Of a stretch of DNA of 64,000 nucleotides, positions 1 through 64,000 are shown in pieces. How positions within the stretch are numbered: position 1 is the stretch's first letter; each line of letters starts with the position of its first letter. A program made the translations under genes and the position numbers. Source of the DNA: Alphaproteobacteria bacterium US3C007 (lineage in GTDB: Bacteria; Pseudomonadota; Alphaproteobacteria; Rhodobacterales; Rhodobacteraceae). The notes beneath the pieces are model-generated. The model was not told the DNA's origin. It made no database searches and saw only the letters and a program-made list of their open reading frames with translations. Location: the NCBI GenBank assembly GCA_034423775.1, contig CP139918.1, positions 2,356,001-2,420,000 of the forward strand, written 5' to 3'.

Positions 1-1178
1 TTGAAATCTTTATTATCTTCCCAAACCTTCATCGCGTTGCGTTGCACCAACCGATATGAATCTTCGCGGCTTACGCCGGCTTGCGTCAACGCCAAAAGCA
101 CCCGTTGGCTCATCACCAGACCGCGGAACTTATTCATATTGGCCAGCATGTTATCTGGATAGATCACCAATTTATCAATCACTTGTGTCAAGCGGTTCAG
201 GGCGAAATCTAAGGTGATCGTTGTGTCTGGTCCGATATTTCGTTCGACCGAGCTATGCGAAATATCACGTTCATGCCAAAGCGTTACGTTTTCCAGCGCG
301 GGCACCACGGCCATGCGCACCAGACGGGCCAACCCGGTGAGATTTTCCGTTAAAACAGGATTGCGTTTATGCGGCATTGCAGAGCTGCCTTTTTGCCCCT
401 TTGAGAAAAACTCTTCCGCTTCAAGCACTTCTGTGCGCTGCATATGGCGAATTTCAGTGGCGATGTTCTCGATGCTGCTGCCGACAACGCCCAAAGCGGC
501 AAAAAATGCTGCGTGGCGATCGCGCGGGATCACTTGCGTGCTGATCGGTTCTGGTGTCAGACCCAGCTTCGTGCAGACATGCTCTTCCACCTGCGGATCA
601 ATATTGGCAAATGTACCCACAGCGCCAGAGATTGCGCCCGTTGCAATTTCGGCGCGCGCGATGCGCAACCGCTCAAGGTTACGATCCATTTCAGCGTAGA
701 AGCGCGCAAAGGTCAGGCCCATCGTGGTAGGCTCGGCGTGGATGCCATGGCTACGCCCGATGCGGATGGTCATTTTATGCTCGTAAGCGCGCCGCTTCAG
801 GGCTGCAAGAAGCGCTTGAACATCCGCAATCAGAAGGTCTGCCGCGCGTACCAATTGAACGTTGAGACAGGTGTCCAACACATCTGAGCTGGTCATTCCT
901 TGATGTACGAAACGGGCTTCTTCAGATCCGATATGCTCTGCCAGATGGGTGAGAAATGCGATCACATCATGTTTCGTAACTGCTTCGATTTCATCAATAC
1001 GCGCGATATCAAATTCTACATCTTTGGCCCGCCAAACCGCATCCGCATTGGCTTGAGGGATCACTCCAATATCTGCCATAGCCTGACAGGCATGGGCTTC
1101 GATTTCATACCAGATGCGAAATTTGCTTTCGGGTGACCAGATGGCAACCATGTCTGGGCGGGAGTAACGAGGGATCAT
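1..1178 (-). CDS. purB: Adenylosuccinate lyase, 3' end cut by window edge
   Basis: Purine-pathway lyase of the fumarase/aspartase superfamily. It releases fumarate from SAICAR and from adenylosuccinate in the cytosol. Translating the minus strand from the ATG at 1178 gives MIPRYSRPDMVAIWSPESKF, a typical PurB beginning. The superfamily signature GSSAMPHKRNP lies near residues 262-272, and an earlier TSSDVLDT segment is also typical. About 392 codons are present; the family is usually about 430, so only the C-terminal end is missing. The frame is open to the first base, so the truncation comes from the window edge and not from decay. dddP lies upstream on the same strand, 120 bp away. Confidence 0.95.
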   Translation of the reverse strand, partial: MIPRYSRPDMVAIWSPESKFRIWYEIEAHACQAMADIGVIPQANADAVWRAKDVEFDIARIDEIEAVTKHDVIAFLTHLAEHIGSEEARFVHQGMTSSDVLDTCLNVQLVRAADLLIADVQALLAALKRRAYEHKMTIRIGRSHGIHAEPTTMGLTFARFYAEMDRNLERLRIARAEIATGAISGAVGTFANIDPQVEEHVCTKLGLTPEPISTQVIPRDRHAAFFAALGVVGSSIENIATEIRHMQRTEVLEAEEFFSKGQKGSSAMPHKRNPVLTENLTGLARLVRMAVVPALENVTLWHERDISHSSVERNIGPDTTITLDFALNRLTQVIDKLVIYPDNMLANMNKFRGLVMSQRVLLALTQAGVSREDSYRLVQRNAMKVWEDNKDF

Positions 1179-1298
1179 AAAATTTAGCCTTGCTTGAAGA
1201 AAAGATGGCTTCTTTTAGAGCTGCTTTCTTGTCGGGGCAAGGGGGCGGCTTTGCGCGCGAGGCGGGCCTTTAATGCGGGGCTCGGCCCGGTCTGTTGT

Positions 1299-2642
1299 CT
1301 AGGCTATGCCCATCAGTCTTGGGTCAAACGGGTAGGCCGATAGGTTCTCAAAGCCTTCAGGTGTGATCAAAACTTGATCTTCCAGCTTAATCGAAAAATC
1401 GCCCCCCTCGGGGCTGACCAAAGCTTCAACGCAAAGCACCATACCCGCTTCAAGTGGATAATCGTAAGCCCCTTCGACGAAGGTGTCAGCATAGGCAATC
1501 AAAGGCCATTCATCGCAAAGGCCGACACCATGCATCAGGCAGCTATATTTGCCCTTTTGATATTCTGGCGCCAGCTTATGGGCGTTCTTCGTTAGCGCTG
1601 GTATCATGACACCGGGTTTGAGCATTTGCATATTTTGCATGATATGCTCATGGGCGTGCTGCATAGCAGAAATCATATCTGGGCGCGGGTTCTGATCTCC
1701 GATCCACCATGTTCGGCTGATATCAACGCAGATCCCGTAGGATCCAATGAGATCTGTATCAAAGGCGAGAATTTCGTTATTTTGCACAATCCGTCCGCTG
1801 CATTCTTGAAACCAAGGATTGGTGCGCGGGCCCGATGTGAGCAAGCGCGTTTCAATCCACTCACCACCTCGCCGGATATTCTCAGCATGCAGCACCGCCC
1901 AGATATCATCCTCGCTCATTTGGCGCTGTGCCACCCCTGCGCGCGCGGTGTTTTCCATCACCGCGATAGCGGTTTCGCAGGAATGCGAGGCGCAGCGCAT
2001 TGCCAAAATTTCATCCGGACCTTTGATCGAGCGGGCTTTTTCGGTGAGCTCTTCACCTTCCATTATTTCAAAGCCCTGCGCCTCTAACGCGCGCAGCCCA
2101 TGCAGCATGATTTTATCCACCGCCAACCGGCGATTGCCACCCCCGTGTTGCTTGATCAATTGCCGTATTTCATTTGAAAAGGCATCGGCTGCGATATCAA
2201 CCTTATCGCCACGGTCAAAATAAAATAAATCAGCGCCAGCGCGCTGCTCGCGCACCAGCGGGTTAAACTCAGATAAAAACGGGGCGTTTTTGTAGTCCCA
2301 GATCACCATATAGCCATCTGCGCAAATCAACACAGCCCGAAACGGGTTATGGCTGTTCCAAAGCTGCATGTTGGTGCTGTCGGTTGCATAGCGAATGTTT
2401 AAGGGATCAAAGATCAGTAACCCGCCGTAATCACGATCCACGATATGCTGAGTGAGGCGGTTCCACCGATAGCGCCGCATGGCTTGCAGATCGGGCAGGA
2501 TCAATCCGGCCCGCTGCCATTCCTGATAGGCCAGTTGCGTCGGGCCGATTTCAACGCGATTTTGATCATTGGGCGTATTATCGCCCAAAACCGCCCCCCG
2601 CGCCGGATCAATTTTGCGCCCGTCTCGATAAACCTTTCCCAT
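1299..2642 (-). CDS. dddP: DMSP lyase DddP (M24 metallopeptidase fold)
   Basis: Cleaves dimethylsulfoniopropionate to dimethyl sulfide and acrylate; cytosolic, of the M24 'pita-bread' fold. With the ATG at 2642 the product is 447 residues. The iron ligands and catalytic residue reported for Ruegeria lacuscaerulensis DddP then fall at identical numbers: D295, D297, D307, H371, E406, E421 and catalytic D377, with Y366 also present. That numbering is from memory of the published structure. An upstream in-frame ATG at 2690 would add 16 residues, but it has no ribosome site, whereas GCGGGG precedes 2642. An ordinary M24 aminopeptidase is the alternative, but the long N-terminal region (RYATDSTNMQLWNSHNPFRA) is DddP-specific. 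It looks monocistronic, with no acrylate-utilisation gene beside it. Confidence 0.93.
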   Translation of the reverse strand: MGKVYRDGRKIDPARGAVLGDNTPNDQNRVEIGPTQLAYQEWQRAGLILPDLQAMRRYRWNRLTQHIVDRDYGGLLIFDPLNIRYATDSTNMQLWNSHNPFRAVLICADGYMVIWDYKNAPFLSEFNPLVREQRAGADLFYFDRGDKVDIAADAFSNEIRQLIKQHGGGNRRLAVDKIMLHGLRALEAQGFEIMEGEELTEKARSIKGPDEILAMRCASHSCETAIAVMENTARAGVAQRQMSEDDIWAVLHAENIRRGGEWIETRLLTSGPRTNPWFQECSGRIVQNNEILAFDTDLIGSYGICVDISRTWWIGDQNPRPDMISAMQHAHEHIMQNMQMLKPGVMIPALTKNAHKLAPEYQKGKYSCLMHGVGLCDEWPLIAYADTFVEGAYDYPLEAGMVLCVEALVSPEGGDFSIKLEDQVLITPEGFENLSAYPFDPRLMGIA

Positions 2643-2778
2643 TTGCAGCCCCGCGTAAATAAAACGAATGTCTGCATTACGTTGAATCATGGTTTGAAAT
2701 GGGTCAAAAACAATTACGACATCGCGTTTGTGCGTTTGCGACTTGCAGGGCGCGCAGTTTTGGCAAAAACTGTTCCTT

Positions 2779-3531
2779 ATGACTGAGATTTTACAAAATG
2801 AGTTGCCTTATGACGTGTCACATCACGGCGCCCTACCGGGGATTTCCCCTTTGGCGCCGGAGGCGTGGTTGATCGTGGATGAGGCTTATTCGGCCCAAAT
2901 CCAGCTGCGGGAAACTCTACTTAAACACCAGCGCGACAAAGTGTTGCGTTTAGCCCCAGAAGCTTTCGCGGCAGCGCAAGAATTGCTGGGGATGGCGCTT
3001 GGGTTTGCCACTGCCCATTTGGGATTTGAGAGACACAAAGATAGGATTATTTGCCCCGATGGTCGCTTGGTCTTGATCGATGATCAGGATCCGCTGGCCA
3101 CTTTGGCGCGCGCGTTGCAAAATGATTTTTGCCTTTTGCAGCCGCGCGGTGCAGAACATCTATTGACGGGGGCCATATTATGTTTTCCCGCCAGTTGGAC
3201 GCTTGCTGAAAAATTCATGCATCCTTTATCCAGGATCCATGTGCCCGTGCCGAGTTATGATGCCAATATAACAAAGCGCGTGCAGCGTTTGTTCAATGGA
3301 ATTCAAGTTGGCCGGCCGCTTTGGCGGTGCAATTACCTGCATTATGATGCGCCTGACCTGTTTCATCCACGCATGGAAGCCGATCCGCGCAGCGGCGTGT
3401 CAGAAGGCGCAGGCCCTTATATTCGCAGCGAACGCCAAACCTTATGCCGTTTGCCCAAAACTGGTGCCGTGGTGTTTGGCATTCATACGTTTGTTTTGCG
3501 AAATCAAACCTTTCAGGCAGATAAAGCGTAA
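2779..3531 (+). CDS. DUF3445 / haem-dependent oxidative N-demethylase alpha-like protein
   Basis: A 250-residue protein of the DUF3445 (HODM alpha-subunit-like) family, whose characterised members are haem proteins that oxidatively demethylate dimethylamine. The family pattern is visible: an N-terminal PYDVSHHG stretch, a central DPLATLARALQNDFCLL segment, LTGAILCFPASWTLAEK, a histidine-rich IHVPVPSY region, and a C-terminal IRSERQTLCRLPKTGAVVFGIHTF block. The ATG at 2779 is chosen because the longer frame needs a TTG and adds a cysteine-rich leader outside the family. No beta or gamma reductase subunits or transport genes adjoin it, so the substrate and electron donor are unknown. It is divergent from dddP across about 136 bp. 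Confidence 0.8.
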   Translation: MTEILQNELPYDVSHHGALPGISPLAPEAWLIVDEAYSAQIQLRETLLKHQRDKVLRLAPEAFAAAQELLGMALGFATAHLGFERHKDRIICPDGRLVLIDDQDPLATLARALQNDFCLLQPRGAEHLLTGAILCFPASWTLAEKFMHPLSRIHVPVPSYDANITKRVQRLFNGIQVGRPLWRCNYLHYDAPDLFHPRMEADPRSGVSEGAGPYIRSERQTLCRLPKTGAVVFGIHTFVLRNQTFQADKA

Positions 3532-3550
3532 GCGCGGTTTCATTCCGCTG

Positions 3551-3583
3551 AAAATAAAAAGGGCGCCAAAAAAGACGCCCTTC
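3551..3583 (-). terminator. Rho-independent terminator after glnA
   Basis: On the minus strand the stem AAGGGCG/CGCCCTT (3576-3582 with 3559-3565) encloses a T-rich loop and is followed by TTTTTATTTT. It lies just beyond the glnA stop. It could also slow plus-strand transcripts from the DUF3445 gene, though the plus-strand T tract is poor. Confidence 0.75.
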
Positions 3584-3605
3584 TTGACCTTATACACTCA
3601 TCATT

Positions 3606-5012
3606 TTAGCAGCTGTAATACATGCCGAATTCAACCGGATGCGGCGTGTGCTCATAGGTTTCGATCTCTTCCATCTTCAGCTCAATATAGCCGTCGATTT
3701 GATCTTTTGTGAACACGTCACCTGCCAATAAATAATCATGATCTGATTGCAGCTCTTCCATCGCTTCGCGCAAAGATCCGCACACTGTTGGAATATCGGC
3801 CAGCTCTTCTGCTGGAAGATCATACAGGTTCTTATCCATCGCTTCGCCCGGATGCGTTTTGTTTTTAATGCCGTCAAGGCCAGCCATCAGCAGGGCCGCA
3901 AAGCACAGATAAGGGTTGGCTGAAGGGTCGGGGAAGCGCGCTTCAACGCGTTTCGCCTTTGGCGATTCTGTCCATGGGATCCGAACGCAGCCAGAACGGT
4001 TTCTGGCCGAATAAGCGCGCAGAACTGGCGCCTCAAAGCCTGGAATTAACCGCTTATAGCTGTTGGTTGAGGGGTTCGTAAACGCATTCAAAGATTTGGC
4101 ATGCTTCAAAATACCGCCGATGAAATATAAGGCCTCATCGCTGAGATCTGCGTATTTGTCGCCTGCGAAGAGTGGCTTGCCGTCTTTCCAGATCGACATG
4201 TTGCAATGCATGCCAGTTCCGTTGTCGCCCGCGATGGGTTTCGGCATGAATGTGGCTGATTTGCCATAGGCTTGGGCCACATTGTGGATCACATATTTGT
4301 ATTTCTGCAGCTCGTCTGCCTGTTCTGTGAGGCTGCCAAAAATCAAGCCCAGCTCGTGCTGACAGCTGGCCACTTCGTGGTGATGCTTGTCAACTTTCAT
4401 GCCGAGGCGCTTCATTGTCGATAGCATTTCAGAGCGGATGTCTTGCCCGTCATCGATGGGATTGACGGGGAAATACCCGCCTTTAACGCCAGGGCGATGG
4501 CCTGAATTGCCCGCTTCATATTCAGAATCTGTGTTCCATGAGGCGTCTAGCGCATCGACTTCATACGATACTTTGTTGATTGAATTTGAAAACCGCACAT
4601 CATCAAATAGGAAAAACTCGGCTTCCGGTCCAAAATAAGCCACGTCACCAATTCCTGATGATTTCAGATAGGCTTCCGCTTTTTCTGCCGTGCCACGCGG
4701 GTCACGATCATACGCTTCCCCGGTATCGGGCTCAACCACAGAGCAGTGAACGCAAAGCGTTTTTTCTGCATAGAACGGGTCGACATACGCGCTGTTGGTA
4801 TCCATCATCAATTTCATATCTGAAGCTTCGATTGATTTCCATCCAGCGATCGAAGAGCCATCAAACATGAACCCTTCCTCAATGAAGTCCGCATCGACTT
4901 GATCCGACATCACAGTTACATGCTGCAGCTTGCCTCGCGGATCCGTAAATCGAATATCTACATATTCAATATCTTCATCTGCGATGGTTTTGAGAACGCT
5001 TTCAGTACTCAT
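3606..5012 (-). CDS. glnA: Glutamine synthetase type I
   Basis: Forms glutamine from glutamate, ammonia and ATP; the cytosolic dodecamer at the centre of nitrogen assimilation. The length of 468 residues is standard for GSI-beta. The beta-grasp domain ([21 protein letters not shown]) is followed by the catalytic domain with [19 protein letters not shown] and [11 protein letters not shown]. The adenylylation loop [10 protein letters not shown] places the target tyrosine at residue 397, as in enteric GlnA, so activity is probably tuned by GlnE and PII. It follows glnB by 29 bp on the same strand, the usual alphaproteobacterial glnBA pair. Confidence 0.98.
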
Positions 5013-5041
5013 TCCACTAATTCCTTTTGTCTTGAGTGGGT

Positions 5042-5752
<711 letters not shown>

Positions 5753-5837
5753 GCGGGTGTGGCGAAATTGGTAGACGCACTAGATTTAGGTTCTAGCGCC
5801 GCGAGGCGTGGGGGTTCAAGTCCCTCCACCCGCACCA
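5753..5837 (+). tRNA. tRNA-Leu, anticodon TAG
   Basis: An 85-nt class II tRNA. The acceptor arm GCGGGTG pairs with CACCCGC, the anticodon stem is CTAGA/TCTAG with loop TTTAGGT (anticodon TAG, reading CUN codons), and there is a long variable arm (CGCCGCGAGGCGT). The T-arm is GGGGG-TTCAAGT-CCCTC. Discriminator A and an encoded CCA are at 5834-5837. It lies 23 bp before tig, so it may be cut from a shared transcript. Confidence 0.95.
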
Positions 5838-5860
5838 AATATTAAAAGGACAAGATAGAT

Positions 5861-7192
5861 ATGCAGGTCACTGAGACCCTCAAAGAAGGCCTTAAACGCG
5901 AATATTCAATCGTGGTAAGCGCCGCTGAGCTTGATGCGAAGGTCAATGAGAAATTGGCAGAAGCGCAGCCCGAAGTTGAATTGAAGGGCTTTCGGAAGGG
6001 CAAAGTGCCGCTCGCGCTGCTGAAAAAGCAGTTTGGAAAGCGGTTGCTGGGCGAAGCGATGCAGGAAAGCATCGATGGCGCGATGAACCAGCATTTTGAT
6101 GATAGCGGTGAACGGCCGGCGCTTCAGCCTGACGTTAAAATGTCAAACGAAGATTGGAAAGAGGGCGACGATGTTCACGTCGACCTGAAATATGAAGCGC
6201 TTCCAACGATTCCCGAGCTTGAGTTCAAAACGGTTGAGCTTGAGCGTATGGTGGCGAAAGCCGATGCGGACAGCGTCGATGAGGCGTTGGGCAACCTGGC
6301 CGCATCATCGCAGAATTTTAAAGACCGTAGAAAAGGCTCGAAAGCCAAAGATGGCGATCAAGTGGTATTTGATTTCGTTGGTTCGGTGGATGGCGAAGAA
6401 TTTGAAGGTGGCTCTGCCGAAGATTATCCTTTGGTTTTGGGTTCAAACAGCTTCATCCCAGGGTTTGAAGATCAGCTTGTGGGCGCGAAAGCCGGTGAAG
6501 AACTAGACGTTAACGTGACGTTCCCGGGCGATTATGGCGCCGAGAATTTGGCTGGCAAAGACGCATTGTTCAAATGCGCAGTGAAATCGGTGCAAGAGCC
6601 GGTTGCTGCGGAAATAAACGACGAACTGGCCACTAAATTTGGAGCCGATGATCTAGAGGCGTTGAAGACCCAAGTGTCCGAGCGGCTCGAAAATGAATAT
6701 GCCGGCGCGGCTCGGGCTATTACCAAACGGGGCCTGCTGGACGCGCTTGATAAAATGGTAGATTTCGATTTGCCACCTTCCTTGGTCGAAGCCGAGGCAA
6801 AACAAATTGCGCATCAACTTTGGCATGAAGACAACCCTGAGGTCGAAGGGCACGATCATGACGAAGTCGAGGCCACTGCCGAACATAACACGCTTGCCGA
6901 ACGCCGGGTGCGTCTTGGCTTGCTGTTGGCCGATATCGGCATGAAAGCCAGCATCGAAGTGACCGATGCTGAAATGTCGCAAGCCATCATGCAACAGGCC
7001 CAACAATATCCGGGCCAAGAGCGGCAGTTTTTTGAATTTGTGCAACAAAACCAAGCTATGCAGCAACAGATGCGCGCGCCCATCTTTGAAGATAAAGTTG
7101 TGAATTATGTGTTTGAACTAGCAACAATTACTGAAAAGACGGTAACGAAGGATGCGTTGCAAGCGGCAGTCGAGGCGCTTGAGGACAACTGA
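5861..7192 (+). CDS. tig: Trigger factor, ribosome-bound chaperone and prolyl isomerase
   Basis: Binds ribosomal protein L23 at the exit tunnel and holds nascent chains. The 443 residues match the family. The N-terminal ribosome-binding domain contains the signature as [17 protein letters not shown] (residues about 43-59). The FKBP-type domain ([20 protein letters not shown], then [17 protein letters not shown]) spans about 160-245. The rest is the helical C-terminal arm, with a Gln-rich stretch near 380-395. The ribosome site is AAAGGACAAG before the ATG. A strong terminator follows at 7222. It is not followed by clpP as in many proteobacteria. Confidence 0.97.
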
Positions 7193-7221
7193 TTTTTTCG
7201 ATTTTATCGATAATCTGTATC

Positions 7222-7256
7222 AAAGCCCACCCTATTAGCGGTGGGCTTTGTTTGTT
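7222..7256 (+). terminator. Rho-independent terminator after tig
   Basis: A perfect 10-bp stem AAAGCCCACC/GGTGGGCTTT (7222-7231 with 7240-7249), an 8-nt loop, then GTTTGTT. It sits 30 bp after the tig stop. Confidence 0.85.
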
Positions 7257-7348
7257 AAGAAGGCTGAAAAATTGGGTCGGCCTAAGTGTCCAAAAGCTGG
7301 ATGCGGGTGTTGGGGCCAAATGGCTGTAAGAGGTGGTAACGTAGAAGA

Positions 7349-8479
7349 ATGACGGATCGGTTTTCATATTCGGTTGCGGCAAGCGATGGCAAAGCGCGGA
7401 CGGGAAAAATTTCGACTCCGAGAGGCGAAATCCGCACGCCTGCCTTCATGCCAGTGGGCACGGCGGCCACGGTGAAGGCGATGATGCCGGAAAGCGTGGC
7501 GGCAACGGGGGCAGATATTCTGCTTGGCAATACCTATCATTTGATGCTGCGGCCGGGGGCCGAGCGGGTGGATGCTTTGGGGGGCTTGCACAATTTTATG
7601 AATTGGCAGCGCCCAATTCTTACCGATAGTGGCGGGTTTCAAGTGATGTCTTTGGCTGGTTTGCGCAAACTGACTGAGCGGGGCGTTACCTTCAAATCGC
7701 ATGTTGATGGATCCAAGCACGAGATTACTCCTGAACGCTCGATGGATATCCAACGCCTTTTGGGCAGCGATATTGTGATGTGTTTTGATGAATGCACGCC
7801 CTTTCCTGCGGACGAGAAAACCGCCTTAGACAGCATGCAATTGTCGATGCGCTGGGCGGCGCGTTCCAAAGAGGCATTCGGGGATCGCCCGGGGCATGCT
7901 TTATTTGGTATCCAGCAGGGCAGCGTGTTCCCTGAGCAGCGTGCAGAAAGCGCCGAAGCTTTAAAGGCCATTGGGTTTGATGGCTATGCGGTTGGCGGGC
8001 TCGCGGTTGGCGAAGGTCAAGAGGCGATGTTCTCGGTGCTTGATTATGCCCCTGATATGTTGCCGCAGGATAAGCCGCGCTATCTGATGGGGGTCGGCAA
8101 ACCGGATGATATTGTGGGCGCGGTGAAACGGGGCATCGATATGATGGATTGCGTATTGCCCTCGCGCTCAGGGCGCACGGGGCAAGCTTTTACCCGCCAA
8201 GGCGTGGTGAATATCAAAAACGCCCGTCATCAGGACGATCCGCGCCCGCTTGACAGCGCCTGCAGTTGCCCGGCCTGCAAGAATTACTCGCGGGCGTATC
8301 TTCATCATGTTTTTCGTTCGCAAGAAATGATTTCGGGGATGCTGCTCACCTGGCATAATCTGCAATATTATCAGGATTTGATGGCCGATATGCGTGCGGC
8401 TATTGCGGCTGGTCGTTTTGCGAGTTTTGAAGCCGAGTTCCATGCTCAGAGGGCGGCAGGAGATATTGCCCCTTTGTAA
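7349..8479 (+). CDS. tgt: Queuine tRNA-ribosyltransferase (tRNA-guanine transglycosylase)
   Basis: Exchanges guanine 34 for preQ1 in tRNAs with GUN anticodons, the committing step of queuosine formation on tRNA. The 376 residues form the TIM barrel of the bacterial enzyme. Visible motifs are LGNTYHL (residues 59-65), [14 protein letters not shown] with the catalytic Asp at 93, [19 protein letters not shown] and [15 protein letters not shown]. The zinc site reads [16 protein letters not shown] near the C-terminus. The ATG at 7349 gives the usual MTDRFSYSV beginning. No other queuosine genes are adjacent. Confidence 0.97.
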
Positions 8480-8509
8480 CCTGGCTTCGGCGCGCTTTGG
8501 ATCGGTTTT

Positions 8510-9358
8510 TTAAGCGTGCGCGGTTACGATATAAACCGTAGCGCCATAAGAAATTTTGCCGTCTTTCTGGCGCGCCGCGGATTGCGCCAGCATCGAGCGG
8601 AAGACTTCAGCGCGCGCAGCCTCCCCCAATTCGGCCGCAGTCATAATTCGCGTGGCAAAGCCGATCTGCATCAGCAGCTTGGCATCTTCTTCGGGGCTGT
8701 CTTTAGTGGTCACTTCTGTGGGTGTTTTTGCGATCTCAACCTGCTGAAAACTGGCCTCTTCAAGCAGGCCGCGCAGATAAGCAGCATCGCTGAACGCCAA
8801 AGGCCCAGGCGCGCGACCTGGGGCGATGAAAGGCTGATCTGTATGTTGCAACACGGCTTGCAATGGCGCGTAAAAAAATTCGTTTTCCTCCAAAGGTGCC
8901 CAGCAAACAAAGCGTAACCTGCCTGCAACGCGCAGTGCGGATTTGATGTTTTGAAAGGCTTTCACCGGGTTTTCGAAGAACATAACGCCAAATCGTGAGA
9001 TCACCGTATCAAGTTTTTGCACCGCAAAGCGATGCGCCTGCGCATCGGCCAAGACAAAGTTGATGTTCTTATGCTCCGCGCATTTCTGCGCGGCTAAATC
9101 TAAAAGCGGTTTTGAAATATCCAAGCCGGTAATCTGCACGCTTGGCGGTGCGCCTTTTGCAAGCGCAAGCGTGGTGGTGCCGCTGCCGCAGCCGATATCA
9201 AGAATCTTGCTGGATGGGTGAAGATCCAAATTTTCAAGAAGCAATTGACTGATGGTTTCCAGCCGCTCACTCATCAAACGGTCATTTTCCACCCAAGACA
9301 GGCCAGACGCTTCGTTCCAGAATTTCCCCTGATCTGGGTTTTCGCCAAAATCCGCCAT
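8510..9358 (-). CDS. Class I SAM-dependent methyltransferase, substrate unknown
   Basis: A 282-residue soluble protein with a Rossmann methyltransferase fold. Motif I is LDIGCGSG (residues 53-60), followed by ITGLDISKPLL, FVLADAQAHRF and the post-motif SRFGVMFFENPVKAFQNI. This ordering resembles small-molecule methyltransferases of the UbiE/Methyltransf_11/25 type. The C-terminal part (residues about 170-282) carries no motif that names a substrate. It is convergent with tgt, and the rhodanese operon ends 64 bp upstream of its start. It could be a separate transcript or the tail of that operon. Confidence 0.8.
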   Translation of the reverse strand: MADFGENPDQGKFWNEASGLSWVENDRLMSERLETISQLLLENLDLHPSSKILDIGCGSGTTTLALAKGAPPSVQITGLDISKPLLDLAAQKCAEHKNINFVLADAQAHRFAVQKLDTVISRFGVMFFENPVKAFQNIKSALRVAGRLRFVCWAPLEENEFFYAPLQAVLQHTDQPFIAPGRAPGPLAFSDAAYLRGLLEEASFQQVEIAKTPTEVTTKDSPEEDAKLLMQIGFATRIMTAAELGEAARAEVFRSMLAQSAARQKDGKISYGATVYIVTAHA

Positions 9359-9422
9359 TTACACGGCCTCGCTTTCGCTATGATTACTCTGGTTTACTAT
9401 AAGGCAGGCGCGGGGTGGCGCA

Positions 9423-9827
9423 TTACTTCTTTTCCACCGGCTCTATTGGCGCAGCGGCTTTTTGCCAGGCCGTGAAACCCCCAGCAATATGTGTGACTGG
9501 AGATAAGCCCATTTGCTGCGCGACCTGTGCGCTTAAGGCTGACCGCCAAGCGCTGGCACAATAAAACACATAGGTTTTATCTTGGTTGAACAGCTCTTTA
9601 TGGTAGGGGCTTTCTGGATCAATCCAGAACTCCAACATCCCGCGCGGGCAAGAAAAAGCATTTGGTATTTTTCCCGAGCGCTGCAGCTCGCGAATATCTC
9701 GTAAATCGATGAAGACGTGATCTTGGCTGTTTAATAGGCCGGCGGCCTCTTCAACGGATATACTGGGCACGACAGCGTTGGCTTCTGCGAGCAATTTTTT
9801 GATACCTTTGGTTATTTTTTGCGCCAT
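9423..9827 (-). CDS. Rhodanese-like sulfurtransferase
   Basis: A single-domain rhodanese of 134 residues. The fold is recognisable from ISVEEAAGLLNSQDHVFIDLRDIRE, the active-site loop CASAWRSA with a catalytic cysteine, and the closing HIAGGFTAWQKAAAP. Rhodaneses carry sulfur as a cysteine persulfide and are found in sulfide and thiosulfate handling. The ATG at 9827 (after TAGGAATTTAACC) is preferred to an upstream in-frame start at 9860, which would overlap the previous gene. Last gene of the four-gene operon, two bases after the CoA-binding protein gene. In this setting it probably takes over sulfide or persulfide sulfur (inference). Confidence 0.88.
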   Translation of the reverse strand: MAQKITKGIKKLLAEANAVVPSISVEEAAGLLNSQDHVFIDLRDIRELQRSGKIPNAFSCPRGMLEFWIDPESPYHKELFNQDKTYVFYCASAWRSALSAQVAQQMGLSPVTHIAGGFTAWQKAAAPIEPVEKK

Positions 9828-9829
9828 GG

Positions 9830-10288
9830 TTAAATTCCTAAATGCAGTTTGGGTTTCCAAAAGGGCCGGAAAAGTTCTATTTTTGGGCAGCGGTTCATTA
9901 CCACTTTCATCCCCGCCTCTTCGGCAAGTCGCGCGGCGTCATCATTGCGGACACCGATTTGTCCCCAAAGCACTTTGGCCTTGATGGCAATTGCTTCGCG
10001 GGCGATTCCCAATAAATCCTCGGGGCGACGAAACACTTCCACCATATCCACAGGGCGGTCAATTGCATCCAGTGATGGGTAAACTTTTAATCCGCGGATT
10101 TCTTCCAAACCGGGGCGCGGGTTGATGGGGATCATATCATAGCCGGTTTCGCTGAGCACCCTTAAGACGCCATAGCTGAACTTGGTTTTATCGGGGCTGG
10201 CTCCGACCATAGCGATGGTTTTAACCGAGGATAGGATGTCATTTAAATACGCATCCGGATAAGGGGCATCGTGGTCCATATAGGTCAT
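9830..10288 (-). CDS. CoA-binding domain protein (YccU-like)
   Basis: A stand-alone CoA-binding Rossmann domain of 152 residues. Typical segments are IAMVGASPDKTKFSYGVLRVL, YDMIPINPRPGLEEIRGLKVY, DMVEVFRRPEDLLGIAREAI and LWGQIGVRNDDAARLAEEAG, ending in VMNRCPKIELFRP. The family is related to the CoA-binding half of succinyl-CoA ligases but has no ligase domain; its biochemical role is poorly known. Its ATG overlaps the ferredoxin stop (ATGA) and GGAGAAAGCTCC precedes it, so translation is probably coupled to the upstream genes. A conserved cysteine (VMNRCPK) could carry a thiol adduct, but that is speculation. Confidence 0.85.
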   Translation of the reverse strand: MTYMDHDAPYPDAYLNDILSSVKTIAMVGASPDKTKFSYGVLRVLSETGYDMIPINPRPGLEEIRGLKVYPSLDAIDRPVDMVEVFRRPEDLLGIAREAIAIKAKVLWGQIGVRNDDAARLAEEAGMKVVMNRCPKIELFRPFWKPKLHLGI

Positions 10289-10653
10289 GGAGCTTTCTCC
10301 AATTTTGTGGCGATATCGGCTTTCAATTCATGCGGCGCAAGCGGATCCAAGAAGGGGTTGCGATAGAGCTTGTCATGGCTTTCAACGCCAATTTCCAACG
10401 TGCAATCGCTGAGCGGGCGGGCGACGCATAAAATGACATAGCCATCCGTAATCTGGCGATTGTTCAGCGCCACTTGCGGCGCTTGATTCACGCGGCCATC
10501 GGTAAGCTTAGCCGCGCAGGTGATGCAACCGCCATATTTACAGCCATAAGGCAAATCAACGCCTTGGTCGCGCAGGCTGTCTAGCAGCGGTTTGCGATGA
10601 TCCACCTCATAGGTGGCGCCATCGCGGTTTGCCAACGTGATTTTATGCATCAT
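10285..10653 (-). CDS. 2Fe-2S plant-type ferredoxin
   Basis: A small electron carrier of 122 residues. The cluster-binding loop is CKYGGCITCAAK, followed by a distal cysteine in YVILCVARPLSDCTLEI, which is the plant-type [2Fe-2S] pattern. It resembles the ferredoxin domain of ring-hydroxylating oxygenase reductases but stands alone, without FAD or NAD domains. The ATG at 10653 overlaps the stop of the SBP56 gene (ATGA). The longer frame to 10704 would lie inside that gene. It is probably the electron partner of an oxidoreductase made from this operon. Confidence 0.88.
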   Translation of the reverse strand: MMHKITLANRDGATYEVDHRKPLLDSLRDQGVDLPYGCKYGGCITCAAKLTDGRVNQAPQVALNNRQITDGYVILCVARPLSDCTLEIGVESHDKLYRNPFLDPLAPHELKADIATKLEKAP

Positions 10654-11999
10654 AGCCAGATATCGCTTGTGCAATCGCCACCGGGATAGCGGGTTTCGTG
10701 GCACCGGCTTGGGCCGTTGGGCTCTTTGCCAAAATCCACCACGAAATTCGGGTCAATTTCCATGCCGCCATTTTCAGTGTCGCAATTCACCATCAACATA
10801 CAGCCACCATTGGTTCGGATTTCTGGATAAAACTGATTGTCCCACGTACTGAACAAAGAGGTGGTGACATAGAGCCGCTTACCATCCAGGCTGAGCTGAA
10901 TCATTTGCGGCCCGCCGGTGACTTTTACGCCGTTCACCTCTGGTGCTTTGCCCAGCAAGCCCCCCATCCACACCTGGCCGGTCAGTTTTGCATTGTGTGG
11001 ATCGCTGATGTCATATTGGCGTATATCGCCATGCAACCAATTGCACAGGTAGAGATATTTATCATCCATCGATAAAAGAATTACCGAAATCACCCCGGGT
11101 ACTGGGATCGGCCATTCCGGATGAGGTTCATTTTCAACATCGACAATTTTTTCCCATTGCCACTCGTCGTTTTGATCTTTCCACCAATGAATGATGTTTG
11201 CGCTGAGCGCGGCGCCGACAAAGCCATGCGAACTGTCCGGATCGTGATGAAAACGCACTTCCAATGGGATCAATCCATCTTCACCCAAATACATGCTTTT
11301 GATCGGCTCTTTCTTTTCAAAATCCCAAAAATGGATTTCGCGGCCATATTTAAGATGCCCCACTTCTTCCAGATCAAAACCGGGCATAAAGGTATTGGGC
11401 GCACCCCATTCAGAGCTTACCATCACGTTGTGGCGCGGTTGATACCAAAAATCATAGCCGAATTTGATATCGCCCATTGAGTTTTCCCAACGTCCAACGA
11501 TTTCGAAGTCTTTATTGAGGTGTAAATAGCCCCCTGGTGCGTTGCCTTGCGCATCGCCCAGCATTGAAATGATAATTTCCGAACCCAAGCAATGGATTGT
11601 ATGCGGTGCGCTGAGATTGGTTTTGGCTTTGATATCGGCCCCATCAATCACCTTGAAGAGCGTTGGATTGCGCGGGTCTGTGGCGCAATCGATGATATGG
11701 ATATTGGAAGAGCGCACGCCGGGCACCAAAAGATATTTACGTTCCATTGAGGCGTCGTCAAAGCAAGAAGAACAGGCATTCCAGCCCATATGGTGCAGTT
11801 CATCGCCAATCCCGGGCACTTCGCAGCGGCTGATCACTTGCGAATAGGTGGGGCTGTCAGGATCATTATCGATTGTCGCCAGATAATCCGGTTTTTGGAT
11901 GCCCGTGCCGGTGTAGATGGCGATTGTGTATAACAGCTTTTCTCGAGGTGCCTGCATCGCTTCGGCAGGGGAGGCATATCCGGGGCCGCAACATTCCAT
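10650..11999 (-). CDS. SBP56 / SELENBP1-type protein, probable methanethiol oxidase
   Basis: A 449-residue member of the selenium-binding protein 56 family. Human SELENBP1 and bacterial MtoX of this family oxidise methanethiol to formaldehyde, hydrogen peroxide and sulfide. Similarity to SELENBP1 runs through the whole chain: ECCGPGYASPAEAM at the start, DELHHMGWNACSSCFDD (Cys76 and Cys79), GYDFWYQPRHNVMVSSEW, GGPQMIQLSLDGKRLYVTTS, NFVVDFGKEPNGP, and the ending YPGGDCTSDIWL. There is no signal peptide, unlike what I recall of the periplasmic Hyphomicrobium MtoX, so it is probably cytosolic. AGGAG sits 6 bp before the ATG. First gene of the operon with ferredoxin, CoA-binding protein and rhodanese; divergent from an iclR gene. 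Activity is inferred. Confidence 0.88.
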   Translation of the reverse strand: MECCGPGYASPAEAMQAPREKLLYTIAIYTGTGIQKPDYLATIDNDPDSPTYSQVISRCEVPGIGDELHHMGWNACSSCFDDASMERKYLLVPGVRSSNIHIIDCATDPRNPTLFKVIDGADIKAKTNLSAPHTIHCLGSEIIISMLGDAQGNAPGGYLHLNKDFEIVGRWENSMGDIKFGYDFWYQPRHNVMVSSEWGAPNTFMPGFDLEEVGHLKYGREIHFWDFEKKEPIKSMYLGEDGLIPLEVRFHHDPDSSHGFVGAALSANIIHWWKDQNDEWQWEKIVDVENEPHPEWPIPVPGVISVILLSMDDKYLYLCNWLHGDIRQYDISDPHNAKLTGQVWMGGLLGKAPEVNGVKVTGGPQMIQLSLDGKRLYVTTSLFSTWDNQFYPEIRTNGGCMLMVNCDTENGGMEIDPNFVVDFGKEPNGPSRCHETRYPGGDCTSDIWL

Positions 12000-12057
12000 T
12001 TTATTCTCCTAACCGATTCGAGGTGCTTGACTTTTCGCAAGCAATTCTTATTACATG

Positions 12058-12069
12058 AGACAAATGTCT
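12058..12069. promoter_or_regulatory. Inverted repeat between SBP56 operon and iclR, candidate operator
   Basis: AGACA-AA-TGTCT is a perfect 5-bp inverted repeat in the 85-bp divergent intergenic region, and TACA/TGTA arms at 12052-12055 and 12069-12072 give a wider partial symmetry. It lies 16 bp before the iclR start. IclR-type regulators usually bind such short palindromes in front of their own gene and a divergent target. Binding is not shown by the sequence. Confidence 0.35.
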
Positions 12070-12084
12070 GTAAAGTGAGAAATT

Positions 12085-12837
12085 ATGCATTTGGCGCGCG
12101 TGATGAAAGTATTGGAGGCTGTGGCCACGGCGGGCCGGCCAATCACGGCCTCAGAAGTGCAGCAATTGACCGATCTGCCGCGCCCGACCTGCTATCGTTT
12201 GTTGCAATCAATGCAGGTGGAGCAATTGCTGGATGAGGTGTCTTCAGGGCGGTTCATCGTTGGAGAAAGCTTGGTGCGCTTGGCGATTTTGGGGCAAACA
12301 GATGTGGATATTTGCCGCAGCGCCGCGCCAACATTGCAGCGCGCGGCAGATGATTTGGGCGAGGCGGTTTTTTTATCGCGCTTTCGCAATACGGGCGTTG
12401 AAATTATCCACGTAGAAGTGCCGGGCGATGCAAAGCGCTCATTCGTGCATCCTGGGCTCGGATTTCGCCCGATGCATGCTTGTTCATGCTCAAAAGTCAT
12501 CGCAGCCTTTGCGGATGATCCGTTTCGACAAGAGATTTTATCTGGCCCGATGCGGTCCTTTACGGAATATACGCGCTGTGATCCGCAAAGCCTATCGCGC
12601 GAGTTTGATCAGATCCTTAGCAGCGGCTATGCCGAATGCGTGCAAGAAATCGAACTGGGTGTGTCGTCGGTTGCTGCACCGGTGCAAATCGGATCGGTCG
12701 GAGCGCTTTACAGCATTGGCGCCACCGGGCCGGTGCGCCGCTTCACCAAAGAACGCCGTGCTCAAATCGGAGCGCAGCTTTGCCTGATGGCGCAGAAAAT
12801 GGGCCATTCTTTACAGGTTGCGGGGGCTGCCGCCTAG
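12085..12837 (+). CDS. IclR-family transcriptional regulator
   Basis: A 250-residue regulator. The N-terminal winged helix-turn-helix reads VMKVLEAVATAGRPITASEVQQLTD with the recognition segment LPRPTCYRLLQSM (residues about 8-45). The effector domain follows, with FRPMHACSCSKVIAAFADD, GYAECVQEIELGVSSVAAPV and a GALYSIGATGPVRRF segment in the usual order. IclR proteins sense small acids or aromatics and act as repressors or activators. It is divergent from the SBP56 operon with 85 bp between the starts, so that operon is the likely target. The start was set at the first ATG, preceded by GTGAG. Confidence 0.9.
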   Translation: MHLARVMKVLEAVATAGRPITASEVQQLTDLPRPTCYRLLQSMQVEQLLDEVSSGRFIVGESLVRLAILGQTDVDICRSAAPTLQRAADDLGEAVFLSRFRNTGVEIIHVEVPGDAKRSFVHPGLGFRPMHACSCSKVIAAFADDPFRQEILSGPMRSFTEYTRCDPQSLSREFDQILSSGYAECVQEIELGVSSVAAPVQIGSVGALYSIGATGPVRRFTKERRAQIGAQLCLMAQKMGHSLQVAGAAA

Positions 12838-12956
12838 CGGGCCATGTTTGGATGAAAATTGGCAAAAGAGGTCGATTTTTGTGAACCGCAGCGGATCTCT
12901 AAATATCGCAAAGTTTTGGCCGTATATAAGGTGTTGAAGGCGATCAGGGGATCACA

Positions 12957-13181
12957 ATGCAGCACCAAGAGGTTCATATTCCTAGTTTCATGCGTAGCTT
13001 TTTGGGTGATGTAAACACCTATTACGAGGCTTTGCCCGAAACGTTTCAGAGCGAATTAAAAAGCTATATGTATCATATTGCTTGGGCGGTGAATGAGGAT
13101 CTGCCGATCGACGATCCAGATGATAAATTTGCTTTCATCAAAGACCGCTTTGATGCGGCGCGCAGGCGGCTGATGAACTAA
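12957..13181 (+). CDS. Small hypothetical protein, 74 residues
   Basis: I do not recognise a family. The frame is preceded by AGGGGATCACA at suitable spacing and has codon use like its neighbours. The product is soluble and acidic in its second half (NEDLPIDDPDDKF) and ends in a basic helix (DRFDAARRRLMN). Sequence such as YYEALPETFQSELKSYMYHIAWAV suggests amphipathic helices. It follows iclR by 119 bp and is convergent with the MFS gene. It may be a lineage-specific small protein. Confidence 0.6.
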   Translation: MQHQEVHIPSFMRSFLGDVNTYYEALPETFQSELKSYMYHIAWAVNEDLPIDDPDDKFAFIKDRFDAARRRLMN

Positions 13182-13196
13182 GCTTTTTCGGTTTGC

Positions 13197-14369
13197 CTAA
13201 GCGGCTGCGGCTTTGGTTTTTGGCAGCGTGAGCACCAAAATCAATCCCAAAGCCATCAGAACGGCCAAGCCTAAAAAGGCGCTGTCATAACTTCCTGAAT
13301 AATCAAACACCATGCCGGCAAGTATCGGCCCAATGGCGCCCCCGATCGTACCAAAAAACAAAATAATGCCAAACAGCGCCCCATGCGATTGCATCCCAAA
13401 ATAATCCGCAACGGTGGGGGAAACGACGGAAAAAAAACCGCCATGGCCAAAACCGTAAAGCGCCATAAAAACGAATAAAGCGGTATGATTGTCCCATAAA
13501 AGCAAGGCGCCAAGACTGATTAAAATGGGGATAAAGCAGGCGCTATAGGCCGCTTGGCTGCCCAAGCGATCTTGGAAATACCCCGTTGCCAGCCGGCCGG
13601 CCATGCTGGCTGCGCCAATCACAGTTAGCAACAGGGCCGCGTGCGCGCCCGTCATCCCCAAATCTATGCCATAAACCGCAATATGTGTTGGGATTGTCAT
13701 CAAGGTGGGAAAAAATAAAAATTGTATCAGACAAAGCTTTTTAAACGTCAAACTGCGTTTGGCGTTTTGAAACGAGGCAGTTGTAAGCTCGGCTTGCGCG
13801 GCTGTCGGCTGCGCGTTTTGCGGGCGCGACATTAACATGGCGGCTGCCAGAAGGGTGATCGCTGCCAACAGGCCTAAAATCACCAAACTGCTGCGCCAAC
13901 CATAGCTAAGGATCAAAAAAGCAGTGATCGGGGGCAAGATCATTTGCCCCGCGGCGGTTCCCAGTTTTACCAAACCAGTGATGAAACCGCGCCCGTTTGG
14001 AAACCAACGCGCCACGGTTGAGAGGGTTACAACATCATGGGTGCCCATTCCCAAGCCAATAAAGATGACGAAGATCATGAGCAATTGCCACGGCTGCGTG
14101 ATCTGGGACATTAAAATAAATCCAAGCCCATACATCAGCCCGGTAAAGCCTAAAACCAGCCGAGGGCCATAGCGATCAGAGAGGCGCCCCGCGATAATCG
14201 CCAACACCCCCATGACGAAAAATGCCAATGCCGAGCAGCTTGACAGCAGCGTCCGTGACCATCCGAATTCCGTTTCAAACGCGCTGAAAAACACCCCGTA
14301 AGAAAACAAAAAACCGATTACGATAAATTGGGTTAAGCACGCCCCGGCAAACACTTTATAGCGTGTCAC
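13197..14369 (-). CDS. MFS transporter, monocarboxylate/OFA-like
   Basis: A 12-helix major facilitator of about 390 residues. The loop 2-3 motif appears as GRLSDRYGPRLVLG, and the second half has the related YFQDRLGSQAAY. Closely spaced hydrophobic helices include FLFSYGVFFSAF near the start and FIGLGMGTHDVVTLSTVARWF, a layout seen in oxalate/formate and monocarboxylate MFS carriers. The GTG at 14369 is chosen because AAGGAC lies 6 bp upstream; an earlier TTG at 14402 lacks a ribosome site. The substrate cannot be read from the sequence. The MORN-protein gene is 119 bp upstream on the same strand. Confidence 0.82.
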   Translation of the reverse strand: MTRYKVFAGACLTQFIVIGFLFSYGVFFSAFETEFGWSRTLLSSCSALAFFVMGVLAIIAGRLSDRYGPRLVLGFTGLMYGLGFILMSQITQPWQLLMIFVIFIGLGMGTHDVVTLSTVARWFPNGRGFITGLVKLGTAAGQMILPPITAFLILSYGWRSSLVILGLLAAITLLAAAMLMSRPQNAQPTAAQAELTTASFQNAKRSLTFKKLCLIQFLFFPTLMTIPTHIAVYGIDLGMTGAHAALLLTVIGAASMAGRLATGYFQDRLGSQAAYSACFIPILISLGALLLWDNHTALFVFMALYGFGHGGFFSVVSPTVADYFGMQSHGALFGIILFFGTIGGAIGPILAGMVFDYSGSYDSAFLGLAVLMALGLILVLTLPKTKAAAA

Positions 14370-14488
14370 ATTTAGTCCTTTTTTCAATCTGGCTTGGCGC
14401 AAGCAAACGGCATTTGAGGCCCCGTTTGAGGCCTAGTTCACTAACCGGATGCACAGGATAGCCTGGAGTGCCAGCTTTGGTAAAGCGC

Positions 14489-15127
14489 TCAATTTAGCAA
14501 TCCTCCATGTTGCCACGTGCCGCTTACGCGGCTGCCATCTTGCTTGAACAAAACCCCCAGCCCGTGGCGGCGGTTATTTTTAAAATAGCCCTGAAATAAT
14601 TCTCCGTTTTCCAATAATAATTTGCCTATGCCGTTAAATTGGTCCTGCTGCCAAACGCCTTGATAAATCGCCCCCCAGGGCAATTCAAAACGGCCAAAAC
14701 AATCGCTCCAGGGCGCAAATTTTGAGGTTGGGCAGGGTGGTTTATGGCGCTCGGCTTGCACGAAAGCGGTGTCAGTTTGATCTTCAACGGAAACCCAGCG
14801 CTGCGCTGGTTGCTGGGCCTTATCAAGCAGACGGCGCAGGGAAGAAGCTTCGCTGGTATGAGAGGCGACCGTTTGATATTGACCCAGTTGGGGCGCGTCC
14901 AATTGCGCAATGGGGAGAGAAATGCGTCGATCGAATTGGGCCGGCGGTGCACTGGCCTGGCTTTTGATTGCAGGCGCCAGCGCCAGCTCTGCCGCAAAGG
15001 TCAGCTCTGGCCGCCAGTCAACCCTTAAAAAACCGCTGCGGTCGATAATGGGCAGAGCAATCAAAACAAAAATAGCCGCGTTCAAGGCTAGGCTTATTAT
15101 ATTAAAGACCAGTTTTACTGCGTACAC
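14489..15127 (-). CDS. Membrane-anchored MORN-repeat protein
   Basis: A 212-residue protein with one N-terminal membrane helix (residues about 5-28, FNIISLALNAAIFVLIALPII), a long low-complexity linker, and a C-terminal block of about three MORN repeats: YQGVWQQDQFNGIGKLLL, FQGYFKNNRRHGLGVLF and VSGTWQHG (residues about 152-208). MORN repeats form beta-hairpin strips that bind lipids or proteins. The start is the GTG at 15127, with GAAAGG seven bases upstream. The linker carries two cysteines (PCPTSKFAPWSDCFG) just before the repeats. Function unknown; probably faces the periplasm or inner-membrane surface. Confidence 0.75.
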   Translation of the reverse strand: MYAVKLVFNIISLALNAAIFVLIALPIIDRSGFLRVDWRPELTFAAELALAPAIKSQASAPPAQFDRRISLPIAQLDAPQLGQYQTVASHTSEASSLRRLLDKAQQPAQRWVSVEDQTDTAFVQAERHKPPCPTSKFAPWSDCFGRFELPWGAIYQGVWQQDQFNGIGKLLLENGELFQGYFKNNRRHGLGVLFKQDGSRVSGTWQHGGLLN

Positions 15128-15391
15128 GCTGTGCCTTTCTCATCCCGCTGTGCTCTTTCGGTGGTGCCGTGGCGCGCCCGGGCGCGGTTGCGCTGTTGAG
15201 GCCCTGTCGCGCCGTCAGCCAAAAACGTAATACTTAAGATTGTGAAAGCAAGGGCGCCTCTGCGCGGCCTCTAATCCGTTTTTATCGCTGCAATGGCGCA
15301 TTTGAAGCGCTCTCGCCGCTTCTTGCCCAATCGATCGTCGATCACGGTTGCGTTTCAGCCTTGGGCCTTATCTGGCTGTTTCACAGATCCA

Positions 15392-15502
15392 TCAATAGGA
15401 AGTCGTGATGAGATTTACCACAAGTGGAAAAACCACCATAATTGCAATGATGATGATCATTGAGATCCCAGCGCCTTTTAAATTTCCCTGCTCGTTTGAC
15501 AT
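15392..15502 (-). CDS. 36-residue single-pass membrane protein
   Basis: Too short for ordinary gene finders. On the minus strand a near-consensus ribosome site, AAGGAGGAG, stands 5 bp before the ATG at 15502. The frame encodes MSNEQGNLKGAGISM and then a strongly hydrophobic helix (IIIIAIMVVFPLVVNLI) and a short TTSY tail before TGA. The hydrophilic N-terminus and single helix suggest an accessory subunit of a membrane complex. I do not recognise the family. It lies in a gap otherwise empty between phhB and the MORN gene, 122 bp downstream of phhB. Confidence 0.7.
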   Translation of the reverse strand: MSNEQGNLKGAGISMIIIIAIMVVFPLVVNLITTSY

Positions 15503-15624
15503 ATTTTCTCCTCCTTTTAAGATCCATAGCATAAAAATCGTAAAATGAGGACTGTTCAATTTAAGCAAAGAGTCCCTTTTATATACATCAACGCCCGCGC
15601 TGGGGATTGGGTGCCTCTGACGGT

Positions 15625-15987
15625 TTAACCGGGCTGTTCTGCCATCTGAAGATCGTAGCGTGTATCGCAGCGTGCGGCCAAAATCAGATCGTTAAAATGT
15701 AAATTTGCAATCTTATGGCTCCACCAGATAACGGTCACTTTGCCCCATTCGGTTTGAATGCTGGGATGATGGCCCTCTTGTTCGGCCACCTCACCCACCG
15801 CATTCGTAAAGATGAGCGCGTCTTGAAAGTTCTTGAAGTTATAGCTGCGCTCGATGCGTTTAACACTATCGCGATGGGTCAGCGCCCAATTTGGGCTCTT
15901 GGCCAAAAAGTCAGCCAGTTCTGCAGCGCTGGCAGGGGCGGCATCCGGTTGGCATGCCACGCAGATCTTTTGGGAAAATTCAGTCAT
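15625..15987 (-). CDS. phhB: Pterin-4-alpha-carbinolamine dehydratase-like protein
   Basis: Dehydrates 4a-hydroxytetrahydrobiopterin, recycling the cofactor of aromatic amino acid hydroxylases; related proteins act in molybdopterin metabolism or as DCoH-like stabilisers. The 120 residues contain the family core FKNFQDALIFTNAVGEVAE, the active-site EGHHPSIQTEWGKVTVIWW and SHKIANLHFNDLILAAR. An N-terminal CVACQPDAAPAS segment is typical of the bacterial group with two cysteines. No phenylalanine hydroxylase gene is adjacent, so the physiological partner is open. The ATG at 15987 is preceded by CTCTCCC-complementary GGGAG. Confidence 0.88.
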   Translation of the reverse strand: MTEFSQKICVACQPDAAPASAAELADFLAKSPNWALTHRDSVKRIERSYNFKNFQDALIFTNAVGEVAEQEGHHPSIQTEWGKVTVIWWSHKIANLHFNDLILAARCDTRYDLQMAEQPG

Positions 15988-16231
15988 AGGGAGAGCGGCC
16001 TTTAAAAAGTGACAATTTTAGAAGGTAAGTATAGCGCAAAATGAGAGGGTGCAAAATTTAAAACCAACGTTTTTGGCGCTAGGCTTTTACGCGCAAGAAG
16101 CTGAGAGCGCCTTTGGTGAGGCTTTTCTGCAGGATCATAACAACCAATGTGTTTTGAGAATTTACGCAACGAATAGACGATTTCTGGCTGGTCGTTAGCA
16201 GCGCCTTGCTTTAGATGTAGCGTTCAGAGAA

Positions 16232-16783
16232 GTGGTAAAGACACGGAATGCCCAAGTGAGACGCTTAAAACGGATTATATTGGTTGGACTCTTATGCGCC
16301 CAACCTGTGTCTGCGCAGCAAGGCGGCTTTTTGAGCGAATTGTTTGGTCAAACACAGCAGCCCGCAAACGCGGGCCAAGAGAGCGTCATTGCGCCTTGGC
16401 AAGAAGAGATACAAGAGCCGGTTGAAGAGCCAAGCCTGCGCGAAATTGTTGCCCAACAACTTCCCTTTTACCCGTTGCTGATCGCAGAAAAAAACTATGA
16501 GAGCAGCTTGCGCTGTCTTGATCAGATTCAATATCTGTTTGATCAAAAAAATGAACAAGGCGACTTCACGATTTTACGTCAGGATTATTGGTTGGATGTG
16601 TTGCTTGAGGTGGAAATGGAATTGTATTTTTGCGACGGTCCGATGCTGCGATCTTATATCTCCAAAGATCGTGCGGTGCCTGCGCGCTGGTATTCCGTGC
16701 GGACTTCCTTACCGGAATTGTTGAAATCAACGGATCAAAACGAAGAAGATCTTGTTGAAATCGAGCCGCGTTGGACCGAATGA
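16232..16783 (+). CDS. Secreted hypothetical protein
   Basis: A 183-residue exported protein with no family I can name. The N-terminus is basic (KTRNAQVRRLKR) and followed by a hydrophobic stretch and a signal-peptidase site after CAQPVSA. The mature part begins with a Gln/Pro/Glu-rich linker (residues about 40-70), then a helical domain including FYPLLIAEKNYESSLRCLDQ and two further cysteines. The start is uncertain: GTG at 16232, or a second GTG at 16256 that shortens the n-region. It is convergent with the DUF2793 gene, 19 bp apart. Confidence 0.65.
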   Translation: MVKTRNAQVRRLKRIILVGLLCAQPVSAQQGGFLSELFGQTQQPANAGQESVIAPWQEEIQEPVEEPSLREIVAQQLPFYPLLIAEKNYESSLRCLDQIQYLFDQKNEQGDFTILRQDYWLDVLLEVEMELYFCDGPMLRSYISKDRAVPARWYSVRTSLPELLKSTDQNEEDLVEIEPRWTE

Positions 16784-16802
16784 AAAGCCCAGTCCTGCTG
16801 GT

Positions 16803-17882
16803 TTATCCGATTTTAAAGCCCAAGAACCCAGTTGCGCCAGCAAGCAGAGTTGCGCCTGTTTGCGCGCATTGCGCCTGAAGCGCGACGGTATCACCTTCTT
16901 CCAGAGACGCGAGGCTTTGGGTTGAAAGCGTTGCGGATGAGTGGCTTTTAAGATCGGATAATACGCGCAATGAGGAGGCTCTTTCCCCCTCAAGCGGACA
17001 GTCAAATCTGATCTGGCAACTTTGTTCAACCGCATCCGTGTTGTTCAAGAACACATTGGCTGAAAAGAAATAGGTTCCAGCGCTGGGTGCGCGAAATTGA
17101 TTTGCCTCGGCATCAAAACATAGCTGGTCATTATATTTGCTTTCGTTAACGGGGACGCGTTGCCAAACATTCTCCTTGAGCGGATAGTCGTAATTCAGCA
17201 CGGCGTTAAAGCGCGGCAATGTGGGGCTTGATAAAATTCCGCTCTGGCTATCAAGGGTCAGGCTGTCTTGATGCGCCCCCGCCTCATCTATACGGCTGAT
17301 CTTAAAATCATTTGAGCCAAAACACCCCATGCTCAGATGCGGCTTGTAATTATTTTGAAACACCAATCCGTTATCTTGCAATGCGGCATTTTTGTTCAGG
17401 ACATGAACAATACCTCCTGTCGCGTCATCGCTTTGGCTGATGCTGGTCCAAAGAATTGTGTGTGACTGTACTGCAAGCCTTTGGGTTGCGGTGGTCGTGG
17501 CTTGGATCGAAAGCGCTTCAAGGGAGTGATGCGGATTGGCATCTGCCAAAACGACCCATGCGGACCCGTGATAAACCATCAGTTTTTTCTGATCCGAAAC
17601 AAAGAGCCGCCAACCGGTTTTGGGCGTCAAGAACATCCAGGCGGCATCTTGCCAGATCGCGACGTGATGCGCCCAGCCTTGCCAGCCATCTTGGGCGTTT
17701 GGGGGCACCAGATAACACGTACCCTCTTTCTGCTCTGTGGGCGGCATGCTGAGCGCATCCGAAACGACGCTCATGTGGATTAATCCGTCAATTTGGCGAA
17801 TGGCTTGATTATGCGTTACGTGTTTTTGGGCTTGTGCGGGTTGTATATAAGGGAGGGTCAGGCGGGGCGAGTGTTCAAACAT
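16803..17882 (-). CDS. DUF2793 protein with C1q-like C-terminal domain
   Basis: A 359-residue protein. The first 110 residues match DUF2793: SPRLTLPYIQPAQAQKHVTHN, EGTCYLVPPNAQDGWQGWA, HHVAIWQDAAWMFLTPKTGW and LMVYHGSAWV. This domain occurs in phage-like and gene-transfer-agent-associated proteins of Rhodobacterales. The C-terminal 130 residues look like a C1q/TNF-type jelly roll: FRAPSAGTYFFSANVFLNN, later EEGDTVALQAQ, and a GATGFLGFKI ending. Such tails trimerise and bind ligands. No GTA or prophage genes adjoin it, so it is either a dispersed accessory gene or unrelated to particles. Confidence 0.78.
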   Translation of the reverse strand: MFEHSPRLTLPYIQPAQAQKHVTHNQAIRQIDGLIHMSVVSDALSMPPTEQKEGTCYLVPPNAQDGWQGWAHHVAIWQDAAWMFLTPKTGWRLFVSDQKKLMVYHGSAWVVLADANPHHSLEALSIQATTTATQRLAVQSHTILWTSISQSDDATGGIVHVLNKNAALQDNGLVFQNNYKPHLSMGCFGSNDFKISRIDEAGAHQDSLTLDSQSGILSSPTLPRFNAVLNYDYPLKENVWQRVPVNESKYNDQLCFDAEANQFRAPSAGTYFFSANVFLNNTDAVEQSCQIRFDCPLEGERASSLRVLSDLKSHSSATLSTQSLASLEEGDTVALQAQCAQTGATLLAGATGFLGFKIG

Positions 17883-18312
17883 ACTTCAGCCAGTCAATAA
17901 GGAGCATCAACGCTTAAAGTGCCAGATAACGGGTTAAATCCTTCTCTCTGCGCGGCCCGCATCCTTAACCAAGGCTTAATCGGTTATTGCATGTTGGCCC
18001 TTTTTGGCAGCAATGGAATCTGACAGGCGGGTTGGCCTTTTAAGCCGGAGTTGCAGATTGGGCCGCCCTCGGCTTTTCGAAATGCACCCGCATTTTGCAG
18101 CGTTCACGCGCCGCGTGCGTTTCAGATTTTTGAAATTCAGAACCATAATATATTATATCGAGGGCGGTTTTCAAACGCTACTGGCTACCCGATATCTGCA
18201 CCATCTTGCGCGAAGCTGTAACAAGTTAAATTTAATTTTTTGCAAGTGCCGCAATACTGCCGTGTTTCATTAAGCCTTTTTGCGGGGGTTTTCTCCAGCC
18301 TGACAGCCATGC
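17883..18312. other. Non-coding stretch before the RTX gene
   Basis: 430 bp between the divergent DUF2793 and RTX genes. I see no RNA gene. The only marked element is a perfect palindrome ATAATATATTAT at 18145-18156 in an AT-rich tract, plus AAATTTAATTTTTT at 18228-18241, which suit promoter DNA. A short plus-strand frame (18004-18273) has no family features and is not called. Confidence 0.5.
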
Positions 18313-20508
18313 GTGGGGACGCTTGGGGGTAGGGAGTTGATTGATATTCACTGGAAGGGTGCGTTTGGGGCAACGCAATTTGAACCGGATCAACGGCCGA
18401 TTGGATTTTGGGCTGACCCGGTTAAAGGCAATTTGCACGCGTTGGATTTTCAAGACGCCAAAGAATTTGTGTTTTCGCTGCAAAACGGGGCCTCTGAAAC
18501 GGGCGTAATAACGGCGTTAAAATCAGAGAACTATCATGAGTTTAACGCCGCAGGCATTCAGTACAGGATAGATGAGGCATATTTGCAGGCCGCCAGTCAG
18601 CGGCATGACGGCGGCTCTGGTGTTTCAAATAGCTTTTTTTGGCATAACCTTGGGAGCGGGCAATTCAATCAAAGTGCGCATATTCTTCAATTGGGTGAAG
18701 ATAATGCCAGTCAGTTTGCACTTGGATCCCGCGCCGGACATGGGTTTGCTTTATTGGATGAACCGCGCCAGAATAAAAACCCGGTTTGGGCATCACTTCC
18801 TGATCAAAACCACCACTATTTAGACAAGCTGGTTGACCTTGCTGCCATTCGCAGCGATTCAGGATATTATATTTATGCTGCCTCAGGGGTTGAGGCAGGC
18901 CTTTCCAGCTTTCATGTCGCAGCGGGCCAAGACGTATCATTCTTACAAGATATTGGTGCCAAGCAATCTTTGCCGATTGCCGGGATCACGCAAGTTGAAG
19001 CCGCCTCGTTAAACGGGGCGCGGTTTTTGATAGTGGCCGCGCAGGGTACAAATTCTGTCACCGTCATGCGGGTGGCCGAAAATGGTCACTTACGCCCCGT
19101 GGATCACCTGTTGGATGATCATATCATGCGGTTTTCTAATCCATCAGCGCTGAGTTATACCGAATTTGATGGGCGCGGCTTCGTTGCGGTGTCGGGGGCA
19201 GATAACGGGCTCAGCGTGTTTGAGCTTTTGCCCGATGGTCTTCTGTTACATCAGCGCACATTCCTTTCCTCCGCCGAGGGCGGGGCGATTGGGGCGGTTT
19301 CGCACTTGGAGTTTGTGCAAAATGGGTCTGAGATTCTGTTGTTAAGCCGGTCCTCTGATCAAGCGGGTATTGGCCTTTTTCAACTTGAACTGGGGCAGCG
19401 AAAATTAGAGGGCATTCAGGGGGATCAGGATCATAATCTTTTGATTGCCAGCGCCAATGATCGATATCTTTACGGCGGCGCGGGCGCAGATATTTTGATT
19501 GATGCAGCTCATACCCAGTCATTATCGGGGGGGGCGGGTGCTGACCGCTTCGTGATGAGGGCAGACGCCGCGCATGACGTGATCGTCGATTTTGATCCTT
19601 GGGCAGATCAATTAGATTTATCATTTTGGCCAGAGCTGTACAGCGTAGATCAACTGGATTTTGACGCGCTGGTTGATGGCGCGCGGCTCAGTCATGGGGA
19701 TGAAACCCTTACATTAAAGACCGTAGCAGGGCAGATCTTAGAGCGCGCCGATCTTCAAAGCATCGACGTTCAGTTTGCATCACATTTTGAGGTTGAATTG
19801 GCTGAAAGGCTCATCAGTGAGCCCGCACCCGCGGATCCGGCGTTAAAGCCCGGCGTGACGCTTGCGGCGCCGCAGCCGGATACCGTGTTTCCGCTACCAT
19901 CTTCAGAGGCTGCAGCTTTGCCCAAGATTTTATCGGCGCTTGAGGCAGAAGCAAGCGGCGCTTCGTTTATGCAAGCCGTTTTTGAGGTCTTTTCGTTAAG
20001 CTCCAACTGGGACACGCCCGTAACCCCTGCGCATCAGCTGCCTTTGGTCGGGGCCCATTCCGGCGTTACGGTGGCCGGCAATGAGGGCGCTGATGCATTG
20101 CTGGGCTTGAGCGGGCACGATATTTTATTAGCAGGCGGCGGAGATGATCTTTTATCAGGTGGGTCTGGTTATGATCGTTTGTTTGGCGGCGCGGGAGAAG
20201 ATATTCTTTTTGGGGGCGAAGGGCAGGATTATCTTGTTGGCGGCGCTGGTCGAGATTGCTTTGTTTTCGCACCCCCATCGGGCAATGAGGTTGATATTGT
20301 AAAGGATTTTGATCCAAATTTTGACCAGCTTTGCTTTCTGACCCGCAATGGCAAAGCCGCTCAAGCGGGGTTTGAAAACCTGAATATGCAAGCGCATGAT
20401 CAGGATCTTTGGATCGATTTTGCCGGGCGTGGCATTCTTCTAAGCGGGCTTGATCTGTCAGAGTTCAACGAGGCGCATGTCGTCTTTGATAGTTTTGGGG
20501 TGTGGTGA
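18313..20508 (+). CDS. RTX (haemolysin-type Ca-binding repeat) protein with propeller-like N-terminus
   Basis: A 731-residue, very acidic secreted-type protein. Residues about 120-370 contain repeated strands of the kind RFLIVAAQGTNSVTVMRV and GFVAVSGADNGLSVFEL, suggesting a beta-propeller of the lactonase/YVTN sort. Two RTX blocks follow: one near 387-440 (GGAGADILI, GGAGADRFV) and one near 588-655 with nonapeptides such as GGGDDLLSGG, GAGEDILFGG and GQDYLVGGAGRD. It ends with a short hydrophobic tail typical of type I secretion. The GTG at 18313 is the earliest start after a stop; a TTG at 18337 is an alternative. The neighbouring ABC gene lacks the features of a type I secretion ATPase, so the exporter is probably elsewhere. 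Confidence 0.8.
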   Translation: MGTLGGRELIDIHWKGAFGATQFEPDQRPIGFWADPVKGNLHALDFQDAKEFVFSLQNGASETGVITALKSENYHEFNAAGIQYRIDEAYLQAASQRHDGGSGVSNSFFWHNLGSGQFNQSAHILQLGEDNASQFALGSRAGHGFALLDEPRQNKNPVWASLPDQNHHYLDKLVDLAAIRSDSGYYIYAASGVEAGLSSFHVAAGQDVSFLQDIGAKQSLPIAGITQVEAASLNGARFLIVAAQGTNSVTVMRVAENGHLRPVDHLLDDHIMRFSNPSALSYTEFDGRGFVAVSGADNGLSVFELLPDGLLLHQRTFLSSAEGGAIGAVSHLEFVQNGSEILLLSRSSDQAGIGLFQLELGQRKLEGIQGDQDHNLLIASANDRYLYGGAGADILIDAAHTQSLSGGAGADRFVMRADAAHDVIVDFDPWADQLDLSFWPELYSVDQLDFDALVDGARLSHGDETLTLKTVAGQILERADLQSIDVQFASHFEVELAERLISEPAPADPALKPGVTLAAPQPDTVFPLPSSEAAALPKILSALEAEASGASFMQAVFEVFSLSSNWDTPVTPAHQLPLVGAHSGVTVAGNEGADALLGLSGHDILLAGGGDDLLSGGSGYDRLFGGAGEDILFGGEGQDYLVGGAGRDCFVFAPPSGNEVDIVKDFDPNFDQLCFLTRNGKAAQAGFENLNMQAHDQDLWIDFAGRGILLSGLDLSEFNEAHVVFDSFGVW

Positions 20509-20657
20509 CCACAGCGCTTAGGCGCTTTGGGCTCATGGGGTAGCCGGGTCCAAGATTGGAAGAAAATGCAGTTACAGCCGCGCTGGCTTTAGTTTTGCTT
20601 GACCTTATCCCAGCCTTACGGCTTTACAAGGCTCAAGCAACTTTAGGATACCACCAC

Positions 20658-22466
20658 ATGGCAGCAGAGACCGCGCCCCAATTCGCCGAAACAGAACGCT
20701 CTAAATCAAAAAAACTGTCAGCATTGCAGGGTTTATTACCTTTTCTGTTGCCCTATAAAGCTTTGATGGGCGCTGCATTTCTGGCGCTTATTCTGACCGC
20801 AGGCGTGTCGTTAACCTTGCCACTGGCAGTGCGTCGGGTGGTGGATAATTTCGGTATTCCAGACGATTCCACATTGGATAAATATTTTGCGGCGGCGCTT
20901 GGCATCGCGGCCCTTTTGGCCTTGGGAACCGCGCTGCGCTATTCCTTGGTCACGCGCCTTGGCGAGCGGGTTGTGGCAGATATCCGGCGGGCAGTCTTTG
21001 ATCGCGTGATCATGATGAGCCCGTCTTTTTTTGACAACATACTTACCGGAGAGGTGCTGAGCCGCATCACAACCGATACGACCCTAATCCTATCGGTCTT
21101 AGGCTCATCGATTTCAATCGCTTTGCGCAATTTGCTGATCTTTATCGGGGGTTTGGCGTTGATGTTTCTCACCTCGGTGAAGCTGACGGGGTTGGTGTTG
21201 TTGATCGTGCCTGCCGTGGTCATTCCGATTTTAACGCTTGGCCGGCGTGTGCGCCGCTTCAGCAAGCTCAATCAAGATTGGATCGCCGCCAGCTCGGGCA
21301 CCGCGTCGGAATCGCTTGGCGCCGTACAAACTGTTCAAGCCTTTACCCATGAAGCGCAAACCCAAGCCGATTTCGCGGATGTCACCGAAAAAAGTTATTT
21401 GGTTGCAATTCAAAGAGTGAATACGCGCGCTTTAATGACGATGATTGTCATTTTTCTGGTATTTTCGGGAGTCGTCGGCGTTTTGTGGATTGGGGCCCGC
21501 GACGTAAGAAGCGATCTGATCAGCCCTGGCACGTTGATCCAGTTTTTGATCTACGCGATCATGGTGGCGGGATCAGTTGCCGCGCTTTCTGAGATTTGGA
21601 GCGAGTTGCAGCGCGCCGCTGGCGCAACAGAGCGACTTGTCGAGCTTTTGTCATCGCAGGATCACGTGTTGGACCCTGTGTCTCCAACGGCGCTTCCGGC
21701 GAATGCGAAGGGCAAATTAAGTTTTCAAAACGTCTCTTTTCGCTATCCAATGCGGCCGGAAACGCAGATTTTAAAGGATATCTCGTTTGAGGTGGAACCG
21801 GGCGAAACGGTGGCGCTTGTAGGCCCCTCTGGGGCCGGGAAGTCGACCATTATTCAATTGCTACTGCGCTTTTTTGATCCACAAAATGGGGCGATCTTAT
21901 TCGATGGTATCAACCTAAGCGATTTGACCCGCAGCGCATTTCGCAAGCGTATGGCCGTGGTGCCGCAAGACCCTGTTATTTTTGCCGCCTCGGTGCGCGA
22001 TAATATTCGATTTGGTCGCCCAGATGCTACCGATGAAGAGGTTTTGAAAGCTGCTCAAGCCGCTGCTGCAGCCGAGTTTATAAAAAAATTACCGCAAGGT
22101 TTTGACACTTATGTGGGAGAGCGCGGGGTTTTGCTTTCGGGTGGGCAAAAGCAACGGATTGCGATTGCGCGTGCAATTTTACGCGATGCCCCTGTGCTTT
22201 TGCTGGATGAAGCCACAAGCGCGCTGGATGCGGAAAGCGAACGGGCAGTGCAATTGGCGGTGGATGAATTGGCCCGCGACCGCACGACCCTGATTGTGGC
22301 GCATCGTTTGGCTACCGTGAAGAAAGCAGACCGCATTCTTGTATTGGATCAAGGCGGCGTGGTTGCAACCGGCACGCATGACGATCTGGTGGGCCAAGGG
22401 GGGCTTTACGCCAGGCTTGCAAAATTGCAATTTACCGATGGGGCAGTTTTAGAAACTGAGGTATAA
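20658..22466 (+). CDS. MsbA-type ABC exporter, fused membrane and ATPase domains
   Basis: A half-transporter of 602 residues that would act as a homodimer in the inner membrane. Six helices occupy about residues 25-310. The nucleotide-binding domain has Walker A GPSGAGKST, a Q-loop VPQDP, signature LSGGQKQR and Walker B VLLLDEATSALD, with the switch His in VAHRLAT. It resembles the MsbA-related subgroup common in alphaproteobacteria, whose substrates (lipid or drug) are not defined. The ATG at 20658 is chosen; the frame extends 34 codons upstream but without homology-like sequence. No HlyD-type adaptor or C39 domain is present, so secretion of the upstream RTX protein is unlikely. Confidence 0.88.
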   Translation: MAAETAPQFAETERSKSKKLSALQGLLPFLLPYKALMGAAFLALILTAGVSLTLPLAVRRVVDNFGIPDDSTLDKYFAAALGIAALLALGTALRYSLVTRLGERVVADIRRAVFDRVIMMSPSFFDNILTGEVLSRITTDTTLILSVLGSSISIALRNLLIFIGGLALMFLTSVKLTGLVLLIVPAVVIPILTLGRRVRRFSKLNQDWIAASSGTASESLGAVQTVQAFTHEAQTQADFADVTEKSYLVAIQRVNTRALMTMIVIFLVFSGVVGVLWIGARDVRSDLISPGTLIQFLIYAIMVAGSVAALSEIWSELQRAAGATERLVELLSSQDHVLDPVSPTALPANAKGKLSFQNVSFRYPMRPETQILKDISFEVEPGETVALVGPSGAGKSTIIQLLLRFFDPQNGAILFDGINLSDLTRSAFRKRMAVVPQDPVIFAASVRDNIRFGRPDATDEEVLKAAQAAAAAEFIKKLPQGFDTYVGERGVLLSGGQKQRIAIARAILRDAPVLLLDEATSALDAESERAVQLAVDELARDRTTLIVAHRLATVKKADRILVLDQGGVVATGTHDDLVGQGGLYARLAKLQFTDGAVLETEV

Positions 22467-22544
22467 AGCTTATAGTTCTTGAAAAACCAGCGCGCTTCCC
22501 GCAAGGTTGTCTGGGATAAAAATATATAAAATTGGGAGAATTTT

Positions 22545-24419
22545 ATGGGCTTTGCTTCGATCGAAGACACACTGGCGCTTGAAAAAGAAATGTCTTGGGA
22601 ACAAAGAGATGTGGCCAAAACGCTCTTCGGTCTGTTGAGCGAAACCGCTGATAAATTTCCCGAGCGCCCGGCGATCAGCTATCAGTTGCTATCGGGCCCG
22701 CAGGATAAAGCGGAAACCCTGAACTGGCGTAGCTTGCAGCAGAAAACCGCGCAGGCGGCAAATATGTTCAGGGCCCTGGGTGTTGGGCCTGAAGATGTGG
22801 TGGCCTTTGTATTGCCCAATTGTAATGAAACTGCGCTTACCATTTTGGGCGGGGCCGTGGCGGGGGTGGTAAACCCGATCAACCCCTTGCTGAATGTAGA
22901 TCAAATTTCTTCAATTTTGCGCGAAACCAATGCCAAAGTTGTGGTGACCCTGAAGGCGTTTCCCAAAACCGATGTTGGGCAAAAAACAGCCGCGGCTGTT
23001 GCACAGGCACCGAATGTGAAAACGGTGTTAGAAATTGATCTCAACCGCTATTTGACGCCTCCTAAAAAATGGTTGGTGCCGTTGCTTCGACCCAAAAACC
23101 CCATCTCGCATAATGCTGAGGTGATGGATTTTAACGAAAAACTATCGCAGCATGCCACAACCTTAACTTTCGAAGATATTCAAAAAGACCGAGTGGCGGC
23201 GCTGTTTCACACGGGTGGCACCACGGGCATGCCCAAAGTTGCGCAGCATACCTATTCGGGGATGATTTATAATGGCTGGCTCGGAGGTGTGTTAAGCTTC
23301 ACGGTGGATGATAACGTCATTTGTCCACTGCCTTTATTTCATGTCTTTGCCTGTCATATAATTTTGATGTCAGCACTTCATTCCGGTGCACATGTCATTT
23401 TCCCAACGCCGGCGGGGTATCGCGGTGAGGGCGTATTTGATAATTTTTGGAAATTGGTCGAGCGTTGGAAGATCACATATATAATTACGGTTCCAACAGC
23501 GGCAGCCGCCTTGATGCAGCGTCCAGTCGATGCAGATATATCAACGGTAAAAAATGCATTTTCTGGGTCGTCGCCCTTGCCTTTAGAACTGTTTAAACGA
23601 TTTGAAAGCGCAAGCAATGTAAACATAATTGAGGGGTATGGCTTGACCGAGGTTACCGCTCTGGTTTCTTGTAACCCCACCGATGGCCTAAAAAAGGTTG
23701 GATCAGTTGGGGTGCGCTTGCCGTATACAACTGTTAAAATCGTGAATTCCAGCGCAGGTGAGTTGGTCGAATGTGCGGCCAATGAAATTGGTGAAATTTG
23801 CGTTTCCAACCCCGGGGTGTGGCCTGGCAATACCTATACCGAAGCGGCGAAGAACGTAGATCTTTATTACGAAGATACGTTTTTAAGAACTGGTGATCTG
23901 GGTCGCTTGGACGAGGATGGATATCTGTGGATTACAGGCCGCGCCAAAGATCTGATTATACGTGGGGGGCATAATATAGATCCTGCGCAAATTGAAGAAG
24001 CGCTTTTGGGCCATGCCAGCGTTGCCTTTGCAGGAGCGATTGGACAACCTGATGCGCATTCAGGGGAATTGCCCTGCGTGTATGTTGAATTGGTGGCCGA
24101 TGGTGAGGTGACGCCCGATGAATTGAAGGCATTTTGCGAAGAGCATGTGCCAGAGCGGGCCGCGCATCCAAAATATGTTGAGATTTTGGACGAGCTTCCA
24201 AAAACTGCTGTGGGCAAAGTCTTTAAACCTGATCTGCGCAAGCGCGCGATCACACGAACCTTTAATGCAGCGTTGAGTGATGCGGGCCTACAGGCTTCGG
24301 TGGTTGAGGTGCGAGATGATAAGCAACTTGGATTGATCGCATGCGTTGCCAGCGAGGCCAGCGATGGCGAGATTACGGCTGTGCTGGGCGGATTTGCCAA
24401 TACGTGGAGCCGCGTATAG
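22545..24419 (+). CDS. AMP-forming acyl-CoA synthetase, substrate unknown
   Basis: A 624-residue ANL-superfamily ligase that activates a carboxylate as acyl-AMP and then acyl-CoA. The P-loop is ALFHTGGTTGMPKVAQHT, the second core motif IIEGYGLTEVTA, then RTGDLGRLDEDGYLWITGRAKDLIIRGG split across the hinge, and the C-terminal lysine in ELPKTAVGKVFK. All catalytic motifs are intact. The chain is about 70 residues longer than typical FadD or PrpE, with a C-terminal extension after the catalytic lysine. A ribosome site GGGAG precedes the ATG. Neighbours do not point to a pathway. It is too long and too different for the DMSP-pathway ligase DmdB. Confidence 0.88.
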   Translation: MGFASIEDTLALEKEMSWEQRDVAKTLFGLLSETADKFPERPAISYQLLSGPQDKAETLNWRSLQQKTAQAANMFRALGVGPEDVVAFVLPNCNETALTILGGAVAGVVNPINPLLNVDQISSILRETNAKVVVTLKAFPKTDVGQKTAAAVAQAPNVKTVLEIDLNRYLTPPKKWLVPLLRPKNPISHNAEVMDFNEKLSQHATTLTFEDIQKDRVAALFHTGGTTGMPKVAQHTYSGMIYNGWLGGVLSFTVDDNVICPLPLFHVFACHIILMSALHSGAHVIFPTPAGYRGEGVFDNFWKLVERWKITYIITVPTAAAALMQRPVDADISTVKNAFSGSSPLPLELFKRFESASNVNIIEGYGLTEVTALVSCNPTDGLKKVGSVGVRLPYTTVKIVNSSAGELVECAANEIGEICVSNPGVWPGNTYTEAAKNVDLYYEDTFLRTGDLGRLDEDGYLWITGRAKDLIIRGGHNIDPAQIEEALLGHASVAFAGAIGQPDAHSGELPCVYVELVADGEVTPDELKAFCEEHVPERAAHPKYVEILDELPKTAVGKVFKPDLRKRAITRTFNAALSDAGLQASVVEVRDDKQLGLIACVASEASDGEITAVLGGFANTWSRV

Positions 24420-24529
24420 AGCAGCGGCCAGCGCTGAATTGCTTTTGAAATGGGCTTTTATGGGGCTTGATAAAAAGGCGTTGCGCCTGAGCTGGTTACG
24501 CGAATGGTAGCGGATAGAGGGGCTTTGTA

Positions 24530-25282
24530 ATGTTAGAAGAACACCGCCCGTCTGTTGGGATTCTTGGCTCTGGTCCAAATGTGATGGCGGCAAGAGACTG
24601 GCCGGAGCACCCGTTTGATAAGCTTGTGGTGATCAACAACGCGTGGCAGGTGCGCCCGGATTGGGATGACCTTGTCTTTCCCTATGATTTCCCGCCCGAG
24701 CGGCAGCCGACAAATTTAAAGCCACGGCAACGCTTGATTGGCGAGGCTGAGTTTGTTCCTGTACAAAATCAATATGGTGGGTTTGTTTATGCTGGTGCAA
24801 CCATGGCATTCACCACCGCCTATTGGGTTTTGGGACATTACAACCCGCGGGAAATCGTTTTTTTGGGATGTGATATGTCTTATCCCAAAACCAGCAAGAC
24901 GCATTTCTATGGCACCGGTACGGCCGACCCTTTGCGCGAGGATATCACGCTGATCTCGCTTGAGGCAAAAGCCGCGCGGCTTTATGCGCTTGCGCTTGCG
25001 CAGGGCTGTGAAATCAGCAACCTGTCAAAAGAGACAAGCCGTTTGATCGCACCCCGGCGCAGCCTATCAGAGCCGCGTCCGAAACCCTTTAAGATTGATA
25101 AAGTGCAAAAAGCGCATGCGCTCGCCCGCGAGCAAGAGCTGGCCTATTATGTCAAGTCCGGGCGTTATTGGGAAGAGTTGGAGCGCTTTGATATTAAGCA
25201 GATAAAACGCCTTGATGCGCTTTGGAGCACTGTGGTCATAGCCCCGCCCCAAGGAGTCGCCGCGCCTATGCGCAGTCACTGA
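24530..25282 (+). CDS. MAF/DUF115-like or sialyltransferase-like protein
   Basis: A 250-residue soluble protein. The start has a nucleotide-sugar-type loop, GILGSGPNVMAARDWP, followed by KLVVINNAW and later VFLGCDMSYPKTSKTHFYG. This order (GSGPS-like loop, 'INNAW', then a D-x-S/D...HFY segment) resembles DUF115/MAF proteins and family-42-type sialyltransferases, which use CMP- or other sugar nucleotides. I cannot assign an acceptor. GAGGGG precedes the ATG. It overlaps the convergent enolase-superfamily gene by 7 bp. An alternative is an uncharacterised roseobacter family sharing only the fold. Confidence 0.5.
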   Translation: MLEEHRPSVGILGSGPNVMAARDWPEHPFDKLVVINNAWQVRPDWDDLVFPYDFPPERQPTNLKPRQRLIGEAEFVPVQNQYGGFVYAGATMAFTTAYWVLGHYNPREIVFLGCDMSYPKTSKTHFYGTGTADPLREDITLISLEAKAARLYALALAQGCEISNLSKETSRLIAPRRSLSEPRPKPFKIDKVQKAHALAREQELAYYVKSGRYWEELERFDIKQIKRLDALWSTVVIAPPQGVAAPMRSH

Positions 25283-26472
25283 CTCCGATAGGCATTGGGC
25301 AAAGGGCTCATTTCCAGATGCAGCTTGGTACCGGTATAGGGGTGCGCCCGCGCCAAGTTTTCATTCACCTCGATCCCCAAGCCAGATTGGGATGGCGCTG
25401 CAATATATCCGTTTTCGACAATGATGCTGGATGAAATCAAGGATTTATGAAACTCGGTTTCGATCGTTTCAGCGATCAAGAAATTTGGAATGGAAACGCC
25501 CAAGTGAATATTCGCGGCCCATTCAATCGGGCCTGCGTAAAGATGGGGCGCGACCTGAGCGTTGAAGGTTTCGGCAATAGCTGCCATTTTTTTCATTTCC
25601 CAAATACCCCCAGCGCGCCCCAGCGCCGGTTGCATGATGGCAGCGCCTGCGGTTCTGAGCAGGGTGGCAAATTCGGCCTTTGTGGTCAGCCGTTCTCCGG
25701 TTGCGATCGGTATGTGCAGCGCCGCTGCAACTTTTGCAAATTCAAGCAGATTGTCGGGTGGAATAGGCTCTTCAAACCACATGGGTGAAAACCTTTCTAA
25801 GGCCTTTCCCAGTTGAATTGCCCCCGCGGTGGAAAATTGACCATGCGTTCCAAACAACAAATCTGCCTTATCCCCAACAGCGGCGCGAATTTTTTCACAA
25901 AACGCAACAGACCGGGATATGTCAGATTGTGAAGGCATATGCCCCCCAAACTGGGTATAGGGGCCGGCGGGGTCAAATTTAACGGCGGTATAACCGCGAT
26001 CTACCAAAGCCGCAGCGCTTTCGGCAGCCATATCGGCATCGCACCAAAAGGCATCCTCTGGATGGTGCTGTAACGGGTAAAGATAGCTATAAGCGCGCAG
26101 TTTTTTATTAACCAAGCCCCCCAATAAGGCCCAGACGGGGCGATCACGTTGTTTGCCTAAAATATCCCAACAGGCGATTTCCAAACCCGAAAACGCCCCC
26201 ATGACAGTTAGATCGGGGCGTTGAGTGAAGCCTGAAGAATAGGTTTTTCGAAACAAAGCTTCAATGTTTTCGGGGTTCTGATTAAAAAAATGCCGTTCAA
26301 AAACATCTTGAATGACGGCCTGCATGGCAGTCGGGCCCACGCTCGAGGCATAGGATTCCCCCCAGCCGACCAAGCCCGTATCGGTGGTAAGCTTGATCAA
26401 AATCCAATAGCGCCCCCCCCATCCCGGGGCTGGCGGCGCGGTGACGATAATATCAAGATCGGTAAGCTTCAT
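25276..26472 (-). CDS. Mandelate racemase/muconate-lactonizing family enzyme
   Basis: A 398-residue enolase-superfamily enzyme; the family abstracts a proton alpha to a carboxylate, usually of sugar acids. The barrel has KFDPAG (Lys165), a LFGTHGQFS segment (His210), FEEPIPPDN (Glu234/235), ATGERL (Glu260) and APHLYAGPI (His310). Two usual residues are not where expected: the first metal-binding Asp before HG is Gly208, and the Asp of the His-Asp dyad (normally QPD) is Ala283 in MQPALGRAGG. It may therefore belong to a divergent subgroup. It follows the alcohol dehydrogenase gene by two bases, so the two are co-transcribed. Confidence 0.85.
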   Translation of the reverse strand: MKLTDLDIIVTAPPAPGWGGRYWILIKLTTDTGLVGWGESYASSVGPTAMQAVIQDVFERHFFNQNPENIEALFRKTYSSGFTQRPDLTVMGAFSGLEIACWDILGKQRDRPVWALLGGLVNKKLRAYSYLYPLQHHPEDAFWCDADMAAESAAALVDRGYTAVKFDPAGPYTQFGGHMPSQSDISRSVAFCEKIRAAVGDKADLLFGTHGQFSTAGAIQLGKALERFSPMWFEEPIPPDNLLEFAKVAAALHIPIATGERLTTKAEFATLLRTAGAAIMQPALGRAGGIWEMKKMAAIAETFNAQVAPHLYAGPIEWAANIHLGVSIPNFLIAETIETEFHKSLISSSIIVENGYIAAPSQSGLGIEVNENLARAHPYTGTKLHLEMSPLPNAYRSQ

Positions 26473-26474
26473 CT

Positions 26475-27569
26475 TCAGCCCTCAATATCAAAGACAATCA
26501 CATTGCGCCGCGCTGCGCCGGTTTTGGTGTCAGCGATGGCCTCATTGATCTGCTCAAAGCGAAATCGCCCAGAGATCAATTCGTCAAGCTTTAAGCGGCC
26601 TTGATGGTATAGATCGACCATCCACGGTATGTCACGACGGATCACCACATTGCCCATTTTTGAGCCGATCATGCCTTGGTTGACAGCCGCCATTTTCACC
26701 GGTTCAAAGGTTGAGCTATCGCCATTTTGTGGCATGCCGACCATGATCACTTTGCCGCCATAGGCAAGATAACGGGCCGCCGTGTCATAAACTGCGCCGA
26801 TGCCCACAGTCACAAAGACCGCATCGACGCCCCGTCCTAGCGCCTTTTTAACGCTTTGCCAGGGCTTTGCCTCGCTGGCCAATACCACATCAGTTGCGCC
26901 AAATTCACGCGCGATGTCCAATTTTTCTGGGTTCATATCAACGGCAACGATGCGGCGCGCGCCAGCCAATTTCGCCCCTTGAATCGCATTCAGGCCGACC
27001 CCGCCGGCGCCAATGATCACGGCATCTTGGCCGGGGCGTAACTGCGCCGCATTGACCACCGCACCAATTCCGGTGATCACCCCACAGCTTAATAACGCGG
27101 CCACATCAAACGCTAAATTATCTGCGATTTTTACGGCTTGGCTTTGATCTATCACTACTTTTTCAGCAAATGCGCCGCAGGCCATGCCTTGATGTAGCTT
27201 ACCGCCCTTGGCTGTTTTGATCGGGCCATGATCGCCATCATACCGGGTTTCGCAAACTGTGGGCGCCCCGGTGCTGCAATTCCCACAATGCCCACAGGCT
27301 CGGATCAGCGTTACGACAACATGATCGCCAATGGCAAAGCCTGATATGCCATCCCCCAAACCCGAAACAATGCCCGCCGCCTCATGCCCATAGACCGCCG
27401 GCAGCGTCCCCCCCCAAGCTCCGTCAATATATGATATATCAGAATGACAGATCGCCACAGCGCCCAATGTAACTTCTATTTCCCCCTTCACGGGCGCGCG
27501 CAGCTCGATCGTTTCAAGCGTTAAATCTGTTCCGAATTCATGGCAAATAGCGGCTTTAACAGGTGGCAT
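26475..27569 (-). CDS. Zinc-dependent alcohol dehydrogenase, MDR family
   Basis: A 364-residue NAD(P)-dependent medium-chain dehydrogenase. Catalytic zinc ligands Cys41 and His62-Glu63 (VYGHEAAG) are present, and the structural zinc site is complete with Cys92, Cys95, Cys98 and Cys106. The dinucleotide loop reads VIIGAGGVGLNAIQGAKLAGA and ends with VAVDMNPEKL. The overall pattern is that of the class III/aryl-alcohol group. It stands 2 bp before the enolase-superfamily gene and 65 bp after an MFS gene, suggesting oxidation of a hydroxy compound linked to the downstream dehydratase-like enzyme. The substrate is not evident. Confidence 0.9.
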   Translation of the reverse strand: MPPVKAAICHEFGTDLTLETIELRAPVKGEIEVTLGAVAICHSDISYIDGAWGGTLPAVYGHEAAGIVSGLGDGISGFAIGDHVVVTLIRACGHCGNCSTGAPTVCETRYDGDHGPIKTAKGGKLHQGMACGAFAEKVVIDQSQAVKIADNLAFDVAALLSCGVITGIGAVVNAAQLRPGQDAVIIGAGGVGLNAIQGAKLAGARRIVAVDMNPEKLDIAREFGATDVVLASEAKPWQSVKKALGRGVDAVFVTVGIGAVYDTAARYLAYGGKVIMVGMPQNGDSSTFEPVKMAAVNQGMIGSKMGNVVIRRDIPWMVDLYHQGRLKLDELISGRFRFEQINEAIADTKTGAARRNVIVFDIEG

Positions 27570-27634
27570 TGAAATCTCCCCTTTTGTCGCAGTGTGTCAA
27601 GCTTTCTGGCAGGTGCAAGGCGGAATTTACCTTT

Positions 27635-28891
27635 TTATTCGCCGGCAGTACGGGGCGGAACAGTTTGCGCGCTGCGGCGTAGAAAGATAATCAGGCACAG
27701 GCCTATTAAAATCGCCGAGCAGATAAACGGAGCCCCAGGGAAATAGAACGGTGCCGTAGGTGCGGTAAAGACTGAAAAAACGAATGTCATCGTCAAAGGC
27801 GTGATCACCATTGAAACAGAATGTAAGCTGCCCAAAACGCCTTGAAGCGTGCCTTGCGTATCATTCGGAGTCGCTTGAGACATAATCGCTTGCAGGGCAG
27901 GCTGGCCGATAACCCCAAGCGATGCAACGGGGATTAAAAACAGCAATAAAATGCCATTGGTTACCAAAGCCAGCATGATCATCGCCAAAAGTTCAAAGCA
28001 AAACCCGATGATCACCGTTTTTGTCTCGCCAAATCTTGCAATGGCAGGGCGCACCAACCCGCCTTGAACGATCGCAAAAAACACGCCGTAGATCGTTAGG
28101 GAAACACCGATCATGCCGGGCGACCAGTCAAATCGCTCGACCGTGAAAAACGGCCATATTGCAGCATAAACTGAGGTGGCAATCCCGTAAAGAAGGGTGA
28201 CCGTTAAGAATAGACGCAAGCCCGGAAAGGCCGCGACGGTTTTCAAAGCTCCAAATGGGTTGGCCCGCCGCCAATTAAAATTGCTGCGTATATTATCCGT
28301 CACGCTTTCAGGTAGGATGATAATCCCCATCACCGCGTTCAAGGCGGCTAAAGCCGCCGCAGCAAAAAACGGCGCGCGCGGTCCCCATTCGCCTAAGAAT
28401 CCGCCCAAAACCGGGCCCAGTACGAAGCCCATACCAAACCCCGCGCCCAGCAGGCCAAACCGCGCTGCTTTTTCCGAGGGCTTTGAAATATCTGCCATAT
28501 AGGCCGAGGCAGTTGGCTGCGTGGCGGATGTGATCCCCCCAATAATGCGAGCGACAAATAACAGCCAAATGGTTTGCGCAAAGCCCATGGCCAGATAATA
28601 AAACGCCATCACCAAAAGCGAGACAAGTAAAATTGGCTTGCGGCCGATCTGATCCGATAAAGATCCCAAAATGGGCCCGAAAACAAATTGCATCGCAGCG
28701 TAAATTGATGCCAGAAGCCCCCCCCATATCGCCGCCTCTGCAAGGCTGGCACCGGGAAGAACATCGGTGAGCAGCGCCGGTGTAACGGGGATAATAATGC
28801 CAATGCCCATCGAATCTAGCACCACTGTCATCACCAGAAATACAATCGTAGGGCGCGTGACTTTTACGCTGCTTGCGGGGGGTTCACTCAT
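27635..28891 (-). CDS. MFS transporter, Tet/DHA1-like
   Basis: A 418-residue twelve-helix carrier. The first hydrophobic helix contains IVFLVMTVVLDSMGIGIIIPVTPAL, and the loop 2-3 signature is GSLSDQIGRKPILL, followed by an antiporter-type G-rich helix (LGAGFGMGFVLGPVLGG). This arrangement is that of the TCR/Tet drug-proton antiporter group. It lies 65 bp upstream of the alcohol dehydrogenase gene on the same strand; whether it exports a drug or a metabolite of that pathway is open. The ATG at 28891 gives the common short hydrophilic N-terminus. Confidence 0.85.
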   Translation of the reverse strand: MSEPPASSVKVTRPTIVFLVMTVVLDSMGIGIIIPVTPALLTDVLPGASLAEAAIWGGLLASIYAAMQFVFGPILGSLSDQIGRKPILLVSLLVMAFYYLAMGFAQTIWLLFVARIIGGITSATQPTASAYMADISKPSEKAARFGLLGAGFGMGFVLGPVLGGFLGEWGPRAPFFAAAALAALNAVMGIIILPESVTDNIRSNFNWRRANPFGALKTVAAFPGLRLFLTVTLLYGIATSVYAAIWPFFTVERFDWSPGMIGVSLTIYGVFFAIVQGGLVRPAIARFGETKTVIIGFCFELLAMIMLALVTNGILLLFLIPVASLGVIGQPALQAIMSQATPNDTQGTLQGVLGSLHSVSMVITPLTMTFVFSVFTAPTAPFYFPGAPFICSAILIGLCLIIFLRRSAQTVPPRTAGE

Positions 28892-29043
28892 GCTTTGACA
28901 CTTTTGGTGAACCTGTGCCGTGCGGTTTTTTTATGCGCTGCGATGAAAGGGCATCGCTTTTTTTATTCACGCGGTTTAACGCGTGTTGCACCAATGGGCC
29001 TTCTGCGCCGCGTTGAAAGGCAAGCCAAGCTTGTATCGTTGGG

Positions 29044-29841
29044 TTAATTATCGGTTGCATAGCCAACATCTTGCAAAAACTTGAGCAGTATTTTGGCATA
29101 AACTTCAGGCTGCTCAACGCAGGGAAGATGGCCCGCTTTTTTGATCAGCTGAAATTGCGCGCCGGGGATTAAGCTTATTGTTTCGCGCACTAAATCAGGC
29201 GGCGTTGAGCCATCCTCGCTGCCCGCTATGCCAAGACAGGGCAATCGCAAGCCAGAAGTAGGGGCCAGAAAATCGCTGCCCGCAATCGCCGCGCTGCATC
29301 CTATATAGCCCTCACGTGGCTGGCGGATCAGCATATTACGCCATAAATCCAATTGTGGTGTCGCGCGAAATTCGGCGCTGAACCACCGCTCCATAATGGC
29401 GCTCTCAAGCGCTTCAATCCCGCCTTGCTCAACCGCTTTTATACGGCCCTGCCACAGTTGCGATGTTCCGATTTTTGCACCCGTATTTGATAACACCAAA
29501 GCATGCACCAGATCCAAACGCTTGGCGGCCAATCCTTGTGCGATCATGCCGCCGATAGACAGGCCTATAAAAACGCAATTTGAAACGTTTAAATGGTCTA
29601 ACAGCGCTTCTGCATCGCGGATTAACGCGCCCATGCTATAGGGGCCAGAGGGGCATTCGGACAGTCCGTGGCCGCGCTTGTCATATCGGATAATCCTGAA
29701 ATCTTTCGGAAGATAAGGCAGAATAGGATCCCAAAGCCGTAAATCTGTGCCAAGCGAATTTGAAAAGACCAAAGCCGGCCCTTTTGGATCACCATCTTCG
29801 CGGTAATGCAGCTTTATGTGTTCGAGATCAGCATAACGCAT
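29044..29841 (-). CDS. pcaD: Alpha/beta hydrolase, 3-oxoadipate enol-lactonase-like
   Basis: A 265-residue hydrolase with the PcaD pattern: SNSLGTDLRLWDPILPYL, RYDKRGHGLS, nucleophile elbow FIGLSIGGMIAQGLA (Ser95), acid in GSEDGSTPPDLV and His in KAGHLPCVEQP. PcaD opens 3-oxoadipate enol-lactone in the beta-ketoadipate pathway. No pcaHG, pcaB or pcaC genes are within view, so it may serve as a stand-alone copy or hydrolyse a related lactone. A gap of about 150 bp separates it from the downstream MFS gene. Confidence 0.75.
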   Translation of the reverse strand: MRYADLEHIKLHYREDGDPKGPALVFSNSLGTDLRLWDPILPYLPKDFRIIRYDKRGHGLSECPSGPYSMGALIRDAEALLDHLNVSNCVFIGLSIGGMIAQGLAAKRLDLVHALVLSNTGAKIGTSQLWQGRIKAVEQGGIEALESAIMERWFSAEFRATPQLDLWRNMLIRQPREGYIGCSAAIAGSDFLAPTSGLRLPCLGIAGSEDGSTPPDLVRETISLIPGAQFQLIKKAGHLPCVEQPEVYAKILLKFLQDVGYATDN

Positions 29842-29957
29842 CCAACATCACTCCCCTCGCGCCGGCTTTTTCTTTTTTAAGCGCTTGAATTATGGGCTAA
29901 CATTCCTGATTGGATCATTCAATATCCGCAGGGCACTGCAGTTGGTTTTTACCTTGC

Positions 29958-30935
29958 TTAGCTGCTGGGCGCGTGGCGCAACGCGTTTTGGAACATTTCC
30001 GTATCAACATTGCCCCCTGAGGCCACGGCAATCACGGGGTGCTGCGCGCGTTCCGGGGCGTTGAATAATGCTGCTGCCAAAGCAACTGCTCCGCCTGGCT
30101 CGAGAATAATTTTCAAACGCGCATAGGCCAACGCCATCGCTTCCAGCGCCTGTCTTTCAGAGACAACAAGCCCTCGGCTGCAATATTGCTGCAAAATTGG
30201 AAATGTAAGATCGCCCGGCGTCGGGGTTACAATAGCATCACAAATGCCGCGCGCCTCCGGCGCATTATGCTGATGCGTGCCAGTTGCCAACGAGCGCGCG
30301 GTATCATCAAAACCTTCGGGCTCTACGGGAAAGACCTGCATCTGCGGCGCGGCATATGCCAGTGCAATTGCGATACCGCTGGTCAGCCCGCCACCGCCAC
30401 AACACACAAGAACATCGGCGCGCTCTATGTTTAAAGCGGCGCATTGATCGGCAATTTCCAGCCCGGTCGTGCCTTGGCCCGCGATGACCTGCGGCTCATC
30501 ATAAGGTTTGATCAAGGTCAACCCGCGTTGATCGGACAAAGTGGCGCCAATCGCTTCGCGGCTTTCCTTATGTCGATCGTAAAGCTGCACTTCAGCGCCC
30601 AAGGCTTTTGTATTGTTGATCTTAATTCGTGGCGCATCCTCGGGCATTATGATCAAGGCGGAAGTATCGTGCTGTTTCGCGGCGAGGGCCACGCCTTGGG
30701 CGTGGTTACCCGAAGAAAACGCCAATACGCCCTTGCGCCGTTGGGTCTCGCTTAAAGCCGAAATGGCCGCAAATGCGCCCCGATATTTGAAGCTGCCAGT
30801 ATGCTGTAAACATTCAGCTTTTACCCAGATGGGGCGGCCGGCGATCTCATCTAAAAAGGGTGAGTTGAGCAACGGCGTTTCGCGCGCATGGCCACGCAGG
30901 CGCCCCGCGGCAGCTTTGATAAGATCAAGGTCCAT
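29958..30935 (-). CDS. PLP-dependent threonine/serine dehydratase family enzyme
   Basis: A 325-residue fold-type II PLP enzyme. The cofactor lysine is in GSFKYRGA (Lys50), the substrate loop is SSGNHAQGVALAAK, and the phosphate loop is CCGGGGLTSGIA. It has no C-terminal ACT domain, so it is a catabolic or special-purpose dehydratase, not the feedback-controlled IlvA. Relatives act on threonine, serine, hydroxyaspartate or ectoine intermediates. Its first codons overlap the preceding hydrolase gene by 11 bp, so it belongs to the operon with the dehalogenase and the hydrolase. Confidence 0.85.
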   Translation of the reverse strand: MDLDLIKAAAGRLRGHARETPLLNSPFLDEIAGRPIWVKAECLQHTGSFKYRGAFAAISALSETQRRKGVLAFSSGNHAQGVALAAKQHDTSALIIMPEDAPRIKINNTKALGAEVQLYDRHKESREAIGATLSDQRGLTLIKPYDEPQVIAGQGTTGLEIADQCAALNIERADVLVCCGGGGLTSGIAIALAYAAPQMQVFPVEPEGFDDTARSLATGTHQHNAPEARGICDAIVTPTPGDLTFPILQQYCSRGLVVSERQALEAMALAYARLKIILEPGGAVALAAALFNAPERAQHPVIAVASGGNVDTEMFQNALRHAPSS

Positions 30936-31761
30936 TTTCTATCAACTTGCTCCATTTGTGCAACGCGTCCAGCGCTTGGGGTTCATCTAGAAAGGGAATA
31001 TGCCCTCGGTTCGGGACTTTAGCCAAAATCATATCGGGCCGATATGCCTGCATTTTTTCTACCGCTGCTGCGCTTAGAAGATCTGAATTCACACCATGAA
31101 TTAAAGCCAAAGGCAGACCGTCTAAAGCCTTAAAAAGGGGCCAAAGGTCGGGGTTGGGCATTGCGGCTTGTTGCTCAATCACTGCATCGCGCAGCTTTGA
31201 ATCATAGCGAAGGTCCAATCCAAGCGGGGTTTCTGCGTAAAGATTGGCCGCTTCGGCGCGCCAGCGTTCTATAGGCACATGCTCAAACCCCGGGCTGTGG
31301 GCTGCACGCATCCGGGCTGCGTCTTTCAGCGTTTTTGCGGCGGGCGGGCGGCCCAAATAGGCAAGAATATCGTTCAAGCCATTTGGCTGCAATTCTGGAC
31401 CAATATCGTTGAGCGCCACGGCCCTGAGGCGGTCTTTGGCGATATGGGCAAGATACATCGCAATAATACCACCCCGTGATGTTCCCAGAATTGCGGTTTT
31501 ATCAATTTTCAAATGGTCGAGCAGTTCAAGCGCATCCGCAGCTTCGCGCGGCACCATGTAAGTTTTGTAATCTGCCGCCCAATCTGAACGGCCTCGACCT
31601 CGATAATCGAGCTTAATCAGCCGAAACATCGACAGATGCGGGCTGACAAAATCAAAATCATCTAAATTGCGCGTTAGGCCGGACAGGCAAAGTAAAGGCC
31701 GACCATGGCCTGTATCGCTGTAAAAAAGCGACAGACCATCTGAGCTGATAAAACGTGGCAT
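30925..31761 (-). CDS. Alpha/beta hydrolase
   Basis: A 278-residue hydrolase. The oxyanion and nucleophile regions are LCLSGLTRNLDDFDFV, LDYRGRGRSD and ILGTSRGGIIAMYLA (Ser95); the acid is probably the Asp in GVNSDLLSAAAVEKM and the His is in NRGHIPFLDEP. The nucleophile is serine, so it is an esterase or C-C hydrolase type and not a haloalkane dehalogenase (which uses Asp). It overlaps the dehalogenase stop by one base and the dehydratase start by 11 bp. Substrate unknown. Confidence 0.83.
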   Translation of the reverse strand: MPRFISSDGLSLFYSDTGHGRPLLCLSGLTRNLDDFDFVSPHLSMFRLIKLDYRGRGRSDWAADYKTYMVPREAADALELLDHLKIDKTAILGTSRGGIIAMYLAHIAKDRLRAVALNDIGPELQPNGLNDILAYLGRPPAAKTLKDAARMRAAHSPGFEHVPIERWRAEAANLYAETPLGLDLRYDSKLRDAVIEQQAAMPNPDLWPLFKALDGLPLALIHGVNSDLLSAAAVEKMQAYRPDMILAKVPNRGHIPFLDEPQALDALHKWSKLIENGP

Positions 31762-32447
31762 CAGCTTTGCGCCAGTTTTGGCAAAGAATGCAATGTATTC
31801 AGCCTATGCTTTGGCCTGTGGGGAAGCCGATCCAGCGGAATATTGTTTCGATTGACCCAGGCTGTTTCAAATCCGTATCCGGTGGCACCTGCGGCATCCC
31901 AGCCATTTGCCGAGACGAATAAAACCTCTTGTGAAACGCAGTTGAAATGTTGCCCAACCAGATCGTAGACGCGGCTGTTTGGTTTGAAAACGCCAACGCG
32001 TTCAACCGATAAAATAGCGTCGAGATATCCGCCCAATCCTGCGGAAGCCACAGCTGCGTCGAGCATAGCAGGGGATCCATTTGATAAAATGGCCGTTTTC
32101 ATCCCCATTTCCTTTAGGCGAAACAGCATATCGGGCACTTCGTCATAGGCTTGTAATTCCCAATAAAGCTGTAAAAGTCGTTCGCGTCGCGCATCATTTT
32201 TATCAAGCGATAGGGCTTCGAGGGCAAAATCAAGCCCATCTTGCGTGACCTGCCAAAAATCACAATGTTCCTGCGTGATTGCTCTTAGCCAAGTGTATTG
32301 CAGCTGTTTGTCGCGCCAGATTTCCGCAAGCTTTTGCCATTGATCTGCTAAGGCGGTGTCATGGCCTTCTTGCGCGGCAAGCCGGGCGGCGGCGGCGACG
32401 TCAAATAAAGTGCCATAGGCATCGAAAACACAGGTTGTGATGGGCAT
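31761..32447 (-). CDS. (S)-2-haloacid dehalogenase, type II
   Basis: Hydrolyses L-2-haloalkanoic acids to D-2-hydroxyacids. The complete catalytic set of this HAD subgroup is visible: Asp9 and Thr13 in FDAYGTLFD, Arg45 in IWRDKQLQYTWLR, Ser122-Asn123 in LSNGSP, Lys155 in FKPNSRVY, and Ser179, Asn181 and Asp184 in VSANGWDAAGA. The 228-residue length is typical. The ATG at 32447 has AAGGATCCCAAC before it; an earlier start at 32480 would add 11 residues with no family support. First gene of a three-gene operon with a serine hydrolase and a PLP dehydratase. Confidence 0.9.
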   Translation of the reverse strand: MPITTCVFDAYGTLFDVAAAARLAAQEGHDTALADQWQKLAEIWRDKQLQYTWLRAITQEHCDFWQVTQDGLDFALEALSLDKNDARRERLLQLYWELQAYDEVPDMLFRLKEMGMKTAILSNGSPAMLDAAVASAGLGGYLDAILSVERVGVFKPNSRVYDLVGQHFNCVSQEVLFVSANGWDAAGATGYGFETAWVNRNNIPLDRLPHRPKHRLNTLHSLPKLAQS

Positions 32448-32605
32448 GTTGGGATCCTTATACTCGCAACAAACTGGCATGCGCGGCGCTGTCTGAAAAG
32501 CCCAAAACCTATTTCAGTTTGATCTTTATAGCCGGCTGGATACTCGGCGCAGCGCTTCATTGCTCATAAGAGCAGTGCCGACGAAAGGGGGGGGCAGCTT
32601 TTTTG

Positions 32606-33592
32606 TTATTTAATTTCCAACAGTACCGCGCCGCGCCGGCCACCGCGTTCAACGTGCTGATGCGCCGATGCACAGTCTTCCAAAGGATAGATCTGATCAA
32701 TTTGAGGCAGTAAATCCCCTGCGATTAAGGCTTTATGCAAGCTGTCTATCGCGTTTTGACGATCGGTTTCATTTAGAATGTATATGAGAGCGATATCAAT
32801 TTTAAGGGCTTTGAATAAAAATTGACCAAAGGGCAAGCTGGGATTCATATCCAGCGCAGATCCATAAACTGAGATGACGCCTTCGGGCCGCATAACATCG
32901 GCCAAAAGCGGTGCATTCAGCCCGAATTCAAGCTCTATGGCGCGATCAATGCCTGCGCTGCATAACGCTTTGATTTCTAGATCAAGATCGGGGGCCTTAT
33001 AATCAAACACATGATCCGCGCCGGCGGCCAAAACGCGCTCAAAATGGGGCGGTGAAGCCGTTGCGATAACGCGGGCACCGCCGGCTTTCGCCAGTTGAAC
33101 GGCAAGATGTCCAACCGTGCCGCCTGCACCGGAAATCAACAGGGTTTTTCCGGCCACAGCGCCGCCGCCAAGCACGCAATGCGCTGCGGTAAGGCCAGGA
33201 ATTCCTAAGACTGCGCCGGTTTGCAAACTGATCCCTTCGGGCAGCGCCACCGCCTGTGTTGCCGGAAGCGTGATATACTCAGCCGCAGTGCCATGGGCCC
33301 GCGCCCATTGGCCGTTCCAAATCCAAACCCGCTCTCCCAACCGCTCTTTGCTGACGCCTGCGCCGAGATCTGTGATAATGCCCGCGCCGTCAGAATGCGG
33401 CGTAATCAGATCGAAGGCGGGTTTCACCACTCCTGGTCTGGCGCCGGCACGGGCTTTCACATCTGAAGGGTTGACGCCCGAATAAGCCAGTTTGACCCGC
33501 ACTTCTCCATCTGCTGGCGGGGTGGACACTAGGGTGTTCAGCGCAAGAACGTTGGGCGCAGGCCCGAACCTGCTATAGGCCATTGCACGCAT
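32606..33592 (-). CDS. NADPH:quinone reductase-like zinc-free MDR oxidoreductase
   Basis: A 328-residue medium-chain reductase without zinc cysteines. Typical segments are VKLAYSGVNPSDVKARAG, the TPHSDGAGIITDLGAGVS core, PGLTAAHCVLGGGAVAGKTLLIS and the nucleotide loop GAGGTVGHLAVQLAKAGGARV. The family reduces quinones or enones with NADPH. It begins 10 bp after the irr stop, so it is probably co-transcribed with the iron regulator. It is not close to the acryloyl-CoA reductase AcuI pattern. The second codon (ATG at 33592) is preferred to the GTG just before it. Confidence 0.83.
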   Translation of the reverse strand: MRAMAYSRFGPAPNVLALNTLVSTPPADGEVRVKLAYSGVNPSDVKARAGARPGVVKPAFDLITPHSDGAGIITDLGAGVSKERLGERVWIWNGQWARAHGTAAEYITLPATQAVALPEGISLQTGAVLGIPGLTAAHCVLGGGAVAGKTLLISGAGGTVGHLAVQLAKAGGARVIATASPPHFERVLAAGADHVFDYKAPDLDLEIKALCSAGIDRAIELEFGLNAPLLADVMRPEGVISVYGSALDMNPSLPFGQFLFKALKIDIALIYILNETDRQNAIDSLHKALIAGDLLPQIDQIYPLEDCASAHQHVERGGRRGAVLLEIK

Positions 33593-33602
33593 CACAGCTC
33601 TT

Positions 33603-34034
33603 TTACGGTTTGAGTATGGTTTTTTTGCGCAAACGTATCACCACATCGACCGAAACGATTTCAGCGCCATCTGGTGCGTTTGGCAATTGCGAGATTTGCA
33701 GCTGCTCTGCGGGGGCATCGGATAAGGTTGCCGTGTCTTCCCAAAAGAAATGTGGATGTTCATGGGTGTTCGTGTCAAAGTAGCTTTTTGATCCATCTAC
33801 CGTGATTTCTTGCATCAAGCCCGCATCGCAAAACGCGCCCAGCGTATTGTAAACCGTTGCAAGGGACACTTTGTCGCCGGCATCTTTTACCTGCTCAAAC
33901 AAGCTTTCGGCAGTCACATGGCGGTGGCCACCATCCCCCACAAGCACGTCCGCCAGCGCCATACGCTGCCGAGTTGGTCGCAGTCCTGCTGAGGCGAGCC
34001 ATCCGCTGGCCCTGTTGTAAGAGGCTGTTGTCAT
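33603..34034 (-). CDS. irr: Iron response regulator Irr, Fur superfamily
   Basis: A 143-residue Fur-family regulator. The winged helix has LRPTRQRMALADVLVGDGGHRHVTAESLFEQ and VSLATVYNTLGAFCDAGLM, the latter being the DNA-recognition helix region. The haem-linked HEHPHFFWED segment and the absence of the CxxC zinc pairs identify Irr and not Fur. In Rhizobiales and Rhodobacterales Irr senses haem and controls iron-dependent genes. It is divergent from fabA across 157 bp and precedes the quinone reductase gene. No convincing iron-control element was seen in the intergenic region. Confidence 0.88.
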   Translation of the reverse strand: MTTASYNRASGWLASAGLRPTRQRMALADVLVGDGGHRHVTAESLFEQVKDAGDKVSLATVYNTLGAFCDAGLMQEITVDGSKSYFDTNTHEHPHFFWEDTATLSDAPAEQLQISQLPNAPDGAEIVSVDVVIRLRKKTILKP

Positions 34035-34191
34035 CGTTTCACCCGATCATTAGCGCCCAGTATATGGTGCTTCTGGCACGAAGTTCAATGTTTTTAATTC
34101 TGCGCAGCGCGATGTTTGGTGCCAAGACTTGCAAGCCGGTTTGTCGCAATGCTACATAGGTCTCAAAATAACAAAAATATTGAGGGTCAGT

Positions 34192-34701
34192 ATGGCGAAT
34201 TTCCCAACCCAGTTTGATCGTGATGATCTGCTGAAATGTGCGCGGGGCGAGTTGTTTGGCGAAGGCAACGCGCAATTGCCTGAGCCTCCGATGTTGATGA
34301 TGGATCGGATCACCGACATCTCTGAAGATGGCGGAGAGTATGGTAAAGGCCATGTAGTGGCAGAGTTTGATATTAAGCCGGACTTATGGTTTTTTGACTG
34401 CCATTTTCCGAAAAACCCGATTATGCCTGGCTGCCTAGGTCTGGATGGGTTGTGGCAACTCACCGGGTTCAATCTGGGCTGGCGCGGATGGCAGGGGCGC
34501 GGATATGCCTTGGGCGTGGGCGAAGTGAAACTAACCGGGATGGTGCGGCCAGATCGTAAAATGCTGAAATATTTTGTTTCATTTTCAAAAGCCATTCAGA
34601 CGCGGCGCTTGACGATGGGCGTGGCTGACGGACGCGTTGAAGCCGACGGGGAAGTCATCTATCAGGTCAAAGACATGAAAGTCGCCTTGTCCGAAACTTG
34701 A
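34192..34701 (+). CDS. fabA: 3-hydroxydecanoyl-ACP dehydratase/isomerase
   Basis: Dehydrates 3-hydroxydecanoyl-ACP and isomerises trans-2- to cis-3-decenoyl-ACP, the entry to anaerobic-type unsaturated fatty acid synthesis. From the ATG at 34192, after GAGGGTCAGT, the product is 169 residues, the normal FabA length. The catalytic His71 lies in [17 protein letters not shown], and [13 protein letters not shown] follows. The frame extends 21 codons upstream, but this leader is unlike FabA. It heads a fabA-fabB-fabI operon and faces irr. Confidence 0.97.
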
Positions 34702-34731
34702 TGTCATTTTGAAAACTTAAGGAGAATATCG

Positions 34732-35961
34732 ATGCGCAGAGTTGTGGTGACCGGCATGGGCGTTGTGTCGTCTATCGGCAATAACACCCAAGAGGTGCTG
34801 GCCAGCCTGAAAGCTGGAACATCCGGGATCACGGCAAATGCAGCGATGCAAGAGCATGGGTTTCGCAGCCAAATTGCTGGCGATGTCAAGTTGGATGTTG
34901 CGGATCATGTTGATAAGCGAACCCTGCGTTTTATGGGGCGCGGCGCTGCCTATGCCTATATTGCGATGCAGCAAGCCATTGAAGATGCGGGGTTGACCCT
35001 TGAGGAAATCTCGCATCCGCGCGTCGGATTGGTGGCCGGGTCCGGCGGCCCCTCGACCAGCGCAATGCTCACGGCGCATCAGGTGGTGTTGAACTCTGGA
35101 GCCCCAAAACGGATCGGTCCATTTGCCGTGCCCAAATGCATGTCATCCACGATTTCTGCTAATCTGTCGACGGCGTTTAAGATCAAAGGGGTGAATTATT
35201 CGATTACATCTGCGTGTTCAACTTCGCTGCATTGTATTGGTAATGCTTCCGAGCAAATCATGCTTGGCAAGCAAGATGTGATGTTTGCAGGCGGCGGGGA
35301 AGAGCTGGATTGGACCCTCTCTTGCTTGTTTGACGCGATGGGCGCGATGTCGAGCAAATATAATGACACGCCTGAAAAAGCGTCGCGGGCCTTTGATGCG
35401 GATCGCGATGGCTTCGTGATCGGCGGCGGCGGCGGAATGCTGGTTTTAGAAGAGCTCCGTCATGCCAAAGCCCGCGGTGCAAAGATCTATGCCGAAATTA
35501 CTGGATATGGCGCAACATCAGATGGTCATGACATGGTTGCCCCCTCGGGCGAGGGCGGTGAGCGGGCCATGCGGATGGCGCTTGACACTTTGCCTCAAGG
35601 CCGCGCCATCGGCTATATCAACGCCCATGGCACCTCAACCCCGGTTGGTGATGTGGGGGAAGTTGAAGCGGTGCGCCGGGTTTTCGACGAAGGCAGCACG
35701 CCCCCTATTTCATCTACCAAATCGATGACAGGCCACAGCCAAGGCGCCACGGGCGCGCAAGAGGCGATTTATTGTTTATTGGCCTTAGAACATGATTTCT
35801 TAATCCCATCGATCAATGTGGATCGCTTAGATCCCGCGATCCATGCGGGCGAAATCGTAACTGATCTGGTCGAAAATGCGGAGCTGGATTCGGTGATGAC
35901 CAATTCTTTTGGGTTTGGTGGCACCAATGGATCAATGATCATGAGCAAATATCACGGGTGA
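34732..35961 (+). CDS. fabB: 3-oxoacyl-ACP synthase I
   Basis: Condensing enzyme that elongates the unsaturated branch. The 409-residue thiolase-fold protein has the active-site Cys162 in [11 protein letters not shown], with the two histidines in [11 protein letters not shown] and [13 protein letters not shown], and a closing [16 protein letters not shown]. The ribosome site AAGGAGAATATCG is strong. It starts 30 bp after fabA; together they give the bacterium the FabA/FabB route to cis-vaccenate. Confidence 0.97.
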
Positions 35962-35965
35962 TGAA

Positions 35966-36757
35966 ATGTCAGATTTGCTAAAGGGAAAACGAGGCCTGAT
36001 CATGGGCGTTGCCAATGAGCGCTCGATCGCTTGGGGCATTGCCAAAGCGATGGCAGATGCGGGCGCAGAGCTAGGCTTTACCTATCAAGGAGAGGGCTTT
36101 GGCAAGCGCCTCGCGCCACTTGCCGCAAGCGTTGGTAGCGATTTCATGGTGGATGTTGATGTGACCGATGATCACTCGCTGGATCGCGCCTTTGCCGCAA
36201 TTGAAGCGCGTTGGGGCCAGCTTGATTTCTTGGTGCATGCCATTGCCTTTTCCGACAAAAACGAATTAACGGGCCGGTTTATCAACACTTCGCGCGAAAA
36301 TTTTAAGAATTCGTTGGATATTTCGGCATATTCCTTTATCGAAGTGGCCCGGCGGGCGCATCCGCTGATGCAGGACAAAGGCGGTTCTTTGCTGACCTTG
36401 ACCTATCAAGGTTCTAATCGCGTCACGCCATTTTATAACGTGATGGGCGTGGCCAAAGCCGCGCTGGAAGCCAGCACGCGATATCTCGCGAATGATCTGG
36501 GCCCGGATGGTATTCGGGTGAACGCGATATCACCCGGCCCGATGAAGACCTTGGCTGGTGCCGCGATTGGTGGGGCGCGCAAAACCTATAAATTCACCGA
36601 TGGTAATGCCCCGCTTGGCTCTAACGCAACTTTAGAAGCGGTGGGCGGTACGGCGGTGTATCTGGCTTCGGAGGCGGGCGCCTGCACAACGGGCGAAATC
36701 ATACGCGTCGATGGCGGATTTCACGTACTTGGAATGCCACAACCGGAAAATCTATAG
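35966..36757 (+). CDS. fabI: Enoyl-ACP reductase
   Basis: NADH-dependent last step of each fatty acid elongation cycle. The 263-residue SDR has the FabI beginning GLIMGVANERSIAWGIA, catalytic Tyr157 and Lys164 in YNVMGVAKAALEAS, and Tyr147 in LTYQGSNRV, matching the triclosan-sensitive FabI class. It ends VDGGFHVLGMPQPENL. It starts four bases after fabB, so it is co-transcribed with fabA-fabB. Confidence 0.97.
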   Translation: MSDLLKGKRGLIMGVANERSIAWGIAKAMADAGAELGFTYQGEGFGKRLAPLAASVGSDFMVDVDVTDDHSLDRAFAAIEARWGQLDFLVHAIAFSDKNELTGRFINTSRENFKNSLDISAYSFIEVARRAHPLMQDKGGSLLTLTYQGSNRVTPFYNVMGVAKAALEASTRYLANDLGPDGIRVNAISPGPMKTLAGAAIGGARKTYKFTDGNAPLGSNATLEAVGGTAVYLASEAGACTTGEIIRVDGGFHVLGMPQPENL

Positions 36758-36922
36758 CCGCCGCAGCGCCCCGAGCAAGGATATCACGGCAAAACCGGCT
36801 TAATTTTTTAGGGCTGCGTTATTTTTCCCTGCGCTTCATGGAAAGCGCGGAAACAGCGCATTGCAAAAGCGCCTAAAATCAGTGTATCTGCTGCCTCTAT
36901 TCCAAGGCTAGAGGGCTAAGCA

Positions 36923-38245
36923 ATGAGCGCGCCAAAAAAACTGTTCGTAAAAACCTATGGCTGTCAGATGAATGTCTACGATAGCGAGCGTATGGTAGAG
37001 GCCTTGGGCCGCTCTGGCTATGTTGAGACCGAAACGCCGGATGATGCAGATATGATCTTGCTGAATACTTGCCATATTCGCGAGAAAGCCGCTGAAAAAA
37101 TCTATTCGGAGCTTGGTCGTTTCAAACCGTTGAAAGATGAAAAGCCTGATTTGAAAATAGGCGTGGCGGGATGCGTGGCGCAGGCGGAAGGCGAAGAAAT
37201 TATGCGGCGCCAGCCGATGGTGGATTTGGTGGTTGGGCCGCAAAGCTACCATAATTTGGCTGCATTGGAGGCCCAAGCGGGGCAGGGCAGCAAAGCGATT
37301 GATATCGAGTTTCCGACAGAGGATAAGTTCGAAGTTCTAAAAGAGCGGCCTAAAACCCGCCGCGCACCCGCTGCGTTTTTAACCGTGCAAGAGGGCTGTG
37401 ATAAGTTCTGTGCCTTTTGCGTGGTGCCCTATACCCGCGGGGCCGAAGTCTCTCGGCCAGCGGCGCGGATCTTGCGCGAGGCTCAAGAATTGGTTGAGCG
37501 CGGGGTGCGCGAAATCACCTTATTGGGCCAAAATGTGAATGCCTATCACGGCGAAGGTGTTGAAGGGGCCAGCTGGAGTTTGGCGCAGTTGATTTGGGCC
37601 TTGGATGAGATCGATGGATTGGAGCGGATCCGCTTTACCACCAGCCACCCAAATGACATGAGCGATGCGCTGATTGAGGCGCATGCCAATTGCCGAAAAC
37701 TGATGCCCTATTTGCATCTTCCGGTGCAATCGGGCTCGGATAAAATTCTGAAACGGATGAACCGCGCCCATACCGCGGAAAGTTATTTGCAGGTGATTGA
37801 AAAGCTCCGTAAGGCGCGCCCCGATATTTTACTCTCGGGGGATTTTATCGTCGGGTTTCCCGAAGAAACCGAAGAAGATTTTCAGGCCACGATGGATTTG
37901 GTGCGCGCCGTCGAATACGGGCAGGCTTATTCTTTCAAATATTCCACCCGCCCGGGAACGCCCGCCGCGGAACGCCCACAAGTAGAAGAAGCCGTAAAAA
38001 CAGAGCGTTTGCATCGCTTGCAAGAGCTGCTTTGGTCGCAGCAGCGCAGCTTACAAAAACGCATGGTTGGGCGCGAGGTTTCGGTGTTGTTTGAAAAAGC
38101 GGGCCGCGATGCGGGGCAAATGGTCGGTAAATCAGAGCATCTGCATGCCGTCCATGCTTACGCGCCGGATGTTGCGATAGGTGAATTGCGCCAGGTCCGG
38201 ATCGTAGAAAGCCTGACCAATTCTTTAACCGGTGAATTGCTATGA
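36923..38245 (+). CDS. miaB: tRNA-2-methylthio-N6-dimethylallyladenosine synthase
   Basis: Radical-SAM methylthiotransferase acting on A37 of tRNAs that read UNN codons. The 440 residues contain the N-terminal cluster cysteines ([12 protein letters not shown] and [10 protein letters not shown], with [10 protein letters not shown]), the radical-SAM motif CDKFCAFC, and a C-terminal TRAM domain. GAGGG precedes the ATG. It is followed after 176 bp by phoH-ybeY-corC-lnt, the order common in proteobacteria. Confidence 0.97.
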
Positions 38246-38421
38246 TCAGCCAAGCGCGCGGTGCTGACACAGCCTGTGTTTAGCCCTTTGCGGCCCAATT
38301 TGAGCGTTCTATTGGCAGTATATCCCGTATTTTTGGTTTTAATTGATCGCAAAGCGCCAGATGCGCTTGCGTTCTAAAGCCGCTCTTGGCAGGGTTTTAG
38401 AAAGTTATTTAGGAGTAATAT

Positions 38422-39480
38422 GTGGCGTCAGGATTGTTTTCTACCCCGACCGAAGGCGGACAACCGCCGCAAAGCCTTGTGGAATTTCCCGATAATCGAT
38501 TGCTGATCGACCTATGCGGTGAATTTGACAGAAATCTAGCAGATATCGAACAGAAAATGGCAGTGCAGATCATTCGCCGTGGCAATGAATTGGTTGTTTT
38601 CGGGGAAGAGGAGGCGCGCGAAAATGCGCTGTCTGTTTTGCGGGGCCTTTATCAGCGGCTAGAGGGTGGTCGCAGCGTTGACCCAGGGGATGTTGACCGT
38701 GAAATCCGTATGAGTGATGGATTGGCGGCGGGCATTGAAGCAAAAGAACTGCCCCAAATGGAACTTTTCACGGGTGCCAAGCTTGAGATCAAAACCCGCA
38801 AAAAACCCGTCGAGCCAAGGACGGCGGCGCAAAAAGCCTATGTTGAATCTTTGATGAAAAATGAATTGGCGTTCGGGATTGGGCCGGCGGGAACCGGTAA
38901 AACATATCTGGCGGTTGCAGTGGCGGTTACTAAGTTTATTTCAGGTGAAGTGGATCGTATTGTGCTAAGCCGTCCTGCCGTTGAAGCCGGAGAGAAGCTT
39001 GGATATTTGCCGGGGGATATGAAGGATAAAGTCGATCCTTATATGCAGCCGCTTTATGATGCCTTGAATGATTTCTTGCCCGGCAAGCAATTGGCCAAGC
39101 TGATCGAAGAAAAACGTATTGAAATCGCGCCGCTTGCCTTTATGCGCGGGCGCACGCTCGCCCATTCTTTCGTGGTTCTGGACGAGGCGCAAAACACCAG
39201 CGTTATGCAGATGAAGATGTTTTTAACGCGCCTTGGAGAAGGGTCGCGGATGGTGATCACCGGAGACCGTTCGCAGGTGGATTTGCCCCGGGGCGTCACG
39301 TCAGGCTTGGCTGATGCTGAGCGTTTATTGAGGCACATCCCGAAGATCAGCTTTAATTATTTTTCCTCCAAAGATGTGGTCCGGCATCCTTTGGTGGCAG
39401 CGATTATTGATGCATATGATCAAGATCCGGAAGCTGCAGAGAAGCCACAGCGGCGCGCTGGAGCGGATCGCGCTTCATGA
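38422..39480 (+). CDS. phoH: PhoH-like ATPase
   Basis: A P-loop ATPase of 352 residues, related to helicases and often tied to RNA metabolism with YbeY. An N-terminal KH-like region (residues about 20-85) is followed by the ATPase domain with Walker A GPAGTGKT (154-161), SRPAVEAGEKLGYLPGDM and Walker B VVLDEAQNTS. The start is GTG with AGGAGTAATAT before it. It overlaps ybeY by four bases. Confidence 0.95.
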   Translation: MASGLFSTPTEGGQPPQSLVEFPDNRLLIDLCGEFDRNLADIEQKMAVQIIRRGNELVVFGEEEARENALSVLRGLYQRLEGGRSVDPGDVDREIRMSDGLAAGIEAKELPQMELFTGAKLEIKTRKKPVEPRTAAQKAYVESLMKNELAFGIGPAGTGKTYLAVAVAVTKFISGEVDRIVLSRPAVEAGEKLGYLPGDMKDKVDPYMQPLYDALNDFLPGKQLAKLIEEKRIEIAPLAFMRGRTLAHSFVVLDEAQNTSVMQMKMFLTRLGEGSRMVITGDRSQVDLPRGVTSGLADAERLLRHIPKISFNYFSSKDVVRHPLVAAIIDAYDQDPEAAEKPQRRAGADRAS

Positions 39481-39986
39481 AGATTGAGGTGTTAATCGAG
39501 GATCGCCGCTGGCAGCAGGCAGAACTTGAGCGGTTAAGCGTGAAGGCTTTGCGGGCGGTGCTAGCGCATTTTAACCTTTGGGCGGCACAGTTTGAGGTTG
39601 ATATCTTGGCCTGTGATGATGCGCGCATTGCCCAGCTCAACGGTGATTTTCGAGAAACCTCCAAAGCAACAAACGTCTTAAGCTGGCCCAGCCAAGAACG
39701 CGCAGCACTAAAAGATGGAGCAGATCCAAACCCGATTGATCAAGTGGCTGATGATCTAAGCTTGGGTGATATCGCCTTATCTTATTCAACCTGTCGGTCC
39801 GAGGCAGATGCGGCGGGCTTGGCATTTTCCGATCACATTTTGCATTTACTGGTTCATTCTATGCTGCATTTGCTGGGATATGATCATAAGCGTGACTTAG
39901 ATGCCACGCTCATGGAGGGTTTAGAAATTGAAATACTTGGCAAACTGGGTGTGAATAACCCATATAAAGAGATAACCAAGGCCTAG
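39477..39986 (+). CDS. ybeY: Endoribonuclease YbeY, rRNA maturation factor
   Basis: A zinc metalloprotein of 169 residues that matures 16S rRNA and takes part in ribosome quality control. The metal site is HLLVHSMLHLLGYDHKRD (three histidines), preceded by TNVLSWPS and LGDIALS. Its ATG overlaps the phoH stop (ATGA), so translation is coupled. It is followed by corC after 21 bp. Confidence 0.96.
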   Translation: MKIEVLIEDRRWQQAELERLSVKALRAVLAHFNLWAAQFEVDILACDDARIAQLNGDFRETSKATNVLSWPSQERAALKDGADPNPIDQVADDLSLGDIALSYSTCRSEADAAGLAFSDHILHLLVHSMLHLLGYDHKRDLDATLMEGLEIEILGKLGVNNPYKEITKA

Positions 39987-40007
39987 GTGCCTTTTTGAAA
40001 GAGAGTT

Positions 40008-40898
40008 ATGGACGATAGCGACGGATCTGCTAGGGCGGCGCAAAGCGCGCAGCCTTTCAGGCAAGATAAAGGTTTTTGGAATTGGTTCAGATTTGGCCGT
40101 GGTGATCGCGAGAGCGCGCGACATGAACAGGTGGGCGCCTCCCAAACGCAAAGTTTAATCCGCCAGCCCGATCATATTGGCATGATGAATTTGCGCCGCA
40201 AGCGCGTAGAGGATGTGGCAATCCCCAAAGCTGAGATTGTTTCGGTGTCTGACACCATTTCCCGTGATGATCTTGCAGCAGTGTTTCGCGATAGCGGTTT
40301 GACCAGATTGCCCGTTTACAGCGGCACTTTGGACACCCCGGTCGGGATGGCGCATCTAAAAGATTTCGCGCTGAAATATGGATTTGATGCGCTTTCAGAC
40401 GAGTTTGAATTGGCGCCAATGCTGCGCCCGCTTCTATACGTGCCTTTATCGATGCCCATTGGTGTTTTGCTTACGAAAATGCAAACTGAGCGGCGCCATA
40501 TGGCTTTGGTGATCGATGAGTATGGTGGGGTTGATGGGTTGGTAACGATCGAAGATCTGATTGAGCAGATCATCGGCGATATCGAAGATGAACATGATTT
40601 GGAAGAAGATAGCTTCTGGACCTTGTTGAAGCCGGGATATTATCTGGCCTTGGCCAAAACACCGATGGAAGATTTCTGCGCGGAAACTGGGCTTGATCTA
40701 ACCCGCGATGATACAATCGACGGCGAAGAGATCGAAACGCTTGGCGGGTTGGTGTTTATGTTAGCGGGCCGCGTGCCGGCGCGTGGCGAAGTAATTTTAC
40801 ACCCGCAAGGCGTAGAGTTTGAAATTTTTGACGCGGATCCACGCCGCATTAAACGCTTGCGGGTGCGTTTGCCGAATGTGGCTCAAGCCGCAGAATGA
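40008..40898 (+). CDS. corC: CorC/HlyC-family CBS-domain protein
   Basis: A 296-residue soluble protein with two CBS domains (VEDVAIPKAEIVSVSDTIS, then LLYVPLSMPIGVLLTKMQ and HMALVIDEYGGVDGLVTIEDL) and a C-terminal CorC_HlyC domain (EDSFWTLLKPGYYL to LRVRLP). It was named for magnesium and cobalt efflux, but in this gene order it belongs with phoH-ybeY and lnt and has a poorly known role at the envelope. GAGAG precedes the ATG. lnt starts 7 bp later. Confidence 0.93.
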   Translation: MDDSDGSARAAQSAQPFRQDKGFWNWFRFGRGDRESARHEQVGASQTQSLIRQPDHIGMMNLRRKRVEDVAIPKAEIVSVSDTISRDDLAAVFRDSGLTRLPVYSGTLDTPVGMAHLKDFALKYGFDALSDEFELAPMLRPLLYVPLSMPIGVLLTKMQTERRHMALVIDEYGGVDGLVTIEDLIEQIIGDIEDEHDLEEDSFWTLLKPGYYLALAKTPMEDFCAETGLDLTRDDTIDGEEIETLGGLVFMLAGRVPARGEVILHPQGVEFEIFDADPRRIKRLRVRLPNVAQAAE

Positions 40899-40905
40899 TC
40901 CTGCG

Positions 40906-42396
40906 ATGAGGCTGGGAAGCAGGCTTTCTGGGCGGCTTTTGGTGGTGTTTCTTTTGGGGGTTGGGCTGGCGCTTGGTCAACCGCCCGTGTCTCTTTGGCC
41001 GCTTGCTCTGCTGTCTTTACTTGCTGTTTTTTGGCTGGAAACGCATCAATCTTTAAATGCCTCGCTGCGGCAAGCCTTTGAACGCGGCTGGTCTCTTGGA
41101 ATGGGATATTTCACCGTTTCGATGCATTGGATTGTAGAGCCATTTCTGGTGGACAGCGCGGCGCATGGTTGGATGGCTCCGTTTGCTCTTCTTCTTTTTG
41201 CCGGTGGGTTGTCGGTTTTCTGGGGCTGCGCTTTCGCGCTGGCGCTGCGGCTGCAAACGCCGTTTGGTCTGGCATTTGCGCTTGGATTTTTCGAGTTGGC
41301 GCGTGGATATATGCTGACGGGATTTCCATGGGGGGCTTTGGGATATATTTGGGCCGACACGCCGGTTGCGCAAAGTGCGGCTTGGATCGGGCTTTATGGG
41401 CTGAGCGTAATCACCGTATTTTGGGCGGCATGCGTTCATTGGCTGTTTTTACGAAAACAAATTTTCTGGATGGTTTTGGTTTTGGTTGGGGTTTGGCCAG
41501 TGGCTTGGATCGGGGGCGATATGCGTCTGACGTTGCAAAAATCTGCTTTAACCGAGCGAACGGTTCGATTGGTGCAACCAAACGCCCCGCAACATCAAAA
41601 ATGGGATCCGGCTTTTGCCCGGCTGTTTTTTGAGCGCTCTCTTGAGTTTACAGCGGCAGAGCCGTCTGTCGATCTTGTGGTTTGGCCAGAAAGCGCTCTG
41701 CCCGTAAGCTTTGAAAATGCTGAAACTTTGATCGAACAAATTGCATTGGCAGCAGATGGCACAGCGTTGCTGTTGGGGGCGCTGCGACTTGAAAATGAAA
41801 AAGTGCTGAATTCAATTGTATATATGGATCAAAATGGTTTTGCCAAAGTGGTTTATGACAAACATCATTTGGTGCCGTTTGGAGAATACCTGCCCTTTGA
41901 GCATTGGCTAGACCGGATCGGGCTTGGGTTTACATCTGATTTATTTGGAACCGGCTTTGCCGCTGGCGAGGGCCCGAAACGGATAAATATAGCGCCATTG
42001 GGGGCCGTTGTGCCTTTGATTTGTTACGAGGCCGTGTTCCCGCAAGATGTCTCTTTCGCGTCACAAGAAGCGGCAATTTTGCTGCTATTGACCAATGATG
42101 CCTGGTTTGGCGGCTTTGCCGGGCCACAGCAGCATTTGGCGCAAGCGAAAATGCGCAGCATTGAACAGGGCTTGCCGATGATTAGGGTGGCCAATACGGG
42201 TATTTCCGCAATGATTGACCCTTACGGCCGCAGCCTTAAACAGCTGGGTCTGAATACAGCGGGTTTTATCGATGCACAAGTGCCGCAGCCCGCGCCGGCC
42301 ACCCTCTATCGCCGCTTTGAAATTTGGACAGTTTTTGCCCTTTTGTTTGCCATCCTTATGCTCAGTTTGATCTGCCGCCGTCAAATCAGCGGTTGA
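40906..42396 (+). CDS. lnt: Apolipoprotein N-acyltransferase
   Basis: Adds the third acyl chain to lipoproteins in the inner membrane. From the ATG at 40906 the product is 496 residues: several N-terminal helices (residues about 10-205), then a nitrilase domain with the triad Glu262 (VVWPESALP), Lys319 (VYDKHHLVPFGEY) and Cys373 (PLICYEAVFP), and a final C-terminal helix. The frame is open from 40819 but that part overlaps corC. It ends 85 bp before metK. Confidence 0.96.
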   Translation: MRLGSRLSGRLLVVFLLGVGLALGQPPVSLWPLALLSLLAVFWLETHQSLNASLRQAFERGWSLGMGYFTVSMHWIVEPFLVDSAAHGWMAPFALLLFAGGLSVFWGCAFALALRLQTPFGLAFALGFFELARGYMLTGFPWGALGYIWADTPVAQSAAWIGLYGLSVITVFWAACVHWLFLRKQIFWMVLVLVGVWPVAWIGGDMRLTLQKSALTERTVRLVQPNAPQHQKWDPAFARLFFERSLEFTAAEPSVDLVVWPESALPVSFENAETLIEQIALAADGTALLLGALRLENEKVLNSIVYMDQNGFAKVVYDKHHLVPFGEYLPFEHWLDRIGLGFTSDLFGTGFAAGEGPKRINIAPLGAVVPLICYEAVFPQDVSFASQEAAILLLLTNDAWFGGFAGPQQHLAQAKMRSIEQGLPMIRVANTGISAMIDPYGRSLKQLGLNTAGFIDAQVPQPAPATLYRRFEIWTVFALLFAILMLSLICRRQISG

Positions 42397-42430
42397 CCTT
42401 CCGGGGGCGTTTCAATACCACCATGAGATA

Positions 42431-42480
42431 CGCCACAACGGCTTCCTGACGTGGCGGATTTTTCAAATCGGAGCGATTTC
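42431..42480 (+). promoter_or_regulatory. SAM/SAH riboswitch controlling metK
   Basis: The P1 stem CGCCAC/GTGGCG (42431-42436 with 42451-42456) encloses AACGGCTTCCTGAC, and a GGAGC at 42470-42474 can pair with GCTTCC of that loop as an H-type pseudoknot. The core ACAACGGCTTCCTG and the downstream GGAGC are the conserved parts of the SAM/SAH RNA known from Rhodobacterales metK leaders. GGAGC is also the metK ribosome site, 6 nt before the ATG at 42481, so ligand binding would block translation of the SAM synthetase. Confidence 0.92.
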
Positions 42481-43665
42481 ATGATAAGACAAGACTATAT
42501 TTTTACCTCTGAATCCGTGTCAGAGGGGCATCCAGATAAGGTGTGCGACCGTATCTCAGACGCGGTTTTAGACGCTTTTATCGGCGAAGAGCCTGAGGCC
42601 CGCGTTGCCTGTGAAACCTTTGCCACCACCAATCGGGTGGTGATCGGGGGTGAAGTTGGTCTGTCAGATGCCACAAAGCTCAAAGATTATATGGGGCGCA
42701 TCGATCAAATCGCGCGCGCCTGCATAAAAGATATTGGCTATGAGCAAGAGAAATTTCATCATGAGACGGTTGAGATCACCAACCTGTTGCATGAACAATC
42801 CGCGCATATCGCGCAGGGTGTTGATGCGTCTGAAAACAAAGATGAAGGCGCCGGCGATCAGGGAATCATGTTTGGCTATGCAACCCGCGAAACCGATGCA
42901 TTAATGCCGGCACCGATCCAGTATAGCCACGCAATTTTACGCCGCTTGGCCGAAGCGCGTAAAAATGGCAGCGCTGCAAGCTTAGGGCCAGATGCGAAAT
43001 CGCAGCTCTCGGTGCGGTATCAAGGCGGCAAACCAGTTGGGGTCAGCTCGATTGTGCTTTCAACGCAGCATTTGGACGCCCAAATGACCTCTGAAGATGT
43101 GCGCGCCGTTGTTGAGCCTTATATCCGCGAAACGCTGCCCGATGGTTGGATTGATAGTGATACGCATTGGCATGTGAACCCGACAGGTAAGTTTGTGATC
43201 GGCGGGCCGGATGGAGATGCAGGCCTAACTGGGCGCAAAATCATTGTGGATACTTATGGCGGCGCTGCGCCGCATGGCGGCGGTGCGTTTTCGGGCAAAG
43301 ATCCGACAAAAGTTGATCGCTCGGCCGCTTACGCAGCGCGCTATCTGGCCAAAAATGTTGTGGCGGCTGGCTTGGCCGAACGCTGCACAATCCAGCTTTC
43401 CTACGCGATTGGAGTTGCAGAGCCTTTATCGATATATGCCGATACGTTTGGCACGGGCGCGGTTGATGCCGCAGCCATCGAACAGGCTATTGCTGCTTGC
43501 ATGAATTTGACTCCACGGGGCATTCGCCAGCATTTGGCGCTGAACAAACCCATTTACCAACGCACTGCGGCTTATGGGCATTTCGGTCGCCAGCCGGAGG
43601 CGGATGGCGGGTTCAGCTGGGAGCGCACAGATTTGGTGGATGCGCTCCACAATGCGCTGAAATAG
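42481..43665 (+). CDS. metK: S-adenosylmethionine synthetase
   Basis: Makes SAM from methionine and ATP. From the ATG at 42481 it is 394 residues, beginning [20 protein letters not shown] with the ATP-binding GHPDK. The hexapeptide GAGDQG (residues near 127) and the P-loop-like [16 protein letters not shown] are intact. The long frame from 42451 would begin inside the riboswitch and is rejected. Expression is probably held down when SAM is abundant through that riboswitch. A bidirectional terminator separates it from the convergent trpB. Confidence 0.98.
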
Positions 43666-43691
43666 CTTAACAAAAACAAGCGCCTAAAAAT

Positions 43692-43724
43692 AAAAAACCG
43701 CCCCAAAACAAGGGCGGTTTTTTT
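43692..43724 (+). terminator. Bidirectional terminator between metK and trpB
   Basis: The stem ACCGCCC/GGGCGGT, extended by A/T pairs, spans 43692-43724 with an 8-nt loop and a run of seven T on the plus strand and of A on the other side. It suits both metK (plus) and trpB (minus). Confidence 0.88.
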
Positions 43725-43741
43725 CTTTTGAGACCTGTGGA

Positions 43742-44974
43742 TTATCCAAGCGCGCCCATATCAAAATTCAGATGTTTGGCCACAGTAAAGATATCTTTAT
43801 CGCCGCGCCCGCACATATTCATACAGATGATATGGTCTTTGGGCAGCTCGGGCGCAATTTTCATCACATGGGCCAGCGCGTGGCTTGGCTCGAGGGCGGG
43901 AATGATCCCCTCAAGCGCGCAGCACAGTTGAAAGGCCTCAAGCGCCTCTGCATCGGTAATAGCCACATATTTTGCGCGGCCGATTTCATGCAGCCAAGAA
44001 TGCTCGGGGCCGATCCCGGGATAATCTAAGCCGGCCGAAATCGAAAATCCTTCGAGAATTTGCCCATCATCATCCTGCAAAAGATAGGTGCGGTTGCCGT
44101 GAAGCACGCCCGGACGCCCCCCCGTGAGCGAGGCGCAATGTTCCATTTTTTGGTTTACGCCCTTTCCGCCAGCCTCAACGCCGATGATATTCACGTCTTT
44201 ATCGTCTAAAAACGGAAAGAAGAGGCCCATCGCGTTCGAACCGCCGCCAATCGCAGCAATGATGGTATCGGGCAGGCGGCCTTCGGCGGCTTGCATTTGG
44301 TCTTTGGTTTCCTTGCCGATAATGGCTTGAAAATCGCGTACCATGGCGGGGTAGGGATGCGGCCCAGCAACGGTGCCAATGCAGTAAAAGGTATCGCGTA
44401 CATTGGTTACCCAATCGCGCAACGCATCGTTCATAGCATCTTTTAAAGTGCCGCGCCCCGAGGTGACGGGTACAACTTCGGCGCCCAAAAGCCGCATACG
44501 AAACACGTTTGGCGCTTGCCGTTCTACGTCATGCGCGCCCATATAGACCACGCATTTCAAGCCGAATTTCGCACAAACTGTCGCTGTGGCAACGCCATGC
44601 TGACCAGCTCCAGTTTCGGCGATGATACGTGTTTTTCCCATTCGGCGCGCCAAAATGATTTGCCCCAACACATTGTTAATCTTATGCGCGCCGGTATGGT
44701 TGAGTTCGTCGCGTTTCATATAGATTTTGGCCCCGCCAAGATGATCTGTGAGCCGTTCAGAAAAATAAAGTGGGCTGGGTCGGCCGACATAATTCGCCCA
44801 AAGATCATTCATTTCGGCCCAGAAACTATCATCGGTTTTCGCAATGTTATATTGCTCTTCCAATTCCAAAATAAGTGGCATCAATGTTTCTGAAACGAAC
44901 CTGCCGCCAAATTGACCAAACCGGCCCTTTTCATCGGGTCCGGTCATGAAGCTGTTAAAAAGATCGTTTGGCAT
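43742..44974 (-). CDS. trpB: Tryptophan synthase beta chain
   Basis: Joins indole and serine to make tryptophan. The start is ATG 44974 with GGAGGGG six bases upstream; the product is 410 residues. The PLP lysine is in HTGAHKINN, the phosphate loop is [10 protein letters not shown], and [10 protein letters not shown] and [16 protein letters not shown] are typical TrpB1. trpA is not downstream; metK converges instead. It follows trpF by 97 bp in an ihfB-lapA-trpF-trpB array. Confidence 0.98.
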
Positions 44975-45071
44975 GCGCCCCTCCAAAAATCGGCTTTTGC
45001 AAGATGTAGCTTTGTAACCTCGGCGGGTAAAGAGAGTTCATCATATAAAGGTGAAAGGGTGATGTTTTGCC

Positions 45072-45719
45072 TCAGAGGCGGGCCTGAGCCACGAAGTTAC
45101 GCATTTTTTCCATGTCTTTGGTGCCCGGAGCGCTTTCTACACCAGAGGAGACATCAATCTGCCGCGCCTGCGTTACGCGTACGGCTTGGGCCACATTATC
45201 GGGTGTCAAACCACCTGCGAGCATCCAAGGTATTTTCCAGGTGTGATTTTCAAGAAGTTGCCAATCAAAGGCCAACCCGTTTCCCCCCGGCAATTTGGCC
45301 CCCGGAGCGGGCTTTGCATCGATCAGCAATTGATCACAAATTTCAGCGTATCGATCAATTTCGCGTAAGTCTTGAGCCGTTGCGATCCCGAGCGCTTTCA
45401 TAATCGGCAGGCCTGTGCTTTGCTTGATTTGCTGAACGCGCTGTGGCGGTTCGGCTCCATGTAATTGCAGAATATCGATGGGAACCTGTGACAGCATTTC
45501 CTCTAAAAACGCATCTTGGGGGTTCACAACCAAGGCCACTTTGGCGAAGCCTGGAGGCGCTGCCAAAGCCACCTCGCGGGCTTTTGCCAAGCTTAAATGG
45601 CGGGGTGATTTTTTGTAAAATACCAACCCTCCGTACGTTGCTCCGGCTTGGGCTGCGCCCTTTATGGCTTCGGGGCTGGTAAGGCCACAAATTTTCACCC
45701 GCGTTGGGCTTTGGGTCAT
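45072..45719 (-). CDS. trpF: Phosphoribosylanthranilate isomerase
   Basis: Amadori isomerisation step of tryptophan synthesis; a TIM barrel of 215 residues. The catalytic Cys is in VKICGLTSPEAI and the general acid Asp in LIDAKPAPGAKLPG. The phosphate loop LAGGLTPDNVAQAV and the closing DVSSGVESAPGTKDMEKM are standard. Its ATG lies two bases after the lapA stop, so it is co-transcribed with lapA and probably ihfB. Confidence 0.95.
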   Translation of the reverse strand: MTQSPTRVKICGLTSPEAIKGAAQAGATYGGLVFYKKSPRHLSLAKAREVALAAPPGFAKVALVVNPQDAFLEEMLSQVPIDILQLHGAEPPQRVQQIKQSTGLPIMKALGIATAQDLREIDRYAEICDQLLIDAKPAPGAKLPGGNGLAFDWQLLENHTWKIPWMLAGGLTPDNVAQAVRVTQARQIDVSSGVESAPGTKDMEKMRNFVAQARL

Positions 45720-45721
45720 GC

Positions 45722-46072
45722 TCAGCTTACCTCATCGATCAAAGCCAAGACATCGTCTTGATCTGCGTATTTTTCTTGTTTGAGCTTTTTTAGTTCGCGT
45801 TCAGCCTGCCGCAAGGCTTTTCCATTGGCGGCAGCCTCCGATCGCAATTTATATTCTCGTAACCATTCCCATATAAAACCGACGAGAACTCCAAAGACAA
45901 TACCCAAGAAAAAAACAAGAAAAACGGGTAATGTGATTGACCAATTCATCCCGATCAAATTTGCAAGATCGGGCGGCAGAAAGGCAAGTTCCGCCGGTGC
46001 TTTATTCGCCACTGCGACGATAATAAGAACAAGCGCCAGGCTTATAAGAAAGGCATAGCGCAGGTATTTCAT
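45722..46072 (-). CDS. LapA-domain inner-membrane protein
   Basis: A 116-residue protein of the LapA (DUF1049) family, linked to lipopolysaccharide assembly in enterobacteria. It has two membrane helices (residues about 4-22 and 48-70) and a cytosolic coiled-coil tail (ALRQAERELKKLKQEKY). The gene sits between ihfB (3 bp) and trpF (2 bp) as in many Rhodobacteraceae. Whether it does the LapA job here is unknown. Confidence 0.85.
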   Translation of the reverse strand: MKYLRYAFLISLALVLIIVAVANKAPAELAFLPPDLANLIGMNWSITLPVFLVFFLGIVFGVLVGFIWEWLREYKLRSEAAANGKALRQAERELKKLKQEKYADQDDVLALIDEVS

Positions 46073-46075
46073 GAC

Positions 46076-46360
46076 TTACGTTTTCCCGTTCAGACGATCA
46101 CGCAGTAATTTGCCAGTCTTAAAAAACGGTACGTGTTTTTCCTCAACATCCACTGAGGCTCCGGTGCGCGGGTTGCGACCCACGCGCGCATCTCGGCGTT
46201 TGACAGAAAACGCACCGAAGCCGCGCAATTCAACCCGATCGCCATTCGCCATTGCATTGGTGATTTCATCAAATACGGTATTAACAATTCGCTCAACATC
46301 GCGTTGGTACAAATGCGGATTTTGGTCCGTTATGATCTGTATTAGTTCCGATCTAATCAC
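46076..46360 (-). CDS. ihfB: Integration host factor beta subunit
   Basis: DNA-bending nucleoid protein, acting as a heterodimer with IhfA. The 94 residues show the HU/IHF pattern: [42 protein letters not shown] with the DNA-intercalating Pro in GRNPRTG, and [15 protein letters not shown]. The start is GTG at 46360 with GGAGG seven bases upstream. It heads ihfB-lapA-trpF-trpB. Confidence 0.95.
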
Positions 46361-46580
46361 GTGGCCTCCCCCTATGTTTTGATTTTAATAGCTTCAGGTT
46401 ACAAAATAATCATCCCGTTTGGAAACGCTTTGTTTTTCTGTGGCGCAAAATTATCCGTTTTTTTAAGGTATTTAGTGATAGTAACCAGTTTCTGTTTTTG
46501 CTTGGGCCATTTTTACGCGCACAGAGCGAGATGTCTCAGGGTTTACGTTAAAACGGGCGAATCGTTTCTAAGCGGCGCAT

Positions 46581-46615
46581 AAAAAAACCCCCGCGCTCCG
46601 ATGGGAGTGCGGGGG
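46581..46615 (-). terminator. Terminator after rpsA
   Basis: On the minus strand a 12-bp GC-rich stem (CCCCCGCGCTCC at 46588-46599 with GGAGTGCGGGGG at 46604-46615, one G-T pair) is followed by seven T. It lies 25 bp past the rpsA stop. Confidence 0.88.
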
Positions 46616-46639
46616 CCCTATCAATTTATGCGGTAAAGC

Positions 46640-48319
46640 CTATTCGTCGCCTTTGAGCGCTGCGCCCAAAATATCACCCAATGAGGCGCCAGAATCAGAC
46701 GATCCATATTGCTCCACGGCTTCTTTTTCTTCGGCAATTTCACGGGCTTTGATTGAAAGGCCAAGCTTGCGTGTCTTGCTGTCAATATTGGTTACGCGCA
46801 CGTCTACCTTATTGCCCACAGAGAAGCGCTCGGGGCGCTGTTCTGCGCGATCACGGCTTAGGTCTGAGCGGCGGATAAAGGCTTTTGCGCCTTCATACTC
46901 GACTTCAATCCCACCATCCTCAATTGAGGTGACTTCAACGGTGATGATCGAGCCGCGCTTCACGCCACCCGTGGCTTCGGCAAATTTATCGCCGCCCAAG
47001 GCTTTGATCGACAGGCTGATACGCTCTTTCTCAACATCCACTTCAGACACCACGGCCTGAACAAGGTCACCCTTGCGGAAGTTTTGGATCGCTTCTTCGC
47101 CGCGTTCATCCCAAGAAATATCGCTGAGGTGAACCATGCCGTCAATATCACCGTCTAACCCGACAAACAGGCCAAATTCAGTGATGTTTTTGATTTCACC
47201 TTCAACTTGCGTACCCTCTGGATTGCTTTCAGCGAAGACTTCCCAAGGATTGCGCTGTGTCTGCTTTAGGCCCAGAGAAACGCGGCGCTTTGTGCCATCG
47301 ATCTCAAGAACCATAACTTCCACTTCTTGGCTGGTTGAAACGATTTTGCCTGGATGCACGTTTTTCTTCGTCCATGACATTTCTGAGACGTGAACCAAGC
47401 CCTCGACTCCGGCTTCCAGCTCAACAAAGGCACCGTAATCGGTGATATTTGTGACCACACCCTGATGGACTGATTCCAGCGGGTAGCTTGCGGCCACACG
47501 ATCCCAAGGATCTTCTTGCAGTTGCTTCATGCCAAGGCTGATGCGATGCGTGTCTTTGTTGATTTTGATCACTTGAACGTTGATCGATTCACCAATCGTC
47601 AAGATTTCGGACGGGTGGTTTACCCGGCGCCACGCCATATCGGTCACGTGTAACAGACCATCAACGCCGCCCAGATCGACAAAGGCACCATATTCTGTGA
47701 TATTCTTCACAACGCCTTCTAACGACATCCCTTCGGCCAAGTTGCCGATCACTTCTGCGCGCTGTTCGGCACGGCTTTCTTCTAGGATCGCACGACGCGA
47801 TACGACGATATTGCCCCGGCGTCTGTCCATTTTCAAGATTTGGAAAGGTTGCTTCAGCCCCATCAATGGGCCAGCATCTCGCACTGGGCGGACATCCACT
47901 TGTGAGCCGGGCAAAAACGCAACCGCGCCGCCCAATTCAACCGTGAAGCCACCTTTAACGCGTCCAAAGATCGCGCCGTCAACCCGCGCTTCATCGGCAT
48001 AGGCTTTTTCAAGGCGATCCCAAGCTTCTTCGCGCCGTGCCATTTCACGGCTGATAACAGCTTCCCCTTTGGTGTTTTCAACCTGCCGCAAGAAGACTTC
48101 AACTTCTTCTCCAACGGCAACTTCGGCCTCTTCACCCGGGTTTGCAAATTCTTTTAATTCAACGCGGCCTTCCATTTTGTAACCGACGTCGATAATCGCA
48201 TGTCCCGCTTCGATCGCGATGACTTTGCCTTTGACAACTGAGCCCTCTTGGGGCGTGTCAATTTCGAAGCTTTCATTCAGGAGGGCTTCGAATTCCTCCA
48301 TAGATGTATTTTGAGCCAT
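46640..48319 (-). CDS. rpsA: 30S ribosomal protein S1
   Basis: Binds mRNA on the small subunit and promotes initiation on weakly structured leaders. The 559 residues form six S1 domains; typical repeats are GVVKNITEYGAFVDLGGVDGLLHVTDM, here quoted in parts as ITEYGAFVDLGG, ITDYGAFVELEAG and ITEFGLFVGLDGDIDG. The N-terminal MEEFEALLNESF is the usual alphaproteobacterial beginning. It is followed by its own terminator, and a terminator-like hairpin separates it from cmk upstream. Confidence 0.97.
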   Translation of the reverse strand: MAQNTSMEEFEALLNESFEIDTPQEGSVVKGKVIAIEAGHAIIDVGYKMEGRVELKEFANPGEEAEVAVGEEVEVFLRQVENTKGEAVISREMARREEAWDRLEKAYADEARVDGAIFGRVKGGFTVELGGAVAFLPGSQVDVRPVRDAGPLMGLKQPFQILKMDRRRGNIVVSRRAILEESRAEQRAEVIGNLAEGMSLEGVVKNITEYGAFVDLGGVDGLLHVTDMAWRRVNHPSEILTIGESINVQVIKINKDTHRISLGMKQLQEDPWDRVAASYPLESVHQGVVTNITDYGAFVELEAGVEGLVHVSEMSWTKKNVHPGKIVSTSQEVEVMVLEIDGTKRRVSLGLKQTQRNPWEVFAESNPEGTQVEGEIKNITEFGLFVGLDGDIDGMVHLSDISWDERGEEAIQNFRKGDLVQAVVSEVDVEKERISLSIKALGGDKFAEATGGVKRGSIITVEVTSIEDGGIEVEYEGAKAFIRRSDLSRDRAEQRPERFSVGNKVDVRVTNIDSKTRKLGLSIKAREIAEEKEAVEQYGSSDSGASLGDILGAALKGDE

Positions 48320-48404
48320 GTGGTCTCAGTTTCCTTTACTGGTTTTTCTGGCCGCGCGGTTGTCTCCGCCGGTCTTGGGGTTCATTGGCCGATCAGGTTT
48401 TTCC

Positions 48405-48435
48405 AAAACGCAAAAGGGCCGGATGTTCCGACCCT
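48405..48435 (-). terminator. Terminator-like hairpin between cmk and rpsA
   Basis: Reading the minus strand, AGGGTCGGA-ACA-TCCGGCCCT (one T-G pair) is followed by TTTTGCGTTTT. It lies about 105 bp beyond the cmk stop and about 85 bp before the rpsA start. It would end or attenuate read-through from cmk; the 221-bp gap also has to hold the rpsA promoter, which I could not place. Confidence 0.6.
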
Positions 48436-48540
48436 GCTCGATCTTTCACGCTTTGCGGTATATTTACCGTCACAACAGCCGCGTCTTTAGGCTAATTTTA
48501 CGAAGCTGACAAGGTATAAATCCCAATAATCTTAGGGTGG

Positions 48541-49158
48541 TTATGCCTCGCCTCGCTGGATTTTGGCGATATAAGTGATCGCGTCTGAACAGGCTTGTTG
48601 GATCGTTAAATCGCTGGTGTCTAAATGATGGGCGTCTGAGGCGGCTTGCAACGGTGCCGAAGCGCGGGTTTTATCACGCGCATCGCGCTCTAAAACGGCC
48701 TTTAGAACAGTGGCATATTGCACAGTCTTGTCGCTGCGCTTCAGTTCCGCAAAGCGGCGCTGGGCGCGTGTCTCTGCCCGCGCGGTGATAAATAATTTTG
48801 CCTCGGCGTTGGGACAAATCACCGTTCCGATATCGCGACCATCTAGAACTGCGCCGCCGGGCGCACGGGCAAAGTTTTTTTGGAATTCGCTCAACGCCTG
48901 TCTTATGTCGGGTATCGCGGCCAGCTTGCTGGCGGCCTCGGCGACATTGGCGGTGCGCAGCGCGGTAGTGTCGATGGAGCTCAGATCAAGGTTATGGGCC
49001 GCTGCAAGGGGATTCTGGCCCTGAAGATGCAGCCATCCCACGGCGCGGTAGAGCAATCCAGTGTCTAAATGAGCAAACCCAAAATGCTGCGCAACGGCCT
49101 GCGATATTGTGCCTTTGCCAGCGGCGGCGGGGCCATCAATTGCAACTGTAAAAGCCAC
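48541..49158 (-). CDS. cmk: Cytidylate kinase
   Basis: Phosphorylates CMP and dCMP. The 205-residue P-loop kinase has AIDGPAAAGKGTIS, the nucleoside-binding HLDTGLLYRAVGW, LDGRDIGTVI and the lid arginines RFAEL...RDARDKTR. The start is GTG at 49158 with AGGAATTAAA before it. It follows aroA by eight bases; aroA-cmk-rpsA is a widespread order. Confidence 0.96.
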   Translation of the reverse strand: MAFTVAIDGPAAAGKGTISQAVAQHFGFAHLDTGLLYRAVGWLHLQGQNPLAAAHNLDLSSIDTTALRTANVAEAASKLAAIPDIRQALSEFQKNFARAPGGAVLDGRDIGTVICPNAEAKLFITARAETRAQRRFAELKRSDKTVQYATVLKAVLERDARDKTRASAPLQAASDAHHLDTSDLTIQQACSDAITYIAKIQRGEA

Positions 49159-49166
49159 TTTAATTC

Positions 49167-50522
49167 CTAGCTTTTCGGGCTGTGTTCAAGCCGTGCGCCA
49201 AGCGCAGCCATCAGGCTTTCGAAGATCGGGAAAGAGGTGGCGATCGGGCTGCCATCATCTATGGAGACAGGATTTTTGCTTGCCATTCCCAAGATCAAAA
49301 ATGACATTGCGATCCGGTGATCAAGATGGCTGGCGCAGGTGGCGCCGCCGGGCACGGCTTGCGCGCCGCATCCCGATACGATCCACCAATCGGCGCCATC
49401 CTCTACGGCAATGCCATTCGCGCGCAGGCCCGTTGCCATAGCGTCGATCCGATCGCTTTCTTTGACCCGAAGTTCTTTCACACCGCGCATCACGGTATCG
49501 CCCTGCGCATAGGCAGCGACAACGGATAGAATGGGATATTCATCAATCATGCTGGCGGCGCGCTCGGGTGGCACCTCTATTCCCCGCATATTTGGAGAGA
49601 ACCGCGCCCGTAGATCGGCGACCGGTTCGCCGCCCTCCACCCGCTCATTTTCATATTCAAGATCGGCTCCCATTTCGCGAAGCGTGGTGAATAACCCAGA
49701 GCGGGTTGGGTTCAGGCCGATATTTGGGACCAATACATCCGAGCCTTCGGTTATCAGAGCTGCGCAAACCGGAAAGGCTGCCGAGCTTGGATCGCGCGGC
49801 ACGGTGATGTCTTGAGGCTGCAATTCTGGTTGCCCCGTCAGAGTAATCTCGCGGCCCGCATCGGTGATCTGCACGCTTATTTCAGCGCCAAATCCGCGCA
49901 ACATTCGTTCAGTGTGATCGCGCGTGGCCTCCTGTTCAATAACCACGGTTTTCCCCGGCGTGTTAAGACCTGCAAATAAAACCGCCGATTTCACCTGTGC
50001 CGATGGAACGGGCACTTCGTAGCGCACAGGGGTGGGGGTTTCGGCGCCAATGATGGTCATTGGCAAACGGCCGCCGCTGCGGCCATAGGTTTGCGCGCCA
50101 AACAGCGCCAAAGGATCGCTTATGCGGGCCATTGGACGCTTGTTTAAACTGGCATCGCCGGTGAAGGTGGCACAGATTGGATGCGTTGCCATTGCCCCCA
50201 TGATCAAGCGCACCCCGGTTCCCGAATTGCCGCAATCGATGACGGTATCGGGTTCGCAAAAGCCCCCCACGCCGACGCCGTCAACGCTCCAATTGCCCGG
50301 AGCATGCTGGGTGACGGTTGCGCCAAATGCGCGCATCGCCTTAGCCGTATCCAACACGTCATCCCCCTCAAGCAAGCCTTTAATCGTGGTGGTACCAACG
50401 CTGAGCGCCCCTAAGATTAGCGAGCGATGCGAAATTGATTTATCACCGGGCACATGCGCCTCGCCGGTTAAGGGGCCGGATTTGGAAGCACTCATCGGGC
50501 GTGCAACAGCGTGAGAGGACAT
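49167..50522 (-). CDS. aroA: 3-phosphoshikimate 1-carboxyvinyltransferase (EPSP synthase)
   Basis: Sixth step of the shikimate pathway. The 451-residue protein is of the class II type: [61 protein letters not shown] and [13 protein letters not shown]. In the loop where Agrobacterium CP4 carries Ala (GNAATG), this protein has Gly (GNSGTG). AAGGA precedes the ATG. It is followed by cmk in an operon. Confidence 0.96.
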
Positions 50523-50616
50523 GGCTTGGTTCCTTACATTTTCCGCAGCGTGATACCCTAAGCCACTGTCAGCGTCTATGGGATTTCCACCCGGATGGTT
50601 GGGTTTTAAAGCCCGC

Positions 50617-51330
50617 TTAAAGGCGATGAAACGTTAAATAATGGGGCATTCGGCCCTCGCGCAGGGCTTTTTGTTCATAACGGGTTGAAATCCAATCCGA
50701 CCAAGCCGGGTTGCGGCCTTTGGGATCTTGGTTCTGATAGGCAAAGCCCTGTTTGGGCACTTCCAAAAGAGTTTGGCGCACATAATCGACAATATCCGTC
50801 GCCACGCGAAACTCGGCCCCTGGTTTTAACACCCGCGCCAGCGGGGCCAGATGCTCGGGCGTTACGAAACGGCGGCGGTGGTGGCGGCGTTTTGGCCAAG
50901 GGTCGGGATAGAGCAAAAACGCTTTGGAGATTGAGGCTGGGGGTAACACATCAAAGAGGTGCCGTGCATCGCCCGGATAAATCCGAATATTTTGCGCCTC
51001 TGCACGGCGAATTTTTTGCAGCAGCATTGCCACCCCGTTGATATAAGGCTCGCATCCGATCAGTCCGGTTTCGGGGTTTTGTACGGCTTGATGCACCAGA
51101 TGCTCGCCGCCCCCAAAGCCAATTTCAAGCCAGACCGCACTGGCGTTGAACATTTGGGTCAAATCCAGCGCGGTGCGATCAGGATTCTCGGTCCAACTGA
51201 CTGGGCCCGGAGAAAGCTGCGCAAGGTCGCTTTCCAGCGCTTCTTCTTGTCCGGGGCGCAACGTTTTGCCTTTAAAGCGCCCGTAAAAATTGCGCCAGGG
51301 CGCGCCTGATGAATGCTGATCTGCCGCCAT
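50617..51330 (-). CDS. trmB: tRNA (guanine-N7-)-methyltransferase
   Basis: Makes m7G46 in the tRNA variable loop. The 237-residue methyltransferase has the SAM motif [30 protein letters not shown] and the family signature [16 protein letters not shown], with [14 protein letters not shown] near the C-terminus. The ATG at 51330 is preferred to a TTG one codon earlier. It starts 11 bp after valS, so the two are probably co-transcribed. Confidence 0.96.
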
Positions 51331-51341
51331 CAAACCCTCAA

Positions 51342-54254
51342 TTACTGCCCCAGCTCGTCAAGACGTGCCAAAGCAGCTTTCAATTGGGCCTCTTCCTCTT
51401 CGCGCAAGGCAAGGTTCTCACGGGTTTCCTCAACCACCTCAGGCGGCGCGCTTTGAACAAATTTTGGATTATTGAGTCGCCCCTTTAATCCCCCCAGTTC
51501 TTTGGCAAGCTTTCCGAGCGCTGCGTTGAGGCGCGCGGTTTCTGCGCCGATATCGATTAGATCGGCCAGAGGCAGCCCAAAATCTCCACCGGATACTGAA
51601 ATATTGGCGCAGCCTTTGGGAAATGTATCAACAGCGCTTAAAGTTTCGATCCGCGCCAAGCGCATGATCAGGGCTTGATTTCGATCCCACGCGTCTTGAC
51701 CTGCGGCGTCAAGCGCGCTGACCAGCAAGGTGACTTTGGCGCCCGCAGGCACGTGCATTTGCGCGCGCACAGACCGAATTTCCTCGATCAAGCCAATCAC
51801 CCAATTCATCTCTTTATCAGCTGCGGTATCTATAAGCGTGCTGCTGTAGCTGGGCCAGTCAGTATGGATCAGCACTGTCTCTCGTTTGGTCAAACTGCCC
51901 CAAAGCTCTTCGGTGATGAACGGCATGATGGGGTGAAGCAAAATCAGGCATTGGTCCATCACCCAGGCCATTGTGGCCTGCGTTTCTGCGCGCGCGGCCT
52001 CATCCTCACCGGATAAGAGCGGTTTGGAAAATTCAACGTACCAATCGCAGACTTTGCCCCAAACAAAGGCATAAAGCAGGTTCGCCGCATCATTAAAGCG
52101 ATAGGCGCTTAGCGCGGCATCGACCGCTTCGCGCACTTTGGCGGTTTCGCCGACAATCCATTTGTTCAGCGTTTGTTGAAGCTGCGCTGGCAATTGGCTT
52201 TTACCTGCCGGGTCCAGCGTTGCATAAACTTCATTCATCTCGGCAAACCGGGCTGCGTTCCAAAGTTTCGTGCCAAAATTCCGATAGCCCGCGATGCGCT
52301 GGGAGCTGAGCTTCAAATCGCGCCCCATCGCAGCCATTGCGGTTAAGGTAAAGCGCACGGCATCGGCGCCATAAGCATCGATGAGTTCCAAGGGATCCAA
52401 GACATTGCCCAAAGATTTGGACATTTTCTTACCTTTTTCATCGCGCACCAACGCGTGCACATAGACTGTGCTAAAGGGTTTTTCGCCCATCACCGCATAT
52501 TGCATCATCATCATACGGGCGACCCAGAAAAAGATAATATCAAAGCCTGTGATCAAGACGCTTGTGGGGAAGTATTTTTGTAGCGCTTCGGTGTTTTCGG
52601 GCCAGCCCAAGGTGCCGATGGGCCACAGCCCAGAAGAGAACCATGTATCCAACACATCTGGATCGCGGATTAAGGCTACATCTGGCCCCGCCTGCGCTTG
52701 TGCTTCGGCCTGCGTGGCGGCGCAATATTGATTGCCATCGGCATCAAACCACACGGGAATTTGGTGCCCCCACCAAAGTTGGCGCGAAATGCACCAAGGT
52801 TCGATATTTTCCAACCAGTGGAAATACACTTTTTTATCCCGCTCTGGCAGGATTTCGGTATCGCCATTGCGCACGGCATCAAGCGCTGGCCCGACTATTT
52901 TATCCGTATCCACGAACCATTGGTCGGTGAGCATCGGTTCGATTACGACTTTTGAGCGATCGCCAAAGGGCTGCATAACCGGTTTATTCTCTACCAGAGG
53001 CACGCTTTTGACATCGATCTCGCCAGTATCCACGTTTTTGCTCTCGAGCATCGTCATGACGGCCAAACCTGCGCCGGTGATATCCTCGATGATCCGTTGG
53101 CGGGCCTCAAAACGGTCGAGGCCGCGATAGGCCTCGGGCACCAAATTCATCGCTGCGATGCTGGCCTCATCGAAGGGTTTTTCCCCTGAGGCAATCGCTT
53201 TTGCGTCGCTGGCCTCTTCTATATAGGGCCGTCCATCAGCGCGCATCGCACCTTTTGTGTCCATCAAAGAATACATTGGAATATTGCCGCGCTTGGCCAC
53301 TTGGTAATCGTTAAAGTCATGCGCGCCGGTTATTTTGACCGCCCCCGAGCCAAAATCTGGATCGGGATATTCGTCGGTGATGATCGGGATCAAACGGCGC
53401 TGGGCTTGCGGCCCGACGGGGATTTCGCACATTTTTCCCACGATTGGGGCGTAGCGAGCATCCGAAGGGTGAACGGCGACAGCGCCATCGCCAAGCATCG
53501 TTTCGGGGCGCGTGGTGGCAATAGAAATATAGTCGCGCTCCTCTTCGAAAGTGATGGCCCCATCCGCGTCTTTTTCGACATAGGTATAGGTTTCGCCGCC
53601 CGCGAGTGGATATTTGAAATGCCACATATGGCCCGCGGTTTCGATGTTTTCCACTTCAAGATCTGAAATCGCGGTTTCAAAATGCGGGTCCCAATTGACC
53701 AGGCGTTTGCCCCGGTAGATCAGGCCTTTGTGATACATTTCAACGAATACCTTGATCACGGCATCATGGAAATTTCCTGACTCGCCTTCAGGCGCGCCGG
53801 GCGCCCCCGACATCGTAAAGGCCGTGCGATCCCAATCGCAGCTGGCACCAAGTCGCTTCAATTGATTGATGATTGTACCGCCAGATTGCGATTTCCAATC
53901 CCAAACTTTGTTCAAAAATGCGGCGCGGCCCATTTCAGACCGGCTTGGCAATTTCGCCGCCGCCAATTGCCGCTCGACCACCATTTGCGTCGCGATCCCC
54001 GCATGATCCGTGCCGGGCTGCCAAAGCGTGTCAAACCCCCGCATGCGGTGCCAGCGGATCAAGATATCTTGTAAAGTGTTGTTGAACGCATGCCCCATGT
54101 GCAGCGATCCCGTTACATTCGGGGGTGGGATCATAATGCTGAATGTTTCGGAGCGTTTCGCATTCGCACCGGCTTTAAAACAACCAGCTTGTTCCCAAGC
54201 CTGATAAAGCCGGCTTTCTGCTTTTTGCGCATCGAAGTTTTTTTCCAAAGCCAT
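51342..54254 (-). CDS. valS: Valyl-tRNA synthetase
   Basis: Class I synthetase charging tRNA-Val, with an editing domain that clears threonine. The HIGH motif is [18 protein letters not shown] near residues 48-65 and the KMSKS motif is [10 protein letters not shown]. The chain is about 970 residues, ending in a coiled-coil arm ([18 protein letters not shown]). The ATG at 54254 gives [20 protein letters not shown]; an earlier in-frame ATG at 54275 has a weaker context. Confidence 0.97.
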
Positions 54255-54426
54255 CAGAGCTGTCCATTCTTGCATTATTTTGCGCCGAGATAACTTTTAT
54301 TACGACAAAGGGAAAGGGGCCGCGCGCAATATTAAACGCGTCATCTTGGAATTTATGGGTTCAGGAAGTTGCCCCAGATTGCACGGCAAACTCTTGGTCG
54401 GCATAAAATCTAAAACCCGGTCAAGA

Positions 54427-55023
54427 TTATACGCGAAGCGGCTCACGCTTTCCGGCGAGTAACACCTCTGGATCATAGGCGCTGCGCGCAAAGACCTCGC
54501 GCACCATCTCTTGAAAAAAACCAAGCGGTTGGCTGGCATAAGCTGGATCAAAGCTGGCTTGATCCCAGCGCTCGCAAAAGGTTGCGCAATCTTCAAAATA
54601 CGGATGCTCTTTATAAGCCAAGCGTTTGTCTGGATTGCCGCCCACATGATGGGCATAATACACCATCTGAAAATCTCCGTGCTTTTCTACCACCCAGCTG
54701 CATTGTTCGCGCACAAAGGGCCGTAAAATACTGGCGGCATATTCGTCGTGATTATAAGGCGCGTAAATGTCGCCTATATCATGCAGCAAGGCCGAAACGA
54801 TCCAATCGATGTCTGCGCCGTCTTTCCATGCCCGCGTAGCGGATTGCAGCGAATGCTCAAGCCGGGTCACTTGATAGCCCGACAGACTTTCATCCAGCTC
54901 GACCAATGCCTTTAGCAGCCTGTCGGCGGTGCCATTTGAAAAGGCGATTTCATGTTTGGTTAAGAAATCATAATCTTCTTTATCGCCGTCTTTCATTTGT
55001 GTAAATTTCACTTGCTTAATCAT
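54427..55023 (-). CDS. HD-domain oxygenase, PhnZ/TmpB-like
   Basis: A 198-residue HD-fold protein. Its metal ligands line up with PhnZ, a mixed-valent diiron oxygenase that splits 2-amino-1-hydroxyethylphosphonate: RLEHSLQ (His57), LLHDIGD (His81-Asp82), NHDEYAA (His92), YAHHVGG (His125/126) and RWDQ (Asp154). PhnZ has EHSLQ, HDIG, NHEEIGA and RWDE in the same order. It is therefore more like an oxygenase of the PhnZ/TmpB/MIOX group than a nucleotide phosphohydrolase. Its ATG overlaps the stop of the PhyH-type dioxygenase gene, the same pairing as PhnY-PhnZ. The substrate is unproven; no other phosphonate genes are nearby. Confidence 0.75.
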   Translation of the reverse strand: MIKQVKFTQMKDGDKEDYDFLTKHEIAFSNGTADRLLKALVELDESLSGYQVTRLEHSLQSATRAWKDGADIDWIVSALLHDIGDIYAPYNHDEYAASILRPFVREQCSWVVEKHGDFQMVYYAHHVGGNPDKRLAYKEHPYFEDCATFCERWDQASFDPAYASQPLGFFQEMVREVFARSAYDPEVLLAGKREPLRV

Positions 55024-55898
55024 GCATGAAGCCCTTTTTTTGCTTTGGCGTCTTTCATTTTGGCCGCGGCCTGCGCAATGCGGATTTCTTCATGTAATTG
55101 CAAGTCCGCGGCATTAAACAAGCCTTTGGGCGGTGCAACATGAATGAAATTCCCCTGCCTGTCTGCCCCCCTTGCGAGAATGGCATAATCGCGTGCGCCA
55201 ATTTCTTGGGCGACGTTCGGGGTCACGTATCGGATCACCGCCGCGATGCGCCGGTCATCGCTTACATTGGGCCCAGAACCATGAATGGTTAATCCGTGAT
55301 GTAGTGAGATTTCTCCGGGTTGAATTTCGATTGAGGTTTTATCTTGCTCGGCCACGTCAACCTGAACTTCTTGGCCGCGCGACAGCAAATTATCTTTGGC
55401 AAAACTGTCCTTATGCGGCAGGATCGGGTTTTTATGGCTCTTGCGCACAAAATCCATACAGCCGCTTTGCGGCGTCGCAGGTGAGAGGGCCAGCCAAGCG
55501 GTGACCATTTCAGAGGTGGCGCCCAGCCCCCAATATGTCAGGTCTTGATGCATTGTCACTTTATGGCGGGTGTTCGGCTCTTTGATAAAAAATTCAACCG
55601 CATATATCAGAATATCTGGGCCTAGAATGCCTTCAACAACGTTGAGAATGCCTGGATCTGCGCCAATCTGATACGCCAGTGGCATAACGCATTGCGCGTT
55701 GACGCGTTTGTAGGTGTTCAGAGGCTGGGGCAAACTTTTATGCGTCCATTCTGTTTCAATCATTTCTAATTGGCGGCGAAACTCCAACGCGGCATCCGGG
55801 CTGATCGCGGGAATGGGAAATAAAAACCCGTCTTCCCAATAGCGCTCAATATCCTGTTGGCGCAGGCGCCCAGCGTTAAGTGTAAGCGGTAAAGGCAT
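55020..55898 (-). CDS. PhyH-family Fe(II)/2-oxoglutarate dioxygenase, PhnY/TmpA-like
   Basis: A non-haem iron dioxygenase of about 292 residues. The facial triad is MHQDLTYWG (His117, Asp119) and IHGSGPNVSDDRR (His206), with arginines at 216-217 suited to 2-oxoglutarate. The context VEFFIKEPNTRHKV and the hydrophobic WGLGATSEMVTAWLAL are typical of PhyH enzymes. The start is uncertain between ATG 55898 and ATG 55904 after GGGAGGGG. In PhnY-PhnZ and TmpA-TmpB systems such an enzyme hydroxylates the alpha carbon before the HD oxygenase cleaves; the overlap of the two genes supports the same logic here. Confidence 0.78.
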   Translation of the reverse strand: MPLPLTLNAGRLRQQDIERYWEDGFLFPIPAISPDAALEFRRQLEMIETEWTHKSLPQPLNTYKRVNAQCVMPLAYQIGADPGILNVVEGILGPDILIYAVEFFIKEPNTRHKVTMHQDLTYWGLGATSEMVTAWLALSPATPQSGCMDFVRKSHKNPILPHKDSFAKDNLLSRGQEVQVDVAEQDKTSIEIQPGEISLHHGLTIHGSGPNVSDDRRIAAVIRYVTPNVAQEIGARDYAILARGADRQGNFIHVAPPKGLFNAADLQLHEEIRIAQAAAKMKDAKAKKGLHA

Positions 55899-56160
55899 TG
55901 TCATTCCCCTCCCATAAAATGTGTTAAAATCTTCGCCAGAGATTGCCGGGAAAGCAAGCGATTTCATGGGCATTTATTTTTTGGCGATCAATATCTCAGC
56001 CTCTGCTCAAGTTTTTATGGAATATCGGCGCTCTTAACCGGCGCTCGGGTGCTGCGAGAGGGCAGGGCACGCCCGCTTTTAAACGCCACTCTCAGTCGGT
56101 TGAAGGCCTAGACAAATGCCCTGGAAGCCTTATCTATTATTGGTGTTTTTTTAGAGGTTT

Positions 56161-58464
56161 TTGAAATTGGAAAAATTCGGGAAAAGTCAGTCGGTCACGC
56201 GGGTTGAAGATGTGCGGTTTTTAAAAGGAACCGGGCGTTATGTTGATGACATCGCCCCCGTGCATGCCTTGCATGGCTTCGTGTTTCGCTCGCCCGTGGC
56301 CCATGCGATTATCACGCAGCTGGACGTGTCTGCAGCGCGTAGCTGTGCAGGGGTGCAGGCGGTGATTACCGCAGAGGATCTGCGCGAAGCGGATGTTGAT
56401 TTGCATATCGAGGCAACAATTTTAAAGAACCTTGACGGCTCTCGGGCGGCCGATCCTTTTCGCCCCGTTTTGGCAACACAGCGGGTGCGTTTTGTGGGTG
56501 AGCCGATCGCGATGGTCATTGCACAAACGTTGGAACAGGCCCGTGATGCCGCCGAAAATATCGTGTTCGAGTATCAAGACTTACCGGTTCATTTGGCACT
56601 GAAGGCTGGTGGCGAGCCTTTGCATGAAGAGGCGCCAGATAATATTGCTTTTGACTGGGGTATGGGTGATCAAGCTGCCACCGAGGCGGTGTTTGAAACG
56701 GCGGCGCATCGCGTCGCTTTGGATATTGCGGATAATCGGATTATCGTAGCCTCGATCGAGCCGCGCGGCTGTTTTGCCGAATGGGAAGAAGATCGTTTGC
56801 ACGTTTCGGTCAATGGTCAAGGCGTTTGGCCAACCAAATCGCGTTTGGCGAAAATGTTGAAGCTTTCGCCAGAGCAAGTGCGGGTGACGAACCCGGATGT
56901 GGGCGGCGGTTTTGGAATGAAAGGGATGAATTATCCCGAAACCTTTGTTTGCGCGCATGCAGCGCGGGTGTTGCAGCGCCCGGTGCGCTGGATGTCAGAG
57001 CGTACCGAGGCAATGCTGAGCGATAATGCCGGGCGCGACCTGACATCCTTGGCGGAATTGGCGTTCGATGAAAATCACAAAATGCTCGCCTATCGGGTGA
57101 CCTCTAAGTGCAATTTAGGCGCCTATAATTCGCAATATGCACAGCCCATTCAAACCGAGTTATTCGCAAAGGTTTTAATGGGCACATATGATGTGCAGAC
57201 CACATGGCTGGCGGTGAAAGGCGTATTCACCAATACCACGCAAGTTGACGCCTATCGCGGCGCTGGGCGTCCCGAAGCGATCTTTGTGTTAGAGCGGTTG
57301 ATGGATCATGCGGCGCGCGAGTTAAACGTGGATCCGTTAGCGTTGCGCCGAAAGAATTTTATCGCGCCTGACGCTTTTCCTTATCGCTCTGCTACGGGCG
57401 AGGTTTATGATGTTGGACAATTTGCCAAAGTTTTATCGCATGCAGAGGCGTCAGCAGATATGAATGGCTTTGTGAATCGCAAGCAAAAAAGCGCCATGGC
57501 GGGCAAATTGCGCGGGTTGGGCTTATGTTATTATATAGAAAGCATTTTGGGCGATAAAGATGAAAGCGCCAAGGTAATTTTTAAGGATGACGGGATGGTG
57601 GATATTCTGGTTGGAACGCAATCCAACGGGCAGGGTCACGAAACCGTTTTTGCGCAGTTTTTATCGGATCAAACCGGAATACCGGCGGATCATATCCGGG
57701 TTGTTCAAGGCGATAGCGATCTGATTGCCCGCGGCGGCGGGACGGGTGGATCGCGTTCGGGCACGGTACAAGCCAATGCAACGTTGCAAACCGTTGCGGT
57801 TATGCAGAAGGCGTTTCGGGCGTTTTTATCTGATAAGCTGGACGTGGATGCGGATCAGATTGTGTTTGATGATGAGCGCTTTCGCGCGCCGGGTTCGAAT
57901 CTGTCTCCCACATTTTTGGAAGTTGCGGATATGGCGCGCGCTGCGGGCCGCGAGGATCTGATGCAGCACTCGGCTTATGCGGTGCTGGACAGCCGATCGT
58001 TTCCAAATGGCGCGCATATTTGCGAAGTTGAAATTGACCCTGATACGGGCGCGGTAGAGGTGGCGCGGTATTCTGTGGTGGATGATTTTGGAAATCTTTT
58101 GAACCCAATGCTGGTGGAAGGTCAGGTACATGGCGGCGTTGCCCAAGGCATTGGCCAAGCGATAAGCGAACATGTGGTTTATGATGATCAAGGGCAATTG
58201 TTGAGCGCGAGCTTTATGGATTATGCGGTGCCGCGCGCCAAAGACGTTCCATTCTACCAGTTTGAAACCGAGCCCCTGCCAACAACCACCAATGTGATGG
58301 GGATGAAAGGGTGCGGAGAAGCTGGCACCGTTGGTGCTTTGGCTGCTGTTTCTAACGCTGTGCATGACGCTCTGTCATGCCGCGGGGTCAGGCAACTTGA
58401 TATGCCCTTCACGCCGCTGCGGGTTTGGGAGGCTTTAAATCAGGCAGATGTCGCGGCTGAGTAA
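56161..58464 (+). CDS. Xanthine dehydrogenase family Mo-binding subunit (form II CoxL-like)
   Basis: A 767-residue large subunit of a molybdenum hydroxylase. It has the a/b hammerhead domain (residues about 15-130), a GGGFGMKG cofactor loop near 248-255, and AYRGAGR at 364-370, the form II motif; the CO-oxidising form I has AYxCSFR. The catalytic Glu720 is in KGCGEAGTVGA. So it is not a true CO dehydrogenase; relatives oxidise aldehydes, purines or other aromatics. The start is a TTG with AGAGG before it. The FAD (CoxM) and 2Fe-2S (CoxS) partners are missing from the neighbourhood, so they must come from elsewhere. A tungstate-type importer follows. Confidence 0.88.
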   Translation: MKLEKFGKSQSVTRVEDVRFLKGTGRYVDDIAPVHALHGFVFRSPVAHAIITQLDVSAARSCAGVQAVITAEDLREADVDLHIEATILKNLDGSRAADPFRPVLATQRVRFVGEPIAMVIAQTLEQARDAAENIVFEYQDLPVHLALKAGGEPLHEEAPDNIAFDWGMGDQAATEAVFETAAHRVALDIADNRIIVASIEPRGCFAEWEEDRLHVSVNGQGVWPTKSRLAKMLKLSPEQVRVTNPDVGGGFGMKGMNYPETFVCAHAARVLQRPVRWMSERTEAMLSDNAGRDLTSLAELAFDENHKMLAYRVTSKCNLGAYNSQYAQPIQTELFAKVLMGTYDVQTTWLAVKGVFTNTTQVDAYRGAGRPEAIFVLERLMDHAARELNVDPLALRRKNFIAPDAFPYRSATGEVYDVGQFAKVLSHAEASADMNGFVNRKQKSAMAGKLRGLGLCYYIESILGDKDESAKVIFKDDGMVDILVGTQSNGQGHETVFAQFLSDQTGIPADHIRVVQGDSDLIARGGGTGGSRSGTVQANATLQTVAVMQKAFRAFLSDKLDVDADQIVFDDERFRAPGSNLSPTFLEVADMARAAGREDLMQHSAYAVLDSRSFPNGAHICEVEIDPDTGAVEVARYSVVDDFGNLLNPMLVEGQVHGGVAQGIGQAISEHVVYDDQGQLLSASFMDYAVPRAKDVPFYQFETEPLPTTTNVMGMKGCGEAGTVGALAAVSNAVHDALSCRGVRQLDMPFTPLRVWEALNQADVAAE

Positions 58465-59461
58465 CGCAAACCGATTTCTGCAATGGTTTTTCCCCCGTCC
58501 AAAGGTGGAGGAGGCGCCCCAAAGGCAGAGGCTGGCGCAAGATCATGTGCTGATTTTAGACGGTACGATGTCTTCCAATGCGCCCGGTCATGAAACCAAT
58601 GCGGCATTGCTGCACCGATTGCTGAAAGAACAAACGCCGAAGGTTAAAGTGTATTATCGGCCTGGGCAGCAATGGTTCGATCTGCGCTCTGGCTGGGATG
58701 TTTTGGTTGGCGGCAATATTAATACCCAGATCCGCCGCGCATATGGCGCCTTGGCAATGCGGTTCCGGTCTACGGATAGAATATATCTTTTTGGATATTC
58801 CCGAGGGGCGTATGCGGTGCGCTCTTTATCTGGAATGATCAATCATGTAGGGCTGTTAAAGCGCGAATATGCGACGCCGCGCCACATACAGCAAGCATGG
58901 CGCCTTTATCAAAAAAATATATCTGGTGCCGTCTTGGACGAATTTCGCGCGGCCTACTGCCATAGTGTGATTAAGATTGAAATGATTGGTGTCTGGGACA
59001 CGGTGCGCGCGCTGGGCTTGCCGATTATCTCGCGCTGGAGGCAGGCCCGGTATGGTTTTCACAATCACGCGCTGAGCCCGGTGGTGAAGGCAGGGTATCA
59101 AGCCTTGGCGCTTAATGAGGCGCGCATTGCGTTTGCTCCGGTTAAATGGGAATGCTCAGCGCGGCCGGACACCCGGGTGCAGCAGGTTTGGTTCCGCGGC
59201 AACCATGGTGATGTCGGGGGCCATCTGGGGGGCTTTTTTGCGGCCCGCCGACTGTCAAATATTCCTTTGATCTGGATGCTTGAACGCGCAGAAAACCACG
59301 GTTTGGTTTTGCCTAAGGCTTGGCAGCAGGGTTATCCGATAGATCCCAAAGCCCCCTCAACGGGCCCGTGGCGCGGGATTGGAAAACTATTCTTTCTGCG
59401 CCGAAAGCGGCGCGTTGATCTGAGCTGTTGCGAATCGATACATCCATCAGCAAAGCCATGA
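58448..59461 (+). CDS. DUF2235 alpha/beta-hydrolase-like protein
   Basis: A 337-residue protein of the DUF2235 family, whose best-known members include Tle1-type phospholipase effectors. The lipase-like nucleophile elbow is LFGYSRGAYAVRSL (Ser118). Further features are VLILDGTMSS near the start, IGVWDTVRALGLP, and WFRGNHGDVGGH with the likely acid and His. No type VI secretion genes, immunity gene or PAAR domain are near, so an effector role is not supported. It overlaps the CoxL-like gene by 17 bp, so translation may be coupled. Confidence 0.78.
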   Translation: MSRLSNANRFLQWFFPRPKVEEAPQRQRLAQDHVLILDGTMSSNAPGHETNAALLHRLLKEQTPKVKVYYRPGQQWFDLRSGWDVLVGGNINTQIRRAYGALAMRFRSTDRIYLFGYSRGAYAVRSLSGMINHVGLLKREYATPRHIQQAWRLYQKNISGAVLDEFRAAYCHSVIKIEMIGVWDTVRALGLPIISRWRQARYGFHNHALSPVVKAGYQALALNEARIAFAPVKWECSARPDTRVQQVWFRGNHGDVGGHLGGFFAARRLSNIPLIWMLERAENHGLVLPKAWQQGYPIDPKAPSTGPWRGIGKLFFLRRKRRVDLSCCESIHPSAKP

Positions 59462-59560
59462 CTGGTTTTTTGGCGCGAAGATGAGACGAGTTAGCCCTAA
59501 ATTCCAGTTGAACCGCGCCTTTTTTGATGAATATTTTGCAAGGGGACCCTAGGTATAGAT

Positions 59561-60268
59561 ATGCAAAGTTTATCCGAATCTTTTTATATTGCGGCCGCTT
59601 TGATTGTTTCAGGCGATGAGGGTCTTTGGGCGATCGTATTGCTTTCGTTAAAAGTATCGCTGAGCGCGGTGATCATCGCGGGGGTGTTTGGTATACCGGC
59701 CGGTGCGGCATTGGCGATATTACGATTTCGCGGGCGGCTTGCTGTTTTGGTGGGGGTAAATGCTCTGATGGGTTTGCCGCCGGTCGTTGTGGGCTTGGTG
59801 GTTTATTTAATACTCTCTAGCGCCGGCCCGTTGGGCGTATTGGGGCTGCTTTACACCCCAAGCGCGATGATTATCGCGCAGACAATATTGATAACGCCGA
59901 TTTTAATCGCCCTGAGCCGGCAAGTGGTTGAGCCGCTCCATGAAGAATATCGGGATCAACTGACCTCATTGGGTGTGCGCGCGAGCCGACGCGTTGCAGT
60001 GCTGCTTTGGGAGGCGCGGTTTGGGTTATTGACTGCCGTCTTGGCTGGGTTTGGCCGCGCGATCGCAGAAGTTGGAGCAGTGATGATCGTTGGCGGGAAT
60101 ATTAACCATCTGACGCGGGTTATGACCACGGCGATCGCTTTGGAAACCTCGAAGGGCAACCTGAGCTTGGCCTTGGCTTTGGGTCTTATTTTGGTTGGCT
60201 TGGCGGTGGCTGTAAATGGGTTGCTGGGATTTTTAGGTTGGCAACGCCGCGAGGCTTTCCATGTCTGA
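59561..60268 (+). CDS. tupB: Tungstate-type ABC transporter permease
   Basis: A 235-residue inner-membrane permease with about five helices. The cytosolic coupling loop is SLGVRASRRVAVLLWEARFGLLTAVLAGFGRAIAEVGAV, seen here in parts as LLWEARFGLLTAVL and GRAIAEVGAV; this EAR/GRAIAEVGA pattern marks TupB/WtpB-type oxyanion permeases. AGGGGACCCTAGG lies upstream. The gene overlaps tupC by eight bases. The order is B-C-A, not the common A-B-C. Confidence 0.9.
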   Translation: MQSLSESFYIAAALIVSGDEGLWAIVLLSLKVSLSAVIIAGVFGIPAGAALAILRFRGRLAVLVGVNALMGLPPVVVGLVVYLILSSAGPLGVLGLLYTPSAMIIAQTILITPILIALSRQVVEPLHEEYRDQLTSLGVRASRRVAVLLWEARFGLLTAVLAGFGRAIAEVGAVMIVGGNINHLTRVMTTAIALETSKGNLSLALALGLILVGLAVAVNGLLGFLGWQRREAFHV

Positions 60269-60986
60269 CATGCATGTTCAAATTGACCAGCTAAGGCTTT
60301 CAATCGGGGGTGTCATCCGCCTAAATATTCCATTCCTACGTTTGGATCCGCAGGGTCCAACGATGATTCTGGGGCCAAATGGGGCGGGTAAAAGCCTTTT
60401 ATTGCGGGTTCTTCATGCTTTGCAAACGCCCGATACGGGCTCTGTGCAGGTGCGGCATATCTCAGGAGAAACGGCCAGGCAGGCGATGGTATTCCAAAGG
60501 CCCGTTCTGCTGCGCCGGTCGGTGCGTGCGAATTTGCTTTTCGCTCTATCTGCGTCGGGATATGCGCGTCAAACCCGAGCAGAATTGGCAGAAAAATGGA
60601 TGCATCAGGGGAAATTGGCGCATTTGGTAGATCAACCCGCGCGGCGGCTTTCCGGCGGTGAGCAGCAACGTCTATCATTGGTGCGGGCGCTGTGTTGCAA
60701 CCCAGAGATTTTGTTTCTGGATGAACCCTGTGCGCATCTTGACGTAAATGCCGCGCAAGATGTCGAGGCTTTGATAAAAAGCGCGATAGAAGCTGGTATT
60801 AAGGTGGTGATGATTACTCATGATCGGGCACAGGCGCGCCGCTTTGGTGGCGAGATTTTGTTAATGGAGGGCGGGCAGGTGAAAGCGCAAGAGGGGGCAG
60901 CATTATTTTTTGGCCCGTCTCAAAACCCGTGGACGCAAGCGTTTTTGCAAGGGTATGAAATTTCGGATGCCGAGGCAGAAACCTAA
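60261..60986 (+). CDS. tupC: Tungstate-type ABC transporter ATP-binding protein
   Basis: A 241-residue ATPase of the importer. Walker A is GPNGAGKSLL, the signature is RLSGGEQQRLSLVRAL, and Walker B is EILFLDEPCAHLD; the switch His is in VMITHDRAQARRFG. It is short, with no TOBE/Mop domain, as in TupC and unlike ModC. It overlaps tupB and shares one base with tupA. Confidence 0.9.
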   Translation: MSDMHVQIDQLRLSIGGVIRLNIPFLRLDPQGPTMILGPNGAGKSLLLRVLHALQTPDTGSVQVRHISGETARQAMVFQRPVLLRRSVRANLLFALSASGYARQTRAELAEKWMHQGKLAHLVDQPARRLSGGEQQRLSLVRALCCNPEILFLDEPCAHLDVNAAQDVEALIKSAIEAGIKVVMITHDRAQARRFGGEILLMEGGQVKAQEGAALFFGPSQNPWTQAFLQGYEISDAEAET

Positions 60987-61801
60987 TGAAAAATCGTGTT
61001 TTAATGGCTTTAGCCTTGCTTTGGTTCAGCGTTACCGCGCCAGTTCAAGCCGCAGACGCGATTTTCATCCAATCCACCACATCGACACAAAATTCAGGAT
61101 TGTTAGACGCGCTTTTACCTATTTTCACCCAAGATACCGGCATCGCTGTCCGGGTGGTTGCTGTGGGCACGGGGCAGGCCATTAAGAATGCCAAGAACGG
61201 CGACGGCGATGTGCTTTTGGTGCATTCCAAAGACGATGAAGAGGTCTTTGTCAAAGCGGGCTGGGGGCTTGAACGCTTGGATGTGATGTATAATGATTTT
61301 GTCATTATTGGTCCCCGGCTGGATCCTGCCGGTATTCGCGCCAGCGCCGATGTGACCGTTGCCCTGCAAAAGATTGCGGCCTTGCAGGTGCCTTTTCTGT
61401 CGCGGGGAGATGATAGTGGCACGCATAAAGCTGAAAAAAAGCTTTGGACAGCAACGGGCATTGATGTGGCCGCAGCCTCGGGCAGTTGGTATCGCGAGGC
61501 CGGATTGGGAATGGGTGCCACATTGATGATGTCAACCGCCATGAATGCCTATACATTGAGCGACCGGGCCACATGGATTAGCTTTGCGCGCAAGGGCAAT
61601 CAGGATGTTTTGTTTTCGGATGATTGGCGGTTGTTCAATCAATATGGGGTGATTGCGGTGAATCCAGCGCGGCATCCGCATGTGAACGCTCTAGGAGCTG
61701 AGCGATTTGTAGACTGGATCACCGGGCCAAAAGGGCAGGCGGAGATTGCGGCTTTTAAAATTGGCGGTGAGCAGTTGTTTTTTCCCAATGCCACGCGCTG
61801 A
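60986..61801 (+). CDS. tupA: Tungstate-type ABC transporter substrate-binding protein
   Basis: A periplasmic binding protein of 271 residues with a signal peptide ending PVQA (residue about 22). The TupA signature for oxyanion binding is the SxTSTxNSGL loop, here STTSTQNSGLLDALLP, followed by VVAVGTGQAIKNAKNGDGDVLLVHS and LSRGDDSGTHKAE. TupA prefers tungstate over molybdate; specificity here is inferred. Its start overlaps the tupC stop by one base. It closes a three-gene transporter operon directly behind the Mo-hydroxylase gene. Confidence 0.92.
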   Translation: MKNRVLMALALLWFSVTAPVQAADAIFIQSTTSTQNSGLLDALLPIFTQDTGIAVRVVAVGTGQAIKNAKNGDGDVLLVHSKDDEEVFVKAGWGLERLDVMYNDFVIIGPRLDPAGIRASADVTVALQKIAALQVPFLSRGDDSGTHKAEKKLWTATGIDVAAASGSWYREAGLGMGATLMMSTAMNAYTLSDRATWISFARKGNQDVLFSDDWRLFNQYGVIAVNPARHPHVNALGAERFVDWITGPKGQAEIAAFKIGGEQLFFPNATR

Positions 61802-62432
61802 TCGGCGCCCAAGCCAATTTTTGATCCTTATAGCCGCGCAGCGGTCTGCCTTGGTTTTAAACCCATTAGGTTTGGTAAAACTTTAAACGCTTGTAGAAGT
61901 TAAATCGACTCGAGCCACGCGCCTGCCCAAACTCAGCACGGATAAGTGCTGTCCAAAACTGTTCTTTATCTGCTTGGTTTGAGGCGCGATTATCAGCGGG
62001 ACCACGCCCATTTATTATTTAATTGGAGCGCCTTTTGCACTTAACACATCCGCTTGTACCATAAGACTGCTTGGTAGGGTTTGATTTTTCAAATGGGTTT
62101 GGCAGCGCAAAAGGCGGAGTTTTCCCATCTTAAAGGTCACCTTCCGGCAAGCGAGTGACGCCAGTTTCGATTGCGTCCGTGTAAGGCCTTCGAGTGCATT
62201 ATTTGCTGTATTGAGTGGAACCGATAAAGCCCTTAGGCCGGCCGAGCCGATGGCCTGCGATCGGGCGTGGACCAGACGCGTTTGCGACGCGCGTCTGGTA
62301 AACTTTAGGCATCTTTTGCCGCATCTCAGTGCTGGGTAGCAATCGTGGGCGGGGCGTGTCGCCCCTCTATTGCGCAATATGGCACTGGTGCCCTGCGCGC
62401 TTTCTATAGTTGCCTTTTTTGCGCGGATTTGG
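61802..62432. other. Long gap between tupA and the amidinotransferase gene
   Basis: 631 bp with no firm gene. A minus-strand frame (62015-62533, 172 codons) runs into the amidinotransferase gene. Part of it, ANNALEGLTRTQSKLASLAC and LRLLRCQTHLKNQ, faintly recalls phasin-like proteins. I see no intact start and ribosome site, so it may be a relict or chance. The stem-loop below is the only strong structure. Another small hairpin, GGGGCG-TGT-CGCCCC, lies at 62351-62365. Confidence 0.5.
62271..62299. repeat. Perfect 10-bp inverted repeat
   Basis: ACCAGACGCG at 62271-62280 and CGCGTCTGGT at 62290-62299, with a 9-nt loop. It is not followed by a T tract on either strand, so it does not look like a Rho-independent terminator. 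It could be an RNA structure in the 3' region of the amidinotransferase transcript or a protein site. Confidence 0.7.
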
Positions 62433-63539
62433 TTATTGATGCGGAAAGTAATCCTCGCATTGGCCTTCGCGATACACATCTGCGGTGCAGCAATGCAAGC
62501 CGCCGCCAAACGCATATGCATCTCGCAACTCAACCTCGATCACGTTCATGCCCAGCTTGTCCATTTGCTCAGCTTGATAGACCTCAGATTTTTCAACGCA
62601 GACGGTTTTTGGATCAAGGACCAAAACATTCATGCTGAGCCAGGTTGATGAATAGCAAAGCGGCGGGGGGCTGTTATGCGCCGGCTGTGCGGCATCCACA
62701 ATCTCCCAGCCATTTTTTTCGAACAGGCCGCGTTGCTCTGCGGGCAAACGGCGTTGCGGATTGTTTAAAATCAGCCCTGGGCGCAAAGGGGTGAATGTGG
62801 CATCGATATGGATAGGGTAGGGATCGCCGGGGAAATTTACCGTATGCACGCGATGATCCGGAAAATGCCTGCGCAGCCATTCGATGCCTTTTAAATTGGT
62901 GGTAAAGCCATGTTGAACAACGAGATCGCGGCCAAAGCGCAGAATGTCAGCTGCGTCAAAAAGCGGTTCTTCTTCTGTGGTGACAAAAAACTTCTCTTCC
63001 GCCCATTTGAGCCGTTTTTCAACTCCGATTTTATCCGATAAATAATCGGGATGATAATCGGCATTGGTCAAACGGGGTTTTGGCGCCGCTTCATGGCGAA
63101 AATTGCGGTCTTCCTCCCAGTATTTTTGCATCAGCGGCCGGTAGCAGAGATATTCAAACCAGCGGCAGCGATACGACATTGTGGCTTCCAATATTTCAGA
63201 GCCAACCGTCAGTAAGACATCGCGTGGTGGCATACATCCAAATTGGCTTTCGGTGTGAAAATCCGGCGTGATTGCGGGCGCTGAGAAATCAATTGGGGTT
63301 GGGCGATCCACGCGAATACCGCGCGCTTGCAGCAGCGCGGCAAAATTATCAAGCAGCTCATTGGCGCGATCGATTGTTTCCTGCGGGCGGCGGCCCCATT
63401 GGCCGCGCATGTCACTGTCTTCGGGCACTTTGGCATCTAGTGCGGGTTCTTCAGGGGGAATATGGCAATCATCGGCGCGACCAACGATTACATGTTTCAA
63501 AGGGTCCCATTCATTCCAGCTGTTTACCACGGATGCCAT
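62433..63539 (-). CDS. Glycine amidinotransferase-like enzyme (AGAT family)
   Basis: Family members move an amidino group from arginine to an amine such as glycine. The 368 residues carry the triad: Asp205 (FGRDL), His245 (YPIHIDATF) and Cys350 (GGGLHCCTADV). N-terminal VVNSWNEWDPLKHVIVGRAD and the arginine-binding MNVLVLDPKTVCVE are typical. The ATG at 63539 is preferred to a GTG four codons earlier. No guanidinoacetate methyltransferase gene is near, so the product could be guanidinoacetate or another guanidino compound. It is followed upstream by a Dabb protein gene on the same strand. Confidence 0.88.
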   Translation of the reverse strand: MASVVNSWNEWDPLKHVIVGRADDCHIPPEEPALDAKVPEDSDMRGQWGRRPQETIDRANELLDNFAALLQARGIRVDRPTPIDFSAPAITPDFHTESQFGCMPPRDVLLTVGSEILEATMSYRCRWFEYLCYRPLMQKYWEEDRNFRHEAAPKPRLTNADYHPDYLSDKIGVEKRLKWAEEKFFVTTEEEPLFDAADILRFGRDLVVQHGFTTNLKGIEWLRRHFPDHRVHTVNFPGDPYPIHIDATFTPLRPGLILNNPQRRLPAEQRGLFEKNGWEIVDAAQPAHNSPPPLCYSSTWLSMNVLVLDPKTVCVEKSEVYQAEQMDKLGMNVIEVELRDAYAFGGGLHCCTADVYREGQCEDYFPHQ

Positions 63540-63657
63540 TTTAAATCTCACTTTTTAAGACGGTTTTCTTCTGCGCTCAAAAAGCTTAGATTTTCCGCCG
63601 GTGCAATCAAAAAATCGCAGTTTTGGGGCCGGAGTTAAAAAATTATGCGCGTGCGCC

Positions 63658-63957
63658 TCAGGCCGGTAAGGCGCTTTCAAAATCAACCGCCAGCCGCAAT
63701 TCGCGCAGGGGGCGCACTTTTGCGATTGAAGCTTGATAGATGGGGTGAGCTTTATACGCCGCCAAAGCGGCTTCATCTTTGAATTCCGCATACACGACCC
63801 AATCAACCCGATCTTGCGCGATCGGGTCGCTTCCGATATTGCGCGCCACTTCAAAGCGCAGCGCGTTTGGAATTTCGGCCAAAAGCTGCAACCCTTCGCC
63901 GATTGCATCAATATCATCGAGGTTTTTAGCGTTAAAAAAGACGATATGTCGGATCAT
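63658..63957 (-). CDS. Dabb (stress-responsive A/B barrel) domain protein
   Basis: A 99-residue dimeric ferredoxin-like barrel protein: MIRHIVFFNAKNLDDIDAI, then a helix, VDWVVYAEFKDEAALAAYKAHPIYQ and a C-terminal strand. Dabb proteins are small soluble enzymes or stress proteins of mostly unknown role. It lies 118 bp upstream of the amidinotransferase gene on the same strand and may be co-transcribed. The gene that precedes it on this strand runs off the window. Confidence 0.85.
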   Translation of the reverse strand: MIRHIVFFNAKNLDDIDAIGEGLQLLAEIPNALRFEVARNIGSDPIAQDRVDWVVYAEFKDEAALAAYKAHPIYQASIAKVRPLRELRLAVDFESALPA

Positions 63958-64000
63958 GTTTTGCGCGCCGCCTTCTCAGTAAGGCCGGATTGGGCCGTTC

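Follow-up and report, generated by a model that had tools for sequence, protein, structure and literature searches.

A conserved SBP56-ferredoxin-CoA-binding protein operon in a Rhodobacteraceae genome and its putative role in cytosolic methanethiol degradation

The window, a 64,000-nucleotide stretch of contig CP139918.1 of Alphaproteobacteria bacterium US3C007 (positions 2,356,001 to 2,420,000), carries a compact set of four genes on its minus strand. The first encodes an SBP56/SELENBP1-type protein of 449 aa (10650-11999; PF05694, 688.6 bits against a Pfam cut-off of 34), a putative cytosolic methanethiol oxidase. It is followed by the genes of a plant-type [2Fe-2S] ferredoxin of 122 aa (10285-10653; PF00111 and TIGR02008), a small CoA-binding protein of 152 aa (CoA_binding_2, 9830-10288; PF13380, 132.8 bits) and a single-domain rhodanese of 134 aa (9423-9827; PF00581, 67.2 bits), whose loop CASAWRS lies where the active site of such proteins usually is. 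The nearest solved structures are 2duw and 1iuk for the CoA-binding protein and 2hhg for the rhodanese. ATGA overlaps join the SBP56 gene to the ferredoxin gene, whose ATG at 10653 lies within the SBP56 stop, and the ferredoxin gene to the CoA-binding gene, while 2 bp separate the CoA-binding stop from the rhodanese ATG at 9827. A divergent gene on the plus strand encodes an IclR-family regulator of 250 aa (12085-12837; PF09339 and PF01614), and the inverted repeat AGACAAATGTCT (plus strand, 12058-12069), a candidate IclR operator, is located between the two transcription directions. This is the layout given in an earlier sequence-only reading, and all five genes, the overlaps, the gap and the repeat were found where that reading had placed them.

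The SBP56 protein contains Cys76, Cys137 and Cys443, that is, all three cysteines of the 'cluster 1' enzymes, within the motifs GWNACS, HTV/IHC and GGDCS/T. Its putative copper and active-site residues are H69, H70, H133, H136, D183 and E247, which were mapped by motif and offset from H73, H74, H137, H140, D189 and E252 of SELENBP1, not by alignment of the human sequence. These six SELENBP1 residues are needed for its activity (PMC10362175; this paper, PMC5739008, PMC7157515 and, except for one term search, PMC10936201 are cited from excerpts, to which the statements resting on them are limited). An alignment with 2ece likewise preserves the HH, HTxHC, YDFW and LE motifs. The cysteine spacing of the triad-type SBP56 proteins, those whose genes stand with ferredoxin and CoA-binding genes, is 61/305-306, and the tested enzyme RdMTO has cysteines 82, 143 and 448, a spacing of 61/305 (PMC10936201). 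Judged by cysteine spacing alone, the window protein thus apparently belongs to the RdMTO type, and the three cysteines together with the six copper-site residues fit the SELENBP1-type 'cluster 1' methanethiol oxidases. Read by eye, the N-terminus (start MECCGPGYASPAEAM, N-terminal region MECCGPGYASPAEAMQAPREKL) has no hydrophobic leader, bearing out the earlier suggestion that the protein lacks a signal peptide. Identity with MtoX was rejected, given a score of 157.2 bits against the cut-off of 650 in the NCBIfam equivalog model NF052453 and the absence of the TCQSPYM motif.

To gauge how far the gene set is conserved, GTDB was scanned and the 80 best loci were counted. The ferredoxin gene adjoins SBP56 in 80/80 of these loci and the CoA-binding gene lies by it in 79/80, the remaining locus being cut by a contig end; this linkage spans classes, and five loci with a swapped gene order still keep both partners. 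The ferredoxin C-x4-C-x2-C motif is kept in 79/80 loci, and in 55/80 the SBP56 stop forms an ATGA in frame of the next gene. Because of this ATGA frequency and the near-universal adjacency of both partners, the coupling exceeds what chance would give. Searched from the other side, 198 family genomes gave 29 ferredoxin matches, spread over 27 of them, and 398 phylum genomes gave five; every one of these matches adjoins this type of SBP56, the US3C007 genome being in both sets. The rhodanese gene is present in only 26 of the best 80 loci and was rejected as a core member; an IclR gene lies within 1 kb in 26 of the 80 as well. The near-constant partners of SBP56 are therefore the ferredoxin and the CoA-binding protein, whereas the rhodanese is optional, so that of the four-gene order proposed earlier the first three genes are conserved across genomes and the fourth in part of the loci. 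Outside the standard arrangement, a ferredoxin gene without a CoA-binding gene was seen in four genomes (L118 and, in part, L135-L138), and one close SBP56 gene (L023) has a CoA-binding gene beside it and no adjoining ferredoxin gene. A Phaeobacter plasmid typed as conjugative bears an IclR gene followed by SBP56, ferredoxin, CoA-binding protein, rhodanese, MBL protein, enoyl-CoA hydratase, acyl-CoA synthetase and GcvT genes. In our literature searches, no title or abstract start describing this operon was found.

The inverted repeat is retained at no fewer than nine of ten positions in 14 of 16 regions whose IclR is at least 55% identical to that of the window, as compared to 0 of 22 other regions. 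Conservation of the motif with the close IclR type agrees with the pairing of regulator and repeat noted earlier, and AGACAAATGTCT is the probable IclR operator. The pattern AGACANNTGTCT occurs in three places of the 3.6-Mb genome, just one of them with the conserved core; a genome-wide regulon is unsupported, since the reversed control occurs in two places. In R. pomeroyi, both mtoX and the adjoining IclR gene are induced by methanethiol (PMC5739008).

The genome also encodes two SBP56 paralogues (L125 and L126), 43% identical to the window protein. Like it, they possess the three cysteines, here with the spacing 64/316 of RlMTO (PMC10936201), and an IclR gene lies beside them, its product 51% identical to the window IclR. 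Unlike the window gene, they adjoin TM227, FrmA, Blh-like MBL and SQR-like oxidoreductase genes, with no ferredoxin or CoA-binding gene. Blh-like MBL proteins score 371 and 393 bits against 625 on the bifunctional Blh model, matching its MBL part only. The operator motif was not found by the L125 module, where the best match covers six of ten positions.

The methanethiol that arises from DMSP makes up a large flux of sulfur in the sea. The genome has two DmdA genes over the cut-off (668 and 538 bits), and the nearest of three places exceeding 350 bits on the DmdA model lies more than 300 kb from the operon. Among the 198 family genomes, DmdA over the cut-off is present in 22 of the 27 triad genomes as compared to 62 of the 171 others, a co-occurrence with dmdA for which the earlier reading had suggested a test. 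When triad genomes without a paralogue were considered, the co-occurrence was weaker (13/18 versus 71/180, p 0.011), and it may reflect habitat and kinship. The window operon itself has no adjoining persulfide dioxygenase-like (PDO-like), FrmA or DmdA-like gene; the DMSP link comes from the co-occurrence and from neighbours in other genomes, where such genes stand beside the triad in a minority of loci. Among the best 80, a PDO-like gene is found in five, a DmdA-like gene in eight and FrmA (at least 60% identity) in two (L083 and L097); FrmA also lies by ferredoxin-linked SBP56 in L137 and L138. In L137 (genome G136), divergent FrmA, PDO-like and SQR-like genes adjoin a run of SBP56, ferredoxin and copper chaperone-like genes.

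We propose that the window holds a cytosolic methanethiol-degrading operon, in which sulfane sulfur leaves through the rhodanese, the ferredoxin handles electrons and IclR acts as a repressor; to this explanation as a whole we assign a probability of about two in three. Beside the observed gene coupling, its conservation, the residue motifs, the operator conservation and the co-occurrence, we infer the substrate, product, electron flow, role of the CoA-binding protein, repression and inducer as follows. Methanethiol would come mainly from DMSP via dmdA-encoded demethylation, and SBP56, through its copper site and Cys443, would convert it to formaldehyde and protein-bound sulfane sulfur. The sulfur would pass to the rhodanese and on to persulfide-using enzymes, and the formaldehyde to a class III formaldehyde dehydrogenase. 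The ferredoxin would most likely supply electrons to, or remove them from, the copper/cysteine site, while the CoA-binding protein may provide a thiol of the CoA type that accepts sulfur or an acyl group. IclR bound at the repeat would keep the operon repressed until methanethiol or a related thiol is present. The motifs and cysteine spacing thus favor the methanethiol oxidase type proposed earlier, whereas the sulfide and H2O2 proposed as products are disputed for Rhodobacteraceae SBP56 enzymes, for which the excerpted report describes sulfane sulfur and no H2O2 (PMC10936201). Given that finding, the rhodanese fits better than it would with free sulfide.

The substrate might instead be another thiol or methylthio compound, the run of DmdA-like, acyl-CoA synthetase and enoyl-CoA hydratase genes seen elsewhere degrading a non-DMSP substrate whose sulfur the triad frees. 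We regard this as unlikely, yet it gains from the DmdA-like protein, which at 368-379 bits (three proteins) falls below the DMSP demethylase cut-off of 410, for which reason it was not called DmdA. Five of the 27 triad genomes lack DmdA over the cut-off, and triads are present in Mesorhizobium, where the stretch examined has no DmdA-like, PDO-like or FrmA match. SELENBP1 moreover accepts several alkyl thiols, methanethiol and ethanethiol being the best (PMC10362175). On the other hand, both SBP56 subfamilies are apparently methanethiol-positive by the cysteine-spacing argument, and DmdA occurs in most triad genomes. Among solved structures, the DmdA-like protein is closest to 3tfh; this entry bears the name of a GcvT-like aminomethyltransferase, and we take it to be the DMSP demethylase of Pelagibacter.

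It is quite unlikely that the ferredoxin and CoA-binding genes are merely co-transcribed, with no joint action with SBP56. RdMTO, apparently of the same type by spacing only, is functional when expressed in E. coli (PMC10936201), and both genes are missing beside related SBP56 genes of Rubrobacter (L119) and a haloarchaeon (L120), but such a reading sits poorly with a linkage kept across classes and through order swaps, and with the in-frame ATGA of 55/80 loci. At the opposite extreme, SBP56, ferredoxin and CoA-binding protein might form one new methanethiol-cleaving enzyme system, in which ferredoxin electrons avoid free H2O2 and a CoA persulfide feeds the rhodanese and then a persulfide dioxygenase; this more ambitious version we hold to be distinctly improbable. 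Least probable is a general role in sulfane-sulfur, copper or selenium homeostasis, with SBP56 buffering copper or persulfide, its partners doing repair and no C-S substrate: rhodanese does belong to a sulfane-sulfur enzyme family, and a PF09948 copper chaperone gene directly follows SBP56-ferredoxin in a sister operon of Paracoccus seriniphilus (L118), with a 34% identical relative in the same place in L137, but a copper chaperone is also consistent with a copper enzyme, the window protein retains counterparts of all six residues needed for activity, and the presence of FrmA, both beside ferredoxin-linked SBP56 and in the two paralogue modules, points to formaldehyde and hence to C1 release.

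If the methanethiol-degrading reading holds, the operon and the paralogue module would offer a genetic setting and recognisable partners for SBP56 candidates. R. lacuscaerulensis has no mtoX and seemingly converts methanethiol to sulfide by another route, R. pomeroyi without mtoX retains some activity from an agent not identified in the excerpted text, and other SBP56-family proteins were already proposed as candidates (PMC7157515). The operon also bears on the dispute between sulfide plus H2O2 and sulfane sulfur as products, and the gene set could be a marker missed by mtoX surveys.

Among known systems, MtoX of Hyphomicrobium and Ruegeria pomeroyi shares with the window the SBP56 family and a methanethiol/DMSP context, and in Roseobacter an IclR gene lies alongside, as here (PMC5739008). 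In contrast to the window protein, MtoX is predicted to be periplasmic, has SCO1 and MauG as partners (PMC5739008) and carries TCQSPYM (PMC10936201). The partners in the window are a ferredoxin, a CoA-binding protein and a rhodanese, and a scan of eight window proteins (8510-14402) showed neither SCO1/SenC nor MauG, so that the arrangement is distinct from mtoX-SCO1-MauG, as had been supposed. A likeness to the Blh-type rhodanese/persulfide dioxygenase is seen in L077, L085, L107 and L117, where a rhodanese gene is followed by a Blh-like MBL gene; there the two are separate genes, and the window operon has no such MBL gene beside it. The words operon, ferredoxin and rhodanese are absent from the main text of PMC10936201 by term search. 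In the protein itself there is a likeness to the 'cluster 1' oxidases RdMTO and RlMTO, which share with it the GWNACS, HTIHC and GGDCT cysteines and, as far as the excerpt extends, show no leader (PMC10936201).

The operon occupies the minus strand in the order SBP56 (10650-11999), ferredoxin (10285-10653), CoA-binding protein (9830-10288) and rhodanese (9423-9827), and 85 bp separate SBP56 from the divergent IclR gene (12085-12837, plus strand). Both ATGA overlaps and the 2-bp gap at the junctions were found as the sequence-only reading had placed them, and all five gene names were borne out by Pfam families in a profile scan of the window proteins. The ferredoxin lies barely over the cut-off of the NCBIfam plant-type model (81.4 versus 81.15 bits). 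An assignment of SBP56 to MtoX, the SBP56-family methanethiol oxidase of other bacteria, was rejected, as the protein falls far under the NCBIfam MtoX model (157.2 bits, cut-off 650). The next gene after the operon encodes a class I methyltransferase (Pfam), and no DmdA-like (DMSP demethylase-like), MBL, enoyl-CoA hydratase, acyl-CoA synthetase, FrmA (formaldehyde dehydrogenase) or SQR-like gene adjoins the window operon.

When GTDB genome contigs were scanned with SBP56, at least 590 related stretches came up, of which the best 80 were kept; these closest relatives are 83-100% identical and have no bearing on distant ones. The loci are mostly alphaproteobacterial, with six records labelled as gammaproteobacterial groups and one as Chloroflexi. 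All of these best 80 have a ferredoxin gene no farther than 700 bp from SBP56, and 79 have a CoA-binding gene, the remaining contig (L063) stopping inside the ferredoxin gene. The rhodanese gene (within 1.7 kb) and the IclR gene (within 1 kb) are each present in only 26 of the 80. Of the four-gene set, the ferredoxin and CoA-binding genes are near-constant partners of SBP56 in these loci, and the rhodanese is optional. The order of the ferredoxin and CoA-binding genes is swapped (SBP-CoA-Fdx) in five of the 80 loci, and in 55 the SBP56 stop is part of an ATGA that is in frame with the following gene. Outside the best 80, locus L023 has a CoA-binding gene beside SBP56 and no adjoining ferredoxin; a ferredoxin does accompany another SBP56 of that genome. 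The rhodanese frame continues open 5' of its normal start in two loci (L090, 8160-8669; L107, 8174-8689), with residues there that resemble each other, maybe as an extra small domain or ORF.

Any SBP56 match occurs in 68 of the 198 family genomes, and a ferredoxin of the operon type (E ≤ 1e-20) in 27, at 29 places. By coordinates, the neighbour at all 29 is an SBP56 with 65% identity or more, or a fragment of such a protein. Two further family genomes (G037 and G184) carry only fragments of the window SBP56 type and no such ferredoxin. Among 398 phylum genomes, a set sharing our own genome and G186 with the family set, the window SBP56 type occurs in five, and the ferredoxin is adjacent in the same five.

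Among the 59 SBP56 proteins placed in a tree, the ferredoxin-linked rows, with L023 included, form one group of 45 (support 100/98). Long branches meet at the deep split between this group and the paralogue group, and the root is arbitrary. Within the 45, L024, L025 and L118 group together, with a ferredoxin and no CoA-binding gene seen, nor was one found in the wider stretches of the first two (L135 and L136); the ferredoxin link may therefore be older than the CoA link. Neither gene stands beside the Rubrobacter and haloarchaeal SBP56 relatives. In L118 (Paracoccus seriniphilus), a PF09948 copper chaperone (7749-8552) lies 3' of SBP56-ferredoxin, and in L137 (genome G136), likewise of the ferredoxin group without a CoA gene, a relative with 34% identity (7755-8432, minus strand) takes this place, fitting a copper enzyme. 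L137 also has divergent FrmA (88%), persulfide dioxygenase (PDO)-like (71%) and SQR-like (70%) genes, and L138, of the same group, a divergent FrmA (79%); none of these, nor the chaperone relative, is present in L135 or L136.

Neighbours were counted within 6 kb of the SBP56-ferredoxin-CoA triad in the best 80 of at least 590 loci, many with cut flanks. A DmdA-like GcvT (at least 60% identity) is present in eight, a Blh-like MBL (persulfide dioxygenase-like) in five, an enoyl-CoA hydratase in nine, an acyl-CoA synthetase in six, FrmA in two and an SQR-like gene in none. Two more genomes, G123 and G453 (L127), have a DmdA-like gene near the triad. Against the DMSP demethylase model, whose cut-off is 410 bits, the DmdA-like proteins reach 368-379, and their best solved-structure match is 3tfh. 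The FrmA proteins of L083 and L125 pass their model; the Blh-like proteins stay under the cut-off of the bifunctional Blh model, of which they cover only the MBL part. The fullest set is on Phaeobacter inhibens plasmid pP30_b (L117), where IclR stands beside eight genes: SBP56, 2Fe-2S protein, CoA-binding protein, rhodanese, MBL hydrolase, enoyl-CoA hydratase, acyl-CoA synthetase and the DmdA-like GcvT. Since this plasmid is typed conjugative, the pathway may move between roseobacters.

Our own genome also contains two nearly identical modules (L125, G000:C1:826000-842000; L126, G000:C1:2556000-2572000) of IclR, a paralogue-type SBP56 43% identical to that of the window, membrane protein TM227, FrmA, Blh-like MBL and a pyridine nucleotide-disulphide oxidoreductase resembling SQR, a name that is our own reading. 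FrmA and the persulfide enzyme correspond to the two products that methanethiol should yield, and the module probably represents a route from methanethiol to sulfite and formaldehyde. TM227 (L125 6873-7556, minus strand), rich in hydrophobic stretches and with no Pfam match, lies beside 10 of the 12 paralogue-type rows of the tree (L097 is cut by its end) and is a possible SBP56 partner.

The co-occurrence with dmdA that the sequence-only reading put forward for testing was borne out: DmdA exceeds the cut-off in 84/198 family genomes, comprising 22/27 with the triad versus 62/171 others (Fisher p 1.3e-5), kinship and habitat being ignored here and below. The figures are 35/45 versus 49/153 for the paralogue type, 13/18 versus 71/180 (p 0.011) for the triad without the paralogue, and 36/135 with neither. 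Our own genome has two DmdA genes over the cut-off and one DmdA-like, none of them within 300 kb of the operon. Judged by eye and by weak similarity to L118, the ORFs preceding its best dmdA (L123 6083-8753) resemble DUF2182/PpoB2 and DUF1326 copper-related proteins. In another genome (G066:C1:189548-192082), a DmdA gene over the cut-off shares its strand with a paralogue-type SBP56 and stops about 90 bp short of it. For most SAR116, SELENBP1/mtoX methanethiol oxidases are predicted to act downstream of DMSP demethylation (PMC12262181); two of the best-80 loci (L104 and L109) are from this group.

The inverted repeat at 12058-12069 (AGACATTTGTCT in the SBP56 direction), noted in the sequence-only reading, is a candidate IclR operator. 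At least 9 of its 10 positions are conserved in 14/16 SBP56-IclR regions whose IclR is at least 55% identical to that of the window, versus 0/22 with more distant IclR; the exceptions, L092 and L111, match at 8/10. With near-identical upstream DNA dropped, the counts are 13/15, still including the window or near copies (L001, L033 and L034), and 0/20. First-order resampling of the close-IclR group gave a chance expectation of 0.003 per locus. The L056 site is next to the IclR gene and 600 bp away from SBP56. Since only one of the three places with AGACANNTGTCT in our own genome has the conserved core, IclR probably acts only at the window operon. In R. pomeroyi, methanethiol reportedly induces mtoX (~14-fold) and the adjacent IclR gene (PMC5739008), which by analogy suggests the inducer class.

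Alongside the directly supported linkage, coupling, motifs, operator conservation and co-occurrence, we propose that methanethiol would be the SBP56 substrate, with the rhodanese taking sulfane sulfur, not sulfide, the ferredoxin serving as a putative redox partner, the CoA-binding protein perhaps carrying or sensing a CoA-type thiol, and IclR as a presumed repressor released by a thiol. SBP56 methanethiol oxidases as such are already known. No description of the ferredoxin/CoA-binding operon was found in titles or abstract openings of a mainly open-access literature, and the words ferredoxin and rhodanese are absent from the main texts of PMC10936201 and PMC5739008. Two clusters of Rhodobacteraceae enzymes are reported, cluster 1 with three cysteines and cluster 2 with one, and three assayed enzymes formed sulfane sulfur and no H2O2 (PMC10936201). 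All three cluster 1 motifs are present in the window SBP56 (Cys76, Cys137 and Cys443). The Cys spacing is 61/306 in 94 proteins of the ferredoxin group and 60-61/305-311 in eight more, versus 64-65/314-316 in seven of the paralogue group, with nine entries lacking a motif or fragmentary and some organisms present twice (e.g. L007 and L077). Because the cysteine positions published for RdMTO and RlMTO (PMC10936201) correspond to spacings of 61/305 and 64/316, respectively, each subfamily probably includes one assayed enzyme. If RdMTO is of the window type, SBP56 produced in E. coli is active without its partners, and the ferredoxin and CoA-binding protein would therefore tune or recycle, not catalyse. 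The residues reported as needed for SELENBP1 activity (PMC10362175) have counterparts in H69, H70, H133, H136, D183 and E247 of the window SBP56. These activity-residue motifs recur in the Sulfolobus-type structure 2ece, in which Ala replaces Cys443.
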